Of a DNA stretch of 64,000 nt, positions 1 to 64,000 are shown one piece after another. The DNA lies in NCBI RefSeq assembly GCF_026130175.1, contig NZ_JAIGNI010000016.1, forward strand, positions 1 to 64,000, read 5' to 3'. Both the position numbers and the translations under genes were made by a program. The notes beneath the pieces are model-generated. The model did not search any database, was not told the origin of the DNA, and was given only the letters and a program-made list of their open reading frames with translations. This DNA is from Lyngbya sp. CCAP 1446/10 (GTDB lineage: Bacteria; Cyanobacteriota; Cyanobacteriia; Cyanobacteriales; Microcoleaceae). How positions within the stretch are numbered: the first letter of the stretch is position 1; each line of letters opens with the position of its first letter.

Positions 1-1
1 T

Positions 2-49
2 GGTGAAACAATTCCAGTTGCTTTGGTTGCTCCTTCCATCAACGGTTAA
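2..49 (+). CDS. 3' end of an unidentified gene
   Basis: The first bases read in frame 2 as the last 15 codons of a protein ending in ..VALVAPSING, followed by a TAA stop and, about 20 bp later, a strong hairpin terminator. The gene lies almost wholly outside the window, so the product cannot be named. The frame is supported only by the stop codon and the adjoining terminator. Confidence 0.5.
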   Translation, partial: GETIPVALVAPSING

Positions 50-68
50 TTTTTAACCTGAGATTGAC

Positions 69-101
69 AAAAAGCGCTCCTAGAAATAGGGGCGCTTTTT
101 G
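69..101 (+). terminator. Rho-independent-type terminator
   Basis: A perfect stem, AAAAAGCGC paired with GCGCTTTTT, with a short loop and a terminal T run, lies 20 bp after the stop codon at 47-49. It is a textbook intrinsic terminator shape and closes the gene entering from the left. Confidence 0.8.
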
Positions 102-147
102 TTTGGGGAAAAATTATGTGTTTGTATTATGACTTACGCGCGGGTGA

Positions 148-215
148 TGAGAAACCGGGTTTTTTCCGAAATTATTCGTTGTCGTCCACAGATTAGCTAA
201 AAAACCCGGTTTCTT
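148..215. repeat. Inverted repeat with AAACCGGGTTTT arms
   Basis: The left arm at 148-165 and the right arm at 198-215 are near-perfect reverse complements built around AGAAACCGGGTTTTTT. The same core recurs three times at 46970-47092, so this is a dispersed repeat family and not a gene-specific element. Confidence 0.7.
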
Positions 216-345
216 TGGTCTGATGGGTAAGTCCTTGCGATCGAGTTTTATTCGCGAATGGCGGATCAATATGATGCGGTGAATGCTTTTATGCGATCGT
301 TGAGGTAAAATTTGAGAAGTGCGATCAAAAAATCATGCTTTAGCC

Positions 346-534
346 TCACGTTTTGCCTTTGCTGCTAATGACGAGAGTATCATCTTCTAGGAGCATCTCA
401 ATTACCTCACGCAGATTCTCGTGTAACTCATCCAAGGTTTCTCCCTGAGAATGCGCCCCAGGAAATCCAGGAATATAACCAACGTAAAGCTTGGTATCAG
501 AATCTTTTTCGATAATAGCGGTAAAGGTTTTCAT
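346..534 (-). CDS. HicB-like antitoxin, orphan
   Basis: This 62-residue protein has the HicB partial RNase H fold signature: an opening MKTFTAIIEKD strand, then GYIPGFPGAHSQGETLDEL and a helix ending LREVIEMLLED. HicB proteins neutralise the HicA mRNA interferase, and in many of them a DNA-binding tail follows; here that tail is absent. No hicA-type ORF (dsRBD fold of about 60 residues with a conserved His) is seen on either side, so this looks like an orphan. Its start is 60 bp from the next minus-strand gene end. Role as a lone regulator or decoy is inference. Confidence 0.75.
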   Translation of the reverse strand: MKTFTAIIEKDSDTKLYVGYIPGFPGAHSQGETLDELHENLREVIEMLLEDDTLVISSKGKT

Positions 535-595
535 AAGATTCGCTTTCTATCCGTTAAATGTAAGAAATGTAATCTCTCATAAATTATATAAGATT

Positions 596-1972
596 TCACC
601 TGCACTGAATGTATGCTTTGAATACGGGATTGAGGAAAAAGAGCGATCGCCCTTCCACCTGCATTTTTTCGACTAAACCGCGTCGGATCAAGGATTGTAT
701 GGCTTGCCAAAATTCTGAGTGGGATAATTCGCGATCGGCTGGTGGTTGGGAAATATCAACCGCGTCATCTTGACTTGCTAACCATTGGCTCACCTTTTTT
801 TCTGATTCCGATAAACGCTCTAGTTGAGATTCTAAAAGCGGTTCTATGTCCCCTAAATAGATATCATTTCCTTCGGCTAAAAACCGGGATACATTCCCGT
901 CAAATAATTCTACAATTGTGGAAGCTATGATGTTTAACCAGGAAGGATGACTTTGATAAAGGGTGATTAATTCTGACCATTTTTCCTCATGGGTTAATCC
1001 TTTTTCTTCCAATATTTCTCCGGCTTGTTCTCCTAAGCCTTTGAGGTGTAAGGTGCGAGTTGGTCGGTTTTCTCCTTCTAAAGTTGTGATATCTCTGGGT
1101 TTTTCCCAACTTAGGAGAATTAAGCAACTCTGGTGAGATGATGTGGCAATTTGTTTGAAAAATTTGCCATAATCTTTATATTCTGGTAAATATTCGCCTG
1201 CTATTTGACCGCTGCTAAATATATTATGTAGGTCATCAAGTATTACTAAACAACGATGGGATCGAAAATAATCAAGGATTGTTGGTAATGGGGTTGGTTG
1301 CGATCGTGAAAAAACTTGCTTGAGTTCGGTTTGGAGGGTTGAGAGTGTGGGAGTGTTGCTGAGACTCCGCCAAATAATGTAATCAAATTCGGTTTGAGTT
1401 TGTTGGATGAGTTGGAGGGCGATCGCGCTTTTGCCGATTTCACTTAAGCCGTATATGGTGATTAAGCGGGTGTGGGCTTCTAATATCCATTGTTTGAGGG
1501 TGGTGAGTTCGGATGTGCGATCGTTGTTGTAAGGGATGTCGGGCGCGTCTGTTAAGTCGATTATGCGGGTATGGGCTTTGTTTTGGGGAGAATCTGGCGG
1601 AAAGGGCGATCGGTTTTGTAAATCGTTCAAAGGATGTAAACATTCACCACAAATATTAATACTTCCCTCATTAATTTGTACGCAGTAACCAAAATTAGAT
1701 CCTTGAGAAACCCGATGCTTTTTCTCTAACTTAGAACGAAAATTTAATTTATTAAGGTCTTCTCCTAATTCCTCACGCAACTTTTCCCATAACTTCGCAG
1801 CTTCTTTTTTAACGTGAGATTCACTACAATGAAAATCTTTAGCTATTTGAGGATATTTTTGCTTTTGCCAAACACCCGTCAGTATTGCTTCCTCTATGGG
1901 TGTAAGATGTTCTCCAGTTTTATCAACAATCAAATTATTAGCCCATTGTACAACATCTTCAACATTCTTCAT
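596..1972 (-). CDS. vMAP-type HTH plus NB-ARC STAND NTPase, no sensor domain
   Basis: Residues about 1-70 match the N-terminal helix-turn-helix found on cyanobacterial vWA-MoxR-associated (vMAP) proteins (KTGEHLTPIEEAIL, then a Y..IA...CSESHVKK helix). A NB-ARC-type NTPase follows, with Walker A GLSEIGKS near residue 179 (numbered from the upstream Met) and Walker B CLVILDDL near 245-252. A winged-helix-like segment ends the protein. Family members usually carry WD40, TPR or other sensor repeats at the C-terminus; this one stops after about 458 residues. I chose the internal Met at 1972, which matches the usual family start; an upstream Met at 1984 is also open. STAND proteins commonly act in signalling or antiphage defence, but no effector domain is visible here. 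Confidence 0.75.
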   Translation of the reverse strand: MKNVEDVVQWANNLIVDKTGEHLTPIEEAILTGVWQKQKYPQIAKDFHCSESHVKKEAAKLWEKLREELGEDLNKLNFRSKLEKKHRVSQGSNFGYCVQINEGSINICGECLHPLNDLQNRSPFPPDSPQNKAHTRIIDLTDAPDIPYNNDRTSELTTLKQWILEAHTRLITIYGLSEIGKSAIALQLIQQTQTEFDYIIWRSLSNTPTLSTLQTELKQVFSRSQPTPLPTILDYFRSHRCLVILDDLHNIFSSGQIAGEYLPEYKDYGKFFKQIATSSHQSCLILLSWEKPRDITTLEGENRPTRTLHLKGLGEQAGEILEEKGLTHEEKWSELITLYQSHPSWLNIIASTIVELFDGNVSRFLAEGNDIYLGDIEPLLESQLERLSESEKKVSQWLASQDDAVDISQPPADRELSHSEFWQAIQSLIRRGLVEKMQVEGRSLFFLNPVFKAYIQCR

Positions 1973-2209
1973 GGGTATATACAAAGAGATATTGAGGGTA
2001 TTATATTATACCAAATCCTACTTTGTCAACTGAATTATACTAATCTATACTAAATTGGTTCAGTATAATTATAAAAATTGTGTACTAAATCCTACCATTT
2101 TGAGTTGTCACATTTCATTTAAATATTGCAGAATAACTGAGAGAATCCACCACAATTGCTTTCTCAATAGTTTAGGTAAATTAGTTTGAATAGTTAGGGG
2201 TTATGTATT

Positions 2210-2770
2210 ATGGACTTTTTATTTGCGATACCAAGTTTTATTTTTCACTTGGTATCAACTTTCTTCTCTTGGATTTTCAGTGTCATTTTGGGAATTGTAG
2301 GTATTGCTTTATCGCCGTTTAAGCTAGCGAGGGGGTTATTGATGGGGGTTGATAAGGCACTAATTTCAATAGTATTATTACCAACTTTATTGTTTTCCCA
2401 CCCAGGAGACATCTCAGCCACCCAACCTGTTGTCGGTACAAGTGCTACAGTTCCTAATACTTACAATCTTGAAAAAATCTACAATGATATAAGTCAGCTA
2501 GAAGAAGCGGGCAGAAATATGGAACCTTTGAGAAATCGCGAAAATCTCGAAAAATTAAGACAGTGCGGTGACAAAATGCGAGAATACCAAAGTCAAGCCG
2601 AAAAGTTAGTTGAGATTACGGAAGCTCTGCCCATGCCATATAACATAACATTAGGAGCAGCAGCTAGAAGTCTCAATTCTTGCGTTTCTTGTACAACTTA
2701 TGCCAAAAAACAATGCGAAATGGTTCGAGTTGATCTCAGTGATTACCAATCAATGATGAATGAAGAGTAA
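2210..2770 (+). CDS. Hypothetical membrane-anchored protein with Cys-rich tail
   Basis: The 186-residue product is not recognised. Two hydrophobic segments in residues about 3-37 and 45-62 suggest an N-terminal membrane anchor. The rest is helical and soluble, with a CGDK site and a closing cluster CVSC followed by KKQC, which could form disulfides or bind a metal. The gene stands alone between divergent and convergent neighbours. Start chosen at the ATG 14 bp after a GGGG stretch; no better start is upstream. Confidence 0.55.
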   Translation: MDFLFAIPSFIFHLVSTFFSWIFSVILGIVGIALSPFKLARGLLMGVDKALISIVLLPTLLFSHPGDISATQPVVGTSATVPNTYNLEKIYNDISQLEEAGRNMEPLRNRENLEKLRQCGDKMREYQSQAEKLVEITEALPMPYNITLGAAARSLNSCVSCTTYAKKQCEMVRVDLSDYQSMMNEE

Positions 2771-2793
2771 GCAATAACCAGTATTAGTACGAT

Positions 2794-2847
2794 GCGTCAC
2801 CTTTAGATTAATTTTCGATCAAACAGAGCGATTATAGCAGGTGACGC
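2794..2847. repeat. GCGTCACCT / AGGTGACGC inverted repeat
   Basis: Two 9-bp arms in inverted orientation flank about 36 bp, between convergent genes ending at 2770 and 2864. A longer version of the same element is at 5092-5158 and related GTGCGTCA-type sequence is at 9604-9626 and near 43135. It may also serve as a bidirectional terminator. Confidence 0.6.
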
Positions 2848-2863
2848 GCTCTACTAAGCAAAA

Positions 2864-3751
2864 CTAACGTCGATAGAGAGTACCATCAGGCATTTTTGCA
2901 CCGTTAAGATTTGCTTTTCTCAAGTCTGCACCACTTAGGTTAGCTTGCTGTAGGTTGCTACCAGTAAAGTTTGCTTTTTGTAAGTCAACCCCGCTTAAGT
3001 CTACTCCACTCAAACTGTTTGGTAGTAAATTTAGTAGGTCTTGACTACTTAGCTTAGAACCTCGCCATAAACTGCTGTTATTTAAGTTTAGCTGGACTAA
3101 CCCTAGTAATTCTTCCTTACTAAGATTTAGCTGATTAGAATCGCTTTTGATTAAGTTAATTAAATCCTGCTGATTTAGCTTCAAGCTAACCAAATTCACT
3201 ACATCTTTAGGACTTAACTTAACTTTCTTCCAGTCCAATCCGCTGAAATCCAAGCCATTAGGGTCAGCTTTGATGAAATTGACTAAATCTTGCTTGCTTA
3301 AGTTGGCTGTAAATATCTTGAGAGAATCTTCCTTGCTCAACCTAATTTTACTCCAATCAAATCCCTGAAAATCTAAGTTGCCCGGGTTTTTGATTCTGCT
3401 GATTTTAACCTCACTTAACTCAGCACCATTCAAGTCTACTCCAGTTAAATTTGCACCACTCAAATCCGATCTTCTCAAATCAGCATTATGCAGATTAACA
3501 CCTTGTAGGTTTTTTCCACTCAGGTTAGCGCCTGGTTTAATCTCGGTTTCAGAGGAGGATGTATTGGTTGTCGCTTCTTTATCACAGCTTCCTCCTAGAA
3601 CTAAAAAGCAATCTGTTTTTTTGCTAACATTAGATAGACTTCCTTCTGCTCTGACTGGTTCAGAGTGCATCAAGAGGATTCCAAAACATAAAAATATGAC
3701 AATTAAAAACTTGGTCGTTAACTTTTGAGCAATTGTAATTTTAGGTAGCAT
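2864..3751 (-). CDS. Secreted pentapeptide-repeat protein with internal 41-residue repeats
   Basis: From the Met at 3751 the protein begins with a signal peptide (basic start, long hydrophobic core FLIVIFLCFGILL, VRAEG cleavage region). Pentapeptide repeats of A(D/N)LXX type occupy two blocks, roughly residues 92-132 and 266-305 in the numbering from the upstream Met at 3808. Between them are two copies of a 41-residue unit starting LDF.G.DW (145-185 and 186-226) and a partial third. Pentapeptide blocks fold as a square beta helix; the central units look helical. Function is unknown; export to periplasm or thylakoid lumen is likely. Confidence 0.8.
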   Translation of the reverse strand: MLPKITIAQKLTTKFLIVIFLCFGILLMHSEPVRAEGSLSNVSKKTDCFLVLGGSCDKEATTNTSSSETEIKPGANLSGKNLQGVNLHNADLRRSDLSGANLTGVDLNGAELSEVKISRIKNPGNLDFQGFDWSKIRLSKEDSLKIFTANLSKQDLVNFIKADPNGLDFSGLDWKKVKLSPKDVVNLVSLKLNQQDLINLIKSDSNQLNLSKEELLGLVQLNLNNSSLWRGSKLSSQDLLNLLPNSLSGVDLSGVDLQKANFTGSNLQQANLSGADLRKANLNGAKMPDGTLYRR

Positions 3752-3900
3752 GATATTTTTATTCCCACAGATGGTTTGACATAAATTAAGACAGATTGTC
3801 TGATACATGAACTCTATTATACTTGAAAATCAAAATTACTAGCTGATTACTCACATTTTTGCGAATTGCGATCGCACCTCACCAATCATTTTTATTCCGT

Positions 3901-4070
3901 TTACTGTACCACAGTATTTAATTGCTGGCGCTGTGCAATCTGAATTAACATCCTCAATGCCTCATTCACTGCTACATCATGGGGAAAAGCTTGGCAACAT
4001 CTGCATCTAAAAGCACTAAGTTTGTCCCAGCACCACATTGTTCAACATACTTGCCAACAACTCCTTCCAT
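3901..4070 (-). pseudogene. Frameshifted small hypothetical gene
   Basis: Read on the minus strand from the ATG at 4070, the frame gives MEGVVGKYVEQCGAGTNL, then VLLDADVAKLFP, and hits a stop after two Met codons. Shifting by one base at the CTTTTCCCC run continues as PHDVAVNEALRMLIQIAQRQ to a stop at 3901. The joined 56-residue product has the LLDPDVA..FP...AVNEALR pattern of small cyanobacterial hypothetical proteins that often sit in toxin-antitoxin or PIN neighbourhoods. One missing base in a homopolymer run explains the break, so a sequencing error is also possible. Confidence 0.55.
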
Positions 4071-4084
4071 TGCGATTGATCGCC

Positions 4085-4978
4085 CTACCTCCTCACTGGC
4101 TGAAATCCCTGCACAAAAATCACCCAGCGTGGTACTTTATCACCTGTAATATCTAGGATGGGAACGTTGAAACTTCTGACATTAGGGCGACCGATTTCAC
4201 CAGCCGAAAAAGTAATATTCGTAGGTTCTGATTTACCTAAACCATAGGCACTAGCTATTTGATTAGCAAGTCGGCAGGTTATTACAAAACTTCCCATATT
4301 AATCGTGCCACCCCCAGCCTCGTAATTCCATGTAAGACCGGGTGTTACATTCCGCGATTGACACATGAAGTGGGTGACTTCAAACATTTTGGCAATGTGA
4401 ACATCATATCGCCTTAAGCGTCCTCCATAGGCCGATGCTGTGGTATCGCTTTCTGGTACTACAATTGAGCCAAATCCTTCGTCAAAACCAAGCTTCATCG
4501 GTAGTGCTGTGGAACTTGCTAGCGGTTGATTCGTTTGGGGTTGTACGCGAGTCTGTGACATCTGTATTGGTTTGACAAATTGACTGTTAGCGCGAATAAA
4601 ACAACCTTGCGCCGCACCAGCAGCGTAGCTTTTGCCTACAAAAAGCCAGGGTAAACGCCTGGTATCCCGGAAAGTAACACCAGCATTTCCAGGAAAGCTT
4701 TCAAAACGCTGTCCCTGTTTTAAAACACCAACTACAGACCAATTAAAAACATCAAATGGAGTGCGGTTGTCAACACGCATAAATTCTTCAAAAGAAGAAT
4801 TCATACGACAATTTAACCCCTTTGGGTCTGGATCTACTACTTCCCAATAAGTATGATAAGCTCTTCCCGTATAATCCCCTTGATTATTAGGACTAGGGAG
4901 AGGTGCAGTAGAACCTAGCGTAGCTGTTCCTAACGCCATAAAAGTTGAAAGAGTAATGATTTTTATTCTTTTTAACAT
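4085..4978 (-). CDS. Exported hypothetical protein
   Basis: The start at 4978 (MLKRIKIITLS) gives a clear Sec signal peptide with cleavage near GSTAPLP; a Met three codons upstream is less likely. The mature part, about 270 residues, has scattered Cys residues (NCRM, GCFI, MCQS, ITCR) that may pair in the periplasm, and a beta-rich composition. I do not recognise the family. It is convergent with the remnant before it and stands alone. Confidence 0.6.
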   Translation of the reverse strand: MLKRIKIITLSTFMALGTATLGSTAPLPSPNNQGDYTGRAYHTYWEVVDPDPKGLNCRMNSSFEEFMRVDNRTPFDVFNWSVVGVLKQGQRFESFPGNAGVTFRDTRRLPWLFVGKSYAAGAAQGCFIRANSQFVKPIQMSQTRVQPQTNQPLASSTALPMKLGFDEGFGSIVVPESDTTASAYGGRLRRYDVHIAKMFEVTHFMCQSRNVTPGLTWNYEAGGGTINMGSFVITCRLANQIASAYGLGKSEPTNITFSAGEIGRPNVRSFNVPILDITGDKVPRWVIFVQGFQPVRR

Positions 4979-5091
4979 GAATATCACTTTTTAAACACTA
5001 TATTTAGCGTAGTATTTAAGGACTTTTTGATACATTAAGTCTATCATACTTCGGGATGAAGAACTATGGCTGAAATTTCAAGTTAGCCGTA

Positions 5092-5158
5092 GTAGCAGGG
5101 TGCGTCACCTTACCAATCTTTGCCAAAACTATCTATTAACGCAGGTGACGCACCCTAC
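5092..5158. repeat. GGGTGCGTCACCT palindromic element
   Basis: Arms of about 16 bp (GTAGCAGGGTGCGTCACC on the left, AGGTGACGCACCCTAC on the right) enclose about 30 bp. It is the fuller copy of the element at 2794-2847. The region 4988-5170 holds no gene. Confidence 0.65.
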
Positions 5159-5170
5159 ATCTGTTAATAA

Positions 5171-5470
5171 TCAAATACCGATCGCCCAATCCACCCTCCA
5201 ATAACACAAGAAGACCGATCGCACCCAAAATGCTCAGGATACCGATACCGCAGGCTAGAGACGGGTTCCCGTTGCTTTTACCAAGGTGGAAGTTTGGGAA
5301 TTGTCGATCGCCGATTTGTCGCTCAAATTAAGTCGCCGCTGGGAATCAGTACGCTAATGTTCGAGGATTGCTCCACCGTGCAGGGCTTTTTGTGCGAATC
5401 TTATGCTGTCGCAGGTGCGATCGATATTTCTCATTTGGGCGGTTGGCTAGCTGATAACTCCGGCTTTTAA
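5171..5470 (+). pseudogene. Start-less open frame, likely gene remnant
   Basis: A frame of 99 codons is open from just after a TAA to the stop at 5468-5470 but has no ATG, GTG or TTG in a sensible place for its well-formed part. The translation from about 5236 is protein-like: YRYRRLETGSRCFYQGG, then VDRRFVAQIKSPLGIS, and a final AIDISHLGGWLADNSGF. It looks like the C-terminal end of a cyanobacterial protein whose 5' part was lost. I could not name the family. Confidence 0.45.
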
Positions 5471-5510
5471 GCTAAGTTAGAATGGCAAATTTCTACCACT
5501 GTGCCAAATC

Positions 5511-6245
5511 ATGCCATCAGCAGTACCCAACATTATCATCATCACAACCCCAACCCCAACCAGCGCGGGTACTAGGCCGGGAGGCTCTGCTACCCCTCGC
5601 AATGGCACCAGCGGCCCAGACTCCCTCAGCGGTACTGCTGGCGCTGACTTGATCTTCGGTTTGGGAGGCCCTGACAGCATTTTAGGTTTGGGGGGAAACG
5701 ATAGTCTCTACGGCGGCGACGGCGACGACTCAATCCTGGGCGACGCTGGTAATGATTTGCTGTTCGGTGGTGCAGGGCGCGACAGCGTTTTGGGCGGCGC
5801 GGGCGACGATACTTTCTACGGCGGCAAAGGTGCTGACTCGGTAAGCGGCGATGATGGCAATGATTTGCTGTTTGGCAACCAAGACAGCGATACTTTGTTG
5901 GGTGGTGCCGGCAATGATACGTTTTTTGGCGGTGCTGGCGATGATTCGCTGTTTGGCGGTGCTGGCGATGATTGTTTATCGGGCGATCGCGGCAGAGATA
6001 CTTTAACTGGTGGCGCTGGAAATGATACTTTTTCGATCGGGCGATCGGCAGATAGCGATGTGATTACCGATTTTACTGTTGGTACGGATAAAATTCGCTT
6101 GAGTGCCGGCCTCACATTTGACCAACTCAATATTTCCGCTGGATCTGGAACTGTTCCGAGTACCATTGTTCAGCTTACAAGTACCAAGGAAACTCTGGCT
6201 ACTGTATTGGGAGTTACTATCTCTCGGACAGACTTTATTTTTTAA
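5511..6245 (+). CDS. RTX-type hemolysin calcium-binding repeat protein
   Basis: After a Ser/Thr/Pro-rich leader of about 40 residues, the protein carries about 12 nonapeptide units of the GGxGxDxLx type (GGDGDD, GGAGND, GGAGDD), which bind calcium in a parallel beta roll. The tail SDVITDF..GTDKIRLS is the usual end of such blocks and often goes with type I secretion. There is no enzymatic or adhesive domain, so the whole protein is repeat plus secretion-like tail. Start is the only ATG in frame. The repeat codons make the opposite strand look open; that is an artefact. Confidence 0.85.
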   Translation: MPSAVPNIIIITTPTPTSAGTRPGGSATPRNGTSGPDSLSGTAGADLIFGLGGPDSILGLGGNDSLYGGDGDDSILGDAGNDLLFGGAGRDSVLGGAGDDTFYGGKGADSVSGDDGNDLLFGNQDSDTLLGGAGNDTFFGGAGDDSLFGGAGDDCLSGDRGRDTLTGGAGNDTFSIGRSADSDVITDFTVGTDKIRLSAGLTFDQLNISAGSGTVPSTIVQLTSTKETLATVLGVTISRTDFIF

Positions 6246-6284
6246 TTGGGAATCGGTAATTGGGAATCGGTAATTGGGAATTGA
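6246..6284 (+). repeat. Tandem TTGGGAATCGGTAA units
   Basis: Two and a half copies of a 15-bp unit (TTGGGAATCGGTAAT) follow directly after the stop codon of the RTX gene. Confidence 0.7.
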
Positions 6285-6447
6285 GCTTGCGGGTACTTTT
6301 GAGTCTTAAGTTTTTAATGTTAAAGTTTTCAACTCAGGCAAGGCTTGCGCGTTGTCAGTAACAAATATCTCTCAAAAGTTTTCAGATTCCTTCTACCTTC
6401 TTCCATCTATCCCTTAAATGTGTTAAAAAATCAGTTGCCGAACTTCA

Positions 6448-6681
6448 TTCTGACTAATAACTAATGATTAATGACTAATAACTAATGATTGATGACTAAT
6501 GATTGATGACTAGCCTTCGGCTTGCTGGCTCACAAGTCGCTCAGGCTAAAATGATTGATGACTAGCCTTCGGCTTCGCTCAGGCTAAAATGACTAGCCTT
6601 CGGCTTGCTTCAGCTACGCTGACTCACAAGTCGCTCAGGCTAAAATGACTACTGACTAATGACTACTGACTAATAACTAAT
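6448..6681 (+). repeat. Short tandem repeat array running into the truB start
   Basis: Units such as TGACTAATAAC and TGATTGATGAC alternate with three copies of an AGCCTTCGGCTT hairpin followed by CGCTCAGGCTAAAATGA. The last units, ACTAATGACTAC and TAACTAATGACTA, run straight into the truB start codon at 6680. This matches the short tandemly repeated repeat type known from filamentous cyanobacteria. A smaller array of the same flavour is at 39969-40012. Confidence 0.8.
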
Positions 6682-7618
6682 GACTATTGACGGTTTTCTC
6701 AATCTCAACAAACCTGCGGGCATGACATCTCACGACTGCGTGGGGCGAGTGCGCCGAATATTGAAACTCAAACGAGTCGGACACGGAGGAACCCTCGATC
6801 CTGCTGTGACTGGCGTTTTGCCGATCGCCCTGGGAAGAGCAACCAGACTGCTGCAATTCCTCCAACACCACAAAGCTTACCAAGGTACGATTCGGTTTGG
6901 CTTGACTACCGCTACGGACGATTTAGAAGGAGAAATCCTGCATTCTCAACCAGTGCCGGAGTTAAGTTTAGAACAAGTTCAAGCTGCACTGCCGAATTTT
7001 ATCGGCAAAATCGAGCAATTTCCGCCTAGTTTTAGTGCGGTTCAGGTGGGAGGAAAACGGCTTTATGAGTTAGCCAGAAAAGGCGAAACTGTGGAAGTTG
7101 CGGCTAGGAATGTTGAGGTGTTTCGGCTGGATATCTTGGATTGGCGGCCGGGGGATTTTCCCGAATTGGATTTGTCGATCGCCTGTGGGGCAGGTACTTA
7201 CATTCGGGCGATCGCGCGAGACTTGGGCGCACTGTTGAATACAGGCGGTACTTTGGCTGGTTTGACTCGCACCGAAAGCAGTGGTTTCTCGATCGACAAA
7301 AGTCTCAGTTTTGAAGAATTAGAACTACAATTAAAGGAGAATACATTCAGCCCGATTTTGCCATCAGCGGTTTTGGGACACTTAGGTGCGATCGTCCTTT
7401 CTCCTGAATATACCAAACGCTGGTTTCAAGGACAGCGCCTCCCGATTCCCGAAACGGCGATAGCAGCCGAGGAAAGTAGCAACAATCCCCCGGAAAACTT
7501 AATACCCGAATCTCCCTATCCCTTGCAAGTTTACGATCGAGATGGTAATTTTTTAGGTATCGGTCAAGTAGCAAACTCCGAAACAAGTACCATATTGTCT
7601 CCTCAAATTGTGTTTTAG
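6680..7618 (+). CDS. truB: tRNA pseudouridine(55) synthase TruB
   Basis: TruB makes pseudouridine 55 in the T-loop of tRNAs. The protein starts [18 protein letters not shown] and carries the [13 protein letters not shown] motif with the catalytic Asp at residue 40. The thumb-loop region, the [12 protein letters not shown] segment and a C-terminal PUA-like extension are present; 312 residues is normal. The start codon lies inside the upstream repeat array, so no conventional ribosome binding site is visible. yidD follows 71 bp downstream on the same strand, so the two may be cotranscribed. Confidence 0.95.
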
Positions 7619-7689
7619 CTATCCAAGAGGCAACAATAAAAATAGGTGGACAGAACAAGATTTTGCGATTAATCTAATCAAGCGCTGAG

Positions 7690-7929
7690 GTGAAAATTGT
7701 GAAAGTATTGCTGATCGGATTAATTCGAGGCTACAAAATGGGTATTTCTCCTTATTTGCCTAACGCCTGTAGATTTCAGCCAACTTGTTCGCAATACGCG
7801 ATCGAAGCCATAGAAAGATTTGGGGTGGCCCGCGGTGGCCGGGTGGCAGTGCAGCGAATTTTGCGCTGTCATCCTTTTCATCCTGGGGGTTACGATCCCG
7901 TACCTCCCAAAGATAGCGAAGAGAATTAG
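7690..7929 (+). CDS. yidD: Membrane protein insertion efficiency factor YidD
   Basis: This 79-residue protein is a clear YidD: an amphipathic N-terminus, the signature [20 protein letters not shown] with three conserved Cys, then [14 protein letters not shown]. YidD helps insertion of inner-membrane proteins, acting with YidC. The start is GTG at 7690 (another GTG lies three codons on). It follows truB. Confidence 0.93.
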
Positions 7930-7965
7930 CTATTAGTGAGACGCAGGATTTTAGTTATTAATTAA

Positions 7966-8071
7966 TAAGCTGTTCTACATTTAAATTGTGTGTGAAAAAT
8001 CAATCAAACACTCTTGTGGTACGTTGCTCCGACGCCGTACCGAATATTTAATTTAAATACGCGACAGCTTA
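7966..8071. mobile_element. MITE-like element family A, copy 1
   Basis: A 106-bp segment is bounded by imperfect 22-bp inverted repeats: TAAGCTGT..ATTTAAATT on the left and its reverse complement on the right, differing only in a 5-bp block. A second copy with matching ends is at 19962-20050. It has no ORF. The rest of the stretch up to 8343 shows no gene. Confidence 0.7.
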
Positions 8072-8343
8072 GTGCAAATAGGCGCTGCATCCTGATGGCT
8101 AAAACTCCTGAGGGGTATCGTACCATTTGAGATTTCAGATTTCAGATTTGAAATTTGGGAATAACTGATGAATTAAGGGTTTTCAGCCTACCTATGGCTG
8201 CATTATTTTGGAGAAATTGTATCAGTACCTGATGGGGTTGCACTCGCAGCATAAAGTGTGTTTTTTTGAGCAAAATTCAGTAATATTACTGTTTTATTCC
8301 ACAACTCAGCATCTATATAATAGGAGAAACAGGAGTACAGGGG

Positions 8344-9570
8344 ATGCGAGTTGATATGTCTGCTACCGCAATCGGGTACAAAATGCTATCTCATACTCTG
8401 GCAGTGCTCAGCCAGAAACAAGCAACGGGAAAACTGCTGTTAGAGCAAGGCGAACAACAGTGGCAACTTTACTTTTTCCAGGGTAGTTTGGTTTATGCGA
8501 CAGGAGGAGCGCATAGGGCGAGGCGCTGGTACAGGGCTGTTGGGCAACACTGTCGCAACTTTCAAGTGGATCTCAGAGACCTCGATGCTGGGGAACTATG
8601 GGAATATCAACTGATTCAGCAAGGGCTGGCAGCCAGCGAAATGAGTTTGCAACAAGCTAAGGCGATCGTCCACAGCAGCGTTTCGGAAGTTTTCTTTGCT
8701 CTGATCGGTCAATCGGGTTTACGTCGGGAATGGCGTCCGTCGGAAAAATATTTTTCTAAAATTATCTCTTCTTTGCTGCTGTCTGTAACGGAAGTAGAAA
8801 AAATTCTGTGTTCTACAGAACAAATTTGGCAGAAGTGGAAAGGAATGGGTTTGTGGCTGGTAGATCCTGAACAAGCACCGCTTTTAAAAGCGTCGGCCAA
8901 GTTACAGGAAAATCGATTTAGCTCTAGTTCTTTGATAGCTTTGGGTAACGTATTTAACGGCGAGAATACTCTTTGGGATATTGCATTTAAGAAAAAACAG
9001 TGCGTCACCGTCGCAACTCGCGCTTTAGTTAATTACATGAAGCAGGGTTTAGTAAATTTCCGAACAGTACCAGACTTACCGTCGCCTATAGAACAGTGGC
9101 GCCTTGCTGCGGCGATGAATGGGCGGGTGCGCCCTTTGATTGCCTGTATCGATGACAGTCCGACAGTATGCGAATTTTTACAGCAAATTTTATTGCCGGC
9201 GGGGTATCGAGTCCTAAAAATTCAAGATCCGATGGATGGAGTGGGCATCATCGCCAAACAGAAGCCTGCTTTAATTTTTATGGACGTGGTGATGCCGAAG
9301 ACAAGTGGTTTTGCTTTGTGCAATTTTTTGCGGAAAACACCGAGTTTTCGGGAAACTCCGATCGTATTTTTGACTGGTCAAGACAGTATAATCGATCGCA
9401 CGCGAGCGAAACTTACAGGTGCTTCCGATTTTTTGACCAAGCCACCCAATCCCGAACAGGTTTTGCAAATAGCTGACAAGTATTTGAAGGTAAAAGGCGA
9501 TCCCAGTCCTTTAGGAATTCGCCCCCACGATTTACTGAATTCGCGCCAACTTACTTGGGCAAATTCTTGA
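8344..9570 (+). CDS. PATAN (DUF4388)-REC response regulator, PatA-like
   Basis: Residues about 10-240 form a PATAN-type domain (GYKMLSHTLAVLSQKQATGKLLLE opening, then WQLYFFQGSLVYATGG). Residues 264-385 form a CheY-like receiver: acidic pair D270-D271, phosphoacceptor D314 in IFMDVVMP, T344 and K366. There is no DNA-binding output domain. This architecture is that of PatA and the phototaxis or pili regulators PixG and PilG in cyanobacteria, which control heterocyst pattern or motility through protein contacts. A Met at codon 5 is an alternative start. It stands alone, so its partner kinase cannot be inferred. Confidence 0.88.
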   Translation: MRVDMSATAIGYKMLSHTLAVLSQKQATGKLLLEQGEQQWQLYFFQGSLVYATGGAHRARRWYRAVGQHCRNFQVDLRDLDAGELWEYQLIQQGLAASEMSLQQAKAIVHSSVSEVFFALIGQSGLRREWRPSEKYFSKIISSLLLSVTEVEKILCSTEQIWQKWKGMGLWLVDPEQAPLLKASAKLQENRFSSSSLIALGNVFNGENTLWDIAFKKKQCVTVATRALVNYMKQGLVNFRTVPDLPSPIEQWRLAAAMNGRVRPLIACIDDSPTVCEFLQQILLPAGYRVLKIQDPMDGVGIIAKQKPALIFMDVVMPKTSGFALCNFLRKTPSFRETPIVFLTGQDSIIDRTRAKLTGASDFLTKPPNPEQVLQIADKYLKVKGDPSPLGIRPHDLLNSRQLTWANS

Positions 9571-9603
9571 ACCAAATTTATGCTCAAAAAGCATCGCTTA
9601 TCC

Positions 9604-9626
9604 GGTGCGTCAGTCTCTGACGCACC
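9604..9626 (+). terminator. Perfect 10-bp stem hairpin
   Basis: GGTGCGTCAG, a 3-nt loop and CTGACGCACC form a perfect hairpin 33 bp after the regulator stop. It lacks a long T tract and resembles the GTGCGTCA repeat family, so it may be a repeat that also stops transcription. Confidence 0.5.
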
Positions 9627-9772
9627 TTAGACGTATTGTATAATCAAGACGCAACTGGATTTAATCAATAAATCTTTGAGGGGCGAGTGCATAATTTTTC
9701 TGGATTTCACAGCCAGGATTTTAGTAAATCCGCCCAGCCTGTATAGATTATAATCCTTCGGACTGGATATTC

Positions 9773-10774
9773 ATGATGAGCGATCGAACTCCGCAGGTAA
9801 GCGTGGTGATTCCGGCTTACAACTGCGCTGCTTACGTCGGCCAAGCCGTTGATAGCGTGCTGCGCCAAACCTATACTGACTGGGAAATTATTGTCGTAGA
9901 CGACGGTTCCCGAGACGACACCAGATTAGTTTTAGAGCAATATGGCGATCGAATTCGCTACATTTACCAACAAAATCAAGGAGTTTCCATTGCCCGAAAT
10001 CGCGGCATCGAGCTAGCGCGAGGAGAATTCATCGCCTTTCTCGATGCAGATGACTACTTCTTACCAGACAAAATAGCAGCACAAATCGCTGTATTTGCAG
10101 CGCAACCAAATTTAGGAATAGTCCACAGTGGCTGGCGTCAAGTCAACAGTATAGGCGAACCAATCAAAGATGTCACACCCTGGAAAAACGTCCCTAAATT
10201 AGACTTAGAAATGTGGCTGCGGTGGAAACCAGTATTACCCAGCGCGATGGTATTTCGCCGCCATTGGTTAGAGCGAGCCGGCGGATTTGACCCTCGATTT
10301 CCCCCGGCGGAAGATACAGATTTAGTGCTGCGTTTAGCCTTAATGGGATGCGAAACAGAGTGGCTGCGGCAAATAACAGTTTGCTACCGCCAGCACGAAC
10401 AAAGCGCCATGTACAAAGGTTTACCGCAAGCTAAATCCCTGGCGGCAGTCATAGACAGTTTTTTTGCCCGCCCCGAATTGCCCGATAAAATACGTTTGTT
10501 GGAAAAGCAAATCAAGTACAGTACCTTAGTTTGGATTGCTTGGTATTTGCACCGCACCGGTCATTCCGTTGAGATGGCCGAATTTTTGCAGCGTTCTTGG
10601 AATTATACGCCTTATTTGCCTGTGGAAACAGTAATTGATTGGGCGGAATGTTTCGCCGAATTTTCGCAGGATGCAGGCAATGAATTGGATGCAGATTTAT
10701 TAACTCAATCTCCCGAGTGGCAGCAGTTAATGCAGTGGATTATTCTCAGCAGCCACAATCAAAATAGTTTGTAG
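9773..10774 (+). CDS. Family 2 glycosyltransferase
   Basis: The N-terminal 230 residues are a GT-A domain: VSVVIPAYNCAAYVGQAVDS, then VVDDGSRDDT, the ARNRGIELARGE segment and the metal-binding DAD at 91-93 in FLDADDYF. GFDPRF..AEDTDLVLR is the acceptor-side ED motif. The last 100 residues are helical and unassigned. GT2 enzymes of this kind build exopolysaccharide or glycolipids from nucleotide sugars; the actual sugar cannot be read. ATGATG gives two near-equal starts. Confidence 0.88.
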   Translation: MMSDRTPQVSVVIPAYNCAAYVGQAVDSVLRQTYTDWEIIVVDDGSRDDTRLVLEQYGDRIRYIYQQNQGVSIARNRGIELARGEFIAFLDADDYFLPDKIAAQIAVFAAQPNLGIVHSGWRQVNSIGEPIKDVTPWKNVPKLDLEMWLRWKPVLPSAMVFRRHWLERAGGFDPRFPPAEDTDLVLRLALMGCETEWLRQITVCYRQHEQSAMYKGLPQAKSLAAVIDSFFARPELPDKIRLLEKQIKYSTLVWIAWYLHRTGHSVEMAEFLQRSWNYTPYLPVETVIDWAECFAEFSQDAGNELDADLLTQSPEWQQLMQWIILSSHNQNSL

Positions 10775-10819
10775 TGAGGACTTTAGTCATCGGAAAAAAA
10801 GACTTGCATTCCTCACTAC
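10771..10819. repeat. GTAGTGAGGACTTTAGTC inverted repeat
   Basis: The element starts on the stop codon of the glycosyltransferase and pairs GTAGTGAGGA..GTC with GAC..TCCTCACTAC. The AGGACTTTAGTCCT core recurs near 47840, 47912 and 51030. It may act as a terminator between this gene and the convergent remnant. Confidence 0.65.
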
Positions 10820-10850
10820 GAACTTTACGAATTTTGTTGATTAATTGATA

Positions 10851-11345
10851 TTAATTACAAATTGGTGGCGCTCCCCCAGGACTGTAAGGCACAACTACCG
10901 CCGAATTTGTTACCAATTCAATCTCGCCCTTAGCGTTAATTATCCAGCCTTGAGCCTCAACCAGCGGCTTGACGACATCAAAATTATCGTTGCTGCTGCT
11001 GACTCGTTCCCTGGGACTCGGTGGTAAACCGCCGCGCCCGGTGATGACAAACCGACTTGTCCTTTGGCCGGTAGTTTGACAGCCTCGCGCCGGCGGCGGG
11101 GGAAATCGGGTGGTTTCTGGCTGATTTAATCCTTTTACGGGGTCAGTATTGGGAGTTCTAAGTTCGACATTGCCGTTAATTCCTAATTCTGAACTGGCGT
11201 CGATGTCGCTGTCAGTCGAGCGAAAAATACCTTGTGCGTTAATGATAATATTTCCGCCTTGGCCTCGGATTGCGTTGGCGCGGATGTCGCTATTTTGCTT
11301 AGGAATGAAAAAATTTGTGTTAATATCAATATTACCGCCAGAGCA
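10851..11345 (-). pseudogene. C-terminal remnant of a haemagglutinin-type (two-partner secretion) exoprotein
   Basis: An uninterrupted minus-strand frame of about 165 codons has no start. It reads GGNIDINTNFF, NAIRGQGGNIIINAQGIF, then GINGNVELRTPNTDP, and ends with RFVITGRGGLPPSP, a VVKPLVEAQGWIINAKGEIE segment and a terminal PICN. These are the last beta-helix rungs and the conserved tail of cyanobacterial filamentous-haemagglutinin-like exoproteins, which are normally 700-2000 residues long. The upstream part ends abruptly near 11345, next to two MITEs, so the gene was truncated by rearrangement. Confidence 0.8.
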
Positions 11346-11466
11346 GGGTCATTGTAAACAAACACAACATTTATTGTGTAGCAATTTTTTGTCAAAATGG
11401 TATTAACTAATTTTAACTTGTTAACCTTCGATCATAGTATTTGGCGTGTTAATATATACAAATTTT

Positions 11467-11568
11467 GTATCCACTCAATAAATCGGGGAAAATCGCTCAC
11501 TGACGAGCCTCAAACATCGCAAAAACCTTCCCGACACGGTAGTCTACCCCGATTTATTGAGCGGATAC
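11467..11568. mobile_element. MITE-like element family E
   Basis: A 102-bp segment has 22-bp inverted ends, GTATCC(A/G)CTCAATAAATCGGGG, with one mismatch. It has no ORF and directly abuts a family C element. Only one copy was seen. Confidence 0.65.
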
Positions 11569-11569
11569 T

Positions 11570-11648
11570 TATAGCGGTTCTCAAAAAAGTGAGGATAGCC
11601 CTATGCCCTATGCCGGAAGCGTACCTAATCTTTCTGAAAAAGGCTATA
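11570..11648. mobile_element. MITE-like element family C, copy 1
   Basis: A 79-bp segment begins TATAGCGGTTCTCAAAAAAG and ends TCTTTCTGAAAAAGGCTATA, imperfect inverted ends. It matches a copy at 58765-58857 along its whole length and a more diverged copy at 21481-21586. Confidence 0.75.
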
Positions 11649-12074
11649 TATTGTAGGTTCTTTCGAGGTAAATTTCTGTAAAATAATAGACGAAAAAAAA
11701 AGGTTCAAAATATCAAATATTCAAGCGTTTTCGCACCATACCTCAACTCGAAGGTTATAGAAAATCAGATAATCAAATTTATGAAAAAAAATGAAGTTAC
11801 TAATAAGAATATTAGCTAACAAACTCACTCCTTGGATATGGATTGAGCACTTCTCATGTAAGTCGATTAAATAGGCATTTAAAGAGAAGAGAGCAACACA
11901 CCCTACAAATACAGTTGCATCATGTTTCAAAAATGGTATTATATCTGTTTAATGTAGCAATGAATTATTTAGCTCATCTATTCTTATCAGACGGTACGCC
12001 AGCATCGCTGATTGGCAACCTCTTAGGCGATTTTGTCAAGGGTTCGGCAGTCAATCTTTATTCCGAGGACATTA

Positions 12075-12203
12075 GAAACGGCGGCGTTGCTGATTTACGG
12101 TATGAACGGCTAAATATGCAAATCATAAAAACCATTTTCCACAAAACTTCTGGATTTTTGCCTAGTTCTTTTTCATACCCTGATTAAGCAACGCCGAAAC
12201 GGC
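12075..12203. repeat. 8-bp target site duplication around a MITE
   Basis: GAAACGGC occurs at 12075-12082 and again at 12196-12203, exactly flanking the element at 12083-12195. One copy belongs to the interrupted gene. Confidence 0.9.
12083..12195. mobile_element. MITE family D, copy 1, inserted in a gene
   Basis: The 113-bp element has inverted ends GGCGTTGCT..GGTATGAA of about 24 bp with about five mismatches, no ORF, and an 8-bp direct duplication outside. A roughly 90 percent identical copy in reverse orientation is at 41966-42077. The 8-bp duplication and GG ends would fit the IS1595 group as the source of transposase; that is inference. Confidence 0.9.
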
Positions 12204-12709
12204 ATCGATTTGCACCGAAAAGTAGATATCTACACCGACTCTCATGCAGTAGTGCGATCGAGTACAAGCCTTGTTTGCGCCGATAGACGCAGATTTGCCG
12301 GAGTGTTGGTAGACGTATTTTATGACCACTTCTTAGCTAAAAATTGGCTGGAATATTCACAAGTTCCCCTCCGCGAGTTTTCGCGTAATGCGTACAAAGT
12401 ATTGCAAGACAACCGCGATATATTGCCCGAATCGCTTCAGGAAGTGCTACCAAAAATAATTGCCTATGACTGGCTCGACTCCTACAAGGAAATTGACGGA
12501 ATAGATCATGCTCTCAAGAGAATATCGGCAAGAATCAACTGGACTAATAACTTAGCAGATGGCCTAGAAGATTTAACAGTTAATTATCAGCAGCTTGAAT
12601 CAGATTTTAGGGCTTTTTTCCCAGACTTGATAAATTACGCAGCAACTTGCAAAAATCAATATCAAAAATACCAACACTAATCGGTAAGGTTGCACAGAAT
12701 GCTAGATAT

Positions 12710-12823
12710 CAATACGGTTCATACAAGAGAGTCCGGTTGAGAAATCTCTGTGAAAAATAGACACTGCAATTGCTTCCAGAAGACGCTCTATTCGGACAAA
12801 AAAATATTAACTGAACCGTATTG
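12710..12823. mobile_element. MITE-like element family B, copy 1
   Basis: The 114-bp segment is bounded by CAATACGGTTCA and TGAACCGTATTG, perfect 12-bp inverted ends. It has no ORF. Other copies with the same ends are at 30041-30161 and 61514-61651, with a half copy near 13913. Confidence 0.75.
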
Positions 12824-12942
12824 TGCTATATATCCAGTAGCCAACAGAAGGTCTCACTCCTAAGAAATTGCATTCAGCACCAAACTCATGTACACTTTAG
12901 CCAATATGTGAATGAAATCTCAAGTCTAACAGGCTGCGAAAT

Positions 12943-13839
12943 ATGGCAACCAGAATTCCGAACCTGCAAATAACTCAAGTAGTTGATGGCGATACTGTCA
13001 AAGTTGCTCTTAACGGCAAAACCGAGTCATTGCGACTGATTTGCGTCGATACAGAAGAAAGTTACTCCAACACTTCAAAACCTGTAACCGCGGCGGGGAA
13101 AGCAGCTTCGGAAATGGCTAAACAATACTTCGCGACAGCAGATGGTGGACTAGCTAAAGTTGATATTGAATTTGATACAGACGATGCGGTTGAAGTTGCA
13201 CTCTTAAAACACCGCGACAACTACGGACGCATCCTCTGTTACATACACAAAGATGGAGAAAATTACAATCTTAAACTAATTGAAGAAGGCTGGAGTCCGT
13301 ACTTTGTGAAATACGGGCGATCCCGATTGTATCACCGACCAATGACTCAGGCAGAATCCGCCGCAAAAGCTTACAATCTGATGATTTGGAATCCGATTAC
13401 TAATGCCAAAATTCCCTCTCGCAACTATGCAAACTTGCTTCCTTGGTGGTCGATGCGCGGCTCCATTGTTGAAGATTTTCGCTTGTCGGAAGTAACCACC
13501 GGAGTCCTGTCTGTGAGATTGCACTACCCGAAAATCTTAGCGGCTTCCGAGCAGGCTAAATCTATTACTATTTTCTGCGACTTGCAGGCTGGGATTAATA
13601 AATGGATCGGTGGAAATGCCCTGATTTATGCTGGTTCAGTTTATCATAAATTAGATTTGTGGATACCGGATGCCGAAACTGATGAAATGGCTCCTTTGAA
13701 GCGATTGATTGAGAAACGTTATGCTGGTCAAGGACGCGGTTATGTGTATATCAGTGGCAAGGTTGAACAGTACAAAAGCAAGCCTCAAATAATTTTGAAG
13801 AGTATCAAACAGTTTTCTGACTTTCCCCCAGAAACTTGA
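12943..13839 (+). CDS. SNase-fold (thermonuclease-like) nuclease with C-terminal OB-like region
   Basis: The first 140 residues form a staphylococcal-nuclease OB fold: QVVDGDTVKV with metal-ligand D15, then R31, D36-T37 and E38/E39 in RLICVDTEES, and R96 in RDNYGRILCYI. These are the family calcium and catalytic positions. The last 150 residues contain a second possible OB strand set ending GYVYISGKVEQYKSKPQIIL, as in single-strand nucleic acid binding modules. No signal peptide is seen, so the enzyme is likely intracellular. 298 residues is about twice the basic SNase domain. Confidence 0.8.
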   Translation: MATRIPNLQITQVVDGDTVKVALNGKTESLRLICVDTEESYSNTSKPVTAAGKAASEMAKQYFATADGGLAKVDIEFDTDDAVEVALLKHRDNYGRILCYIHKDGENYNLKLIEEGWSPYFVKYGRSRLYHRPMTQAESAAKAYNLMIWNPITNAKIPSRNYANLLPWWSMRGSIVEDFRLSEVTTGVLSVRLHYPKILAASEQAKSITIFCDLQAGINKWIGGNALIYAGSVYHKLDLWIPDAETDEMAPLKRLIEKRYAGQGRGYVYISGKVEQYKSKPQIILKSIKQFSDFPPET

Positions 13840-13912
13840 ATTAAAAATGAAGTTAATTAAGCCAAGAGAGAGCAATCCTCAGAAAGCATCGCCTTCTCTT
13901 GGGCTATGATAA

Positions 13913-13975
13913 AATACGGTTCACTTAAGACCGATCTCCCTGGCACACCCCTTAAAAAGGGGGGGACAAGAAAAG
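13913..13975. mobile_element. Half copy of MITE family B with G/C-tract hairpin
   Basis: The sequence begins AATACGGTTCACTTAAG as in the family B copy at 30041. It then continues with a CCCCTTAAAAAGGGGGG hairpin like the one inside the family B copy at 61514-61651. No right end is seen. Confidence 0.5.
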
Positions 13976-14091
13976 CACATTGATTATATTTTTTTATCAT
14001 GCTCAATTAATTCATACTATAATGGTATCATCAAAAATCTGTAGCTGCCAATAGCTGCGACATCTATCCAAACTCCAGAGATTTAAAAGCT

Positions 14092-14859
14092 ATGTGCCAA
14101 TTACTGGGAATGAACTGCAATGTTCCAACAGATATTTGCTTTTCTTTTGAAGGTTTTTCTGCAAGGGGTGGCAAAACAGACTTTCATCAAGACGGTTGGG
14201 GAATTGCTTTTTTTGAAGGTTTGGGATGCCGCCTGTTTATCGACTCAAAACCTGCGGTTGCTTCTCCGGTTGCGGAAGTTGTGCGGCGCTATCCCATTCA
14301 CTCAACTAACGTGATTGCTCACATCCGCAAAGCTACCCAAGGCGAAATTGCTCTGGAAAATTGCCACCCTTTTATCCGAGAACTTTGGGGGCGCTATTGG
14401 GTGTTTGCTCATAACGGAAATCTGGAAAATTTTCATCCTGAAAGTTCCGGATTTTACAAGCCTGTAGGCAATACTGACAGCGAAAAAGCTTTTTGTTTGA
14501 TATTAGAAAGGTTGCGAGAAAGTTTCCCTCATAATAAGCCTGCTTTGACGGAAATTTACAAGGTTTTAAACGAAATTACTAAAACTTTAGCAGCGCACGG
14601 AATTTTGAATTATTTACTTTCTGATGGGGAACACTTATTTGTACATTGTTCTACTAATCTGCATTATATTGTGCGACAAGCACCTTTTGCTAGGGCGCAC
14701 TCGATCGATGAAGATGTAACTGTGGATTTCCGGGAACTGACACAGGAGGGCGATCGCGTGGCGGTTATTGCTACTTTTCCGCTGACTGATGATGAAGTTT
14801 GGACGCAAATTCAACCGGGAGAATTGCTGGTATTTCAGGACGGTTTACCTGTGATTTGA
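14092..14859 (+). CDS. Class II glutamine amidotransferase (YafJ type)
   Basis: The protein starts MCQLLGMN, placing the nucleophile Cys2 at the mature N-terminus. HQDGWGIAFF, HIRKATQG and FAHNGNLENF match the Ntn-type glutaminase active site, and GNTDSEKAFCLIL follows. The length of 255 residues is that of a stand-alone YafJ/DUG3-like amidase without a synthase domain. The substrate could be glutamine or a gamma-glutamyl peptide; the neighbours give no hint. Confidence 0.88.
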   Translation: MCQLLGMNCNVPTDICFSFEGFSARGGKTDFHQDGWGIAFFEGLGCRLFIDSKPAVASPVAEVVRRYPIHSTNVIAHIRKATQGEIALENCHPFIRELWGRYWVFAHNGNLENFHPESSGFYKPVGNTDSEKAFCLILERLRESFPHNKPALTEIYKVLNEITKTLAAHGILNYLLSDGEHLFVHCSTNLHYIVRQAPFARAHSIDEDVTVDFRELTQEGDRVAVIATFPLTDDEVWTQIQPGELLVFQDGLPVI

Positions 14860-14880
14860 AGGCGGAATTTACAAGGAAAA

Positions 14881-15432
14881 TCAAGTGCTAACGATCGCAC
14901 TTACCGACACAGCCACATCGGGAAATGCTAGCGGGTTAACGGTTCCGGCGGTTAGCGTCAGCTTGGAAGTGTAATCTCCATCAAGAGGATCTCGAAATAC
15001 TATCAGGTGTCTTCTTTTGAGGTTAACCACCCAGTATTCGGGGATTCCGACTTCTGCGTAGATTTTCGTTTTCGTCTCTAAATCTTTAACGAGAGTGGAA
15101 TCTGAGTATTCTATCAGCCAGAAAATGTTTTCGGGATAGGGGTGATGTTCGAGATATGTGCGGCCCAATCGCTGTACGATCGCAATATCGGGTTCTGGTT
15201 CCGAGTCGTTAGGAAGCGTAATCGGCTTGGCTGAACGGATGGTAGCGCGATCGCCCAACAGCCTGATCAGATATTCTCCTGCTTCGCTGCTAAAATAGGC
15301 GTGGGGTTCCCCTTCTGGTGACATTTCAACAACTTCTCCCTTCAGCAGTTCGACGCGCCGATTTTCTAAGATGCGCGAGGAGATCATTTGGTGGTATTCG
15401 TCGATCGACCATTTAACTGCAATTACGCTCAT
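14881..15432 (-). CDS. Uma2 family protein (DUF820, PD-(D/E)XK fold)
   Basis: Typical Uma2 features are present: RRVELLKGEVVEMSPEG, a PEPDIAIV strand carrying the acidic residue, an IEYSDSTL strand and a D.E.K...Y motif, ending with GIPEYWVVN. These proteins are expanded in cyanobacteria and have a restriction-endonuclease-like fold with unproven function. Two more members are in this window at 29167 and 36138. Convergent with the amidotransferase, 21 bp between the stops. Confidence 0.9.
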   Translation of the reverse strand: MSVIAVKWSIDEYHQMISSRILENRRVELLKGEVVEMSPEGEPHAYFSSEAGEYLIRLLGDRATIRSAKPITLPNDSEPEPDIAIVQRLGRTYLEHHPYPENIFWLIEYSDSTLVKDLETKTKIYAEVGIPEYWVVNLKRRHLIVFRDPLDGDYTSKLTLTAGTVNPLAFPDVAVSVSAIVST

Positions 15433-15589
15433 GGCGATGGTTTTTTATGGCTGGTCTGATTTTTGATTATAGGCGATCGATCGCAGATTTGATTTGCTTA
15501 AACGCAAAATTTTTCCTAAAAACCGGGAATCAGCCCGCCCCTGCGTCAGCCCTGAAACTGTCGCTACGTGTTGAGTTAATACTCACGCA

Positions 15590-16447
15590 TCAAATCCCTG
15601 CTTCAGTAAAAGCTAGATTCAAATCATCAATCAACCCCAATCGTTGCGCCCACTCCGTTAAGTAACCCCGATCCAAATGCTCAGCTTGAACTTTCAGGAT
15701 TCCCAAAATATCATTCCATTGTTTTTGAGACTGAGACTGTTGCCGCCAGAACAGTTTTGCCAACACAATATCTTCAGGAGAAGCTATCCAAAACTGTTCT
15801 ACACCAGCTTCGTCAAGCGCTTCTAATCGTCGTCTTGCCATTTTTGAGTGATCGAATTCAGTCTGAGAATTCAGCACAATATCAGCGTTCAATACTGAAG
15901 TCATGTGAGTGACACTCAACACCATCCCTCGGCCCTGTTGAATATCTTCTACCGAACCCGGAGGACAGTAAAAACCAGCGGTTTCTAGTGCTGCAACTAA
16001 TTGAGAAATATTATCTCGGATCAATTCAATTACTAAATCTAAATCGCGTGTTGTTCTGGGGTCGCCATAGACAGAAGCGGCAACTCCTCCTGTAATATAA
16101 TAAGAGATACCTAATGTTTCAAAAATTGGGTGCAACAGTCTAGCGATGTGGCTGTGGTCTTGCGTCCACATAGGGGCCTCACTGGTGGGGGTTAAAATTG
16201 GCAGCCATTTGCTACGTAAGATCGATCGGGCAAATCGCTCTTGGTAGGTTGATGGACAAGCTTTTTTCATCCCGCGCAAGCTAACAGTTTTTGCCCAACG
16301 ATTTAATTTTGCCGCCATTTGCCACCGTTGGGAATTGGTGAGTTGCCGCAATTGGTAGAAATCAATTGCATCGGCTTCAGGGGTTTTATCATCTGACTGG
16401 GCGCGATATCCAGGTTTGATGGATATTTTTGGTATGGATTGAATCAT
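15590..16447 (-). CDS. Nucleotidyltransferase-fold protein
   Basis: Residues about 97-240 hold a minimal nucleotidyltransferase fold: YYITGGVAASVYG with G120-G121, then RTTRDLDLVI with metal-binding D135 and D137. This is the AbiEii/DUF6036-like arrangement used in toxin or defence modules. The first 85 residues look like a separate small helical domain (NSQRWQMAAKLNRWAK), possibly an attached antitoxin-like or recognition part. No cognate AbiEi gene is next to it. Activity is inferred from the motif only. Confidence 0.7.
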   Translation of the reverse strand: MIQSIPKISIKPGYRAQSDDKTPEADAIDFYQLRQLTNSQRWQMAAKLNRWAKTVSLRGMKKACPSTYQERFARSILRSKWLPILTPTSEAPMWTQDHSHIARLLHPIFETLGISYYITGGVAASVYGDPRTTRDLDLVIELIRDNISQLVAALETAGFYCPPGSVEDIQQGRGMVLSVTHMTSVLNADIVLNSQTEFDHSKMARRRLEALDEAGVEQFWIASPEDIVLAKLFWRQQSQSQKQWNDILGILKVQAEHLDRGYLTEWAQRLGLIDDLNLAFTEAGI

Positions 16448-16519
16448 TTTGCTTGTTGATTTCCCCTAATTATATGGTTTGCGGTATCATCGGTATGATT
16501 CAATAGTTGGGGCGATCGC

Positions 16520-16858
16520 CTAATTAAACAAAAACAACCCTGGATCGACATGAAAAAACGTCCCCAAAACCTCAGCTTGTTGCTTAGTGATTTCTAGCCG
16601 ATCGCAAATTACGTCAAATACAGCCTCACTCGACCCCAGAATTCCGACTAAATCCGCTGCTTCCAGACTCCGATCATCCATTAAATGCAGCAGCCTTGAC
16701 TATGGCGTTGAGGTATTAATTTGATAGTGCTTGTCTTCAAAATCCTCAATCAGTTTGACCAGTAGTTCTAGCAACGCATCTTCTTCTGGATTCAGATTTG
16801 TACGAGAAATTAACTCTTCAACAATCTCCAAATAAATCTCGTTTTCCTCTTCCGTCAT
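16520..16858 (-). pseudogene. HigA-like antitoxin gene with internal amber stop
   Basis: From ATG at 16858 the frame reads MTEEENEIYLEIVEEL and NPEEDALLELLVKLIEDFED, then hits TAG at codon 53 (16700-16702). It continues in the same frame with LLHLMDDRSLEAADLVGILG, an HTH helix pair and AEVLGTFFHVDPGLF to a stop at 16520. The whole is 112 codons, the normal size of this HTH antitoxin family. A single base change, most simply from a Tyr codon, explains the stop. No HigB partner is adjacent. Confidence 0.75.
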
Positions 16859-16887
16859 AATTCATAGTAAATTACTGCTTTCGGTAC

Positions 16888-17136
16888 TTACGCAGCTAAA
16901 CTATTCACAAGTCTCACTGTAGGTCTGTCTGCACCCGTGGGCGATCGCAAAAAACTTCCAGGCAGAGTGACAACTGCTACAGTGTTTCCCAGCATATCAA
17001 AGAACTCAACGCTGTAACCTGTTTCTAGTCCTTCAACGTCATGTTGTTCTACCACTGTACCGATATCACCGGCATAGAGTCCTTCGTCAGGGCGATCGTC
17101 TAGTAAGATAACATCTGAATAAAGTTCGTAATTCAT
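16888..17136 (-). CDS. DUF4926 family protein, likely antitoxin-like partner
   Basis: The 82 residues match DUF4926: DVILLDDRPDEGLYAGDIGTVVEQH, then GYSVEFFDMLGNTVAVVTL and a final LR segment. This small SH3-like protein is commonly encoded next to a DUF6883 gene, as here, with 20 bp between them in the order DUF6883 then DUF4926. A toxin-immunity or antitoxin role is inferred from pairing. Confidence 0.75.
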   Translation of the reverse strand: MNYELYSDVILLDDRPDEGLYAGDIGTVVEQHDVEGLETGYSVEFFDMLGNTVAVVTLPGSFLRSPTGADRPTVRLVNSLAA

Positions 17137-17156
17137 AGCCTTCTTTGGTAAATTTG

Positions 17157-17489
17157 TTAATCAGGAATCAAGGTAATCAAACGGGGATAATTTGTACCTG
17201 TATCTATTTGCCAAACAGTTCTGACAAGAAGTTGTATGCCCATAGGTGTAGAAAGCTCGGCACTGATTTCATATCGGATTCCGTAGGCTGTTTCTTTAAT
17301 GATATCAACATCTACAGGTAGGTGACAGCTACGAATATCTGTTTCTAATTGTTGCCATTTTTCTTGAGAATATCCGCACTTAATTAGTAGTTTTGCTTTA
17401 GTACCACCTCGCTTATGTTCTGGATCAAGTAGGTAATCAGTCAACTTTAAGGGTTCAATGATGGCGCGATCGCTATTCGGAATTTTCAT
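17157..17489 (-). CDS. DUF6883 family protein, candidate toxin
   Basis: The sequence KLTDYLLDPEHKRGGTKAKL and the closing VRTVWQIDTG..YPRLITLIP match DUF6883, a domain found alone or at the C-terminus of polymorphic toxins. The protein is 110 residues with no signal peptide. It is followed 20 bp downstream by the DUF4926 gene on the same strand, a recurrent pair. Its start codon overlaps the tail of a truncated PIN-like toxin remnant (17486-17611). Confidence 0.75.
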   Translation of the reverse strand: MKIPNSDRAIIEPLKLTDYLLDPEHKRGGTKAKLLIKCGYSQEKWQQLETDIRSCHLPVDVDIIKETAYGIRYEISAELSTPMGIQLLVRTVWQIDTGTNYPRLITLIPD

Positions 17490-17611
17490 AACAAGCTAGT
17501 TTGAGCATTGTATAACTTTTGATAGATAAAGTAAGGAGTTGTTTTCCTTGGTCTGCCATTCAAATTGGCTATCGCAGGCGATAAGTGTGCATCAATCCAG
17601 ATAGTAGTCAT
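17486..17611 (-). pseudogene. Truncated DUF5615 PIN-like toxin (VapC45 type)
   Basis: The ATG at 17611 overlaps the TGA of the DUF433 antitoxin gene (ATGA), as in intact pairs. The first 17 residues, MTTIWIDAHLSPAIANL, are the standard start of the DUF5615 PIN-like toxin. The similarity then ends and an unrelated 24-codon tail runs to a stop at 17486. The usual product is about 110 residues, so most of the PIN fold has been deleted. Confidence 0.75.
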
Positions 17612-17832
17612 GCAACCAACACAGGATGATTCAGTTTACGTGCAGCGTATACAAGTGCAGCCCTCAAATCGTCCATTTCCAAGTCTGGTAGTTCCTCGAC
17701 AATTTGTTCAGCACTCAGCCCTGCTGCAAATAGATCCAAGACATCAGACACTCGAATTCTCATGCCGCGAATACATGGGCGGCCGCCGCACTGTTTGGGA
17801 TTCACTGTAATTCGTTCAAGTAATTGTGACAT
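17608..17832 (-). CDS. DUF433 antitoxin (VapB45 type)
   Basis: This 74-residue protein has the DUF433 pattern: RITVNPKQCGGRPCIRGMRI, VSDVLDLFAAGLSAEQI and DLEMDDLRAALVYAARK, a winged-helix DNA-binding fold. It normally pairs with a DUF5615 PIN-like toxin translated from an overlapping ATGA, and that start is still present downstream, but the toxin is truncated. The antitoxin itself looks intact. Confidence 0.88.
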   Translation of the reverse strand: MSQLLERITVNPKQCGGRPCIRGMRIRVSDVLDLFAAGLSAEQIVEELPDLEMDDLRAALVYAARKLNHPVLVA

Positions 17833-17950
17833 GGGTAATTTGTAGTTAATAGTTGGTAATTAGTAAGTTTCGGTGTGCATCGTCCTATAGAAAACATCTG
17901 AATAAAGTTTATTGTTTATAGCATCTTCTGTTAATTTTACCATAAAGGCG

Positions 17951-18298
17951 CTAGGAAGCGACTGCAAAATCTGTGTATTGCCGCATTTCCGGCTCGTGAA
18001 ATGCTAACACGATGTCTTCCTTGGGAACCCCTGCTTGTACTAAATCTGTTGCAATTCCATATTCTGTCCAGTCTTCCTCGATCCAAAATTTGCGATCGCA
18101 AATCCGAACGTAGACTGTCATTCCCGTAAGGCGATCGCCCTTTGGCCAGCCCAGGTTCATCCAGATGTAATGACCGTTTTGCTCGTCTGCAATCAAGAAG
18201 GTCTCGGTTTCTTGTTGAGAAGAGCGATTATTGCACAATTTTATATACTCCGTCAAAATACGCTTAATTAGTTTGGGATACTCGATTAGTTTATCCAT
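17951..18298 (-). CDS. XisI-like fdxN element excision controlling protein
   Basis: The protein matches XisI: Y..LIKRILTEYIKL at the start, GHYIWMNLGWP.GDRLTGMTVYVRICD..FWIEEDWTEYGIA, then L..AGVPKEDIVLAFHEP. XisI and XisH were named for control of the nifD/fdxN excision in Anabaena but are widespread in non-excising strains. The usual adjacent xisH gene is missing here, making this an orphan. Real activity is unknown. Confidence 0.88.
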   Translation of the reverse strand: MDKLIEYPKLIKRILTEYIKLCNNRSSQQETETFLIADEQNGHYIWMNLGWPKGDRLTGMTVYVRICDRKFWIEEDWTEYGIATDLVQAGVPKEDIVLAFHEPEMRQYTDFAVAS

Positions 18299-18424
18299 TG
18301 CACAATTTCCTCTACTTCTGTTTTATGCAATATCTAACATTAGTCCTCCTCAGATTCACAACTCATAAATTCGCGATCGGAGTGTTAGATTTTAGGTTTC
18401 CAGAACTAAACGCTCAACAAAATC

Positions 18425-18817
18425 TCACGATATTCCCAAGAAACCTTTTAGGGCGACTTTATACCTATTCTTCAACCGCTTGGAAACCAAACCACCCTGC
18501 TGGATTTGTGCCAGAACAGCCACTGAACAAGATCCTTTTGGAATAGGACTACCAGCCGTAATTAATCGAGCTAGTTCAGTAGCATTCATCTCACGAGCAT
18601 ATTGGTAATCTATCACAGACTCACGGATTATAAAGCTTGGCACACCAGAACCTGGTAGGAGAATACAGGCATCTTCAGAATTAGGTCTGCGGCTAGTGAC
18701 GTTAACGAAGAGATAGCTGCTTTCAGAAGTTTGTGCAATGGCAATATATAGATGTTCACTGTTAGGAGGTGTATCCAGCAAAAAAGCATCTCCCAAATTA
18801 ATGATGATGCTAGCCAT
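18425..18817 (-). CDS. Candidate toxin partner of a Panacea antitoxin
   Basis: The 130-residue protein is not clearly assignable; it has a beta-rich start (MASIIINLGDAFLL, HLYIAIAQTSESSYLFVNVT) reminiscent of small SH3-like toxins. It overlaps the upstream Panacea-domain gene by 8 bp, so translation is coupled. Panacea domains are known as antitoxins for many unrelated toxins, so a toxin role here is inference from position. Confidence 0.55.
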   Translation of the reverse strand: MASIIINLGDAFLLDTPPNSEHLYIAIAQTSESSYLFVNVTSRRPNSEDACILLPGSGVPSFIIRESVIDYQYAREMNATELARLITAGSPIPKGSCSVAVLAQIQQGGLVSKRLKNRYKVALKGFLGIS

Positions 18818-19472
18818 TCAAAACCTCATCTAGATATGCCTCCCGGATGGCTGACTGCTGAACTTCGGCTATTTTCTCGTCACTGTTACCCATCAAAACC
18901 CCATCTAGATATGCCTCTCGGATGGCTAATTGCTGAATTTCACCTATTTCTTCGTCACTCTTACCCACATTTTTTAGAATATCCTCTACAGCAATCGGAA
19001 TGGCTGAACCATGCGGATCTTGCCATTCTGGAAGGTCATGAGTCCACTCAGCAACCAGAAAAGGATCGAGATCCCCAAAAGCTTGATAAACCTCTTGAAT
19101 GATTTCCTCCTCTTCTTCGCAAAGATCTGCATTCCCTGGATCGTTCAACAGGGAAACAAGATGTTCATTTTGTTCAGGTCTGGTAATGAACTTAGACCAG
19201 AGAGGTAAGGCATTATCAATGGGATTCCCTTTAATCAGGTCATAAACACCACTGAGGACGGGGCCGTAATTCATAGATACATAACGATCGCCAGTAATCG
19301 GTTGCTCTATGCGTTTCAATGCAATACGGTCAGCTATGTAAAGCATCTTCAGTAAGCCTAAATATTTCATAGGCCGATCGTGCAGCTTTAAGAACACTGC
19401 TGCTGCTTCAATAGCTTTCTCTGGATGAAACCGAAATTGGATGGGCATAAGCATTTTGGAAGAGTGCTTCAC
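18810..19472 (-). CDS. Panacea (DUF4065, SocA-type) antitoxin
   Basis: Residues about 16-165 form a Panacea domain: KAIEAAAVFLKLHDRPMKYL, LLKMLYIADRIAL and the NYGPVLSGVYDLI motif. In the SocAB system this fold presents the toxin to a protease; in PanAT modules it neutralises diverse toxins. The last 50 residues (171-220) are a tandem duplication of a 25-residue unit. The gene overlaps the downstream partner by 8 bp. The Met at codon 9 is an alternative start. Confidence 0.85.
   Translation of the reverse strand: MKHSSKMLMPIQFRFHPEKAIEAAAVFLKLHDRPMKYLGLLKMLYIADRIALKRIEQPITGDRYVSMNYGPVLSGVYDLIKGNPIDNALPLWSKFITRPEQNEHLVSLLNDPGNADLCEEEEEIIQEVYQAFGDLDPFLVAEWTHDLPEWQDPHGSAIPIAVEDILKNVGKSDEEIGEIQQLAIREAYLDGVLMGNSDEKIAEVQQSAIREAYLDEVLNG
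18813..18962 (-). repeat. In-frame 75-bp tandem duplication at the end of the Panacea gene
   Basis: Two 75-bp units, 18813-18887 and 18888-18962, encode SDE.I.E.QQ.AIREAYLD.VL twice. The DNA units differ at several places, so the event is not recent. Confidence 0.8.
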
Positions 19473-19623
19473 AGTACAATTTCATTGTAAACCATAATGC
19501 TTTGTCAGTCATTAGTGCTTTGACAAAGCATGATAGAAATCAGCGTGACTTTGACAGTATTCTCTTATTTTTTTCCGACTGATAACGTGCCTTTAGTAAT
19601 CGTTCTGATGTTTTCTAGATATC

Positions 19624-19692
19624 TCAACACGGTTTCCCCAGCAGCAATTCAGCCGTGACTTCAATTGTGATCGGTTGTGGATCAGTTGTCAT
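19624..19692 (-). pseudogene. Truncated RelE/ParE-type toxin stub
   Basis: The ATG at 19692 lies inside the end of the antitoxin gene, as in intact modules. It reads MTTDPQPITIEVTAEL, the usual N-terminus of the toxin partner of this antitoxin type, then LLGKPC and a stop. Only 22 of about 90 codons remain. Downstream sequence to 19500 shows no continuation of the family. Confidence 0.55.
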
Positions 19693-19927
19693 CGATGCCG
19701 TCCCACATTTGAGACAAAGGGAGAGTTTGTCCGGTAATTGCTTCATGGAAGCCTTGCTGAAGCCCTTCGAGGACAGTTTCGATGGGGTCATCATCTGGAT
19801 CGATATCAGTGTCTTCCGGTACTAAGACAATAATCCGAACGTGGCTGTAGTTGGCAAGCGCAAGGGGTCTATCGAGAAAAAGTCGCCCTCGACCGTCAAT
19901 TTTTCCGGTGGTTTCAATTGCTTTCAT
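19682..19927 (-). CDS. RelB/RelN-type antitoxin
   Basis: The 81-residue protein has the beta-strand start MKAIETTGKIDGRGRLFLD, the VRIIVLVPED segment and a C-terminal helix IETVLEGLQQGFHEAITGQT that ends in LSQMWDGIDD, typical of cyanobacterial antitoxins paired with RelE-like toxins. The downstream toxin is reduced to a 22-codon stub, so this antitoxin has no evident target here. Confidence 0.8.
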   Translation of the reverse strand: MKAIETTGKIDGRGRLFLDRPLALANYSHVRIIVLVPEDTDIDPDDDPIETVLEGLQQGFHEAITGQTLPLSQMWDGIDDN

Positions 19928-19961
19928 AGTCTATCTGTGTCATAATTGATTTGCATGGTGG

Positions 19962-20050
19962 TAAGCTGTTCCACATTTAAACTGCATTATTTGTGGTCTA
20001 TACCCATACTTTAAGGGTTCAGGCAAGAAATTTAAATGACTAACAGCTTA
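19962..20050. mobile_element. MITE-like element family A, copy 2
   Basis: An 89-bp segment has ends TAAGCTGTTCCACATTTAAA and its imperfect reverse complement TTTAAATGACTAACAGCTTA. It matches the ends of the element at 7966-8071. The right arm contains the ATG at 20036, which opens the frame of the next gene. Confidence 0.75.
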
Positions 20051-20125
20051 ATACCTTATTTCTCTATAGCCTTGCTAAGGATACTGGCAGCGCTGAACAC
20101 GAACGTTAGATTGCTAAAGAAAGCC

Positions 20126-21364
20126 ATGAATCTTCTTCAGATTGTAAATGAAATTATAGAATTGGCAGAAACAGGTGATTTTGGGGAGAGGATAGATGTC
20201 TCCTCCTATAAAACTTTTGGGAGTGGTGACTATGCTATAAACTTTGTAAACGAAAATAACCTCAAATATATCGACGCAATATTAAGGGCATTTAATTCAG
20301 ATGAGGAAATTAAAAATACCTATACGTTAGAAAGATATGAATCGCTGCTAATAAAGCATTTTAGAGAATTTTTTGCAAAAAAATGCTTAGCTAAAGAACC
20401 TGATGTATCATCGTTTCTGAAAAAGCTTGAGGCGGAAAGTATAAAAACATTTTCTGTATTCCGAGACATACATGGAATAGTTTTAAATAGCCCCACAAGT
20501 CCCTTGTTATTGGGTGGTTACACAATATACGAGTTTGCTTCACAAAAAGAGTTTATTGAGTCAATTTTTGAGTCAAAAACAAATTCATCTTCTCAATTAA
20601 TATGCTTCAAGGACAATCCAGAATATTTAATTGAATGGAAGGCTGAAGCAAGACACTCTGAAAAAGCACTTGAAATTGCTGACGAACATTTTGAGCGATT
20701 CGAGCTTATCCTAAGATATCTCATAGGTTCCGTCACAAATCACTTTGAAGTTGGCGTTTTAAACTACCAAGGCTGGCGTCATCGTAAAGCTTACATATTG
20801 TCTGATATGGGGGAAGTGTCAAGCTCATTGAGTAATCATGGCCCAATAGAACAGATATCACTTGACAATCCATATTTTGTAAACGAGGATAATGGATATC
20901 ACACTGTTTGGGGTTTTACTACAAAGAAAAACCTTAATAAATTTCAAAAAAGAATTATGCTGGCAGTTGAATGGATCGGACAATCAATGGCTGATCCCTC
21001 ACCACAAAGTGCTTTTATCAAGGCGGCCATCGCTCTAGAAATTATCTTTACATATAACGAAAGAGAAATCATTACTCCCTCAATTATGAATCAAATGTCT
21101 GAAAGTATAGCTCTTATATTACGCAGCTCAGTCGATGAAAGATTAAAAATGGAATCAAAAGTAAAAAAAATGTATGGCTTGAGATCGAAGATTGTACACT
21201 CTGGCAACAAAGATATTAGTCAAGCAGATTATCAAACTCTGCTTGAAATAGCACGTCATGTAATAATAAAGATACTCACATCAGACAAGCTTAATAGCGT
21301 TGATTCTGTAGAAGACTTATATACTATTCTCAAAAAAATTAAGTATTCTGGTGATGCAATATAA
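20126..21364 (+). CDS. ApeA-like HEPN domain protein
   Basis: From ATG at 20126 the protein has 412 residues. The C-terminal part holds an RX4H motif (R..KIVH, R383 and H388 counted from the ATG at 20036) in LRSKIVHSG, following a helix with ALEIIFTYNERE. This is the HEPN ribonuclease signature as in ApeA-like antiphage proteins. The N-terminal 270 residues (LKTFGSGDYAINFV type start, RHSEKALEIADEHF) are unassigned. Base composition is clearly more AT-rich than in the genes around it, hinting at transfer. The longer frame from 20036 starts inside a MITE, so the internal Met is preferred. Confidence 0.6.
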   Translation: MNLLQIVNEIIELAETGDFGERIDVSSYKTFGSGDYAINFVNENNLKYIDAILRAFNSDEEIKNTYTLERYESLLIKHFREFFAKKCLAKEPDVSSFLKKLEAESIKTFSVFRDIHGIVLNSPTSPLLLGGYTIYEFASQKEFIESIFESKTNSSSQLICFKDNPEYLIEWKAEARHSEKALEIADEHFERFELILRYLIGSVTNHFEVGVLNYQGWRHRKAYILSDMGEVSSSLSNHGPIEQISLDNPYFVNEDNGYHTVWGFTTKKNLNKFQKRIMLAVEWIGQSMADPSPQSAFIKAAIALEIIFTYNEREIITPSIMNQMSESIALILRSSVDERLKMESKVKKMYGLRSKIVHSGNKDISQADYQTLLEIARHVIIKILTSDKLNSVDSVEDLYTILKKIKYSGDAI

Positions 21365-21480
21365 CACAGCGCTGGAGTCTGATTAATTACTCGCTGCGCT
21401 CAGAATTTACTTTTGCACCGCCAGTCAATACAGCTATAACTCCGGCTCAAACAATAGCCATTAAAGTAGTTGATAGTTGG

Positions 21481-21586
21481 TATAGCCTTTCTCACAAAGA
21501 TGAGGTATGCTGAGGTATGCTGTAACCCTTACATAGTCAAGTTTTTCAGGTAAAATTTGTACCTCACTAAAGCGAGAAAGGCTATA
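21481..21586. mobile_element. MITE-like element family C, copy 2
   Basis: A 106-bp segment runs from TATAGCCTTTCTCACAAAGATGAGG to the reverse-complement end CCTCACTAAAGCGAGAAAGGCTATA. It lies between the HEPN gene and the convergent glsF, contains a doubled GAGGTATGCT unit and no ORF. Confidence 0.8.
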
Positions 21587-21655
21587 ATCGATCGCTCGTG
21601 AGGAATAGGTAATGGATTGTTACTAACACTCATTACCCATTCCTCATTTTAAAGC

Positions 21656-24600
21656 CTAACTGCCGCCAATTCGAGCGACATCGCGAGCATTTTCTTCAAA
21701 CGCAGCAGTCAGCGCATCATCACCGCTTAAACCCGATGCGATCGCCCTTTCAATAGCCTGCAACACCCGCTTATAATCCCGCGGCATCACCTTCACAAAC
21801 ACCGGCACCATCTCATCCCACGCAGCAAGAACCTTCGATGCGATCGCACTTCCAGTCAAATCAACATGAGTTTGAAGCATCAGCCGCAAATCGCTAATTT
21901 CCTCAACATCCTCCAGTTTTTCCAAATCCACCATCGACATATTGCAGCGAGTAGCAAAATCCCCCGCCTCATCCAAAATGTAAGCAACACCGCCACTCAT
22001 ACCCGCTGCAAAATTGCGCCCGGTTTCACCCAAAACCACAACTTTGCCGCCAGTCATGTACTCGCAACCGTGATCGCCCACACCCTCAACTACCGCGTTT
22101 ACCCCGGAATTGCGGACAGCGAAACGTTCCCCCGCCATCCCCCGGATGAAAACATCACCAGCGGTGGCTCCGTAAAGCACCACGTTGCCAACAATCACAT
22201 TTTCTTCTGCGACAAAGGTAGAAGCCGGCGACGGATACAAGATGATTTTGCCGCCGCTCAGACCCTTGCCGAGATAGTCGTTGGCCTCGCCTTCGAGCTC
22301 CAGAGTGACTCCCTTGGGCACGAATGCGCCAAAGCTTTGTCCCGCGCTACCTTGGAAGTGCAGGTGTACCGTGTCATCGGGTAAACCTTCCCAGTGGCGT
22401 TTGGTGATTTCGTTACCGAGAATTGTGCCGACAACGCGGTTGATGTTGGTAATTGGCAGTTTTGCGTGCACTTTTTCGCCATTTGCGATCGCACCTTTGC
22501 ACAAATCCAACAACACAGTCATATCCATCGACTTTTCCAACCCGTGATCCTGCGCCATCTGACAATAGCGCCCGACATCCGCCCCAACCTCCGGCTGATA
22601 CAGGATGTTCGAGAAATCCAAACCCTTAGCCTTCCAGTGTTCCACCGCTTGCTGCGCTTCCAACACATCAGTGCGGCCAACCATTTCATTCAGCGTGCGG
22701 AAACCCAACTGCGCCATAATTTCACGGACTTCTTGGGCGATGAATGTCATAAAGTTTACCGTGTGCTGCGGATCGCCGGTAAAGTTTTTCCGCAACAAGG
22801 GATCTTGAGTTGCAACACCCACGGGGCAAGTGTTTTGATGGCAGACGCGCATCATGATACAGCCCAAAGTTACCAGCGGCGCGGTGGCAAAACCGAATTC
22901 CTCAGCACCAAGCAGTGCAGCAATTGCTACATCGCGCCCGGTTTTCATTTGACCGTCGGTTTCCACAGCAATGCGACTGCGGAGATTGTTGAGTACCAAA
23001 GTCTGGTGAGTTTCCGCCAATCCCAACTCCCAAGGTAAACCCGCGTGTTTGATCGAAGTTTGCGGAGATGCGCCTGTACCGCCGTCGTAGCCGGAAATTA
23101 GCACGACATCGGCGTGGGCTTTAGCAACACCGGCTGCGATCGTCCCGACTCCCACTTCCGACACCAGTTTCACGCTAACCCGCGCTTCCCGGTTGGCATT
23201 TTTCAAGTCATGAATCAATTCGGCCAAATCCTCGATCGAATAAATATCGTGGTGAGGAGGAGGCGAAATCAAACCCACACCAGGAGTAGAGTTCCGTACT
23301 TTCGCAATCCAAGGGTATACTTTTTTACCCGGTAACTGTCCGCCTTCTCCGGGTTTCGCGCCTTGCGCCATCTTAATTTGCAGTTCCCGCGCTTGGGAAA
23401 GGTACAAGCTGGTAACGCCGAAACGCCCGGAAGCTACTTGTTTGATCGCACTGTTTTTCGAGTCACCCAGATCGTTCGTCCAAGTGTAGCGATCGGAATC
23501 TTCGCCGCCTTCACCGGTGTTCGATTTGCCACCAATGCGGTTCATGGCGATCGCCAAAGACTCATGCGCTTCTTGGGAAATCGAACCGTAACTCATCGCC
23601 CCAGTTTTGAAGCGTTTAACAATCGCTTCCACGGGTTCTACTTCTTCAATTGGGATTGATTCCCGCTGCTTGAATTGCAACAAACCGCGCAAGGTAAAAT
23701 GCTGCTGATTTTGTTCGTTTACCAGCCCAGAATACTGTTTGAAAAGCGGATAACTGCCCTCGCGTACCGACTTTTGCAGCGCGTGAATTGTCTGCGGGCT
23801 GAACAAATGCGCCTCGCCTTCTTTCCGCCACTGATATTCGCCGCCGACATCGAGAGTATGTCCGCTGCTGGGGCGTTCTGGGAATGCGTGGGTGTGGCGC
23901 AAAATTGCTTCTTGGGCGATGATTTCCAAGTCTACACCTGCAATCCGCGATGCTGTCCAAGTAAAGTATTTATCGACTACGGATTTGTTCAATCCGATCG
24001 CCTCAAAAATCTGCGCGCCGCGATAACTTTGAATCGTGGAAATCCCAATTTTTGAGGCAACTTTTGTCACACCCTTAGTTGCGGCTTTCACGTAGTTTTT
24101 GCAAGCTGTTTTGTAATCGACATCTAGCAGCAATTTTTCGCGGATCGAATCGGCGATCGTCTCAAAGGCCAAGTACGGATTGATCGCACCGCAACCGTAG
24201 CCGATTAAAGTCGCAAAGTGATGCACTTCGCGCGGTTCACCGGATTCGAGAACAAGTCCCGCCCGCGTGCGCGTACCTTTACTGATCAGGTGGTGATGCA
24301 AGCCCGCAACCGCCAGCAGCGCCGGAATTGGAGCGTTTTCGGCGTTGATTCCCCGATCGCTCAAAATGATGATATTCACCCCAGAGGCGATCGCGCGATC
24401 TGCTGCTGCAAAAACTTCTTCTAACGCCTGTTCGAGACCTTTTACCCCGCTTTTGGGGTTGAACAAAATCGGTAGTGTAGTAGAGCGAAAATTACCTAGA
24501 TTTACCTGTTTGAGTTTTGCTAATTCTTCATTGCTGAGAATTGGCGTTTTCAGTTCGATTAAATGGCAGCTTTCCGGTTCTGGCTTCAGCAAATTGCGTT

Positions 24601-26242
24601 CAGCGCCGATCGTAGTTTCAGCAGAAGTGACAATTTCTTCGCGGATCGAATCGATCGGCGGATTGGTAACTTGAGCAAACAGTTGCTGGAAGTATTCGTA
24701 AAGCAGTTTTGGGCGGTTGGAAAGCACGGCTAGCGGCGTATCTGCACCCATTGCACCGATAGCTTCTACACCATTTTTTGCCATTGGCGCTAACAGCAAC
24801 CGCAGTTCTTCAAAGGTATAGCCAAAGGCCATTTGGCGCTGGATCAATGTTTCGGGGTCGGATTCTGGGACTGCTGGCGCATCTGGGAGTTTGGCGATTT
24901 CGACCATGTGCTGGTCAATCCACTCGCGGTACGGGTGTTCTGTGGCGATTTTGGTCTTAATTTCCTCATCAGAAACGATGCGGCCTTCCTCAGTATTTAC
25001 TAGGAACATCCGCCCCGGTTGCAAACGGCCTTTTGATAGGATTCTTTCTGGGGCGATCGGCAAAACTCCGGCTTCCGATGCCATGATTACTAAGTCGTCT
25101 TTGGTGACGCAGTAGCGGGAAGGGCGCAAACCGTTGCGATCGAGCACTGCGCCGATCGATGTACCATCGGTAAATGCGATCGAAGCCGGGCCATCCCAAG
25201 GTTCTATCAAGCAGGAATGGTATTCGTAGAAAGCTTTTTTCTCGTCACTCATGGACTCGTGGGCTGTCCAAGGTTCGGGAATCATCATCATCACGGCGTG
25301 GGGTAAAGAACGCCCGGCCAAATATAGCAATTCCAAAGCGTTGTCAAAAATCGTCGAGTCGCTACCTTCGATGTTGATTAAATTCGGGATTTTCTTCAAA
25401 TCGTCTCCGAACAACTCCGACTCGAACAAGGATTGCCGCGCGTGCATCCAGTTGATGTTGCCGCGCATGGTGTTGATTTCGCCGTTGTGGGCGATGTAGC
25501 GGTAAGGGTGCGATCGTTCCCAACTCGGAAAAGTATTGGTGCTGAAGCGCGAGTGAACTAGGGCTAGAGCGCTTTCCATGTCGGGGTCGTGGAGGTCGGG
25601 ATAGTAATCTCCCACTTGCACCGGCATTAACATTCCTTTGTAGACGATCGTGCGGCACGACAGAGTGGAATTATACCAGTATGGGTCTACCTTCGCCCTG
25701 CGAATCGCATTGTGAGCGCGTTTGCGGATCACATACAATTTACGTTCAAAGCCCGCCTCGTCAATACCTGCGGCGCGCCGAACAAACACCTGCTGCATGA
25801 AAGGTTCGCTAGATTTGGCGGTGTCGCCGAGGGATGAGTTGTCCGTGGGAACATCGCGCCAGCCGAGCACTTCTTGGCCTTCTTCTGCCGCGATTTCCTC
25901 AAAAATGCGTTTGCCGTTTTCGCGTTCAGTTTGGTTTGCCGACGAGTAAATCGCGCCGACACCGTATTCGCCGGCTTCTGGAAGTTGGATGTTGAGGGCC
26001 GCCGTTACTTTTTTCATGAATTTGTGCGGCACTTGCATCAAAATTCCCGCCCCGTCTCCGGTGTTGGGTTCGCAGCCGCAGGCCCCCCGGTGGTCGAGAT
26101 TCAGCAGGATTGTTAGTCCCTGTTCGACGATTTCGTGGGATTTGTTACCTTTCATGTGTACGATGAACCCGACTCCGCAAGCATCGTGCTCGAACTGCGG
26201 ATCGTACAGGCCTTGTTTTACTGGCAGTCCGTTGTTGTTCAT
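21656..26242 (-). CDS. glsF: Ferredoxin-dependent glutamate synthase (Fd-GOGAT)
   Basis: This 1528-residue enzyme turns 2-oxoglutarate and glutamine into two glutamates with electrons from ferredoxin. After a short propeptide the class II glutaminase begins at Cys22 ([12 protein letters not shown]). The FMN/TIM-barrel synthase domain follows, with [10 protein letters not shown] and [15 protein letters not shown]. The [3Fe-4S] ligands are C1128, C1134 and C1139 in [15 protein letters not shown]. The C-terminal third is the right-handed beta helix ([20 protein letters not shown]). Length and single-polypeptide form fit the plastid/cyanobacterial Fd type. With a glutamine synthetase such as glnN it can form the GS-GOGAT cycle. 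Confidence 0.97.
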
Positions 26243-26444
26243 TTTGATGTGTCTCTCAAAGTGATGAAAAGATTTTGATCTAGAGTCAAGCGTGGGATGG
26301 CGATCGATCTAGTATCATGTATTATATATAGATTTACTCAATTGGGTAGATGCACGAAAAAATCAAAGCTGATGCGATCGATGGAGCGTGTAAAAATAGT
26401 TGAAGCTGATGAGTTAACTATGAAACCCGAAGGTCTAAATATTT

Positions 26445-26657
26445 ATGCTGAAAAATCCTCTAATTATTAGCGTATCTCCTGAGATTATGGGCGGCACTCC
26501 AGTCTTTGCTTGTACTAGAGTTCCAGTACAAACACTTCTGGACTATCTGAAAGCAGGAGAATCCATTGATGATTTTTTGGATGGATTTCCAACTGTGACT
26601 AAAGAGCAAGTTATTGGGTTGCTGGAAGAGGCAGAAAAACAGCTTGTTGGTAATTAG
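26445..26657 (+). CDS. DUF433 antitoxin, orphan
   Basis: The 70 residues have the DUF433 core ISVSPEIMGGTPVFACTRVP, LLDYLKAGESIDDFLDGFPT and ALLEEAE-type ending. No DUF5615 toxin follows; the stop codon at 26655-26657 leads straight into a duplicated repeat. An antitoxin that has lost its toxin, or a stand-alone regulator, is inferred. Confidence 0.85.
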   Translation: MLKNPLIISVSPEIMGGTPVFACTRVPVQTLLDYLKAGESIDDFLDGFPTVTKEQVIGLLEEAEKQLVGN

Positions 26658-27028
26658 ATGATAAGTTGATATTTGGATTTTTTTTAACCGCAGAGGCCGC
26701 AGAGAGCGCAGAGGAAGAGAGGAGAGATGAGCAATTCGGATATGTTGTTAATCGGTTTTTCATTAGTCTTTGTGGAACAGGCATCTTGTCTGTTTTTGAG
26801 AAATGAGTTTATCGCACTATTGGATTGTATATTGCCTGTTCATAAATAAGTAAAAAATGGCTTGTTGATGATAAATTGATATTTGGATTTTTTTAACCGC
26901 AGAGTCCGCAGAGAGCGCAGAGGAAGAGAGGAGAGATGAGCAATTCGGATATGTTGTTAATTAGCCTTCCATTAGTCTCTGTGGAACAGGCATCTTGCCT
27001 GTTTTGTAGAAATAAATTTATCGCAGTC
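26657..27028 (+). repeat. Two direct copies of a 160-bp repeat, 210-bp period
   Basis: Copies at about 26657-26820 and 26867-27028 share GATGATAAGTTGATATTTGG, the AACCGCAGAGNCCGCAGAG block and GGAACAGGCATCTTGCCTG with few mismatches. The block AACCGCAGAG..GCAGAG returns in inverted orientation at 27971-28014. The second copy contains an ATG (26936) that falsely extends the fic frame upstream. Confidence 0.85.
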
Positions 27029-27094
27029 TTAGTACGACTATATCCTCAGCGTCTGGGTGACATCCTCCACCAGCATTTTCCCTTCTCATCCGCG

Positions 27095-27931
27095 ATGAAT
27101 CTTTCTGAAAAACTGCAAAAAGTTGATCGCCTCAAAGTCTGGTTAGATAGCTTTCGCCCGCTTTCTCCGACTCTGGTTTCAGAATTGAAAAAACTCTACG
27201 ATGTGCGGTTCACTTATCATTCTAACGCGATCGAGGGCAATACCTTGACGCAGCGCGAAACTGAGTTAGTCCTAAAAACTGGCATCACTGTCGGCGGCAA
27301 AACTCTGCGCGAACATCTAGAAGTTATTGGACATCGAGATGCGATCGACTATATTGAAGCTTTAACGCGATCGGACACTGCGATCGGTGAATGGGAAATT
27401 AAACAAATTCACAACTTAATTATAAGAGCAATCGCGCCGGATGAAGCTGGACGTTATCGGCAGTTAGATGTCAAAGCCGCTGGTACCGAATACCTCTATC
27501 CGCCTCATTATTTGCTTTCGGATTTAATGCCGGAATTTATCCAATGGCTTAACAGCGATCAAATCAAATCGTTGCATCCACTAGAGTTTGCAGCCGAAGC
27601 ACATCTTCGCTTTGTTTCGATTCATCCGTTTCGGGATGGTAACGGGCGAACCGGGCGGTTATTGATGAATCTCCTGCTGTTGCGGGCCGGATATCCCATT
27701 GTGATTGTATCTAACCAGGTGCGTGCTGCGTATATCGAGGCGATCGCCCAAGCACAGCAAAATGATTCCGGGATTCATCCCCTCCTCGATTTGATTGTAG
27801 ATGCAGCCCGGTACTCCCTGATCGAAACCCTGCAAATCGTAGCCACCGCCAGCGATAGTCAGAGTCAAGGGCTGCCTTTCTATCAAGAGATGCTAACAGT
27901 TTTGCAACAGCAGTCTCAAGAGCTGGATTAG
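27095..27931 (+). CDS. Fic domain protein (putative AMP transferase)
   Basis: The protein of 278 residues carries the Fic motif HPFRDGNGRTGRLLMN with catalytic His177 (counted from 27095). It also has the inhibitory helix motif S-N-A-I-E-G-N in residues about 45-52, so it belongs to the class with an N-terminal autoinhibitory helix. Fic enzymes usually transfer AMP from ATP to a hydroxyl side chain of a target protein. I chose ATG at 27095 because the 53 codons before it derive from a repeat. It follows an orphan antitoxin and is bracketed by inverted CCGCAGAG repeats. Confidence 0.88.
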   Translation: MNLSEKLQKVDRLKVWLDSFRPLSPTLVSELKKLYDVRFTYHSNAIEGNTLTQRETELVLKTGITVGGKTLREHLEVIGHRDAIDYIEALTRSDTAIGEWEIKQIHNLIIRAIAPDEAGRYRQLDVKAAGTEYLYPPHYLLSDLMPEFIQWLNSDQIKSLHPLEFAAEAHLRFVSIHPFRDGNGRTGRLLMNLLLLRAGYPIVIVSNQVRAAYIEAIAQAQQNDSGIHPLLDLIVDAARYSLIETLQIVATASDSQSQGLPFYQEMLTVLQQQSQELD

Positions 27932-27970
27932 GATTCATCTCAAATCCGCTGGTATCGCAATTATTCATCT

Positions 27971-28014
27971 GTCTCCTCTCCGACTCTGCGCCCTCTGCGC
28001 CCTCTGTGGTTAAA
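27971..28014 (-). repeat. Inverted AACCGCAGAG-type repeat
   Basis: TCTCCTCTCCGACTCTGCG..TCTGTGGTTAAA is the reverse complement of the block at 26692-26735 and 26902-26945. The remaining stretch to 28314 shows no gene; an AAGGAG ribosome binding site is at 28301-28306. Confidence 0.75.
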
Positions 28015-28314
28015 TCATTCCAAAACAACCGTAAATCCTACAAGATGCCCCCTTAAATAAAGAACCAGTCGCCGTAGATGAAGATTTGATGTAGATTTGG
28101 GCGATCGATCACATAACAGGTGACAACTACTGTGATGATTTTGCTATGGTGGTCAAGGTGCGTCGATCGAGCTTTCACAGGCAAAACTGCAAAAATCTAC
28201 AGTCCGCTAACCGGTTCGCGCGATCGGAGTTCGGTTTTCAGGATAAATTAGCTAATATCAAACCCAAAGTCGTTTACCACAGGATTCAGTAAGCAATCCT
28301 CAAGGAGTCAAAAC

Positions 28315-28734
28315 ATGGTTCAAGTTCAAGCAATTTCTAAACTATCTAGTCTGCACGCACCTGGAGCACTCAACGAAATAACCGCCACAGAATCGCGGCC
28401 TTGGGGCTCATTTACGACTCTAGAAGAAGGCCCAGGATATAAAATTAAGCGCATCGAAGTTAATCCCGGACACCGCCTCAGCCTGCAAATGCACCACCAC
28501 CGCAGCGAACATTGGATCGTAGTTTCTGGTACTGCAAAAGTTACTTGTGGCGAAAGTGAACAAGTTTTGTTTACAAATCAGTCTACCTACGTTCCGCAGT
28601 GCACTTCTCACCGTCTGGAAAATCCGGGAGTTATCCCCCTGGTTTTAATTGAAGTGCAGAATGGCGAATATCTCGGAGAAGATGATATTATCCGGTTTCA
28701 AGACGATTATGCCCGCACAGAAAAAGCGAAGTAA
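28315..28734 (+). CDS. Cupin, mannose-6-phosphate isomerase type II-like
   Basis: The 139-residue protein is a single cupin with the RPWGSFTTLEEGPGYKIKRI start typical of the isomerase domain of type II phosphomannose isomerases. The metal-site histidines are in LQMHHHRSEHWIVVSGT and HRLENPG. It interconverts mannose-6-phosphate and fructose-6-phosphate if active. In the two-domain enzymes this follows a GDP-mannose pyrophosphorylase part, absent here. An AAGGAG site lies 9 bp before the ATG. Confidence 0.85.
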   Translation: MVQVQAISKLSSLHAPGALNEITATESRPWGSFTTLEEGPGYKIKRIEVNPGHRLSLQMHHHRSEHWIVVSGTAKVTCGESEQVLFTNQSTYVPQCTSHRLENPGVIPLVLIEVQNGEYLGEDDIIRFQDDYARTEKAK

Positions 28735-28743
28735 TTTACTCTC

Positions 28744-28800
28744 GGTAAGGTGCGCACCTTACCAGAAAATCTCCTGGTAAGGTGCGCATTGCGCACCCTA
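28744..28800. repeat. Perfect palindrome and related repeat
   Basis: 28744-28763 is a self-complementary 20-mer built from GGTAAGGTGC and its reverse complement. A second partial copy, GGTAAGGTGCGCATTGCGCACCC, follows at 28776-28798. It sits 10 bp after a stop and may terminate transcription. Confidence 0.8.
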
Positions 28801-28831
28801 CATTTCAATTACAAATTACAAATTACCAATC

Positions 28832-29161
28832 ATGATTAATCTGAGCAAAACAGCAGCCACAGAAGTAAAACGCCTCAAGTCAAAGTATCGCAGCCCCAAT
28901 GCTTTGTTTCGTCTGGGCGTGGAATCGAGCGGCTGCTCCGGTTTGTCTTATACAATGGCATTTGACGATGCGCCAGCCCCAGGCGATGCTGTATGCGAGT
29001 CCGAGGGAGTTCAAGTTGCGATCGACCCCCAGCACTTAAAATATCTGAATGAACTCACCTTAGATTATTCAGAAGACTTGATGGGCGGAGGTTTCCGATA
29101 TCACAATCCCAATGCCGCCAAAAGCTGTAGCTGCGGCAACTCATTTTCGGCCAGGGAATAA
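28832..29161 (+). CDS. HesB/IscA/SufA-type iron-sulfur assembly protein
   Basis: The 109 residues match the A-type carrier family: INLSKTAATEVKRL start, the first Cys in VESSGCSGLSYTM, and the paired C-terminal Cys in KSCSCGNSF. These three Cys bind iron or a transient cluster that is passed to apoproteins. It is 95 bp after the cupin gene and 5 bp before an Uma2 gene, so the last two may be cotranscribed. Confidence 0.93.
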   Translation: MINLSKTAATEVKRLKSKYRSPNALFRLGVESSGCSGLSYTMAFDDAPAPGDAVCESEGVQVAIDPQHLKYLNELTLDYSEDLMGGGFRYHNPNAAKSCSCGNSFSARE

Positions 29162-29166
29162 TCAAT

Positions 29167-29736
29167 ATGATGACCATCAAAGACTTAGAAAAAGTCCAAA
29201 AAACCTTCCAAGAAGCCGGTCAAGATTACCAACTAGAACTAGAAAGCGGGAAGATTATCATTGTGGGCCCATCAGATATTGTATCTAGCGAAATTGGTGT
29301 AATTTTCATTTGGTTGCTCGCCAATTGGGTTTATCCCCGCCGTCTGGGCCGAATATTTGACTCCGCAGGTGGCTTTATTTTACCTGATGCTAACCTCACA
29401 GCACCCGATGTTTCTTTTGTGCGGGCCGCGCGTCTCAGGCAAAGTCCGCGTTATTTCGGAGAATTAGTCCCCGACTTGGTAGTAGAAATTAAATCACAAA
29501 GCGATCACATAAAACCTCTCGAAAAAAAGATTCTGAATTTTATCGCACTCGGAGCACAAGTAGGAATTCTGATCGATCCAGACGAAGAAACTGTAACAGT
29601 TTATCGTCAGGAAGGTGAACCAATTGTGCTAGTAAATGGAGATAATTTGACTGTTACCGAACTTTTCCCTGGTTGGCAATTGCCAATTTCTGAACTGTGG
29701 CCGCCAATTTTTACAGAAGCAGAAACTCAAGCATAA
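29167..29736 (+). CDS. Uma2 family protein
   Basis: The protein has GKIIIVGPSDIVSSEIG at the start, LTAPDVSFVRAARL with the acidic residue, LVPDLVVEIKSQSD (E-x-K) and GAQVGILIDPDEETVTVY, the usual Uma2 order. Start ATGATG; the first is 5 bp after the iron-sulfur carrier stop, suggesting coupling by position only. Function unproven. Confidence 0.9.
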   Translation: MMTIKDLEKVQKTFQEAGQDYQLELESGKIIIVGPSDIVSSEIGVIFIWLLANWVYPRRLGRIFDSAGGFILPDANLTAPDVSFVRAARLRQSPRYFGELVPDLVVEIKSQSDHIKPLEKKILNFIALGAQVGILIDPDEETVTVYRQEGEPIVLVNGDNLTVTELFPGWQLPISELWPPIFTEAETQA

Positions 29737-30040
29737 TCTTGCATTTTAATACAATTAGTTTACAACGAATCGCGAAGATGCGGTTCATGAGAAAAATATT
29801 GATTATGCCAAATTTTTGGATGCTCAATAAGTTGCGGTAGGTAGTAATTTGTAAGCGTTTTTGAATTCATTTTAAATTCTACAAATATCTTAATTCCTGC
29901 AAAAACTCCACGTATTTTCATGTATTATTCATCATAAACTCAATAAGTAACACAGCTTTTTTGAGCCACTAAAATCACAATTAATCCTGGGTTATACGAC
30001 ACTTACTAAAGGAATCAAGCGCCGATAATTCAGAGCAGTT

Positions 30041-30161
30041 ATATTTCGGTTCACTTAAGAAGATAATTGCTCAGCGCGACTTAACCGATAAGTGTCATAA
30101 TTTCTGCGATTTCTCTCACGCGCGATCGCTGCTGACAAAAAACGTTAAGTTAACCGTATTG
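30041..30161. mobile_element. MITE-like element family B, copy 2
   Basis: Left end ATATTTCGGTTCACTTAAG and right end TTAAGTTAACCGTATTG are imperfect inverted repeats of about 18 bp around 85 bp of non-coding DNA. It lies in the 540-bp gap between the Uma2 gene and acs, which has no other gene. Confidence 0.7.
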
Positions 30162-30196
30162 ATCTATCGCGCAGTAAATAAGTAAATTAATAATGA

Positions 30197-30264
30197 AACC
30201 GCAGATGAACGCAGATCAAAACACATCTGCGTTAATCTGCGTTCATCTGCTCAAATCTGCGGTT
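30197..30264 (-). terminator. Long GCAGATGAACGCAGAT hairpin downstream of acs
   Basis: AACCGCAGATGAACGCAGAT pairs with ATCTGCGTTCATCTGC and GCGGTT on the other side, an extended stem 12 bp past the acs stop. The same AACCGCAGAT repeat type is at 54376-54420. It may end acs transcription. Confidence 0.6.
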
Positions 30265-30276
30265 GCAAAAATACCC

Positions 30277-32247
30277 CTAGGAACCGCCGCGCAACTTATC
30301 CAAAACAGTCCGATCTTCCAAAGTCGAAGTATCCCCAGAAACCTCTTCTCCGGCAGCTAAAGAACGCAGCAAACGGCGCATAATCTTACCGCTGCGAGTT
30401 TTCGGCAAAGCATCGGTAAATCGAATTTCGCCGGGACGGGCGATCGCCCCAATCTCCTTCACAACGTGCTGCTTCAACTCCTTAGCCAATGCGTCGCTAG
30501 GCTGCTGCGAGTTATCCAGCGTCACAAAAGCGACAATTTCCTCACCTTTAATCTCATCCGGTTTGCCAACAACCGCAGCTTCCGCCACCGCTGGATGCGA
30601 TACCAAAGCCGATTCAACTTCCATCGTGCCGAGTCGGTGTCCGGCGACATTAATCACATCATCAACGCGGCCCATTACCCAGAAATAACCATCTTTATCC
30701 TTGTGCGCGCCGTCTCCAGCAAAGTACACAAATTCGCCATTTTTGGGGTGCAAATATTCCCAATAAGTGCGGCGGAAACGCTCTGGATCGTTGTAAAGTG
30801 TACGCATCATTCCCGGCCAAGGATGTTTTACAACTAAATAACCGCCGCTTTGATTAGTTACTGGTTCGCCATCTTGGTCAACGACATCGGCGACAATTCC
30901 GGGGAATGGAAGGGTTGCAGAACCGGGTTTTGTGGGAATTGCACCGGGCAAAGCGGTAATCATAATTCCGCCTGTTTCTGTTTGCCACCAAGTATCAACA
31001 ATCGGACAATTTGAGTTACCAATTACGCGCTGATACCACATCCAAGCTTCGGGATTGATTGGTTCGCCGACGGTTCCTAACAATCGTAAAGATGACAAAT
31101 TGCGCGCGTTGGGCAAGTGTTCGCCCATTTTCATAAAGGTGCGAATTGCTGTTGGTGCGGTGTAGAAAACGGTGACACCGTATTTTTCAATTACGTCCCA
31201 AAAACAGCCGGGATTGGACGTGCGGGGCGCACCTTCATACATTAAAGTTGTTGCACCGTTGGAAAGTGGCCCGTAGAGGATGTAACTGTGGCCTGTAATC
31301 CAGCCGACATCGGCAGTACACCAATAAACATCGGTATCTTGTAAGTCGAATATCCACTTGGTTGTTATGTGGGTATAAAGGTTGTAGCCACCGATTGTGT
31401 GGACGACTCCTTTCGGTTTGCCGGTGCTGCCGCTGGTGTAGAGTACGAATAGCATATCTTCGCTATCCATCGGTTCGGCGGGACAATTTGCCGATGCACC
31501 TTTTTGCAAATCGTGCCACCAATGATCGCGCCCTGGTTCCATGTGCACTTCTTGTTTGGTACGCTGGACGACGAGAACGTTGGTAACGCTTGGTACGGCA
31601 TTATTTCCTAATGCTTTGTCTACTTGTGCTTTGAGGCCGACGGCGGTATCTTTGCGGAAGCCACCGTCGGCGGTGATGACGAGTTTTGCTTCGCCGTCGT
31701 TGAGGCGATCGCGCAAAGCTTCTGCGCTAAATCCGCCGAATACTACGCTGTGTACTGCACCGATTCTCGCACAGGCTAGCATGGCGATCGCAGCTTCGGG
31801 AATCATGGGCATATAAATGCCGACGCGATCGCCCTTTTGGACACCCAAATCTTTGATGACATTCGCCATTTGACAGACTTCGCGGTGGAGTTGCGCGTAA
31901 GTCAGGGTACGGGAGTCACCGGGTTCGCCTTCCCAGATCAGGGCGGCTTTGTTTTTGCGCCAGGTGGTTAAATGGCGATCGAGACAATTGTAAGAAATGT
32001 TAATTTTGCCATTGACAAACCATTTAGCAACAGGTGGCTGCCAGTCGAGCACGGTATCCCACTTTTGAAACCAGTGCAATTCTTGGGTAGCGAGTTCAGC
32101 CCAGAATGCTTGGGGGTCGGCTTTCGCTTTTTCGTAGAGGGCGCGGTATTCTTCTAAGCTTTTGACGTGTGCTTTTTGGGAGAATTCAGCCGTGGGCGGG
32201 AATAGGCGTTTTTCATGCAGAATTGATTCGATGGTATCTTGTGACAT
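30277..32247 (-). CDS. acs: Acetyl-CoA synthetase
   Basis: This 656-residue AMP-forming enzyme activates acetate to acetyl-CoA through acetyl-AMP. The ATP/AMP loop [11 protein letters not shown] is at 270-280. [23 protein letters not shown] and the catalytic Lys621 in [11 protein letters not shown] (site of reversible acetylation in Acs) are all present. Full length, no odd features. It stands alone and would feed acetate into lipid or TCA metabolism. Confidence 0.97.
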
Positions 32248-32368
32248 CGCTGTTAGTTTTTAGTTCAGTTACTCTTTTTAGCTATTGTGTGCATAAATTG
32301 GGGCAAAAGTATGTTTATTTTCCTTAAGACGTTGGGAAATTTTGTAAGTATTGGGGATGTGTTAAAAA

Positions 32369-32613
32369 CTATAGCACTGGTAAATTGTAAATTCTATCTT
32401 GGTACTCATTATCAAATGATGCTTCATAAATCAGAAATATTAGTTCAATGTTTTGACCGATATTCAGCTTGAAATTCAGGATAAATATTCCTGGGATATG
32501 GTGATTTTGCTCTAAATGCTCTGTTAAATGAACAGGCATAGAGCAGTCGTTATACGATCGCACTTTTCAATCTTTCTTTTAGTTCCGTTGGGTTGAGAGT
32601 AATTTCAGTCATT
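32369..32613 (-). pseudogene. Scrambled remnants of a small gene
   Basis: MTEITLNPTELKERLKSAIV starts at 32613 and stops at once. In another frame, PVHLTEHLEQNHHIPGIFIL and IYEASFDNEYQDRIYNLPVL follow to 32369, resembling a C-terminal end of a cyanobacterial small protein. The two parts look like the ends of one or two decayed genes with the middle missing. The rest of 32248-32679 is empty. Confidence 0.35.
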
Positions 32614-32679
32614 GTGGCGACCTCATATCTAATTGAATGATACAAGTCAAAGACTGCACATACTATTGCAAACATTTGT

Positions 32680-32976
32680 TTATGTTCGCACTTGCCACGT
32701 TTTTGGATCTCTCCGACTGTGAAAAATTGCTGTCACAATCACCCTACTCGACACAATCCGATAGTAAACAGCATAGGGAAAGCGTCGCACCACACACCGT
32801 CTAACATCACGATAGACAACGGGATATGATTCTGGCATCTGGCAAATTCGATTTAAAATTTCGTCCACACAGTCCAAAAAATCGTCGCCAAGTTCTAGTT
32901 GCTGACTTTCGTACCAACTGTAGGCCCCATCGAGTTCTTCACGAACTTCTGGCCGAAACACTAGCACATAATTCAT
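32680..32976 (-). CDS. RelE/ParE-family toxin
   Basis: The 98 residues match ParE-like toxins: VLVFRPEVREELDGAYSWYES, LGDDFLDCVDEIL and RRFPYAVYYRIV..VIVTAIFHSRRDP. ParE proteins poison gyrase and RelE proteins cleave mRNA; which applies is not decided by the sequence. The start overlaps the antitoxin stop by 4 bp (ATGA). Confidence 0.9.
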   Translation of the reverse strand: MNYVLVFRPEVREELDGAYSWYESQQLELGDDFLDCVDEILNRICQMPESYPVVYRDVRRCVVRRFPYAVYYRIVSSRVIVTAIFHSRRDPKTWQVRT

Positions 32977-33197
32977 GAGCGTCTTTTTACCGAAGCTTTA
33001 ATTTCTTCCCAGGTCATTACATCATCTGGATTAGCTTCGCTATCACTAATCCGACGATCTAGTTCCTGTTTTTGTACTTCTGTAAGATTAGGGTAAGCTT
33101 GCTCTGCTGCGATGCTATCCCAAATTGCTTGTACAAGCCTAATTCGGTCTTCAACACTGAGAGATGTAATTTGATTCAATGTGACAGTGATATCCAT
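32973..33197 (-). CDS. Addiction-module antitoxin, TIGR02574 type
   Basis: From the ATG at 33197 the protein is 74 residues: ITSLSVEDRIRLVQAIWDSI, LTEVQKQELDRRISDSEANP and MTWEEIKASVKRR. That is the standard antitoxin for the adjacent ParE-like toxin. An in-frame extension to 33305 has no family support. Antitoxin precedes toxin with a 4-bp overlap, so this module appears intact. Confidence 0.9.
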   Translation of the reverse strand: MDITVTLNQITSLSVEDRIRLVQAIWDSIAAEQAYPNLTEVQKQELDRRISDSEANPDDVMTWEEIKASVKRRS

Positions 33198-33364
33198 ACT
33201 AATTAACCTTGATGAAAGACTGGGAAATTGGTACACATAAAATATAGCAGATTTAAGGTAGAGTTGACGGTGGAGTTGAGGGACAATTAATATTGTATCA
33301 GGCAAAATTAGCTTGTAATGCCTCTATAATATATTTTACAGGAAAAGCCGATCGCACAAAAGCT

Positions 33365-34045
33365 ATGACCCAAAATTTAGAAGCCAGCCAACTTTCGTTA
33401 AATGACGTTCGCCGCCTTCTCAAACTGGAAAGACAAACAGAAGGTTCTTTTGCTGAGTCTTTATCTCTGGAACCTCTAACAGACTCTGAACAGCAGCAAC
33501 TCTTGGAAATCAGCAATGATTTTTGGCGCTACCTAGAAACCGGGAAAGTTTCTGAAGAATTGGTGAAGTTTTTAACGCTTTCGCCGTTAATGCGATTGAC
33601 GGGATTTTTTAAGATTCCTGTGGTGCTGACTATGGAGGATAGCATTCCGATCGAGGTTGAAGATGAAGATACTTTAATTAAAGGGCGGTTGGATATTCTC
33701 GCAGTAAATGGGCCGGATGCGGAGATTGGGGCGGCGCAGTTCTGGATTTTGGTGGTGGAGGCGAAAAATAGTGCGTTAGCGAAGCCCTCGAAGAGGATCG
33801 CCCCTTTGACCGGTTTACCGCAATTGCTGACTTATGCGTTTAAGAGTTTGCAGGTGCAATCGTCTGTTTGGGGATTGACGACGAATGGCGAAAGTTATCG
33901 GTTTGTGCGGTTGACGCGGGGAAATCCTTGCACTTATCAGATTTTACCGGAATTGAATTTGATTGACAAAGGGCGATCGATCGAATTGGCGCAAGTTTTG
34001 AAAGCTATTTGCAAGTTGCAGAATGTGCAGTTGCAATTGGCGTAA
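33365..34045 (+). CDS. Restriction-endonuclease-like (PD-(D/E)XK) protein
   Basis: The central core, IKGRLDILAVNG followed by FWILVVEAKNS, carries the D...E-x-K arrangement of PD-(D/E)XK nucleases, and LPQLLTYAF follows as the usual helix. This domain type is common in stand-alone cyanobacterial proteins of unknown role. Start at ATG 33365 gives 226 residues; the extension to 33293 has no support. It lies just before a type II restriction-modification system. Confidence 0.7.
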   Translation: MTQNLEASQLSLNDVRRLLKLERQTEGSFAESLSLEPLTDSEQQQLLEISNDFWRYLETGKVSEELVKFLTLSPLMRLTGFFKIPVVLTMEDSIPIEVEDEDTLIKGRLDILAVNGPDAEIGAAQFWILVVEAKNSALAKPSKRIAPLTGLPQLLTYAFKSLQVQSSVWGLTTNGESYRFVRLTRGNPCTYQILPELNLIDKGRSIELAQVLKAICKLQNVQLQLA

Positions 34046-34164
34046 TGGTTGGGAAGTTAGGAAGACGAGTAGAGGAAATATACATAATTTAATTGCCTCG
34101 TAAGTTGATCAATAAAAAATGCACAATTGTGCCAATATAGATTTATACCATCATCAACTTAATC

Positions 34165-35013
34165 ATGCTTTTAACTGACATAGTAAATCTTTTAGGTAAA
34201 CCCTACTTCCAAGCCTCCAACTGCCTCATTTATCAAATGGACTGCTTAGAAGCAATGTCAAAGCTCCCTGATGAATGCGTGAATCTTACTGTCACCAGTC
34301 CCCCCTATAACATTGGCAAAGAATACGAAAAAACACTACCACTTGATAAATATTTGAACTGGTGTGAAAGCTGGATCAGTGAAAATTATCGGCTAATCCT
34401 TCCTAACGGCGCTTTCTGGCTCAACTTGGGGTATCTATCAATTCCCAATCAAGCTAAAGCTATCCCCATTCCCTATCTACTTTGGGACAAAATTCCTTTT
34501 TACCTCATCCAAGAAGTTATCTGGCACTATGGCGCTGGGGTTGCTGGTAGTAAGTTCTTTTCACCGCGCAATGAAAAGTTCCTTTGGTATGTGAAAAACC
34601 ATAAAGATTATACCTTCAACCTAGATGATGTGCGCGATCCAAATGTAAAATATCCTAATCAAAAAAAGAATGGCAAAATTAAAGTCAACTCCCAAGGCAA
34701 AAATCCGACTGATGTTTGGGAATTCCCCAAGGTAACTTCTGGTAAAAATAGAGCCTCAAAAGAGCGAACATCTCACCCCGCTCAATTTCCTAGTGCTGTC
34801 ATACAGCGAATAATCAAAGCTTCATCCAACCCAAATGAAATCATTTTAGACCCTTTTCTGGGTTCAGGAACTACGGCTGTTGTTGCTTTAGATTTGCAGC
34901 GCACTATTATCGGATTTGAGATTTGTCAGGAATACTGCGATTTAGCAGCAAACCGAATTGATAATTTTCTAAGAGAAAAGCAGATTAGTGAAGCTCAATT
35001 ATCTTTATTTTAA
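34165..35013 (+). CDS. Type II DNA methyltransferase, beta class
   Basis: The catalytic motif TSPPYNIG is at 44-51 and the AdoMet-binding motif DPFLGSGTT at 229-237, so motif IV precedes motif I as in beta-class amino-methyltransferases. These methylate N4 of cytosine or N6 of adenine. SPPY favours N4-cytosine. The gene converges with a restriction endonuclease gene and overlaps its end by 9 bp, and a controller gene follows on the other side. Confidence 0.92.
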   Translation: MLLTDIVNLLGKPYFQASNCLIYQMDCLEAMSKLPDECVNLTVTSPPYNIGKEYEKTLPLDKYLNWCESWISENYRLILPNGAFWLNLGYLSIPNQAKAIPIPYLLWDKIPFYLIQEVIWHYGAGVAGSKFFSPRNEKFLWYVKNHKDYTFNLDDVRDPNVKYPNQKKNGKIKVNSQGKNPTDVWEFPKVTSGKNRASKERTSHPAQFPSAVIQRIIKASSNPNEIILDPFLGSGTTAVVALDLQRTIIGFEICQEYCDLAANRIDNFLREKQISEAQLSLF

Positions 35014-35634
35014 AGAGGGTAAATCTTGCTTAATAGGCAATTGCAGTAGCTTATATCGCTCTACATCAGGGCTTAATTTAGCTTGCTGACCAGTGGCCGC
35101 TGTTTGCCCTTGCCAATCTTCTCGATCTATCCATCCAAATCTAACTAAATTAATCTGTAGAGTTTGTACACTTTGAATTTTTGGATCGAATTTCTGGAAA
35201 TTAACTACAAGATAATAGCCGGACTTGTCTTTCTTCGGTTTTGCTCCTGTGGCACTTTGTTGGGAATAACTACGATTGCCGTAAGTGTTACGACTACTTG
35301 AAGAAGTTTTAATTTCAATTGAGAAGTCATTGCTCGGGATGTAAACAATATCTTTTTCGATGGCGCTGCGATCGCGCCGCCAAATTCCGGGGTATTTACT
35401 GGCGAGTTCTAATGGGATTAGTTCATGTAAAAAAAAGCCCATAATTTGGGGAGTTGGGAATAAATTTACTCCTATTTTGTAGCCTCTGCTGGTTATGCTT
35501 GATTGAAAAATTTCACTCCAAACTTGAATAACCACGTCATAAATTTCTTGTGGATCTAGTGGGTGTTGATCTATGAGTTCCCGTGTCTTCTCTTGCCAAT
35601 CTTGGACAGGAAGCCCCGTATAGGGTGATTGCAT
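35005..35634 (-). CDS. Type II restriction endonuclease, ScaI-like
   Basis: The protein has a PD-(D/E)XK core: D95 in KDIVYIPSNDF and E107-I-K109 in SIEIKTSS. The overall pattern (NLFPTPQIMGFFLHELIPLE, PGIWRR) resembles the ScaI family, whose type enzyme cuts AGTACT, but the recognition site is not proven here. At 209 residues it is a compact enzyme. Its gene directly follows the controller (35635) and overlaps the methyltransferase end. Confidence 0.75.
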   Translation of the reverse strand: MQSPYTGLPVQDWQEKTRELIDQHPLDPQEIYDVVIQVWSEIFQSSITSRGYKIGVNLFPTPQIMGFFLHELIPLELASKYPGIWRRDRSAIEKDIVYIPSNDFSIEIKTSSSSRNTYGNRSYSQQSATGAKPKKDKSGYYLVVNFQKFDPKIQSVQTLQINLVRFGWIDREDWQGQTAATGQQAKLSPDVERYKLLQLPIKQDLPSLK

Positions 35635-35886
35635 TTACTCTATTTCCTGCAATAGTTCGCTGGGCGATACTCCTAAAGCTTTTGCTAACCGCAAAATGTT
35701 TAACAGGGCTATGTTCCTCTCACCCCGCTCAATACCACCAATGTAGTTGCGGTGCAGTCCGGCTAGTTCTGCTAACTTTTCTTGGGAAAAGCCTTTTGAT
35801 GTTCTTAGCCTGCGAACTTGCTCTCCAAATTTTTTTAGCTCTGGATTTTCTGCCACATCAGCAAGATATCGGTGACTGCACTCCAA
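35635..35886 (-). CDS. XRE-family controller (C) protein of the R-M system
   Basis: The 83-residue protein is a single HTH_XRE domain: FGEQVRRLRTSKGFSQEKLA, ELAGLHRNYIGGIERGERN, ILRLAKALGVSPSELL. Its stop abuts the start of the endonuclease gene, so both are on one transcript. C proteins delay endonuclease expression until the host is methylated. Operator boxes upstream could not be identified with confidence. Confidence 0.88.
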   Translation of the reverse strand: MECSHRYLADVAENPELKKFGEQVRRLRTSKGFSQEKLAELAGLHRNYIGGIERGERNIALLNILRLAKALGVSPSELLQEIE

Positions 35887-36137
35887 AATCTACACACTAT
35901 GAGTGTGATTTAGGATTAAATGAAGCCAGCACGCCCATAGTCACACCAAGCAGAATCAACTTGATGCCATCACTTTAATTGCTTTCATCGGTACTCCGGG
36001 TTCTAGGGCGTAGGAAATAGATTGATGTCTAATGCTTCAAGTTATTGATATACCAGATAGCCCGATCGCCCTTCCCGCAATTTTGATGAATCGAGAAAAG
36101 GGCATCAAGCGCCGCTATCCCCGCAGGAATAGGCATT

Positions 36138-36920
36138 TCAAGCATTCGGATCGATGCCCAATTCCCGAAGTTGACGCGCGAGTGATTCGCTGCGCTGGCG
36201 TTCAGTTTCTAATTGGGCGATCGCACTTTGGGCCCTTTGCCTTTCTTGTTCAGCCCTTTGTCGTTCCAATTCCGATTTTTCCGAACTCCAAAGCAGCAAA
36301 TTTCCCGCTGAATCCCACCACCGCAACCAGTGCATAGTTGTACCCAATCGGGTTCCGTACCAAATACCCAAAAACAAATTAATTTCTGGTATCCAGTAAC
36401 GTCCCTCCGCTGTCGGTGACTGCAAAACATATTGATTTTCTTGCAGACAGCGCACTTCCAAATCTGGTTCGTAAGGGTCAAAAATAACGTAGGTAGAAAT
36501 CTGCCAAATTTGCTCGTAACAATACAGTTTTCCGTAAGGATATTTGGCGCGCACCGAGTATTCCCCAGCGTCGGTTTCTGAGATAAATTCCATCGCTATG
36601 GCAACTCGATCGCCCTCCAAAGACGGTGTGTAACTGCGGCGAATCACTCCTTCGGCTAACGGCAATACTCGCGGCACGTACATCCAGTCTGGCGCTTTCA
36701 CTACCGTCTTTTGATTGACCGTAGTAGCGATCGCAAAATTCGACGCAATCAACATTTCGGGTTGGATGCGATCGGACGTACCGAGGGCATCCGTCAGCGC
36801 GGCCGCCAGCGGTGGCTGTTGAATATTTTCCGCCGAATATTCCGGTAAGATAAAGTCTGATGGCAGTTTTTCCCAGGTAACAACTGGCTCTTGTTTCGCG
36901 GGATTAATTTGGAGAACCAT
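36138..36920 (-). CDS. Uma2 family protein with C-terminal coiled coil
   Basis: The Uma2 core spans about residues 15-200 (LIASNFAIATTV, KAPDWMYVPRV, IAMEFISETD, YEQIWQISTYVIFDP). A charged heptad helix follows, E.QRAEQERQRAQ..IAQLE, ending LARQLRELGIDPN, a tail common to many cyanobacterial Uma2 proteins. The coiled coil suggests oligomerisation. Confidence 0.9.
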   Translation of the reverse strand: MVLQINPAKQEPVVTWEKLPSDFILPEYSAENIQQPPLAAALTDALGTSDRIQPEMLIASNFAIATTVNQKTVVKAPDWMYVPRVLPLAEGVIRRSYTPSLEGDRVAIAMEFISETDAGEYSVRAKYPYGKLYCYEQIWQISTYVIFDPYEPDLEVRCLQENQYVLQSPTAEGRYWIPEINLFLGIWYGTRLGTTMHWLRWWDSAGNLLLWSSEKSELERQRAEQERQRAQSAIAQLETERQRSESLARQLRELGIDPNA

Positions 36921-37130
36921 AGATTAGTTCCTAGCTGTTGCGATGAATCTATTTTATCAGAATTGTTGGCAATTCACTATTGTTCTAGTTAACTTTATTC
37001 ATCACCATCTATTTAATACCTTCGCACGTCAATGTCAAGATTTATTAAATATTCGCAAGCAGGCACTGACAGAACGCCAAGTTTTATCTAGAATTAAAAA
37101 TAATTAAGCCGTGAAAATCAAAGTAATAAA

Positions 37131-38156
37131 ATGTCTGAACTTAGACAAAATCTAATTACCAGAGATTGGGTAATCATCGCCACCGAACGGGCGAAAAGAC
37201 CGGACGAATTTGCCAACAAAAAAAAGTTGATGGTAGCAGTACCGCCATACCGTGCCGATTGCCCGTTTTGCGTGGGAAATGAAGAAGACGGAACCTTAGA
37301 AACTTACCGTTTGAGTGATGAAGGGACTGGCTGGAAAGTCAGGGCAATGACTAACAAATATCCCGCCCTCTCCCCGACAGCAGAACGGCTCAGAATATCA
37401 TCAGGAATTTACCGCACAATGTCGGGAATCGGCGTTCACGAAGTAATTGTCGAACACCCGCGACATGATTTGACGACTGCTTTGTTGACCGTTGAAGAAG
37501 TTGCCAACATACTTTTAGTATACCGCCAGCGCTATTTAGAAATTAGAAAATATCCTTACATTGAAACAATTGTGATCTTCAAAAATCACGGCCCAAGTGC
37601 CGGAACTTCTATCGAACATCCTCACTCGCAAATAGCAGCTACGCCCGTTGTGCCTAACCAATTTCGCAGGCGGATCGACGAAGCTATTAGATATTTTGAC
37701 GACACGGGAGAATGTTTGTTTTGCCGGACTTTGGAAGATGAGTTAGCGACGGGTGAAAGAGTAATTTTTGAAAGCAAAGATTTTGTCGCTTGTATCCCTT
37801 TTGCTGCACTTTCGCCCTTTCATATTTGGATTTTTCCGCGCCGACATTCGTCTTCGTTTGATGATATTACTGATGCGGAAATTATTGGTCTTGCTGATAC
37901 TTTGAAAACTGTACTCGCTCAGCTTTATTACGGATTGAACGATCCAGATTATAATTATAGTATTCGATCGGTTCCAACTGCCGAACAAGGAACCAAATAC
38001 TTTCACTGGTATATCGCAATTATTCCCAGAGTCACGAAGCAGGCTGGGTTTGAGTTGGGTAGCGGGATGTTTATCAATACTGCTTTGCCGGAGGAAAGTG
38101 CCGAGTTTTTGCGATCGATCGCAATTCCTGGCGATCGTAATTTCCGACCAACCTGA
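37131..38156 (+). CDS. galT: Galactose-1-phosphate uridylyltransferase
   Basis: GalT exchanges UMP between UDP-glucose and galactose-1-phosphate in the Leloir pathway. The HIT-superfamily motif H163-P-H165-S-Q sits in SIEHPHSQIAATPVVP, with His165 as nucleophile. CPFCVGNE supplies the zinc Cys pair. The C-terminal half has FPRRHSSSFDD and HWYIAIIPR, and the length of 341 residues is normal. No galK or galE is next to it. Confidence 0.94.
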   Translation: MSELRQNLITRDWVIIATERAKRPDEFANKKKLMVAVPPYRADCPFCVGNEEDGTLETYRLSDEGTGWKVRAMTNKYPALSPTAERLRISSGIYRTMSGIGVHEVIVEHPRHDLTTALLTVEEVANILLVYRQRYLEIRKYPYIETIVIFKNHGPSAGTSIEHPHSQIAATPVVPNQFRRRIDEAIRYFDDTGECLFCRTLEDELATGERVIFESKDFVACIPFAALSPFHIWIFPRRHSSSFDDITDAEIIGLADTLKTVLAQLYYGLNDPDYNYSIRSVPTAEQGTKYFHWYIAIIPRVTKQAGFELGSGMFINTALPEESAEFLRSIAIPGDRNFRPT

Positions 38157-38316
38157 AGTATAAAAAAATACAATGTGTCAAGGAATGTCCCAGACGAAGA
38201 CGGCAGACAATTTAATGATTTTCAATCATCGGTTGAAATAGAGAATTTAAATCTGCAACAGCTTAATTTACGCTCAAAATTTATCAACGTACAAATACTG
38301 ATGGATTTTACCAAAC

Positions 38317-38601
38317 TCAGAATAAACTTTCGACATAATGCCAGCGGTCATCGCTAAAATTAGCTCTCAATATATCTCTAATTTTACCATCGATCGATAA
38401 TCTCGCCTCGCCAGACTCAGCACTCTCGCCGATTTCGCAACTGTCATCAGATAAATGTTCTTGGAGGTGGGCCAGAGTATTGGCGAAATTAGCCAGAAAA
38501 TAATGTTCATCCACCCACGCTGTCGGATCTGGGATGTTTGGACTCCCAAAAGCCCGATCGACTAAATCTTGTTTTGCAGTATCATCAGTCTGGTTTTTCA
38601 T
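38317..38601 (-). CDS. Hypothetical small acidic protein
   Basis: An unrecognised protein of 94 residues from the Met at 38601 (three more from 38610). It is acidic, with no membrane segment, and has a Trp-Val-Asp-Glu-His-Tyr stretch and a final DDRWHYVESLF. Nothing around it suggests a role. Confidence 0.45.
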   Translation of the reverse strand: MKNQTDDTAKQDLVDRAFGSPNIPDPTAWVDEHYFLANFANTLAHLQEHLSDDSCEIGESAESGEARLSIDGKIRDILRANFSDDRWHYVESLF

Positions 38602-38756
38602 GGAGCCCATTTAGATAGAATTTGCAACTTATCCCAATCTTAAGCTTAATTTTGAACGCTGGTGCGATCGCGATCGGCCCACCGCTGTGACAAAATTGTG
38701 GAATTTGTGCGATCGCGATCGAGGTTGTTTTGGCGATCGAGTGTTATCATAGCACA

Positions 38757-39734
38757 TCACCGCCAGCGATCCATAATTTGCACATTCGGCAAAATCGACT
38801 TAGGTATCATTCCGTGAACTCCTTTGCGGGGATTATTCACAGCCTGAGTAATCCGAAAATTGACGGCGAGGGAACAGAAAACATAGGCATCTTCTTCTTG
38901 AAAACCTGCATACTTTTGTAGCCAATTAACCGTCTGTTTTACCGCCATATCAAAGGCATCATCTAATGTTTGACCAAAACCCATAGTCACAATATGAGTA
39001 GGAGTTTCAGCAAACGGAAATATATAAAATAAATCCTTGCGTAAGATGATTTTAATAGTCCCATTCATCGAAGTTTCAATCGCCGTACCATTAACTTCAC
39101 CATCTCCTTGTGCCGAATGTCCATCACCGATAGACAGCAAACCACCACGCACCGCAATAGGTAAAAATAACCGCGTTCCTGGTTGCAATTCCTGATTATC
39201 CATATTACCTCCGTAGCGTTGTGGAGGAATAGAAGAACGGTTGATTTCAAAATCCGCAACGCCGATAATTCCGAAGAATGGATTTAGGGGAATCTTAACG
39301 CCACTATCTGCGGGAAATTCCGCAATCTTTTCTTCTAAATCTAGCGGAATAAATCGCAATTTAGGATCAGGAAAATATTTAGGTAAAACTCCCCATCCGG
39401 CGCGAATTGCATTGAATCCTACTGATAAACTTGGGTAAACTTCCTCGATATGAATCTCTAAAACGTCTCCGGGTTCTGCCTTATTAACATAAATCGGGCC
39501 TGTTAGCAAGTGCGGGCCTGGGCCGACTTTGCGGTTGTCAGGTAAATTCTGACAAATATCTAAAAATTCCGGGGTAAGAAATTCCGGCGGGGCCTTGTCA
39601 GCAACATAATATCCTGAATAGGTTTCGATATCGATGCGATCGCCCGAATCGACAGTTAAAGCAGGTTCCAGCTTGGGAGAGAAACCGCCTAAGTGTACGG
39701 TTTTGCAGTTAGCCTTGAGAAGGTGGTGAGTCAT
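38757..39734 (-). CDS. Acetamidase/formamidase family protein
   Basis: The signature GDGHSAQGDGEVNG is that of the FmdA/AmdA family, zinc amidases that release ammonia from formamide or acetamide. KVGPGPHLLTGPIYV and NPFFGIIGVA are also characteristic. The start at 39734 (MTHHLLKANC) fits the family and gives 325 residues; the open frame upstream to 39902 is not protein-like. In a cyanobacterium it could scavenge nitrogen. Confidence 0.92.
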   Translation of the reverse strand: MTHHLLKANCKTVHLGGFSPKLEPALTVDSGDRIDIETYSGYYVADKAPPEFLTPEFLDICQNLPDNRKVGPGPHLLTGPIYVNKAEPGDVLEIHIEEVYPSLSVGFNAIRAGWGVLPKYFPDPKLRFIPLDLEEKIAEFPADSGVKIPLNPFFGIIGVADFEINRSSIPPQRYGGNMDNQELQPGTRLFLPIAVRGGLLSIGDGHSAQGDGEVNGTAIETSMNGTIKIILRKDLFYIFPFAETPTHIVTMGFGQTLDDAFDMAVKQTVNWLQKYAGFQEEDAYVFCSLAVNFRITQAVNNPRKGVHGMIPKSILPNVQIMDRWR

Positions 39735-39968
39735 GTCTATTTGAAATTGAGGATGCTTTAATGGTATTAAGACTGTTATATCGCAAGTCTCAATCATTTT
39801 TGAAAAAGATTCTGTTTTGATGAACCGCGGAGGGCACTGACAAAGAAAATGGAGAGAAATGGAGATATAAGAAAATGTAAAAAAATGGTTGACGTTTGAC
39901 ATAAATAAACGTCCAAACCTGTCAGGGAGATTGCCAAATATAGAATTTGTAATCGCTATTCTTGCTTC

Positions 39969-40012
39969 ACATGACTACTTACTAATGACTGCTGACTACT
40001 GACTACTGACTA
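39969..40012 (+). repeat. TGACTAC heptad array
   Basis: TGACTACTTACTAATGACTGC followed by TGACTACTGACTACTGACTAC, 7-bp units as in the array before truB. It lies 20 bp before the metallophosphatase start. Confidence 0.75.
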
Positions 40013-40033
40013 CAGAATAATGAGCAATAACTT

Positions 40034-41818
40034 ATGTTAACACCATTGCCCGATCAATTAGAAAATTCCCAAGGTTCTTCTCGTAACCTGTGGTTTTTTT
40101 CCGTTTTGATTTTGATTATCCTCTTATTAGGTTTGATTCTGCAATCTTTCCTCAACCAACCCCAACTTTTAACCGATCCGTTTCTGCAACTCCCAACAAC
40201 TAACTCAGTGCGAGTTGTTTGGTTCACCGAATTTTACGGAACTCGCAATATTGTTGCTTACGGCGAAAATTTGAGTAAAATTGCGACTGCAAATACTACC
40301 AAGCTAAGCCGCACTCGCGAAGACAAAGACTCGCACATCTCCGATAAAATGAAACAGGGCATAACTGGCACAAATCCTATTATTCGCCCCATCTGGCGAC
40401 ACGAAGCAGAAGTTACCAATTTAATACCCGGTGTTCGCATTCCCTATCTAGTGACTAGCGAAACTAAAGGCGGCGCATCTGTTAGTAGCAAAATTTTCAG
40501 CCTTTCTCCGACACCAGCAGCAGGAATTGGTCTAAAAATTCTGTTCACTTCCGACCATCAATTGATGCCGATGACAGCCGCTAATCTCCAGAAAGTTGCA
40601 GAAACAATTGACAAAGTTGATGCGGTTTTCATGGCAGGTGATTTAATTAATATACCTGATCGCGCTTCCGAATGGTTCGACGACAACCGAGGCCGCGCGT
40701 TTTTCCCCGGTTTGCAAGGCCGCGCCTTCTCCGAACTCGACAAAAACGGCATCAAAACCCTGTACAAAGGCGGCGAACTGATCCAAAACGCGCCTATATT
40801 TCCCGCGATTGGAGACCATGAAATTATGGGTAGGTTTTCAACTAGCAGCACCCTCAACGACCAGTTTAATGACTCTTTCCCCCGCGCTGCTGTGGAAAAA
40901 ATATATCCATACCTAACTCAAAAATATGGGGTGAAAGACAAAGATGTTTTGTTGAAAAACAATAGTTTTAATAGCGATACTTACAACGAAATTTTTAGTT
41001 TACCCAGTGACGAAAATTATTATGCCGTGACTTTTGGGGACATACGATTAGTGACTTTGTATGCTGCGAATATCTGGCGGACTCCGAATTTAGATCCGGG
41101 GGCTAGAGGCAGGTATCGGGAACGAGACGAAGATTTTGATCGTCCCGAAAAATGGGGATACGGACAGCATATTTTTGAGCCAATTATGAAAGGTAGTGCT
41201 CAATATTCTTGGCTCGAACAAGAGTTATATAGTGCGGAATTTCAGCGGGCTAAATATAAAATTGTGATGTTTCACCATCCGCCGCATTCTCTGGGTGACA
41301 ATATTGTACCTGCTTATACTGACCCTGTACAAATAGTTGATCGCACTTCGGATGGTGAGATTAAGATGGTGCGTTACGAGTATCCGAAACAGCAAGATTA
41401 TCTGATTCGGGATGTGGCGCCACTGCTAGAAACGGCGGGGGTGCAGTTAGTTTTGTACGGACATTCGCACTTGTGGAATCGGTTTGTAAGTTCCAGCGGA
41501 ATGCACTTTTTGGAGACTTCTAATGTGGGCAACAGTTACGGTGCGTTTGCGGGGAGAAAGCGCCGATTTGTGCCGCCGGGATATCGGGAGGATTACAGCG
41601 CTATTGGAGACCCGAACGGATTGGAACCTGTGGTGCCAACTGTGGCGCCTTTGTTGGGCCAAGATGGGCTGCCATTGCCGTACATTGAGAGCAATGATAT
41701 TACGGCTTTTAGTGTTTTTGATACAGGGAACGGTACGGTTAGCAGCTATTATTTTGATACGCGGAAACCGGAATCGGAAGTGGTGAAGTTTGATGAGTTT
41801 AAGTTCAAAAAATTGTGA
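40034..41818 (+). CDS. Membrane-anchored metallophosphatase, purple acid phosphatase-like
   Basis: One transmembrane anchor (residues about 20-42) is followed by an N-terminal fibronectin-like region with VRVVWFTEF. The calcineurin-like phosphoesterase domain follows with ILFTSDHQL, VFMAGDLIN, AIGDHEI, MFHHPPHS and LYGHSHLWNR, the five metal-site motifs in order. The first Asp motif is SDHQ instead of the common GDxG, so one ligand block is altered. It probably acts in the periplasm on phosphate esters. 594 residues. Confidence 0.85.
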   Translation: MLTPLPDQLENSQGSSRNLWFFSVLILIILLLGLILQSFLNQPQLLTDPFLQLPTTNSVRVVWFTEFYGTRNIVAYGENLSKIATANTTKLSRTREDKDSHISDKMKQGITGTNPIIRPIWRHEAEVTNLIPGVRIPYLVTSETKGGASVSSKIFSLSPTPAAGIGLKILFTSDHQLMPMTAANLQKVAETIDKVDAVFMAGDLINIPDRASEWFDDNRGRAFFPGLQGRAFSELDKNGIKTLYKGGELIQNAPIFPAIGDHEIMGRFSTSSTLNDQFNDSFPRAAVEKIYPYLTQKYGVKDKDVLLKNNSFNSDTYNEIFSLPSDENYYAVTFGDIRLVTLYAANIWRTPNLDPGARGRYRERDEDFDRPEKWGYGQHIFEPIMKGSAQYSWLEQELYSAEFQRAKYKIVMFHHPPHSLGDNIVPAYTDPVQIVDRTSDGEIKMVRYEYPKQQDYLIRDVAPLLETAGVQLVLYGHSHLWNRFVSSSGMHFLETSNVGNSYGAFAGRKRRFVPPGYREDYSAIGDPNGLEPVVPTVAPLLGQDGLPLPYIESNDITAFSVFDTGNGTVSSYYFDTRKPESEVVKFDEFKFKKL

Positions 41819-41965
41819 GTCTGGACGAAGAGTATTTCCCATTTTTAGCCCAGGCTTTGACAGAACGGACATTGCATCTCTAAAACTTAAATCATTGTCC
41901 TAATTCTATCTATCACAAGTCAGAAAACCAGTGCCCGAATCTTGATGAAGATCGTTTTATTTTTG

Positions 41966-42077
41966 GGTGTTGCTTAATCAGGGTATGAAAAAGAATCAGG
42001 CAAAAATCAAGAAGCTTTGTGGACAATGGTTTTTATGATTTGCATATTTAGCCGTTCATACCGTAAATCAGCCCGAA
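41966..42077. mobile_element. MITE family D, copy 2, reverse orientation
   Basis: It begins GGTGTTGCTTAATCAGGGTATGAA and ends TTCATACCGTAAATCAGC. It matches the reverse complement of 12083-12195 at about nine in ten positions over its length. The last bases of the right end differ, so this copy is decayed. No gene is present between 41819 and 42356. Confidence 0.85.
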
Positions 42078-42196
42078 GACGGCGAACAGAATTCGCGTCT
42101 ACATAAACGATGTCCGAACTCAGAGGGACTGAGGAAAATAACGTAATTTTAACCACTCATTCTTCAACCGGCGGAGGCGGGTTTTGTCTGTATCGA

Positions 42197-42243
42197 CGCG
42201 AATTCTATTCGCCCGGTATCGACGCGAATTTTATTCGCCCGGT
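42197..42243 (+). repeat. Tandem 24-bp repeat
   Basis: GACGCGAATTCTATTCGCCCGG and GACGCGAATTTTATTCGCCCGG lie in tandem with TATC between them, and an inverted GAATTCGCGTC is at 42091-42101. Confidence 0.7.
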
Positions 42244-42356
42244 CTTCTGTATTTCATGCGATCGCAATTTACGATATCATATCACTACGAGCAACGCAGC
42301 AATCCCAAGTCTGACCGATCGCCCGTGGCTACCTGCCTTTTGAACATTGATGATTT

Positions 42357-42968
42357 TTGAGCGCCTTGAAATACTACAGCCAACATCCTAACGCTTTCTC
42401 GATCGACTATCTCAACGATTTACGAGGAGCAATACTAGCCTCACCTTACTTTGCAATCAACAACCTCAACCGCGATTTCATCGGCACAAAAGGCTTCTCC
42501 GTAGTATTTGGGCGCGCCCAAATCGCCGAAGTAGAGCGTCGCTTCCCCTTCTTCAAACCCTATCTAGACCAAGCATTACAGCCTGAATGCAACGCTTTTT
42601 ACCTCAACCCCCTGTTGCTGGGCGAAGGTTCCCGCGTAGATGCCCATATCGATCGATCCTTGCGATCGTACTGCAAAACCGTCGAACCTCCCGCAGCCGT
42701 CAGCGTATTGTACGTACAAGTGCCCCCAAATTTGCAAGGAGGAGAGTTAATACTGCGACGCAACAAACAGCAAGTCGGACAGATTAAGCCGCAAGCCAAC
42801 TCACTAATCTATTTTCAAGGAGATTTGACACACTCTGTCAACGCTGTTAAAAGTACCGGGACTCGCTTGAGTTTGGTTTGCGAACAGTACAGTTTGAGCG
42901 CCACAGAATTACAAGATATTCCCGGATTTACGGTGGAATCTAGGGCCGCGAAAGCAAAGAGTAAGTGA
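42357..42968 (+). CDS. 2-oxoglutarate/Fe(II)-dependent oxygenase
   Basis: The 203-residue protein has a double-stranded beta helix with iron ligands H97 and D99 in DAHIDRS, H159 in GDLTHSV and the 2OG-binding R170 in TRLSLV. PPNLQGGELIL is the usual strand before. Small enzymes of this type hydroxylate amino acids or natural products; substrate not readable. The start is TTG at 42357, which gives a full domain; no ATG is available upstream in frame. Confidence 0.82.
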   Translation: MSALKYYSQHPNAFSIDYLNDLRGAILASPYFAINNLNRDFIGTKGFSVVFGRAQIAEVERRFPFFKPYLDQALQPECNAFYLNPLLLGEGSRVDAHIDRSLRSYCKTVEPPAAVSVLYVQVPPNLQGGELILRRNKQQVGQIKPQANSLIYFQGDLTHSVNAVKSTGTRLSLVCEQYSLSATELQDIPGFTVESRAAKAKSK

Positions 42969-43332
42969 TGTTTATTCGATCCTTGATATCATATCCGTTC
43001 AATGAATCACAATGCTTGTAGGTGCGGGTTCACCAAAAATCTCTGACTCAAACTAACAATATCTATAAACCCGCCCCCACCACGCCACAAAAATCGATCG
43101 CGCGCAATTCAACGGACATGAGATGAGCTAGTATGGTGCGTCAGCTTTAAATCATCAATTATCGATCGCATAACCCGCCGCCGTGGCACCCTACAAATTT
43201 CATCCCATACATCCGCTACATCCGCTACATAATCCGTTGCCGAACTTTCTGCTGTGCGATCGCCACGAGTGTTTCAGTTTCGCAGTTTGCTATAATTACT
43301 TACACGGGTTTTGATGCTAAGGAACCAAGTCT
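42969..43332. other. Gene-free stretch
   Basis: No gene seen. It holds a partial GGTGCGTCAGC repeat near 43135 and several ACATCCGCTAC units near 43210-43230. Confidence 0.5.
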
Positions 43333-43584
43333 ATGACTATTGCGATTTCCCTCAGTCCAGAAATAGAGGCACTGCTTCGCGAAAAAGCCGATCGACAGGG
43401 ACAAGATATTAGCATTGTGGCTGCCCAATTGCTAACTCTAATTTTGGAATCGGAAACACCAGACTCCCAAGAAGATATTCAGGCTATCCAGCAGGGTTTG
43501 GATGATTTTGATTGCGGACGATTTAGTTCTTTTGACGAATTTGCTGAATCACAGCGGCGCAAGTACAATTTACCAGCCAATTGA
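43333..43584 (+). CDS. RHH-like antitoxin of a RelE-type module
   Basis: The 83-residue protein begins MTIAISLSPEIEALLREKAD, a ribbon-helix-helix-like opening, and ends with FDEFAESQRRKYN. The next gene, a RelE/ParE-like toxin, starts within its TGA. This places it as the antitoxin of an intact pair. Confidence 0.82.
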   Translation: MTIAISLSPEIEALLREKADRQGQDISIVAAQLLTLILESETPDSQEDIQAIQQGLDDFDCGRFSSFDEFAESQRRKYNLPAN

Positions 43585-43928
43585 TGACATATCGCATAGA
43601 AATTTCCAGCGTTGCACAAGCAGAAGTTGACAGTATATTTCTGCGGATTTCTCAGGTGATGTCACTAGAGAAAGCTAGGGAGTGGTATGATGGATTGTTG
43701 AATGAGATCGCATCTCTATCGTCAATGCCAAAACGCTGTCCTTTGGCAAGGGAAAATCGATACTTCAGTAAGGAAATTCGGCAGCTAATCTACGGTAAAG
43801 GACGCAATTCATACCGTATTCTTTTCGCAATTGTAAAAAGTGAAGAGGTGTCCACAGTTCGCATCCTGCGTATTCGACACGCTGCACAACAAACTCTTGG
43901 TGAGAACCTGGAGTCTGATAAAGGATAA
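43584..43928 (+). CDS. RelE/ParE-family toxin
   Basis: The protein of 114 residues has YRIEISSVAQAEVDSIFLRI, AREWYDGLLNEIASL, PKRCPLARE and IRQLIYGKGRNSYRILFAIV..VSTVRILRIRHAAQ, matching this toxin family. I used the ATG at 43584 that overlaps the antitoxin TGA (TGATG); a TTG one codon earlier is also open. The module looks intact. Confidence 0.88.
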   Translation: MTYRIEISSVAQAEVDSIFLRISQVMSLEKAREWYDGLLNEIASLSSMPKRCPLARENRYFSKEIRQLIYGKGRNSYRILFAIVKSEEVSTVRILRIRHAAQQTLGENLESDKG

Positions 43929-44084
43929 TCAGCTAGTATCGTGCGTCAGCTTTCAACTCTCAATTATCAAATAACGCCCTGCTGACAAACCTTACAACTC
44001 AAATCCTGCGGTTACGTGCGCTCCGGGCGATCGACCCTCCGACCAAAAAACTCAAATTCCGTAGCCTACGATACATTTATTTTC

Positions 44085-44339
44085 TTAATCATTGTTTACA
44101 CTTTCCAAGTGTAGAGAGTGTACTCTCCATAATTCTCCAAAATCTAAACAAGTGCGTTGTTTGCTGGACTGCGATTTATCGATCGCCCAACAGTGAAAAA
44201 CCATAAGTAGTTTTGACCAGAATTCATCGGAATTGACTCGCACAAAATTTTTGAGCTTACCAGGGCGAAGATTAGCTACTAAATCTGTGCAGCGCCGACA
44301 TCTATCATGTTGACTCAAGTTAGTACAGGCTCCTGTCAT
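44085..44339 (-). CDS. Hypothetical small Cys-containing protein
   Basis: 84 residues with an N-terminal CTNL..HDRCRRC pattern that could bind a metal, then a hydrophobic helix. Not recognised. It may be real because similar NLxQHxRCxxC starts occur in small cyanobacterial proteins, but there is no further support. Confidence 0.35.
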   Translation of the reverse strand: MTGACTNLSQHDRCRRCTDLVANLRPGKLKNFVRVNSDEFWSKLLMVFHCWAIDKSQSSKQRTCLDFGELWRVHSLHLESVNND

Positions 44340-44511
44340 CTATTTTATTGCTAATAACTGAAATTCAACCGCATCTATCTAACACTGGATTCTCATCAAC
44401 ACGGACGGCCAAGAAATTCCGCCTCGCTCCTCCAATCTTTGAGAGCCTGCCAAAAAAGGCATTCTCCAAAAAGTGAGTTCAGACTAAAAATGTTGGGTAA
44501 ATCTCAGATGT

Positions 44512-44617
44512 TGCACCATTCTCAAGAACAGGCAAGATGCCTGTTACACAAGATATCAAATTTCTTATGGGGTGGGCATCCCGCCCTTAAAAGGCTTATT
44601 TGTAATGGTGCAAGATG
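44512..44617. repeat. GTTGCACCATT inverted repeat with nested hairpins
   Basis: GTTGCACCATT at the left and AATGGTGCAAGAT at the right enclose AACAGGCAAGATGCCTGTT and GGGCATCCCGCCC hairpins. It resembles a short palindromic element and sits about 100 bp before glnN. The rest of 44340-44710 holds no gene. Confidence 0.55.
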
Positions 44618-44710
44618 TAAGGTAAACCCAACATATTCATCAATGGTTAGACTTCTGCTAACCTATATTTTTTCACAATTACTCGTCCCATAATCCCCAT
44701 AAAAACAACC

Positions 44711-46882
44711 ATGAGTGGAAACGAATCGCGCGTACAAGCAATTTCTCAAATCGTCAACCGCCAACTGACTCCTGCCAAGCCTCCCAAGCGGTTAGAAGAA
44801 ATTTGGGCAACAGACGTTTTTAGTCTGAGCAAGATGCAAGAAAGCCTGCCCAAGAGCATTTTCAAATCAGTAAAAAACACCATTCAAACCGGGCAAACAC
44901 TCGATCCTTCCGTAGCTGATGTAATTGCAGTAGCAATGAAAGATTGGGCCATTTCCAAAGGAGCCCTGTACTACGCCCACGTATTCTACCCGCTAACCAA
45001 CAGCACCGCCGAAAAACACGACGGTTTCATCTCAGTCCAAAGCGACGGCTCCGTCATCTCAGAATTTGCAGGTAAACTTCTAGTACAAGGCGAACCCGAC
45101 GGTTCCTCCTTCCCCAACGGTGGCATTCGCTCCACCGCCGCCGCTCGCGGATACACAGCCTGGGATGTCACCAGCCCCGCCTATGTCATGGAAACAGACA
45201 ACGGCATGACATTGTGCATTCCCACTGTTTTCATCTCCTGGACAGGTGAAGCCCTAGACAAGAAAACCCCGCTTTTGCGCTCCATTGGCGCCATGAACAA
45301 AGCAGCAACCAGAGTATTAAAACTGTTAGGAAATACCGAAATTGCTCCCGTAAATTCCAGTTGCGGTTGCGAACAAGAATACTTCCTGGTAGATTCTAAT
45401 TTCGCCCACAGCCGCCCCGACTTACTGCTAGCAGGTCGCACCCTCTTTGGCAAACCTCCCGCCAAAGGTCAGCAATTTGACGACCACTATTTTGGAGCAA
45501 TTCCAGAGCGCGTTCAAGTCTTCATGCAGGAAGTAGAAGAAAGAATGTACCGCCTGGGAATTCCTGCCAAAACCCGCCACAACGAAGTAGCACCCGGTCA
45601 ATTTGAAATTGCACCATTTTTTGAAGCAGCAAACGTCGCCAGTGACCACCAACAATTAACCATGACAATTCTCCGCAACACAGCGAAGAAACATGGTTTT
45701 ATGTGCTTGCTGCACGAGAAGCCCTTCGCGGGAATCAACGGTTCCGGCAAACACGTTAACTGGTCAGTCGGTAACGCCACCCAAGGCAACTTATTAGACC
45801 CCGGCGATACACCGCACTCCAACATACAGTTCCTAGTTTTCTGCGGCGCTGTGATTCGCGGCGTTCACAAATACGGGTCATTGTTGCGTGCGGTAGTTGC
45901 AACTGCCAGCAACGACCACCGATTAGGTGCCAATGAAGCTCCACCAGCGATTATCTCCGTCTATTTGGGCTCGCAATTAGAAGATATCTTCGAGCAAATT
46001 AGCAAGGGAGGAGCTAAGGGTTCTCAAGGTCGGGGCATCATGAATCTAGGCGTAGAAACACTGCCTACTTTCATCAAAGATGCCGGCGACAGAAACCGGA
46101 CTTCGCCCTTTGCGTTTACTGGAAACCGCTTTGAATTCCGTGCAGTAGGTTCAGGTCAGTCTGTTTCCGGCCCGTTGGTGGCGATGAATACAATTCTTGC
46201 AGATTCTTTGGACTGGGTTGCTAACAAATTAGAAAGCGATTTGGCTAAAGGAACTGACCTGAATGCTGCCATCCAAACAGTTCTGAAAGAAGTGATGGAC
46301 GACCACGGCGCTGTGGTATTTGGCGGCAACGGCTATTCTGAAGAATGGCACAAAATGGCCGAGGAACGGGGTTTAGCCAACTTGCGGACTACCGCCGATG
46401 CTTTGCCCGTCTTGAAGGAAGGATACATTGAAGACTTGTTTGAAAAGACAGGTGTTCTGACTCCCGTTGAATTGGAAAGCCGTTATGATGTCTATGCAGA
46501 GCAGTATTTGCTGGCAATTGAAGTCGAAGCAAAACTGGTCGGAAGCATTGCCAAAACCATCATTTATCCGACTGCGGTGAGATATTTGTCTGATCTTTCC
46601 AGCACGATTGCTGGCTTGAAAGAGATTGGGATTGAACTGGAAAAGGAAACTGCGGAAAAAGTCGCGGTGCTGGTTAAGTCGATGATGAATACTGCGAGCA
46701 AGTTGAGTGATGCTTTGAGCAAGCATGATTTTGCTACGACAGAAGATCATATGCAGTATGCTTCGCAAACAATTCGTCCTTTGATGGATGAGGTTCGCCA
46801 GTATGCGGATGCTTTGGAAGGTGAAGTTGCTGATGATTTGTGGCCGCTGCCTACTTATCAAGAAATGCTGTTTGTTAAGTAA
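44711..46882 (+). CDS. glnN: Glutamine synthetase type III
   Basis: This 723-residue enzyme is the large, dodecameric GSIII made by some cyanobacteria. It forms glutamine from glutamate, ammonia and [33 protein letters not shown] and [14 protein letters not shown] (341-354) are GSIII-specific active-site blocks, and [18 protein letters not shown] follows. GSIII is often induced by nitrogen starvation through NtcA; a clear GTA-N8-TAC box was not found in the 110 bp before the start. Confidence 0.96.
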
Positions 46883-46958
46883 TAGCAAACCTGGTTAGTT
46901 TCGGTAGGGACATGGCAGTGCTGTGTCCTTATTTTTTGGGTTAATTGCAGGTTAGATT

Positions 46959-47092
46959 TGTTGCATAATTTCCAGAAACCCGGTTTCTTCCTAAATATTT
47001 CGCCACCCAACCGAGATTTTTCCAGAAACCGGGTTTCTGAGACTTTGCATAATTGCCAGAAATCCGGTTTCTTCCTAAATATTTCGCCAATC
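46959..47092 (+). repeat. CCAGAAACCCGGTTTCTTCC repeat cluster
   Basis: Two direct 45-bp copies start TTGCATAATTNCCAGAAA (46959 and 47045 approx) and end CCTAAATATTTCGCCA. A third, inverted, CAGAAACCGGGTTTCTG unit lies between them. This is the family of the inverted repeat at 148-215. It falls in the gap after glnN. Confidence 0.75.
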
Positions 47093-47438
47093 AGATATAC
47101 CGAACCTGATTTTCCATCTCATCCGCCGTTACTTGATTCAAAATTACTAATAATCGTTGCGCTATTTCTTGGGGTGGACGACGAAAAGCCAAAATTACGC
47201 CGTAGTGCGTTCGTGAGGTATCAAAATAAGCTTGTATAAGTTTTTCAAAGTCGCTTCGGTTGTGCGTAACCAGCGTCCTTCTTTGGTTAACAGCGTAAGC
47301 GAGTTGTTCTTCATCACTTGCCTGAAGCTGTCCTGCGTCTCTTACGGTTAGAGCATCAAATCCTCTCGCTTTCAACAAATCTGCGACTAATACATTGACA
47401 TCCTCATCCAGGTACAAACAAATGAATAAATTACTCAT
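47091..47438 (-). CDS. DUF5615 PIN-like toxin (VapC45 type)
   Basis: The 115-residue protein has the PIN-like acidic pattern: LYLDEDVNVLVADLLKARG, DAGQLQASDEEQLAYA, LVTHNRSDF and GVILAFRRP. It is likely a metal-dependent RNase. The start overlaps the DUF433 antitoxin gene by 4 bp (ATGA). In contrast to the remnant at 17486 this copy is full length. Confidence 0.9.
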   Translation of the reverse strand: MSNLFICLYLDEDVNVLVADLLKARGFDALTVRDAGQLQASDEEQLAYAVNQRRTLVTHNRSDFEKLIQAYFDTSRTHYGVILAFRRPPQEIAQRLLVILNQVTADEMENQVRYI

Positions 47439-47716
47439 AAATCTCGCACCAACGGGTCAATTAAATCATCAGGAATTCGGTTGCGTTCAATATAAGTATT
47501 AATCTCATCTTGATGGTCACTGTAATAGCTCAACGCATCGAAGACCTGTGCCAGCGTTAGGTGAGGAAGACCGTTAGGAATTTCTTCTGGTGAAATACCC
47601 ATACGCCAAGTTTCAACGATCGCCCTAACAGATGTCCGCGTGCCCTTGACAATCGGCTCACCGCTGAGAATTTGCTCATCTCTGACAATGTAAAGATGTT
47701 CCGTTGTTTGAACCAT
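47435..47716 (-). CDS. DUF433 antitoxin (VapB45 type)
   Basis: Residues 10-90 match DUF433: YIVRDEQILSGEPIVKGTRT, VRAIVETWRMGISPEEI, LPHLTLAQVFDALSYYSDH. It precedes and overlaps its PIN-like toxin gene, so the pair is intact. Confidence 0.92.
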   Translation of the reverse strand: MVQTTEHLYIVRDEQILSGEPIVKGTRTSVRAIVETWRMGISPEEIPNGLPHLTLAQVFDALSYYSDHQDEINTYIERNRIPDDLIDPLVRDL

Positions 47717-47777
47717 AGCTGCAAATACCAGATCGAGTATTTCCCATAATTATAGTGCTTTTACTTGTTACCAGTTA

Positions 47778-47919
47778 AAGCGAGGCAGAGCCTCTAGATA
47801 TCGGTTCCCAGGGAGAGCCTGGGAACCAGAGGACTAAAGTCCTCACTAAGCGAGGCAGAGCCTCTAGATATCGGTTCCCAGGCCGTCGCCTGGGAACCAG
47901 AGGACTAAAGTCCTCACTA
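47778..47919. repeat. Two tandem 71-bp repeats
   Basis: Each copy reads AGCGAGGCAGAGCCTCTAGATATCGG, a TTCCCAGG hairpin of variable loop, then CAGAGGACTAAAGTCCTCACTA. They differ only in the 6-bp loop. The AGGACTAAAGTCCT palindrome is the core also seen at 10771 and 51024. Confidence 0.85.
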
Positions 47920-47931
47920 CAAACCTAATTT

Positions 47932-49329
47932 CTAACTGGATGCTTTCTCGATAGCTGGAGGCTCTACCGTATCGCCAAAGGCAATCCGTAGAAAAGGCGG
48001 AGCCAAAAAAGTCGTCAGAATTACCATGATAATAATCGAAACCTCCAGCGGCTTATCCAAAGCCCCGCTAGCCGAACCGATACCGGCAAAAACTAACCCG
48101 ACTTCGCCCCGAGGAATCATCCCAACTCCGATCGCCAATCGATTGATTCCAGGCTGACCAAACACCGCCCAACCAGTAATCAACTTGCCCAAAATCGCCA
48201 CTACAATCAAAAACACGGCAATCAAAAGTCCCGCCCGATTATCCGGCACTGTTGGGTTCAAAACCCCCAAATCGGCGCGCGCTCCCACCGTCACAAAAAA
48301 GATGGGTACAAACAAATCAGCGACGGGTTTAATCAACTCATCCAACTCGTTGCGGGCATCGCTTTCATCTAACACTAAACCAGCCGCAAAGGCACCCAAA
48401 ATCGCTTCGAGATGAATTGCGTTGCCGATAAAAGCCATGAAAAAAGCAAATATAAATGCCGGCATGACAATATTACCGCGAGTTTTTAGTTTGTCAACTA
48501 CAGCGGCAAAGGTTTTATTAAAGATGCCGCCCAACAGAATTGAACCTAGCAGAAATGCAGTTGCACCAATGATTAAATAGATGACATTAAGAACATCTAT
48601 TTCACCTGTTTTCGCTAAACTAGCAACTACCGCCAAGACAATAATTCCCAGCACGTCGTCAATTACTGCCGCCCCGACAATGATTTGACCTTCTTTAGAT
48701 TTCAGCCGTCCTAATTCAGACAAAACTTTCGAGGTAATTCCGATGCTGGTTGCCGTCAAAGCAGCCCCTGCAAAAATTGCCGGAATCGCCGCCGTATGAA
48801 AAATTATCATCAAGCCCGCAGTACCCGCAGCAAAGGGAACTGCTACGCCGACAACAGCGACAAAGGTAGCTTGAATTCCCACTTCTTTGAGTTGTCTGAG
48901 ATCCGACTCCAAACCAATTTCAAACAATAGAATAATCACCCCCAATTCAGCCAGCACAGAAATGATTTCGCTCTGCGATTCAAACACGCTGCTGACGGCG
49001 GCCGGGGACATAGGATTTATTGACTGCAAAACAGTCATAATTCCTGAGTTGGAAGCTGACAGTCCGCCTTCGGGAAAAACGATCAGGTGTAAAGCGGATA
49101 CGCCAACAATCACCCCTGCTACAAGTTCACCCAAAACTGGTGGAAGATTAAACTTCAGAGCCGCTTCCGCGCCTAATTTGCTGGCAAGATAAATCACTAC
49201 CAAACTGAGCAGAACTCCGCTCAGAATGATCGGCGAATTTTCGGGATCGAGTGTTGCTAGCAAAGGTATGGGAGCAATTAAGGATGCCATCCCAGAACTT
49301 AAAGCTGTAATTGTTGGGTTAAAAAACAT
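47932..49329 (-). CDS. CPA2-family Na+(K+)/H+ antiporter
   Basis: A polytopic protein of 465 residues with about 12-13 hydrophobic segments. The paired acidic residues in GAAVIDDVLGIIVLA are the ion-binding DD of CPA2 exchangers, and GAFAAGLVLDES and GMIPRGEVGLVFAG are also family motifs. It resembles the cyanobacterial NhaS3-like transporters of the plasma or thylakoid membrane. No C-terminal RCK domain is present. It has its own promoter region. Confidence 0.92.
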   Translation of the reverse strand: MFFNPTITALSSGMASLIAPIPLLATLDPENSPIILSGVLLSLVVIYLASKLGAEAALKFNLPPVLGELVAGVIVGVSALHLIVFPEGGLSASNSGIMTVLQSINPMSPAAVSSVFESQSEIISVLAELGVIILLFEIGLESDLRQLKEVGIQATFVAVVGVAVPFAAGTAGLMIIFHTAAIPAIFAGAALTATSIGITSKVLSELGRLKSKEGQIIVGAAVIDDVLGIIVLAVVASLAKTGEIDVLNVIYLIIGATAFLLGSILLGGIFNKTFAAVVDKLKTRGNIVMPAFIFAFFMAFIGNAIHLEAILGAFAAGLVLDESDARNELDELIKPVADLFVPIFFVTVGARADLGVLNPTVPDNRAGLLIAVFLIVVAILGKLITGWAVFGQPGINRLAIGVGMIPRGEVGLVFAGIGSASGALDKPLEVSIIIMVILTTFLAPPFLRIAFGDTVEPPAIEKASS

Positions 49330-49431
49330 GGTACAATGATGATAAGAAAGACATTCTAATCAGATAATTCTGGATGCAGACAAACTAAAGGACTCCGGTT
49401 TTTTAAAGGCTGGTTGTGCGGATTTAGATGG

Positions 49432-50205
49432 TCAAGCAAAACTAGAAGAACCCAAATCGGGGGGTACATCTTGCCACCGCCCTTGTCCGACGGCTTGAAT
49501 TGCTTCTTTTAGCAAGATATCACCGGTATAAATTGCTCTACCGACGATCGCACTTTTGACACCAATTGGTTCTAAAGCCAACAAAGTCAACAAATCTGCG
49601 ATCGAACTAACGCCGCCGGAAGCAATCACCGGAATCGAAATAGCGTTAGCAATTTCGCGCAAAGATTCCAAGTTCGGCCCTTCCATAGTACCATCACGGT
49701 GAATGTCGGTGTAAATAATTTCAGCAGCACCTAATTCTGCCATTTTCTGCGCCAATTCTGTTGCTAAAACTTCTGAAGTTTCTAACCAGCCTCTGGTAGC
49801 AACTTTACCATTTCTGGCGTCGATTCCGACGAGAATGCGATCGGGAAATTCGGCGCACAATTCGCCGACTAATTGCGGTTGTTCGACGGCGACAGTGCCG
49901 AGAATGGCGCGCTGAACGCCTAATTTGAGAATTGCTGCGACAGAAGGGCGATCGCGCATTCCACCGCCTAGTTGACAAGGAATGTCCACTGCGCGGACGA
50001 TCGCCTCAATGGCTGCTAAGTTTACAGGATGACCGGCTTTTGCCCCATCGAGGTCTACCAAATGCAGCATTGTCGCGCCTTGATTTACCCACTGTCTGGC
50101 GACTTCGACGGGATTGTCGTTAAAAGTTTGAGACTTGGCGTAGTCTCCTTGATACAGTCTGACGCATTTTCCGTCCAATAGGTCGATCGCTGGAATTACA
50201 TTCAT
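49432..50205 (-). CDS. hisA: Phosphoribosylformimino-5-aminoimidazole carboxamide ribotide isomerase
   Basis: HisA opens the ring of ProFAR in histidine synthesis. The start at 50205 gives [20 protein letters not shown] with catalytic Asp8; an extension of eight codons is not needed. [35 protein letters not shown] with the second catalytic Asp, and VIASGGVSS complete the barrel. No other his genes are adjacent, as usual in cyanobacteria. Confidence 0.96.
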
Positions 50206-50280
50206 GATTTTGTAATTGGTAATTTGCACTTAATAACGAACTTTTTATCTACAAATTTTGGCTGTTCCCGTTCCCCCTTC

Positions 50281-50961
50281 TCATTTTTCCTTACCTGTGC
50301 AACGGCTATTTAAATGAAACATAATCGATGATGATAGAGTTGACCACAAAGGAGTATTAACCTCAGCTTTTCGCAAAGCTTCTGCCGTCCAGTCGTTGCA
50401 AGTTCTAAAAATCCAGTAACTGTCTTTTGCTTCATAAAAACTGTCGTTTTTGTCGTAGCCGTAGCTAATTTTTATTTTATTACCTCCGGCGTCTAATTGG
50501 AATGTATTTTTAATAAAATTTACCATCCTCAGATAATTTTCTCCACTAATTTTAACACATTTGGTTTCTGGATTTGGGAAAAAAATCTGATAACCTTCGA
50601 CTTGTAGGGTAGATGGATTAGGGAAAATAAGCGCCTTTAAACCAGTAATTGGGTTGATACTTCCTGATGTGGGAGTTTCCAGCATAAAAGCTCGATCTCC
50701 CCAGCCAAAAGATAAATATTTATAATCGGAAGCGGCCTCGCGCCCTATTTTTGTTAGCGGTAAATATTGATTCCAGTCAAAATATTTATTCTTAACTGGA
50801 ACAATGATTTCGGTGTGGATGCCTCCGTTATAAATTTGTATGGAAACCGTGCAATCTGCTTGTGAGTAATATCCCCATTTTGTGGGAGTGAGAAAGCCAA
50901 TAATTAGGAAAGCGGTAAAAGATAAGATGAAAATTCCTAAGCACTGTATGTTTTTTTTCAT
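50281..50961 (-). CDS. DUF2459 family exported protein
   Basis: A single N-terminal hydrophobic segment (residues about 7-25) anchors or exports the protein. The rest matches DUF2459: NGGIHTEIIVPV, FGWGDRAFMLETP and FRTCNDWTAEALRKAEVNTPLW, with conserved His and Cys that look like a cysteine-peptidase-type pair. Activity is unproven; a periplasmic hydrolase is a guess. Confidence 0.82.
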   Translation of the reverse strand: MKKNIQCLGIFILSFTAFLIIGFLTPTKWGYYSQADCTVSIQIYNGGIHTEIIVPVKNKYFDWNQYLPLTKIGREAASDYKYLSFGWGDRAFMLETPTSGSINPITGLKALIFPNPSTLQVEGYQIFFPNPETKCVKISGENYLRMVNFIKNTFQLDAGGNKIKISYGYDKNDSFYEAKDSYWIFRTCNDWTAEALRKAEVNTPLWSTLSSSIMFHLNSRCTGKEK

Positions 50962-51023
50962 TTTAACGGTGGGTGTGGAATTCGGCTTTTTATAAAGACT
51001 TTAATCCTTAATAATTCCCAAGA

Positions 51024-51045
51024 TAAGGACTTTAGTCCTTACTAC
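51024..51045. repeat. AAGGACTTTAGTCCTTACTAC repeat
   Basis: A perfect AAGGACT-TT-AGTCCTT palindrome followed by ACTAC, the same core as at 10771 and 47840. Between two minus-strand genes. Confidence 0.7.
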
Positions 51046-51062
51046 AAATATCGTACCAAATT

Positions 51063-52253
51063 TTAAACAGAAGGTCGCTTCATTTTCGTGGGAAAGAATG
51101 CTCGAAATGCTGAATTTCGTTCTTCGGGGGTTTCATTCGCCCAACTCGACAAGCTTTCGTAGAAAAAGAATGAAACACCTCCAAAGTTTCTTTTTCGGAC
51201 TTCTTGCACTTGATCTTGAATTTGTTTAAGGGGAACTGGACTATTTTTTAAGCCTGTTAAAATGCCGATCGCAGTTGGAATGTGCCCTTTAGCTAATTTA
51301 ACTTCTTCGCGATCCAATTCGGCATTAAAACGCTTGATATCGCTGCGATAAACCTGGACTATAACTTCTTCGATGTAACCGCGTCTTTCCCAGCTAAACC
51401 AGTCCTGCAAGTGGGCTGGTAAAGCAAAATGTAGGGGATTGGGAGACAAGGCGACAATACATTTTTGTTTGCGGGCTTTGATGGCTCTAAAAAGTCGCGC
51501 CATAAAGTCGTTGATTCTATCGGCGCGCCAGCGTACCCAGAAGGTTTCGCGGAAGTCGTTGGAGGGACGGGCTTTGATATCTTTCTGATACATTAATACT
51601 GTCAACGGTTCGTATCCAAATTCTGATGGTAAGCCGAAATGGTCGTCAAATTGAATGCCATCTAGATCGTAATTAGCCACAAGTTCGACAACTAACTCTT
51701 GGATAAATTTCTGTACTTCAGGATGAAAAGGACTCAGCCAAACGCGATCGTTTGTGCCTTCTTTCCAAATCGTTGAACCGTCACGCCGTTTCGCCAACCA
51801 ATCAGGGTGCAGTCTGGCTAATTCTGAGTCGGCGGGGGCCATGAAACCAAACTCAAACCAAGGGATTACTGCTATACCTTTTTTATGTGCTGCTGTAATG
51901 ATTTCTTTGAGGACATCTCGCCCTTTTAATGTGGGTGTGGGGTCGTTTAAATATCCGAATACTCGTTTTGCTACAGCACTCGGATGAATGGTATAACCCC
52001 CTTGCCAAACCGTAGGATAAATGGTATTAAAGTTCAGTTTGTCTAGCCTATTTACAGCGTCTGTGATGTTTTTGGGCGAAAAGATCACATCGCTATCAAT
52101 ATTAGTCAGCCAAATGCCGCGCAATTCGGTTTTTGGGGTTTTGGGCGGAGTTTGAGCCGAGAGGCTGGGAGAGAAAATCGCGGAGGAGGTAAGGGCGATC
52201 GCAAAAACAACTATTAAAGCCAGTATCCGCTGCCATTTGTGCAGTTTAATCAT
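51063..52253 (-). CDS. GHL10 family glycoside hydrolase (DUF187), secreted
   Basis: From Met at 52253 a signal peptide is evident (KLHKWQRILALIVVFAIALT, cleavage near SLSAQ). The mature part is a TIM-barrel glycosidase of the GHL10 kind: ELRGIWLTNIDSDV, NTIYPTVWQGGYT, VIPWFEFGFM and DGIQFDDHFGLP with the catalytic acid region. Related to FenI/YngK-type proteins that act on cell wall or polysaccharide. 396 residues. The 18 codons before this Met are not signal-like. Confidence 0.87.
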   Translation of the reverse strand: MIKLHKWQRILALIVVFAIALTSSAIFSPSLSAQTPPKTPKTELRGIWLTNIDSDVIFSPKNITDAVNRLDKLNFNTIYPTVWQGGYTIHPSAVAKRVFGYLNDPTPTLKGRDVLKEIITAAHKKGIAVIPWFEFGFMAPADSELARLHPDWLAKRRDGSTIWKEGTNDRVWLSPFHPEVQKFIQELVVELVANYDLDGIQFDDHFGLPSEFGYEPLTVLMYQKDIKARPSNDFRETFWVRWRADRINDFMARLFRAIKARKQKCIVALSPNPLHFALPAHLQDWFSWERRGYIEEVIVQVYRSDIKRFNAELDREEVKLAKGHIPTAIGILTGLKNSPVPLKQIQDQVQEVRKRNFGGVSFFFYESLSSWANETPEERNSAFRAFFPTKMKRPSV

Positions 52254-52498
52254 CAATTTTCCGCAAACACCACAGTTTAACATCATACTGTAGCGTGCAC
52301 ATTGCAAACCTTACGATTATTCTTCAGTCCGCGTCGGCGGACGAAAGTTTGTCTAGTCGCGCTTTCAACCGCCGAGGGGCTTAAAAACCTTAGCAATACA
52401 GGTTTTGGTATACCTCATTTGTGTGAGAAACGCTACATGACAAGTTAGGATAAATCAAATAGTTATAACATTAAAATTGTTTTTGAGTCACCATCCAT

Positions 52499-53269
52499 AT
52501 GAATCCTGATTCTCTCCGTACCTTGGGCGTACCGCCGAATGCTTGGAAAGTTGATGCCAAAATTGCCGACATTACCCGATCGCCGATCGCGCCTCAACCT
52601 GTTACCCTAGAAACAGAAACTAAAACCCTGCGTTTGGATTTAGCAAAAGCAGCCATGTTGGTGATAGATATGCAAAATGATTTTTGTCACCCCGACGGTT
52701 GGCTAGCACATATTGGTGTAGATGTAACGCCCGCAAGAACTCCAATCAATCCTTTAAAGAATTTGCTGCCAAAATTGCGATCGCACGCCATACCAATTAT
52801 TTGGATCAACTGGGGAAACCGCCCCGATTTGCTGAATATTAGTGCAGCTTCCCGCCACGTTTACAATCCCACGGGCGAGGGCGTAGGTTTAGGAGATCCG
52901 CTACCCAAAAACGGCGCATCTGTATTGATGGCGGGGAGTTGGGCGGCGCGGGTTGTCGATGAATTGGAACAGAAACCAGAGGATATTTGTGTTGATAAAT
53001 ATCGGATGAGCGGCTTTTGGGATACTCCTTTAGATAGTATATTGCGGAACCTCGGCAAAACTACACTTTTCTTCGGAGGAGTAAACGCCGATCAGTGCGT
53101 CATGGCTACACTACAAGATGCTAATTTCCTCGGTTACGACTGTATTTTAGTCAAAGATTGTACAGCTACAACATCTCCAGAGTATTGCTGGCAGGCTACT
53201 CTTTATAACGTTAAACAATGTTTTGGTTTTTTATCGGATTCTCAGGCTATGTTAGAAGCGATTAAATAG
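52499..53269 (+). CDS. Isochorismatase-family cysteine hydrolase
   Basis: The catalytic triad is visible: D57 in MLVIDMQNDF, K167 in VDKYRMSGFWDTPLD and C200 in GVNADQCVMATLQDA. The N-terminal 45 residues are an extra segment as in RutB- or biuret-hydrolase-like enzymes acting on ureido or amide compounds. A cupin gene follows 113 bp downstream on the same strand and probably shares the transcript. Confidence 0.9.
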   Translation: MNPDSLRTLGVPPNAWKVDAKIADITRSPIAPQPVTLETETKTLRLDLAKAAMLVIDMQNDFCHPDGWLAHIGVDVTPARTPINPLKNLLPKLRSHAIPIIWINWGNRPDLLNISAASRHVYNPTGEGVGLGDPLPKNGASVLMAGSWAARVVDELEQKPEDICVDKYRMSGFWDTPLDSILRNLGKTTLFFGGVNADQCVMATLQDANFLGYDCILVKDCTATTSPEYCWQATLYNVKQCFGFLSDSQAMLEAIK

Positions 53270-53382
53270 CAATCACGAATTAGCATAGGGGCAATCCCCT
53301 GCGGTTCGCCCTCTCGATTAAGACACTGAGTGGGCGGGCACAGGGGGCACCTACGATAATTAACAATTAAAAACAAAAAACA

Positions 53383-53835
53383 ATGACAAATCAGTGCATG
53401 ATTCCTGTTATGAAGTCTCCGAAAGACTACCAAGCATTTCGCATCAGTCCTGGCGATACTAATAGATTGGCGATTGTCTTCGATCCGGCAACCGCGAATG
53501 TTTCATTAACTGTTTGCGTCGAAATTTTCGATGCGGGCGGTAAAACTCCTCCCAACCGCCATCAATTGGCAGTAGAAATGTTTTTTGTACTCAAAGGCAG
53601 AGGTCAAGCAACCTGTGACGGCAAAACAGTTAGTATTCAACCGGGTGATAGTTTGTTAGTGCCTCCAACCGGCACTCATCTAATTGAAAATACGGGCAGC
53701 GAACGTTTGTACACTTTGTGCATTATGGTGCCGAATGAGGATTTTGTGGAACTAATTCGCAGCGGTACACCAGTCGAACTTGATGAGGAAGATTTGAGAG
53801 TTTTAGGGCGATCGGATGTACTTGTATCCTGCTAA
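53383..53835 (+). CDS. Cupin domain protein
   Basis: One cupin barrel of 150 residues: NRHQLAVEMFFVLKGRGQATCDG, VSIQPGDSLLVPPTGTHLIENTG. His and Glu of the metal site are present. It follows the isochorismatase-like hydrolase and may act in the same small-molecule pathway. Substrate unknown. Confidence 0.87.
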   Translation: MTNQCMIPVMKSPKDYQAFRISPGDTNRLAIVFDPATANVSLTVCVEIFDAGGKTPPNRHQLAVEMFFVLKGRGQATCDGKTVSIQPGDSLLVPPTGTHLIENTGSERLYTLCIMVPNEDFVELIRSGTPVELDEEDLRVLGRSDVLVSC

Positions 53836-53994
53836 GTTGGTAGTCAAGACTTTAGTCTTTTTTTAGAATGATTAAAGTCTTGATGGCGAACCAATCGATG
53901 ATACAATTATGATATTTACAGTTAAGTTGTGGCGGAAATTATCCCTCTCAATTTTATTACCCATTTTCGATTAAATCTAAAACCCATCTAAACT

Positions 53995-54345
53995 ATGAGC
54001 GTTATTTTTCACATTACCCGCAGCCAACAGTGGGAAGAAGCAAAACAAGTGCAATCCTATCGCGGAGATACGCTAGATACTGAAGGATTTATCCACTGTT
54101 CAACTTTGCCGCAAGTTCTGAAATCTGCCAATAAATTCTTTTTGGGACAAACAGGATTGCTGCTGCTGTGGATTGACTCAGCAAAAGTAGAATCTGAACT
54201 TAAGTATGAATTTGCAGCAGGTGAAGATTACCCGCACATTTACGGGCCGCTGAATATTGATGCTGTGTTGCAAGTTTTTGAGTTTGAAGCGGGTGCAGAT
54301 GGTAAGTTTCAATTGCCTGCAGAATTAACAGTCAGTCCTAAATAA
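53995..54345 (+). CDS. DUF952 family protein
   Basis: Matches DUF952: IFHITRSQQWEEAK, DTEGFIHCSTLPQV and YPHIYGPLNIDAVLQV. At 116 residues it is complete. This ART-like small domain has no proven activity. No operon partner. Confidence 0.88.
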   Translation: MSVIFHITRSQQWEEAKQVQSYRGDTLDTEGFIHCSTLPQVLKSANKFFLGQTGLLLLWIDSAKVESELKYEFAAGEDYPHIYGPLNIDAVLQVFEFEAGADGKFQLPAELTVSPK

Positions 54346-54375
54346 ACTTATTGCATTATTTTGGGATTGATAATT

Positions 54376-54420
54376 CAACCGCAGATGTCAAGCAGATAAG
54401 CACAGATAAACGCGGATAAA
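54376..54420. repeat. AACCGCAGAT-type repeat
   Basis: AACCGCAGATGTC..GCAGATAAGCACAGATAAACGCGG, related to the hairpin after acs at 30197. Confidence 0.55.
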
Positions 54421-54536
54421 TGTAGGCGCATTTACAGGTGGTCGCCGGGGCTGGTTTCTAGATATTTGGGATGTGAATTACAGATGGTTTGTGAACCTGC
54501 CCCTAGCAATATTGTTGTTGCGATATTTCCCAAATA

Positions 54537-55790
54537 TCAATCAATTTCAATCAACTCTGCCGCGAATTTCAGCGCATCTTCGCGAGTGGCAATTCTCCCT
54601 TCTACCCGCGCTAATTGAATCTCCATTAATAATTGACCGATGCGCGGACTTCTGGGAATATTCAACGATTCCATTAACTCATTGCCGCTAACTAATTGGG
54701 TGGGATGAGCGATAATGTCATCAGCATCGAGGTAGCGATTAATTAAGGGTGAAATTTCATCAACCGCAACTCCCGCCGCTAGGGCTAAAACTGCTAAAAC
54801 TGGAAATACTATTCCTACATCGCGAAACAAAAAATACTGTTCTCGTAAAGACATTTCCGCAATTGGTTCTGCTTGCAATTTGGGTAAATATTTCAAAAGC
54901 CCGATCGCACTTTTGATCTCTGCATTGCTGTACTTCAACCGCAGCAACTCAGTTTCAGCGATTGTCGGGTCAGAATTTGCCAAAATAGCCAACTTCCCAA
55001 CCGCCAATAACGGCGTTTTAATTGTATCTCGAATCGATCGCCCAAATTCTCTACCCAACTCTGGATAAATTGCCGCCAAATCAGCAGCACAGGAGTCAAT
55101 TTTTGTCAAGATATCAAAACGGTCGATCGCACTTTCAAACCAAATCGAAAACAAACCATCTTCGCAACCCTTACAAATCCAAGGAACACCGTGATTATTG
55201 CTCAACAAATAACCCAATTCCGTCCGCACCCGTTCCACCGCCACCCGACTCAACAACGGCGCTAATTCTCGAATCGCCGATTGTGTTTCCGGCTCGATCG
55301 CAAAACCCAACTGCGCCGCTTGACGGTAAGCTCTTAATAGCCTCAGCGGATCATCTTCCAAATTCGATCGCGAAATCATCCGCAGCAAACCCAACCGCAA
55401 ATCAGTTTGACCGTCCACAGGATCGATGATTTCTCCAGTAAAAGGATTGCAGGCGATCGCATTTATCCGAAAATCCCGGCGCCACAAATCCCCCTCCAGA
55501 CTCCCCCCGAAAGCCTCCGCAAAATCCGCCGTACCGCCCGCAAACACCACCCGCGCAATCTGTCGTTCCGCATCCAACAACACAAATCCGGCTTTTGTGC
55601 GATCGGCAATTTTTCGAGCAGTCTTCACCGCCCGTGTTAGCATAACGAAATCCAAATCAAAATAGTGCGATCGGCGCCCCAGCAGCGCATCCCGCACCGC
55701 GCCGCCCACCAAATAAGCAGGCGGTGTCAACAGTTCCAAATCGAACGGCCAAGTCTCAGGAGATAACGCAGTTGGCAAATTAATCGGCAT
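54537..55790 (-). CDS. CCA tRNA nucleotidyltransferase / poly(A) polymerase family
   Basis: A class II nucleotidyltransferase: YLVGGAVRDALLG with the GG-VRD motif, metal-binding D45 and D47 in YFDLDFVM, DLWRRDFRINAIA, and LLRMISRSNLEDDPLRLLRAYR. It adds or repairs the 3' CCA of tRNA. Cyanobacteria may split C- and A-adding between two enzymes, so this protein could be a CC- or A-adding form; the distinguishing flexible loop was not scored. 417 residues, complete. Confidence 0.88.
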   Translation of the reverse strand: MPINLPTALSPETWPFDLELLTPPAYLVGGAVRDALLGRRSHYFDLDFVMLTRAVKTARKIADRTKAGFVLLDAERQIARVVFAGGTADFAEAFGGSLEGDLWRRDFRINAIACNPFTGEIIDPVDGQTDLRLGLLRMISRSNLEDDPLRLLRAYRQAAQLGFAIEPETQSAIRELAPLLSRVAVERVRTELGYLLSNNHGVPWICKGCEDGLFSIWFESAIDRFDILTKIDSCAADLAAIYPELGREFGRSIRDTIKTPLLAVGKLAILANSDPTIAETELLRLKYSNAEIKSAIGLLKYLPKLQAEPIAEMSLREQYFLFRDVGIVFPVLAVLALAAGVAVDEISPLINRYLDADDIIAHPTQLVSGNELMESLNIPRSPRIGQLLMEIQLARVEGRIATREDALKFAAELIEID

Positions 55791-55898
55791 CGCAACAAAA
55801 ATCTACTTTCCTTACAAACCATTAAACTCTTGCTAAGCTAGATTAACAGAAAGCTCAGAATTAACCAATCTTTTTGAAATGCACAGAGGATATCAAGA

Positions 55899-56147
55899 AT
55901 GTGTATTTGTATTAACTGCCACTATGTAGACCGCTGCTTCACCTACCACGCCGTAGAAGGACAGCACGAACAAATCCACCTCACCGAAACACCCGATTTC
56001 GACCCCGTAGAACCCACTATCAACGTCAACATCCGCCCCCGTCAAGACGAAATTGAAATGGAATGGGATGTAGTTGGCTGTGAAAGTTTCAAGCAAGAGA
56101 CCGGTAAATGGGCAAAAATGCGGCCCGGCGAACTCGTACCGACTTAA
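55899..56147 (+). CDS. ycf34: Ycf34 family protein
   Basis: The 82-residue protein starts MCICINCHYVDRCFTYHAVE, the signature Cys-rich start of Ycf34, conserved in cyanobacteria and red-algal plastids. The Cys residues bind an iron-sulfur cluster in the studied homologue, where it influences photosynthetic electron flow. It diverges from cca. Confidence 0.94.
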   Translation: MCICINCHYVDRCFTYHAVEGQHEQIHLTETPDFDPVEPTINVNIRPRQDEIEMEWDVVGCESFKQETGKWAKMRPGELVPT

Positions 56148-56148
56148 C

Positions 56149-56224
56149 GAAGAAGGAAGAAGGAAGAAGGAAGAAGGAAGAAGGAAGAGGGAAGAAGGAA
56201 GAGGGAAGAAGGAAGAAGGAAGAA
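56149..56224 (+). repeat. GGAAGAA microsatellite
   Basis: About ten units of GAAGAAG/GAAGAGG directly follow the ycf34 stop. A further simple array, four TCTAAAA units, is at 56321-56345. Both precede the kinase gene. Confidence 0.85.
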
Positions 56225-56349
56225 AATAAAACCTGCTGCTTTCTTGTTTCTTCTTTTTCCTCACTTACAAATTACCAATTACAAATTACAAATTCTAAAA
56301 TCCTCAATTCCCCCAATCTAAAATCTAAAATCTAAAATCTAAAATCAAA

Positions 56350-58059
56350 ATGTCCTATTGCTTAAACCCAACTTGTCAGAATCCGCAAAATTCAGGGGAT
56401 GCAGAATTGTGCAAAAATTGCGGATCGAAATTGTTGCTAACTAACGAACAATCGCCATCAGCATCTCGCTACCGTACCATAAAGGCGATCGGACAAGGAG
56501 GTTTTGGCAGAACTTTCCTAGCAGTTGATGAAACCAAAACCCTGATTTTTTCCCAGTGCGTAATCAAGCAATTTTTACCACAAAACACCGCAGCCGAAAA
56601 AGCCGCCCAACTATTTCACCAAGAAGCCGCCCAGCTAGAAACCTTGGGGAAACATCCCCAGATTCCAGAATTAATCGCGCATTTTGAACAAGACGGGAGA
56701 CAATACTTAGTACAAGAATTTATAGACGGCAAAAACCTAGCCCAAGAATTAGAACAAAAAGGAGCATTCACCGAAACTCAAATTCGGCAAATCCTCAACG
56801 ATTTATTACCAGTGCTCCACTTCGTCCACAAATCCAAAGTTATTCACCGCGATATCAAACCCGACAATATCATTCGCCGCCGACTATCTCCAGCCCCTTT
56901 ACCCGCCTTAGAAAATTCCTATCAACGCTCTCCTTTCCAGAAAGATATCGTTTTAGTAGACTTTGGTGCAGCCAAAAAAGTAACAGCAACCGGATTGCCA
57001 CAAACTGGTACAATTATCGGCAGTGCTGCTTATACAGCCCCAGAACAATTGATGGGAAAAGCAGTTTTTGCCAGCGATATCTACAGTTTGGGTGTTACTT
57101 GCATTCACTTGCTGACTCACATTCCTCCCTTCGACTTATTCGACAGCGCCGAGGATTCTTGGGCTTGGCGCAATTATTTGAAGAGTGCTGTTAGCGACGA
57201 TTTCGGCCGCATTCTCGATACGATGCTCCAAAGTGGCACCAATCGACGCTACAATTCAGCATCCGCAGTCATCCGGCAGTTGAACCCCAAGCCGGTGTAT
57301 TTAGAGGGGCAGCCTGTGCTGAATGCACCGGAAACGCCCGCAGAACGGATAGTTACACCTGCGCCCGGTGTGTCGCTTTTCACTCGCCAACAGCAAGCCG
57401 AAATTCAGCAAGCTTTACAAGATGCGATCGCCCCGTACAATGTTAAAATCCAAGTCAGTCAAGCCAAGCAAAAGCTCAATATAGTCATCAACAGAACCGA
57501 AGACAATCCCGTTCACTATCCGCACTTGTCGCAAATAATTGCCACCAGACTCACCGATTTGCAGTTAAAAAAAGTCGCAACCATTAAGCTTTTGGGTAGA
57601 GTCAACAATTCTCGCGTCCCCGAGTGGAAGGAAGTATTGCAAATCGATCCCAAGATTCAATTGAGAAACAAACTCCTGCGGCTGCAACACAATCAATTAG
57701 CCAAGAAAATCGCCCCAGTTGCCACCCAAGAATTTTGGCTACCGAAGTTAAAAAATACGGATTTCTGGATCGATTCGCTAATGTTTGCTTTGGTTTGGTT
57801 TATCTTTGGCTCTCAGATAGTCATTTTTAATTCTTGGTTCGCGCTGATAGTTGCTTCAGGTTTTATGGTGGTCAAACATCAAGTTTCCCAAAATAAAGAA
57901 TTTGCGAATAAAAATTTATTTGCCAGTTTAGTAGTCTTATTTTTGATAACAGGTGGGATGGGGAACTCAAGGATTTTAAACACTGGAATATTTGGTATTC
58001 TTTTAGGTTGCTTAGTTGTAGTTCTGCCGCTGTTTTTTGTTAAGGAAAATTATCAGTAA
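56350..58059 (+). CDS. Ser/Thr protein kinase with zinc ribbon and C-terminal membrane segments
   Basis: A four-Cys zinc ribbon (C4, C9, C21, C24) leads into a Hanks-type kinase domain: G-loop GQGGFG at 48-53, K73, catalytic HRD at 166-168, DFG at 204-206 and a GSAAYTAPEQL activation end. Residues 345-440 resemble a phospho-signalling linker found in these kinases, and four or so hydrophobic helices close the protein. This SpkB/SpkF-like layout is common in filamentous cyanobacteria. tsaB starts 3 bp after its stop. Confidence 0.9.
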   Translation: MSYCLNPTCQNPQNSGDAELCKNCGSKLLLTNEQSPSASRYRTIKAIGQGGFGRTFLAVDETKTLIFSQCVIKQFLPQNTAAEKAAQLFHQEAAQLETLGKHPQIPELIAHFEQDGRQYLVQEFIDGKNLAQELEQKGAFTETQIRQILNDLLPVLHFVHKSKVIHRDIKPDNIIRRRLSPAPLPALENSYQRSPFQKDIVLVDFGAAKKVTATGLPQTGTIIGSAAYTAPEQLMGKAVFASDIYSLGVTCIHLLTHIPPFDLFDSAEDSWAWRNYLKSAVSDDFGRILDTMLQSGTNRRYNSASAVIRQLNPKPVYLEGQPVLNAPETPAERIVTPAPGVSLFTRQQQAEIQQALQDAIAPYNVKIQVSQAKQKLNIVINRTEDNPVHYPHLSQIIATRLTDLQLKKVATIKLLGRVNNSRVPEWKEVLQIDPKIQLRNKLLRLQHNQLAKKIAPVATQEFWLPKLKNTDFWIDSLMFALVWFIFGSQIVIFNSWFALIVASGFMVVKHQVSQNKEFANKNLFASLVVLFLITGGMGNSRILNTGIFGILLGCLVVVLPLFFVKENYQ

Positions 58060-58061
58060 TC

Positions 58062-58733
58062 GTGAATAGCAATCCCCCAGACGGAACATCAGTTAAAAAA
58101 TACGGTTTAGCCCTGCACACGGCAACTCCCGAATTAGGTTTAGCAATCAGCAATTTTGACGGCGATTCTCGCTACCAAACTTGGAATTTGGGCCGCAGTT
58201 TAGCCACAGATTTGCATCAGCATTTAGTAGAGTTTATCGCGCCGCAAACTTGGGCAAATTTGGCTTTTATTGCAGTGGCGAAGGGGCCCGGAGGTTTCAC
58301 GGGCACTCGCATGGGTATGGTGACAGCGCGGACTTTGGCTCAACAATTGAATATTCCGGTTTTTGCGGTTTCAACTTTGGCGGCTGTTGCTTGGTTGGAA
58401 CCCCCCCAACCCCCCCTTGATAAGGGGGGGCTTTTGGATATCGCGCTGCAAATGCCTGCACAGCGGGGGCAATTATTTGGGGCGGTTTATTCAGTTAACA
58501 GTAATTCTGGTTTAACTGAGTTGTTTCCAGATACGGTAATGACGGCGGAATCTTGGCAGGAAAAGTTGGCAAGTTGGGAAAATTCCTATCAGTTGATTGA
58601 AGTTGGCAGCGAGTTGGGTACGTCGGTTTCTGGTGTGTTGGATTTGGCTTATTTGGAGTGGAAACAAGGAAGTCGCCCTAATTGGTCGGATGCTTTGCCT
58701 TATTACGGGCAACATCCTGTGCAGGGAAAATGA
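58062..58733 (+). CDS. tsaB: tRNA threonylcarbamoyladenosine protein TsaB
   Basis: TsaB supports TsaD in making t6A37 on ANN-decoding tRNAs. The ASKHA-type fold starts KKYGLALHTATPELGLAISN, and AVAKGPGGFTGTRMGMVTAR is the TsaB signature. The start is GTG, 3 bp after the kinase stop. An in-frame insert encoding PPQPPLDKGG (58401-58430) interrupts the normal sequence after VAWLE and comes from a palindromic DNA repeat. Confidence 0.9.
   Translation: MNSNPPDGTSVKKYGLALHTATPELGLAISNFDGDSRYQTWNLGRSLATDLHQHLVEFIAPQTWANLAFIAVAKGPGGFTGTRMGMVTARTLAQQLNIPVFAVSTLAAVAWLEPPQPPLDKGGLLDIALQMPAQRGQLFGAVYSVNSNSGLTELFPDTVMTAESWQEKLASWENSYQLIEVGSELGTSVSGVLDLAYLEWKQGSRPNWSDALPYYGQHPVQGK
58401..58430 (+). repeat. 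Palindromic C/G-tract insert within tsaB
   Basis: CCCCCCC-AA-CCCCCCC-TTGATAA-GGGGGGG forms a strong hairpin and encodes PPQPPLDKGG. Related intergenic copies, CCCCCCTTGAAAAAGGGGGG, are at 61540-61570 and near 13949. Confidence 0.85.
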
Positions 58734-58764
58734 ATATTGGGAATTGGGAATTTCGCAATTAGTC

Positions 58765-58857
58765 TATAGCGGTTCTCAAAAAAGTGAGGAGAGCCTCATG
58801 CCCTATGCCCTATGCGCTATGCCGTTCGCGTACCTCATCTTTCTGAGAAAGGCTATA
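58765..58857. mobile_element. MITE-like element family C, copy 3
   Basis: It runs from TATAGCGGTTCTCAAAAAAG to TCTTTCTGAGAAAGGCTATA and shares nearly all of copy 1 (11570-11648), with an extra internal CCCTATG unit. Confidence 0.8.
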
Positions 58858-59016
58858 TATTGCAACTCAACATACATTTAGGATGGTGAAAAATCAATTA
58901 TGACTTTTATGAACTCAAACTTATGACATTTATGAATTGACTTTAAGCTCAGTCTGTTTTAGGATTTTAATTAATTGCTGTTAGTAAGTCGCATAAAAAC
59001 TACCGCGTCTTAATAT

Positions 59017-59640
59017 ATGGAAAATCGACTGACTCAAACTCAACTAACGCAAATAGTAGCTGAAGTACAACGCCTTTCTAACGTTCGGGAAGCTGAACTT
59101 AATTCCGCAGAAGTCACACAAATTTTGCAGGAATTGGGCTTGCCGACCGAGTTGCTAGATGAGGCTTTAATCCAGTTGCAGCGTCGGGAAGCACTGGCAC
59201 AGCAGCAACGCAGGAATCGGTGGATTGCTGGAGGATTGGCTGCGGTGGCTGTGGGGGCGATCGCCATTACCGGATTTTTCATTCAACAAAGCCGACAGGC
59301 CCTGGATCGCATTTCAGTGCAACAAAACCGCATAACTTCCGTACAAGATGATGGCGGCAACTTGACAGTTGTTTCCCGCCAAAACAATCCCGAAATCTTT
59401 TACCGCGTCACCTTAAAGGATGCACCTTTAGGAAAAAAACTCTCGCTATCCTGCGATTGGATCGATCCCAGCGGTCAAGTTGTCAAACAAAACAGCTATC
59501 AAACTCGCGAAATCGACAAATCTATCTGGAATACTCAATGCCGTTACAAAATTGGTACTGCGGCTACTCCCGGAAAGTGGCAAGTTAAAATGTTGGTTGA
59601 AAATCGGGCGATCGGTAGTACATCCTTTCAACTTAAATAA
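59017..59640 (+). CDS. Hypothetical single-pass membrane protein
   Basis: A helical N-terminal part (QTQLTQIVAEVQRL, EVTQILQELGLP, LLDEALIQLQRRE) precedes one transmembrane segment (residues about 69-90) and a beta-rich outer part with CDWIDPSG and NTQCRYK, whose two Cys may pair. Residues 100-207 resemble a small Ig-like domain. No known family was recognised. It ends 33 bp before the asparagine-synthetase-like gene on the same strand, so the two are probably cotranscribed. Confidence 0.65.
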   Translation: MENRLTQTQLTQIVAEVQRLSNVREAELNSAEVTQILQELGLPTELLDEALIQLQRREALAQQQRRNRWIAGGLAAVAVGAIAITGFFIQQSRQALDRISVQQNRITSVQDDGGNLTVVSRQNNPEIFYRVTLKDAPLGKKLSLSCDWIDPSGQVVKQNSYQTREIDKSIWNTQCRYKIGTAATPGKWQVKMLVENRAIGSTSFQLK

Positions 59641-59673
59641 TCCTTAAAAACTCGCCTATGGATAAATTTTAAC

Positions 59674-61509
59674 ATGAAAATTACTAACAAACCGCGTCAA
59701 TTTGTAGGATACTGGGGCTGCGATTCTCGCGATAAATTGGAAGCGCGGCTGGCGAAAATTATCAGCAAATCTGGCGGAGAAATCCCAGTGCAAAAAATCG
59801 AGAATTCGTCTAATTTGTCCGCCGCAGGAAACGAAAATCACCCAATTTGGAATGTAGCGAGCACCGAGTGCGATCGCCCGCAGCACTTGCCAACCCAAAA
59901 AAGTGATAAAACTTGGCAAATCGCTGCCCTCTCAGCCTCTGGACTATCAACGTATCCATCAACCAACGGTTTGCTGTTACCTGATACCTGGGTAAATGTC
60001 CGCAAAAATTTCCTAATTTTAGGACGAGAACCCTTTGGGCGAGTAACACTTTACTGGACGCAAATCGAGCAGAGTATTTGGTTTGCATCGAGTTTACAAC
60101 TGCTGTTAAATATTTGCGAAAAACCAGATATCAGCATTCCAGGTTTGTACAGTTATAGCTGTTTTTCCTATGTCCCAACTCCCTTAACTCCCGTAGAAAA
60201 GGTGTTCGCCGTTCCCGCCGGAACCGAATTAACTTGGGAGTGCGATCGAGATAGCGGTGTTATTTTTAAACCCCCATCAAAACCCTTGTTAGAATGGCGA
60301 GAAATTTCAGAAGAAATACAAGACGAAGCAGCAGCCATAACAGAATTACAAGACTTACTTAAAAATGCTGTTGAACGTCAAATTTCCGATATAAATAGCC
60401 ATGAAACTGTCGGAGTATTTCTCTCAGGCGGTTTAGATTCCTCAATAGTCGCAGCTTTATTAGTCAAAGCCGGAGTCAAAGTCCGCGCTTATACTCTCGA
60501 CTTCGGCGAAGCCGGAATTCCCGAATATCCTTGGGCTCAACAAGTGGCCGATTCGCTGAAAATTCCCTTAGTAAAAGTAGATGCTACGCCACGCCGGATT
60601 AAACAAGTTTTGCATTCTGCTGTGAAAGCTTTAGATTTGCCCTTTGGCGACGGAGTTACAGTCCCACTTTACCTGTTAAATGAAGCTGCGAGTCAAGAAT
60701 GTGCGATCGTTTTTAACGGTGAAGGCGGCGATCAGTTATTTGCAGGATGGACGAATAAACCCCTGATTGCAGCGGCTGTTTATCAAGCCGCAAATCCCGC
60801 CGGAGACCAAACTTTTGCCCTGCAATATCTGCGAACTTTTCACCGACTTTGGGGATACGAATCTAAAGTTTATCAGCCGGAAATTTACACTGAAATTCAG
60901 AATGTGCAACCTCAAGATTGGCTGCTAGAGGCTCTTAATCCTGCGGTGGGCGGGTCTTTGCTGCATCGCCTCCGCCGCGCGAGTTTGATGCTGAAAGGGG
61001 CGCAGAACATCCATCCGCGCGCTGCTAATTTGGCTTTGGCTTTTGGTCTGAAAGTGCGATCGCCCTTTTGCGATTTTGCCCTCACAGATTGGACGTTTAA
61101 ACTGTCGGGAGAACTGTGTTTGCGAGGTGCTTGTGAGAAATACATCCTCAAACGGGCGGTAGAAAATTGGCTACCTGCGGACATAGTTTGGCGGGAAAAG
61201 CGCGGTATGGGCGTGCCGTTAACTTCCTGGTGTTTTAATGAATTTTGGCATGACATCGGCGATTGGTTGAATCCTGCCGTGTTGCAATCAGAGAAACACT
61301 GGCAACCCGATTTAGCCGCTCAACTTATCTCCGGCAAATTCGCAGCCGGAATTCAAGGCCGGCGCATTGGCGAGATGATTTGGCTGTTGGTGATGTGGCA
61401 AAATTGGCGATCGCAAATTCTAGGTGAAAAGGTGAAACACAAATCTTGGAATCATCCATTTTGGTTGCCTCGCCAGGTTTGGAATTACCGCCAACGGTGG
61501 GGAGAATAA
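59674..61509 (+). CDS. Asparagine-synthetase-like ATP ligase lacking the glutaminase Cys
   Basis: The C-terminal half is a full AsnB-type ATP-pyrophosphatase domain: SGGLDSS at 251-257, IVFNGEGGDQLFAGW, LKVRSPFCDFAL and KRGMGVP with K509. The N-terminal Ntn-type domain is kept in outline (FVGYWG at 10-15, LGREPFGRVTLYWTQ) but the protein starts MKITNKPR, so the Cys2 nucleophile needed to use glutamine is absent. In this state it would resemble beta-lactam synthetases and lasso-peptide cyclases, which use the fold to form amides by adenylation without glutamine. Substrate unknown. Confidence 0.85.
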   Translation: MKITNKPRQFVGYWGCDSRDKLEARLAKIISKSGGEIPVQKIENSSNLSAAGNENHPIWNVASTECDRPQHLPTQKSDKTWQIAALSASGLSTYPSTNGLLLPDTWVNVRKNFLILGREPFGRVTLYWTQIEQSIWFASSLQLLLNICEKPDISIPGLYSYSCFSYVPTPLTPVEKVFAVPAGTELTWECDRDSGVIFKPPSKPLLEWREISEEIQDEAAAITELQDLLKNAVERQISDINSHETVGVFLSGGLDSSIVAALLVKAGVKVRAYTLDFGEAGIPEYPWAQQVADSLKIPLVKVDATPRRIKQVLHSAVKALDLPFGDGVTVPLYLLNEAASQECAIVFNGEGGDQLFAGWTNKPLIAAAVYQAANPAGDQTFALQYLRTFHRLWGYESKVYQPEIYTEIQNVQPQDWLLEALNPAVGGSLLHRLRRASLMLKGAQNIHPRAANLALAFGLKVRSPFCDFALTDWTFKLSGELCLRGACEKYILKRAVENWLPADIVWREKRGMGVPLTSWCFNEFWHDIGDWLNPAVLQSEKHWQPDLAAQLISGKFAAGIQGRRIGEMIWLLVMWQNWRSQILGEKVKHKSWNHPFWLPRQVWNYRQRWGE

Positions 61510-61513
61510 AATT

Positions 61514-61651
61514 CAATACAGTTTAATTAAGCCTGATCCCCCCTAGCCCCCCTTGAAAAAGGGGGGAACAAGAAATTACTCAAAGTCCCCCTTCTTAAGG
61601 GGGATTTAGGGGGATCTCCGGGGAATAAAGATCATTAACTAAACCGTATTG
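61514..61651. mobile_element. MITE-like element family B, copy 3
   Basis: 138 bp between CAATACAGTTTAATTAAG and TTAACTAAACCGTATTG. Inside are two C/G-tract hairpins, CCCCCCTTGAAAAAGGGGGG and CCCCCTTCTTAAGGGGG. It fills most of the gap between the ligase and decarboxylase-like genes. Confidence 0.8.
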
Positions 61652-61697
61652 AAATAAAATAAACATTTTCGATTAAACAAACACCTGATTTACCATA

Positions 61698-62936
61698 ATG
61701 CAAACAATTACCGATCGCAAATCAATCATCAAACAACCGCCTTTCACTCTTTCGCTAGCCCAAGAGTTATTAGCCACCTACGGTTCGCCGCTGTACGTTT
61801 ATCAAAGCGATATTTTGCGCCGAACTATTGCCCGCATTACCAAGGCAATTGACTATCCCAAAACTCAATTTTGTTTTGCCAGCGTCACCAACGGTAGCAT
61901 CGCCCTGCTGCAAATTTTTCAGGATTGCGGATGGGGATTACACGCCAATACACCAGGAGATATTTATTTAGGAATTCAAGCAGGTTTTTTGCCCAAAAAT
62001 ATCGTTTACAGCGGCAGCAATCTGCACCGAGGTGAGATGGAACAAGTTCTAAAATGGGGTGTCAAAACTCTGAATTTCGACAGTCTCGCTCAATTGCAGT
62101 TATGCTGCGAAGTGTACCAATCTCTCAGGGAAAACCAGCAGGCTTTAGAACCGCCCAGTCTGGGTTTGAGGCTGAATTTGCCCGAATTAACGGGGGATAG
62201 TCGCATTGGAGTGCGATCGTCCGAATTTCCCGCAGCAATTGCGATCGCCAAAACAGCCGGATTAAAGCTCACTGGCTTGCATTTTTATCGCGGAACCGGC
62301 ACTAATTCCACCGCAGCGTTTACTCAAGTAATTGATACGATAATTGCCACCGCGCAGCAATTGCCAGATTGGGAATATCTCGATTTTGGCGGCGGCTTTG
62401 GCTATCCTTACCAAGGCGGTATAGCGTTTGATTGGGAACTGTTTGGGGCAGAATTAACCAGCAGAATTAGTCAACTAGACCGCGAAATTGAGTTAATAAT
62501 TGAACCAGGAAGAGCCGCCATAGCAGGATGTGCTACTTTGCTCGCTCAAGTTGTTTCCACAAAATGGCAGTCAGCTAAACAAATTGTCGGTGTAGATACG
62601 ACTGTTGCCAATCTTTCAGTGCCGTCAGTTCATGGCGGTTATCGAGAGATTTGTACCTGGAATTGTCGGGATGCTCTACATTTTACTGATATTTGTGGCA
62701 ATACGACTTATTCGCGGGATTATCTGGGGAAAAACTGTCAACTTCCGGCTTTGGCAATTGGGGAAATTCTTGGTATTTTGGATGTGGGAGCTTACGGATA
62801 TGCCATGTCGTCGCACTTTTTACACCGCCCCAAACCTGCGGAAGTGCTGTTAGAAAATGGCGGTCATCGGCTAATTCGCCACAGAGAAGATTACAGCGTT
62901 TTGTTAGCAAATCAAGTTTTTTTGAACAATCACTAG
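61698..62936 (+). CDS. Fold-III PLP decarboxylase homologue with active-site Lys and Cys replaced
   Basis: The 412-residue protein aligns along its length with diaminopimelate/ornithine-type decarboxylases: GSPLYVYQSDILRRTI, AGFLPKNIVYSGSN, TLNFDSLAQL, LDFGGGFGYPY, the PLP-phosphate motif EPGR at 269-272 and GAYGYAMSSHF. In the family motif YA-x-K-AN the PLP Lys forms the Schiff base; here the segment is FASVTN with Val63 at that place. The CES-x-D motif with the catalytic Cys is TYSRD, with Thr337. The protein can therefore hardly act as a normal decarboxylase. It may bind a ligand or the ligase product. Confidence 0.87.
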   Translation: MQTITDRKSIIKQPPFTLSLAQELLATYGSPLYVYQSDILRRTIARITKAIDYPKTQFCFASVTNGSIALLQIFQDCGWGLHANTPGDIYLGIQAGFLPKNIVYSGSNLHRGEMEQVLKWGVKTLNFDSLAQLQLCCEVYQSLRENQQALEPPSLGLRLNLPELTGDSRIGVRSSEFPAAIAIAKTAGLKLTGLHFYRGTGTNSTAAFTQVIDTIIATAQQLPDWEYLDFGGGFGYPYQGGIAFDWELFGAELTSRISQLDREIELIIEPGRAAIAGCATLLAQVVSTKWQSAKQIVGVDTTVANLSVPSVHGGYREICTWNCRDALHFTDICGNTTYSRDYLGKNCQLPALAIGEILGILDVGAYGYAMSSHFLHRPKPAEVLLENGGHRLIRHREDYSVLLANQVFLNNH

Positions 62937-62939
62937 GAG
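62935..62939 (+). promoter_or_regulatory. AGGAG ribosome binding site overlapping a stop codon
   Basis: The TAG stop of the decarboxylase-like gene (62934-62936) is part of TAGGAGA, which is the Shine-Dalgarno for the ATG at 62946. This suggests coupled translation. Confidence 0.8.
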
Positions 62940-62945
62940 ATTTTT

Positions 62946-64000
62946 ATGAAGTGCATTAAATGCCAAACTGACAATAAGTTAAAAGAGCGCACAGCCAATG
63001 GTGGTCGCTGTAAACAATGCAATCATAAGTTTGCTTTTGAACCGACTGCTATGACTGATCTCAAAATAACTGACTCCATGTTTGCCAAGGCGATTACCGA
63101 TGTTTCTGTGAACGATACGCTGTTTTTTACTCCCCGACAGTTATTTTACTTTCTAGATCAGCGATCTAGAGTACAAAATGAGAATTTGTTTGGCTTGGTT
63201 TATCAGTGTATGTTTTATAATTTTTGGAGCTTTTTTTTTGGTGGTATGTTTTTATTATCTTCTGGAATGACAAATGAATTTATTTGCGCCATGTTCGCAT
63301 TAAATAGTTTATTGTTAGCGGTATTTTTTGTTAAAAGTCGTTCTAGCAAATATTCATATAAACAACGCCAGACTTTTGCAAGAGTTTTGCAAGTTTGGGG
63401 AGGAATAGTTCTGGTGTGCGGAATTGGCTTTAGTCAGTTGCTATATTCCTCTGTAGTGCTTGTCGCTAGTTCTGCGATCGGAATCCTATCTATCTATTTC
63501 GGAAGCCTAAAAATTCCTAAAGTAACTCAAGAAGTTATTATTACAGACAGGCTGTTTCAATACTGGATTAATAAGTGGACAGAAATCAACTCCTCGATCG
63601 CAAAAATGCTGCCTTCTCCCCGCGATACAAATAAAAACGCTGCCGTCAGTCCCGATGTCAGCGCTTACAGTTTTGACAGATTAGTTGTGTGCGATCGCCC
63701 GGAAATTGCCCAATTTTTAATCGCCAACAATTTTCACTTTGAAAACAACTGTGCAGTCCTCAGCATTACCGGATATCCTCAAAGTATCTTTGATACAACG
63801 ATGGAAATGCTGCGCCGCAATCCCGACTTAAAAGTGTACGCTTTGCACGATTGCAGTCCCAAAGGAATTGGTTTAGTTAATCACCTACGCACGAGTTCTA
63901 ATTGGTTCCCAAATAACAGGGCGATAATTATTGATATCGGATTGTTACCGAAGCAAATTCTGGCGGGTGGCGGCAGTATGTTGGTTATGAGTTCTCAGGA
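62946..64000 (+). CDS. Zinc-ribbon membrane protein, 3' end outside the window
   Basis: The frame is open from ATG 62946 to the window end (351 codons). C3-x2-C6 and C22-x2-C25 form a zinc ribbon. Hydrophobic stretches lie at residues about 88-125 and 140-185, so two hairpin membrane segments are likely. The soluble part beyond residue 240 has FDRLVVCDRPEIAQFLIANNF, VYALHDCSPKGIGLVNHL and AIIIDIGLLPKQIL, an alpha/beta pattern vaguely like a Toprim fold. Not recognised. It starts 9 bp after the preceding gene and shares its transcript. Confidence 0.75.
   Translation, partial: MKCIKCQTDNKLKERTANGGRCKQCNHKFAFEPTAMTDLKITDSMFAKAITDVSVNDTLFFTPRQLFYFLDQRSRVQNENLFGLVYQCMFYNFWSFFFGGMFLLSSGMTNEFICAMFALNSLLLAVFFVKSRSSKYSYKQRQTFARVLQVWGGIVLVCGIGFSQLLYSSVVLVASSAIGILSIYFGSLKIPKVTQEVIITDRLFQYWINKWTEINSSIAKMLPSPRDTNKNAAVSPDVSAYSFDRLVVCDRPEIAQFLIANNFHFENNCAVLSITGYPQSIFDTTMEMLRRNPDLKVYALHDCSPKGIGLVNHLRTSSNWFPNNRAIIIDIGLLPKQILAGGGSMLVMSSQ

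Follow-up and report, generated by a model that had tools for sequence, protein, structure and literature searches.

A Conserved Cyanobacterial Fold-III Decarboxylase Homologue without Schiff-Base Lysine and Catalytic Cysteine, and Its Asparagine-Synthetase-Like and Zinc-Ribbon Partners

The 64,000-nucleotide stretch of Lyngbya sp. CCAP 1446/10 DNA analysed here (the window) encodes a homologue of the fold-III decarboxylases, PSD, that has lost both the Schiff-base lysine and the catalytic cysteine and occurs in the same cyanobacterial genomes as two further proteins, AsnB1 and ZR. A selected role for PSD is well supported, and the chemistry of that role we infer. We tentatively favour the reading that PSD is an ancient fold-III pseudoenzyme that serves as a ligand-sensing, ligand-presenting or scaffolding subunit of an obligate system of five proteins (DufA, AsnB1, PSD, ZR and AsnB2), in which the AsnB-like ligases would act on the tail of ZR. 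The strongest evidence that PSD is functional is provided by the partner genes, which lay outside the view of the first-pass annotation of this DNA. The features are as follows.

59017..59640, + strand: DufA, 207 aa, with a short N-terminal part, one likely membrane helix and a C-terminal sandwich-like domain; weak Pfam matches only
59674..61509, + strand: AsnB1, asparagine-synthetase-like, 611 aa, no N-terminal Cys; PF00733 with 189 bits, ATP and synthetase motifs kept
61698..62936, + strand: PSD, Lys-less and Cys-less fold-III (Orn/DAP/Arg decarboxylase 2) homologue, 412 aa; ATG start, zero internal stops
61884..61886, + strand: Val63 codon GTC, position of the Schiff-base Lys; V in 121/121 sequences, K in 12/12 aligned Lys-bearing relatives
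61941..61943, + strand: His82, a position that is D/E in Lys-bearing relatives; H in 121/121
62388..62396, + strand: Gly231-233, kept glycine loop of the PLP-phosphate cradle; G in 121/121 at each position (role as described for FigC in the cited part of PMC7857480)
62502..62513, + strand: EPGR 269-272, kept pyridine-N Glu and phosphate Arg; E269 and R272 in 121/121 (roles from the same part of PMC7857480)
62706..62708, + strand: Thr337 codon ACT, position of the catalytic Cys; T in 120/120 with a letter there
62793..62795, + strand: Tyr366, kept PLP-phosphate Tyr; Y in 120/120 with a letter there
62946..64000, + strand: ZR, truncated by the end of the window (complete ORF G000:C54:62946-64238, 430 aa); contains CxxC..CxxC, a TOPRIM-like domain and four long helices, and has a tail of variable sequence
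C54:64312-65604, + strand: second ZR, full ORF, downstream outside the window
C54:65828-67639, - strand: AsnB2, full ORF, downstream outside the window

The Open Reading Frame and Its Fold

Both Pfam domains of the family are matched by PSD (PF02784 with 79.7 bits against a cut-off of 23.4, PF00278 with 46 bits against 23), and its score against the lysA equivalog of NCBIfam, TIGR01048, is 224.9 bits, under the cut-off of 297.9. A genuine LysA, 30% identical to PSD, is encoded elsewhere in the genome and passes this cut-off with 475 bits. The first-pass annotation had placed Val63 at the Schiff-base lysine and Thr337 at the catalytic cysteine. This was borne out by the codons and by a phmmer alignment to the DAP decarboxylase 2p3e, in which FCFASVTN of PSD falls on the YAVKAN lysine motif and GNTTYSRD on GPICETGD. 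The fold-III landmarks that it had listed are also present, with GGGFGYPY at residues 231-238, EPGR at 269-272 and GAYGYAMS at 364-371. An AlphaFold monomer model has an intact fold, with the alanine-racemase-type barrel and the C-terminal sheet domain both recovered in Foldseek and VIA comparisons, which report fold likeness and not function. Loops 237-240, 310-314 and 367-374 beside the cofactor cradle have a pLDDT below 50 in this monomer model.

At one locus (L128 9384-11009, genome G099) the two pieces in which PSD is found share an open frame of 550 aa, so that a putative in-frame insert of about 90 residues would lie directly before the GNTTYSRD motif. Between AsnB1 and PSD the window contains an inverted-repeat-like stretch rich in CCCCCT/AGGGGG (61535-61630). 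Similar repeats are apparently translated in frame inside a tsaB-like ORF (58062-58733, PPQPPLDKGG) and, at Nostoc loci such as L011 and L025, within the N-terminal region of AsnB1 (NLSPNLSP...GKGVRGLG).

Loss of the Lysine and the Cysteine Is Conserved in Cyanobacteria

Val63 is present in all 121 cyanobacterial PSD sequences (codons GTC, GTT, GTG and GTA 41, 46, 22 and 12 times), a number reached by adding 40 sequences to the genome-contig set; the two collections share some genomes (L106 and L130 are the same gene), and the number is not one of independent genomes. Thr337 is likewise found in each of the 120 sequences with a letter at that position, L128 being gapped. When only the genome-contig loci are counted, both residues are found in 80/80 (the best 80 of 87 loci, all with cyanobacterial titles). 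None of the 121 sequences has a lysine at position 63, which rules out a strain-specific mutation. Purifying selection is indicated by NG86 dN/dS ratios of 0.087-0.199 in 10 of 11 pairs; the remaining, very close pair gave 0.377 with a dS of 0.044.

We aligned 12 Lys-bearing relatives with 29 Lys-less rows (26 cyanobacterial and three rhizobial). The lysine column of this 41-row alignment holds K in 12/12 Lys-bearing relatives and V or M in 29/29 Lys-less rows. The catalytic cysteine is also absent from 4/12 Lys-bearing relatives, and its loss alone is therefore less telling. A replacement lysine in the pocket, the other way in which the first reading might have failed, was sought by alignment across the 121 sequences and none stands out; the sole invariant lysine is K289, whose column is also K in 10/12 Lys-bearing relatives.

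Intermediate forms were looked for in a survey of 290 genomes of the class, in which 40 PSD genomes score at least 539 bits and the next best among the matches listed scores 103 bits. Six of the next-best loci are L113-L118, and the four of them that were aligned all carry the lysine. They include two further cyanobacterial fold-III families, one at L113-L115 (G002, G054, G026) and one at L117 and L118 (G221, G151). The four aligned rows (L113, L114, L117, L118) have Asn or Pro at the position of the catalytic cysteine, and the lysA equivalog scores of L113 (215.8 bits) and L117 (276.5 bits) are both under the cut-off of 297.9. A scan of viral contigs, for which the Lys-less alignment served as query, yielded 39 pattern matches, none of them a relative.

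Partner Genes and Co-Occurrence

The usual gene order is DufA, AsnB1, PSD and ZR, and AsnB2 is often convergent. Around the best 80 of 87 PSD loci, many of which end at contig ends and limit the neighbour counts, an AsnB-like ORF was found in 76, ZR in 73, DufA in 69 and all of these in 63. The C-terminal domain of DufA is DUF3859-like in a relative, below the cut-off.

Among the 290 Cyanobacteriia genomes, PSD, ZR and AsnB1 occur in the identical 40, with the PSD set split by bit score (at least 539 bits) after the scores had been seen and the partners called at pre-set thresholds (ZR 1e-10, DufA 1e-8, AsnB1 1e-100, AsnB2 1e-150). AsnB2 is found in 43 genomes and DufA in 46, both including those 40, and they thus occur without the rest of the set in three and six genomes, respectively. 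Linkage alone is insufficient to produce matching genome sets, because in some genomes the partners lie far apart on single contigs: the distance to PSD is 3.0 Mb for ZR (G182), 1.3 Mb for AsnB1 and DufA (G189) and 0.56-4.4 Mb for AsnB2 (G182, G189, G271, G141 and G255). In G213, ZR lies at a distance of 49 kb.

In-frame stops were seen in AsnB1 and AsnB2 of G255, in AsnB2 of G213 and in one ZR copy of G203. In G255 this could mean that the system is decaying. Only part of ZR was recovered from G010 and from G224, where the gene probably runs into a contig end in each case. In Gloeothece verrucosa PCC 7822 the five genes lie together on plasmid Cy782202, which is typed as conjugative, with a DufA 53% identical to that of the window; carriage on such plasmids may account for the patchy spread of the set. 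This plasmid (L132) is linear, and a protelomerase gene lies a few kb from the five genes.

Judged by titles and the starts of abstracts, no paper on the five-gene set was found in the open-access literature. A link to diazotrophy was considered and set aside as too weak: nifD (E <= 1e-100) is present in 20/40 PSD genomes and 78/250 others (Fisher p = 0.03, uncorrected for phylogeny), and the genome of the window has no nifD. A role as a defence system was also considered, and PADLOC gave nothing specific. It returned no match for PSD, ZR or DufA, and the QueC matches of AsnB1 (E 9e-6) and AsnB2 (E 0.021) are expected because the PP-loop is shared.

The Asparagine-Synthetase-Like Proteins and the Tail of ZR

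AsnB1 and AsnB2 keep the SGGLDSS and NGEGGD motifs and the EK..LK / RxK.GM region, and in neither is position 2 a Cys; a single row among the 50 of the AsnB2 set begins with MC, from an over-extended start. The two groups (66 and 49 ORFs) were separated by a simple N-terminal motif, so that a few truncated AsnB1 are possibly counted in the second. Since Cys2 is absent and the synthetase motifs are kept, both look like glutaminase-dead synthetases that would be supplied with ammonia or some other amine.

ZR has four invariant cysteines (positions 3, 6, 22 and 25; 16 rows). Its structural model, which is poor overall (pLDDT 64.6, pTM 0.42), consists of four long helices (81-187), an alpha/beta domain (245-404) and a tail (405-430) of very low confidence (<50). 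The domain gave a weak Foldseek match to the TOPRIM domain of Topo VI A (E 4.9e-5, query TM 0.29), and one ZR copy scores above the Pfam TOPRIM cut-off (28.9 versus 24.1 bits). A role in DNA work was nevertheless set aside, as in our reading one of the two TOPRIM acids looks replaced (HDCSP). A reading of ZR as a LysW-type carrier, raised by the zinc ribbon and the conserved tail, was likewise considered and not retained.

Phe-Gly ends 114 of 116 distinct ZR tails (from 124 complete ORF ends), the exceptions being QKC and SLG; matches short of residue 395, running off a locus edge or with masked tails were left out of this count. A looser count gave Phe-Gly in 122/131. Position -3 is Ser in 84% of the tails, and apart from it and FG itself the positions of the last 30 have an identity of at most 75%. 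ZR of the window ends in Ser-Phe-Gly.

ZR is found in tandem copies at several loci. At L073, L065 and L045 several tandem copies, some of them truncated, retain Phe-Gly, and others in L073 are broken or masked. In the genome of the window the tandem copies (L129 10947-12239 and 12313-13605) both end in VVDSFG; their C-terminal halves are almost identical and their N-terminal halves diverged, as if the former had possibly been homogenised by gene conversion.

Lys-Less Relatives in Rhizobia

The survey for Lys-less relatives covered Cyanobacteria and plasmid records. By tblastn against plasmids, relatives were found in Mesorhizobium huakuii p_3 (a Mesorhizobium loti record is 100% identical), Sinorhizobium meliloti GR4 and S. 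medicae T10. Another, on pMHb of M. huakuii 7653R, has 98% identity and is in four pieces. The three aligned relatives have Met at the lysine position (FATMAN) and Thr at the cysteine position ([ST]T[YF]SRD). The FASVTN and TYSRD motifs, whose conservation had been proposed as a check of function, are conserved in a clade that reaches the Alphaproteobacteria. In maximum-likelihood trees of the 41 rows the rhizobial and cyanobacterial Lys-less proteins form one clade with a support of 100/97 (99/92 without the trait columns), which calls for caution since these trees contain long branches.

The rhizobial proteins (P0001 and P0002, annotated as 'alanine racemase' and 'diaminopimelate decarboxylase') share the FATM and [ST]T[YF]SRD motifs with PSD, but are only about 30% identical to it, and their neighbours are radical SAM proteins instead of AsnB and ZR. 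One of these neighbours is of the PqqE/mycofactocin-like type; the other is a B12 radical SAM protein whose best NCBIfam match is the RiPP enzyme ApyD (298.1 and 239.1 bits, under the cut-off of 750). The S. meliloti cluster also encodes a protein of 109 aa that matches PqqD below the threshold (20.8 versus 23.4 bits). The homologues at L131 5962-7155 and L133 5974-7080 sit within such radical SAM gene clusters, and the Mesorhizobium cluster additionally contains a sub-threshold BtrH_N protein (27.9 versus 29.7 bits) and a TldD-like protein.

The Cofactor Cradle and Alternative Explanations

In ornithine decarboxylase (ODC) the residues that stabilise PLP include Asp88, Glu94, Arg154, His197, Gly235-237, Glu274, Arg277 and Tyr389, as given in the cited part of PMC5518511, and the excerpt of PMC7857480 assigns the same PLP-contact roles in FigC. 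The PSD equivalents of ODC Arg154, the Gly loop, Glu274, Arg277 and Tyr389, mapped by motif order since ODC is outside the alignment, are R158, G231-233, E269, R272 and Y366, and all are identical in 29/29 Lys-less rows. The acidic positions have changed. Position 82 is D/E in 12/12 Lys-bearing rows and acidic in 0/29 Lys-less rows, with His in 26/26 cyanobacterial and Phe or Cys in 3/3 rhizobial rows. The next acidic position (PSD 88) is E in 12/12 Lys-bearing, Asp in 26/26 cyanobacterial and His in 3/3 rhizobial rows. Tyr197 stands where His is expected, but it is common also to 5/12 Lys-bearing relatives and hence not special.

PSD might be active without a Schiff-base lysine, for example as a PMP-type or non-PLP enzyme using His82, Tyr197, Thr337, Tyr338 and Arg340, which we regard as unlikely but worth serious attention. 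Enzymes of fold I in which Lys was replaced by His and which use PMP are a precedent. The pocket is not blank, as H82, N84, D88, Y197 and CGNTTYS never vary among the PSD sequences with a letter at these positions, and each lineage has a His at one of the two acidic positions. Against catalysis, the substrate side has changed as well (the substrate-side Arg of DAP decarboxylase is V or A in 26/26 cyanobacterial rows), Arg340 is Gly in 2/120 sequences, and the cyanobacterial and rhizobial lineages differ at most such sites.

Strict co-occurrence and close gene order would also suit a purely structural scaffold for AsnB1/AsnB2 or ZR, with the cradle residues kept for folding alone. We consider this quite unlikely, given that the residues that contact the phosphate and the ring nitrogen of PLP (E269, R272, G231-233 and Y366) are invariant in the Lys-less rows. 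Antizyme inhibitor, a homologue that has lost PLP binding, is by comparison changed at 5/16 PLP-binding positions, according to the cited part of PMC3543441.

It is still more improbable that PSD is a prozyme-like inactive partner that modulates the genuine LysA by forming heterodimers with it. In fold III the active sites are built at the interface between the two subunits (PMC7857480), a genuine LysA is available in the same genome, and Arg169 and Asp341, which correspond by motif to the ODC dimer salt bridge, are invariant in 29/29 Lys-less rows. However, with Lys and Cys both gone, PSD could not supply its share of either site in a mixed dimer. Moreover, PSD tracks AsnB1 and ZR (40, 40 and 40 genomes), whereas decarboxylase-family matches (E <= 1e-10) are present in 286/290 genomes.

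Lastly, a decaying pseudogene or a sequencing error, which the loss of two catalytic residues might suggest, is practically inconceivable and is refuted by Val63 in 121/121 sequences, dN/dS mostly of 0.09-0.20, full-length frames and the strict partner set, the same evidence that supports the selected new role put forward in the first-pass annotation.

Proposed Role of PSD in a Five-Protein System

According to the pseudoenzyme reading that we favour, PSD would have dropped Schiff-base and carbanion chemistry and retained the phosphate and ring cradle. Because the cradle is kept and the lysine chemistry lost, PSD would most likely bind a phosphorylated, PLP- or PMP-like ligand non-covalently and then regulate or present it. 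The five proteins would form a physical complex, and the carboxylate of the ZR tail would be the substrate of AsnB1/AsnB2. The latter is suggested by the combination of a glutaminase-less, carboxylate-activating pair with a co-inherited flexible tail that has a fixed C-terminal Gly. Alternatively, the FG end could serve as a tether for docking and not as a substrate. A more specific proposal, which we hold to be doubtful, is a new C-terminal protein-modification or conjugation system in which AsnB1/AsnB2 join the Phe-Gly carboxylate of ZR to an amine and PSD holds a phosphorylated PMP-like donor.

Comparison with Known Systems

PSD differs from LysA and from BtrK, an L-glutamyl-ACP decarboxylase, as it lacks the Schiff-base lysine and the catalytic cysteine. 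In being retained for a role other than catalysis, this homologue of the fold-III decarboxylases resembles antizyme inhibitor (AZI/AZIN). AZI, however, is eukaryotic and linked to antizyme, and in the cited part of PMC3543441 it keeps Lys and Cys with few exceptions and loses PLP contacts, which is the reverse of PSD.

AS-like enzymes that act on peptide C-termini include PesC (nitrile formation) and TsrC and ScdTA (amidation), and lasso cyclases are cited beside them (PMC13060819, in the part considered). AsnB1 and AsnB2 share the synthetase motifs with these relatives, but score far below the cut-off of 525 of the lasso cyclase family NF033535 (48.4 and 182.5 bits). Their putative activity would also be directed at a long membrane-type protein instead of a peptide.

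An AsnB-like protein adjoining a fold-III decarboxylase is also found in the exosortase-A/PEP-CTERM pair (TIGR03108 and TIGR03099). The cut-off of TIGR03108 (816.9) is missed by AsnB1 (151.8 bits) and AsnB2 (258.1 bits), that of TIGR03099 (478.45) by PSD (89.1 bits), and the exosortase-associated decarboxylase (L146) keeps the lysine. Membership in the exosortase/PEP-CTERM pathway was therefore rejected.

Implications

The database names 'decarboxylase', 'alanine racemase' and 'diaminopimelate decarboxylase' mislabel the Lys-less proteins. Selection has fixed the reverse of the antizyme-inhibitor pattern in many cyanobacteria, which offers a natural test of a PLP cradle without its lysine. Since PSD shares its genomes exactly with AsnB1 and ZR, what looked like an oddity becomes part of a five-part system that can be tested. 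One concrete chemical question is posed by the invariant Phe-Gly at the end of ZR: is its carboxylate modified? The PSD family would be a pseudoenzyme of the PLP fold, and the five-part set, if it modifies the tail, would be functionally new in kind. If this is true, the fold-III PLP family would have been recruited before the cyanobacterial/rhizobial split to assist enzymes that modify proteins or peptides, as a partner that forms no Schiff base.
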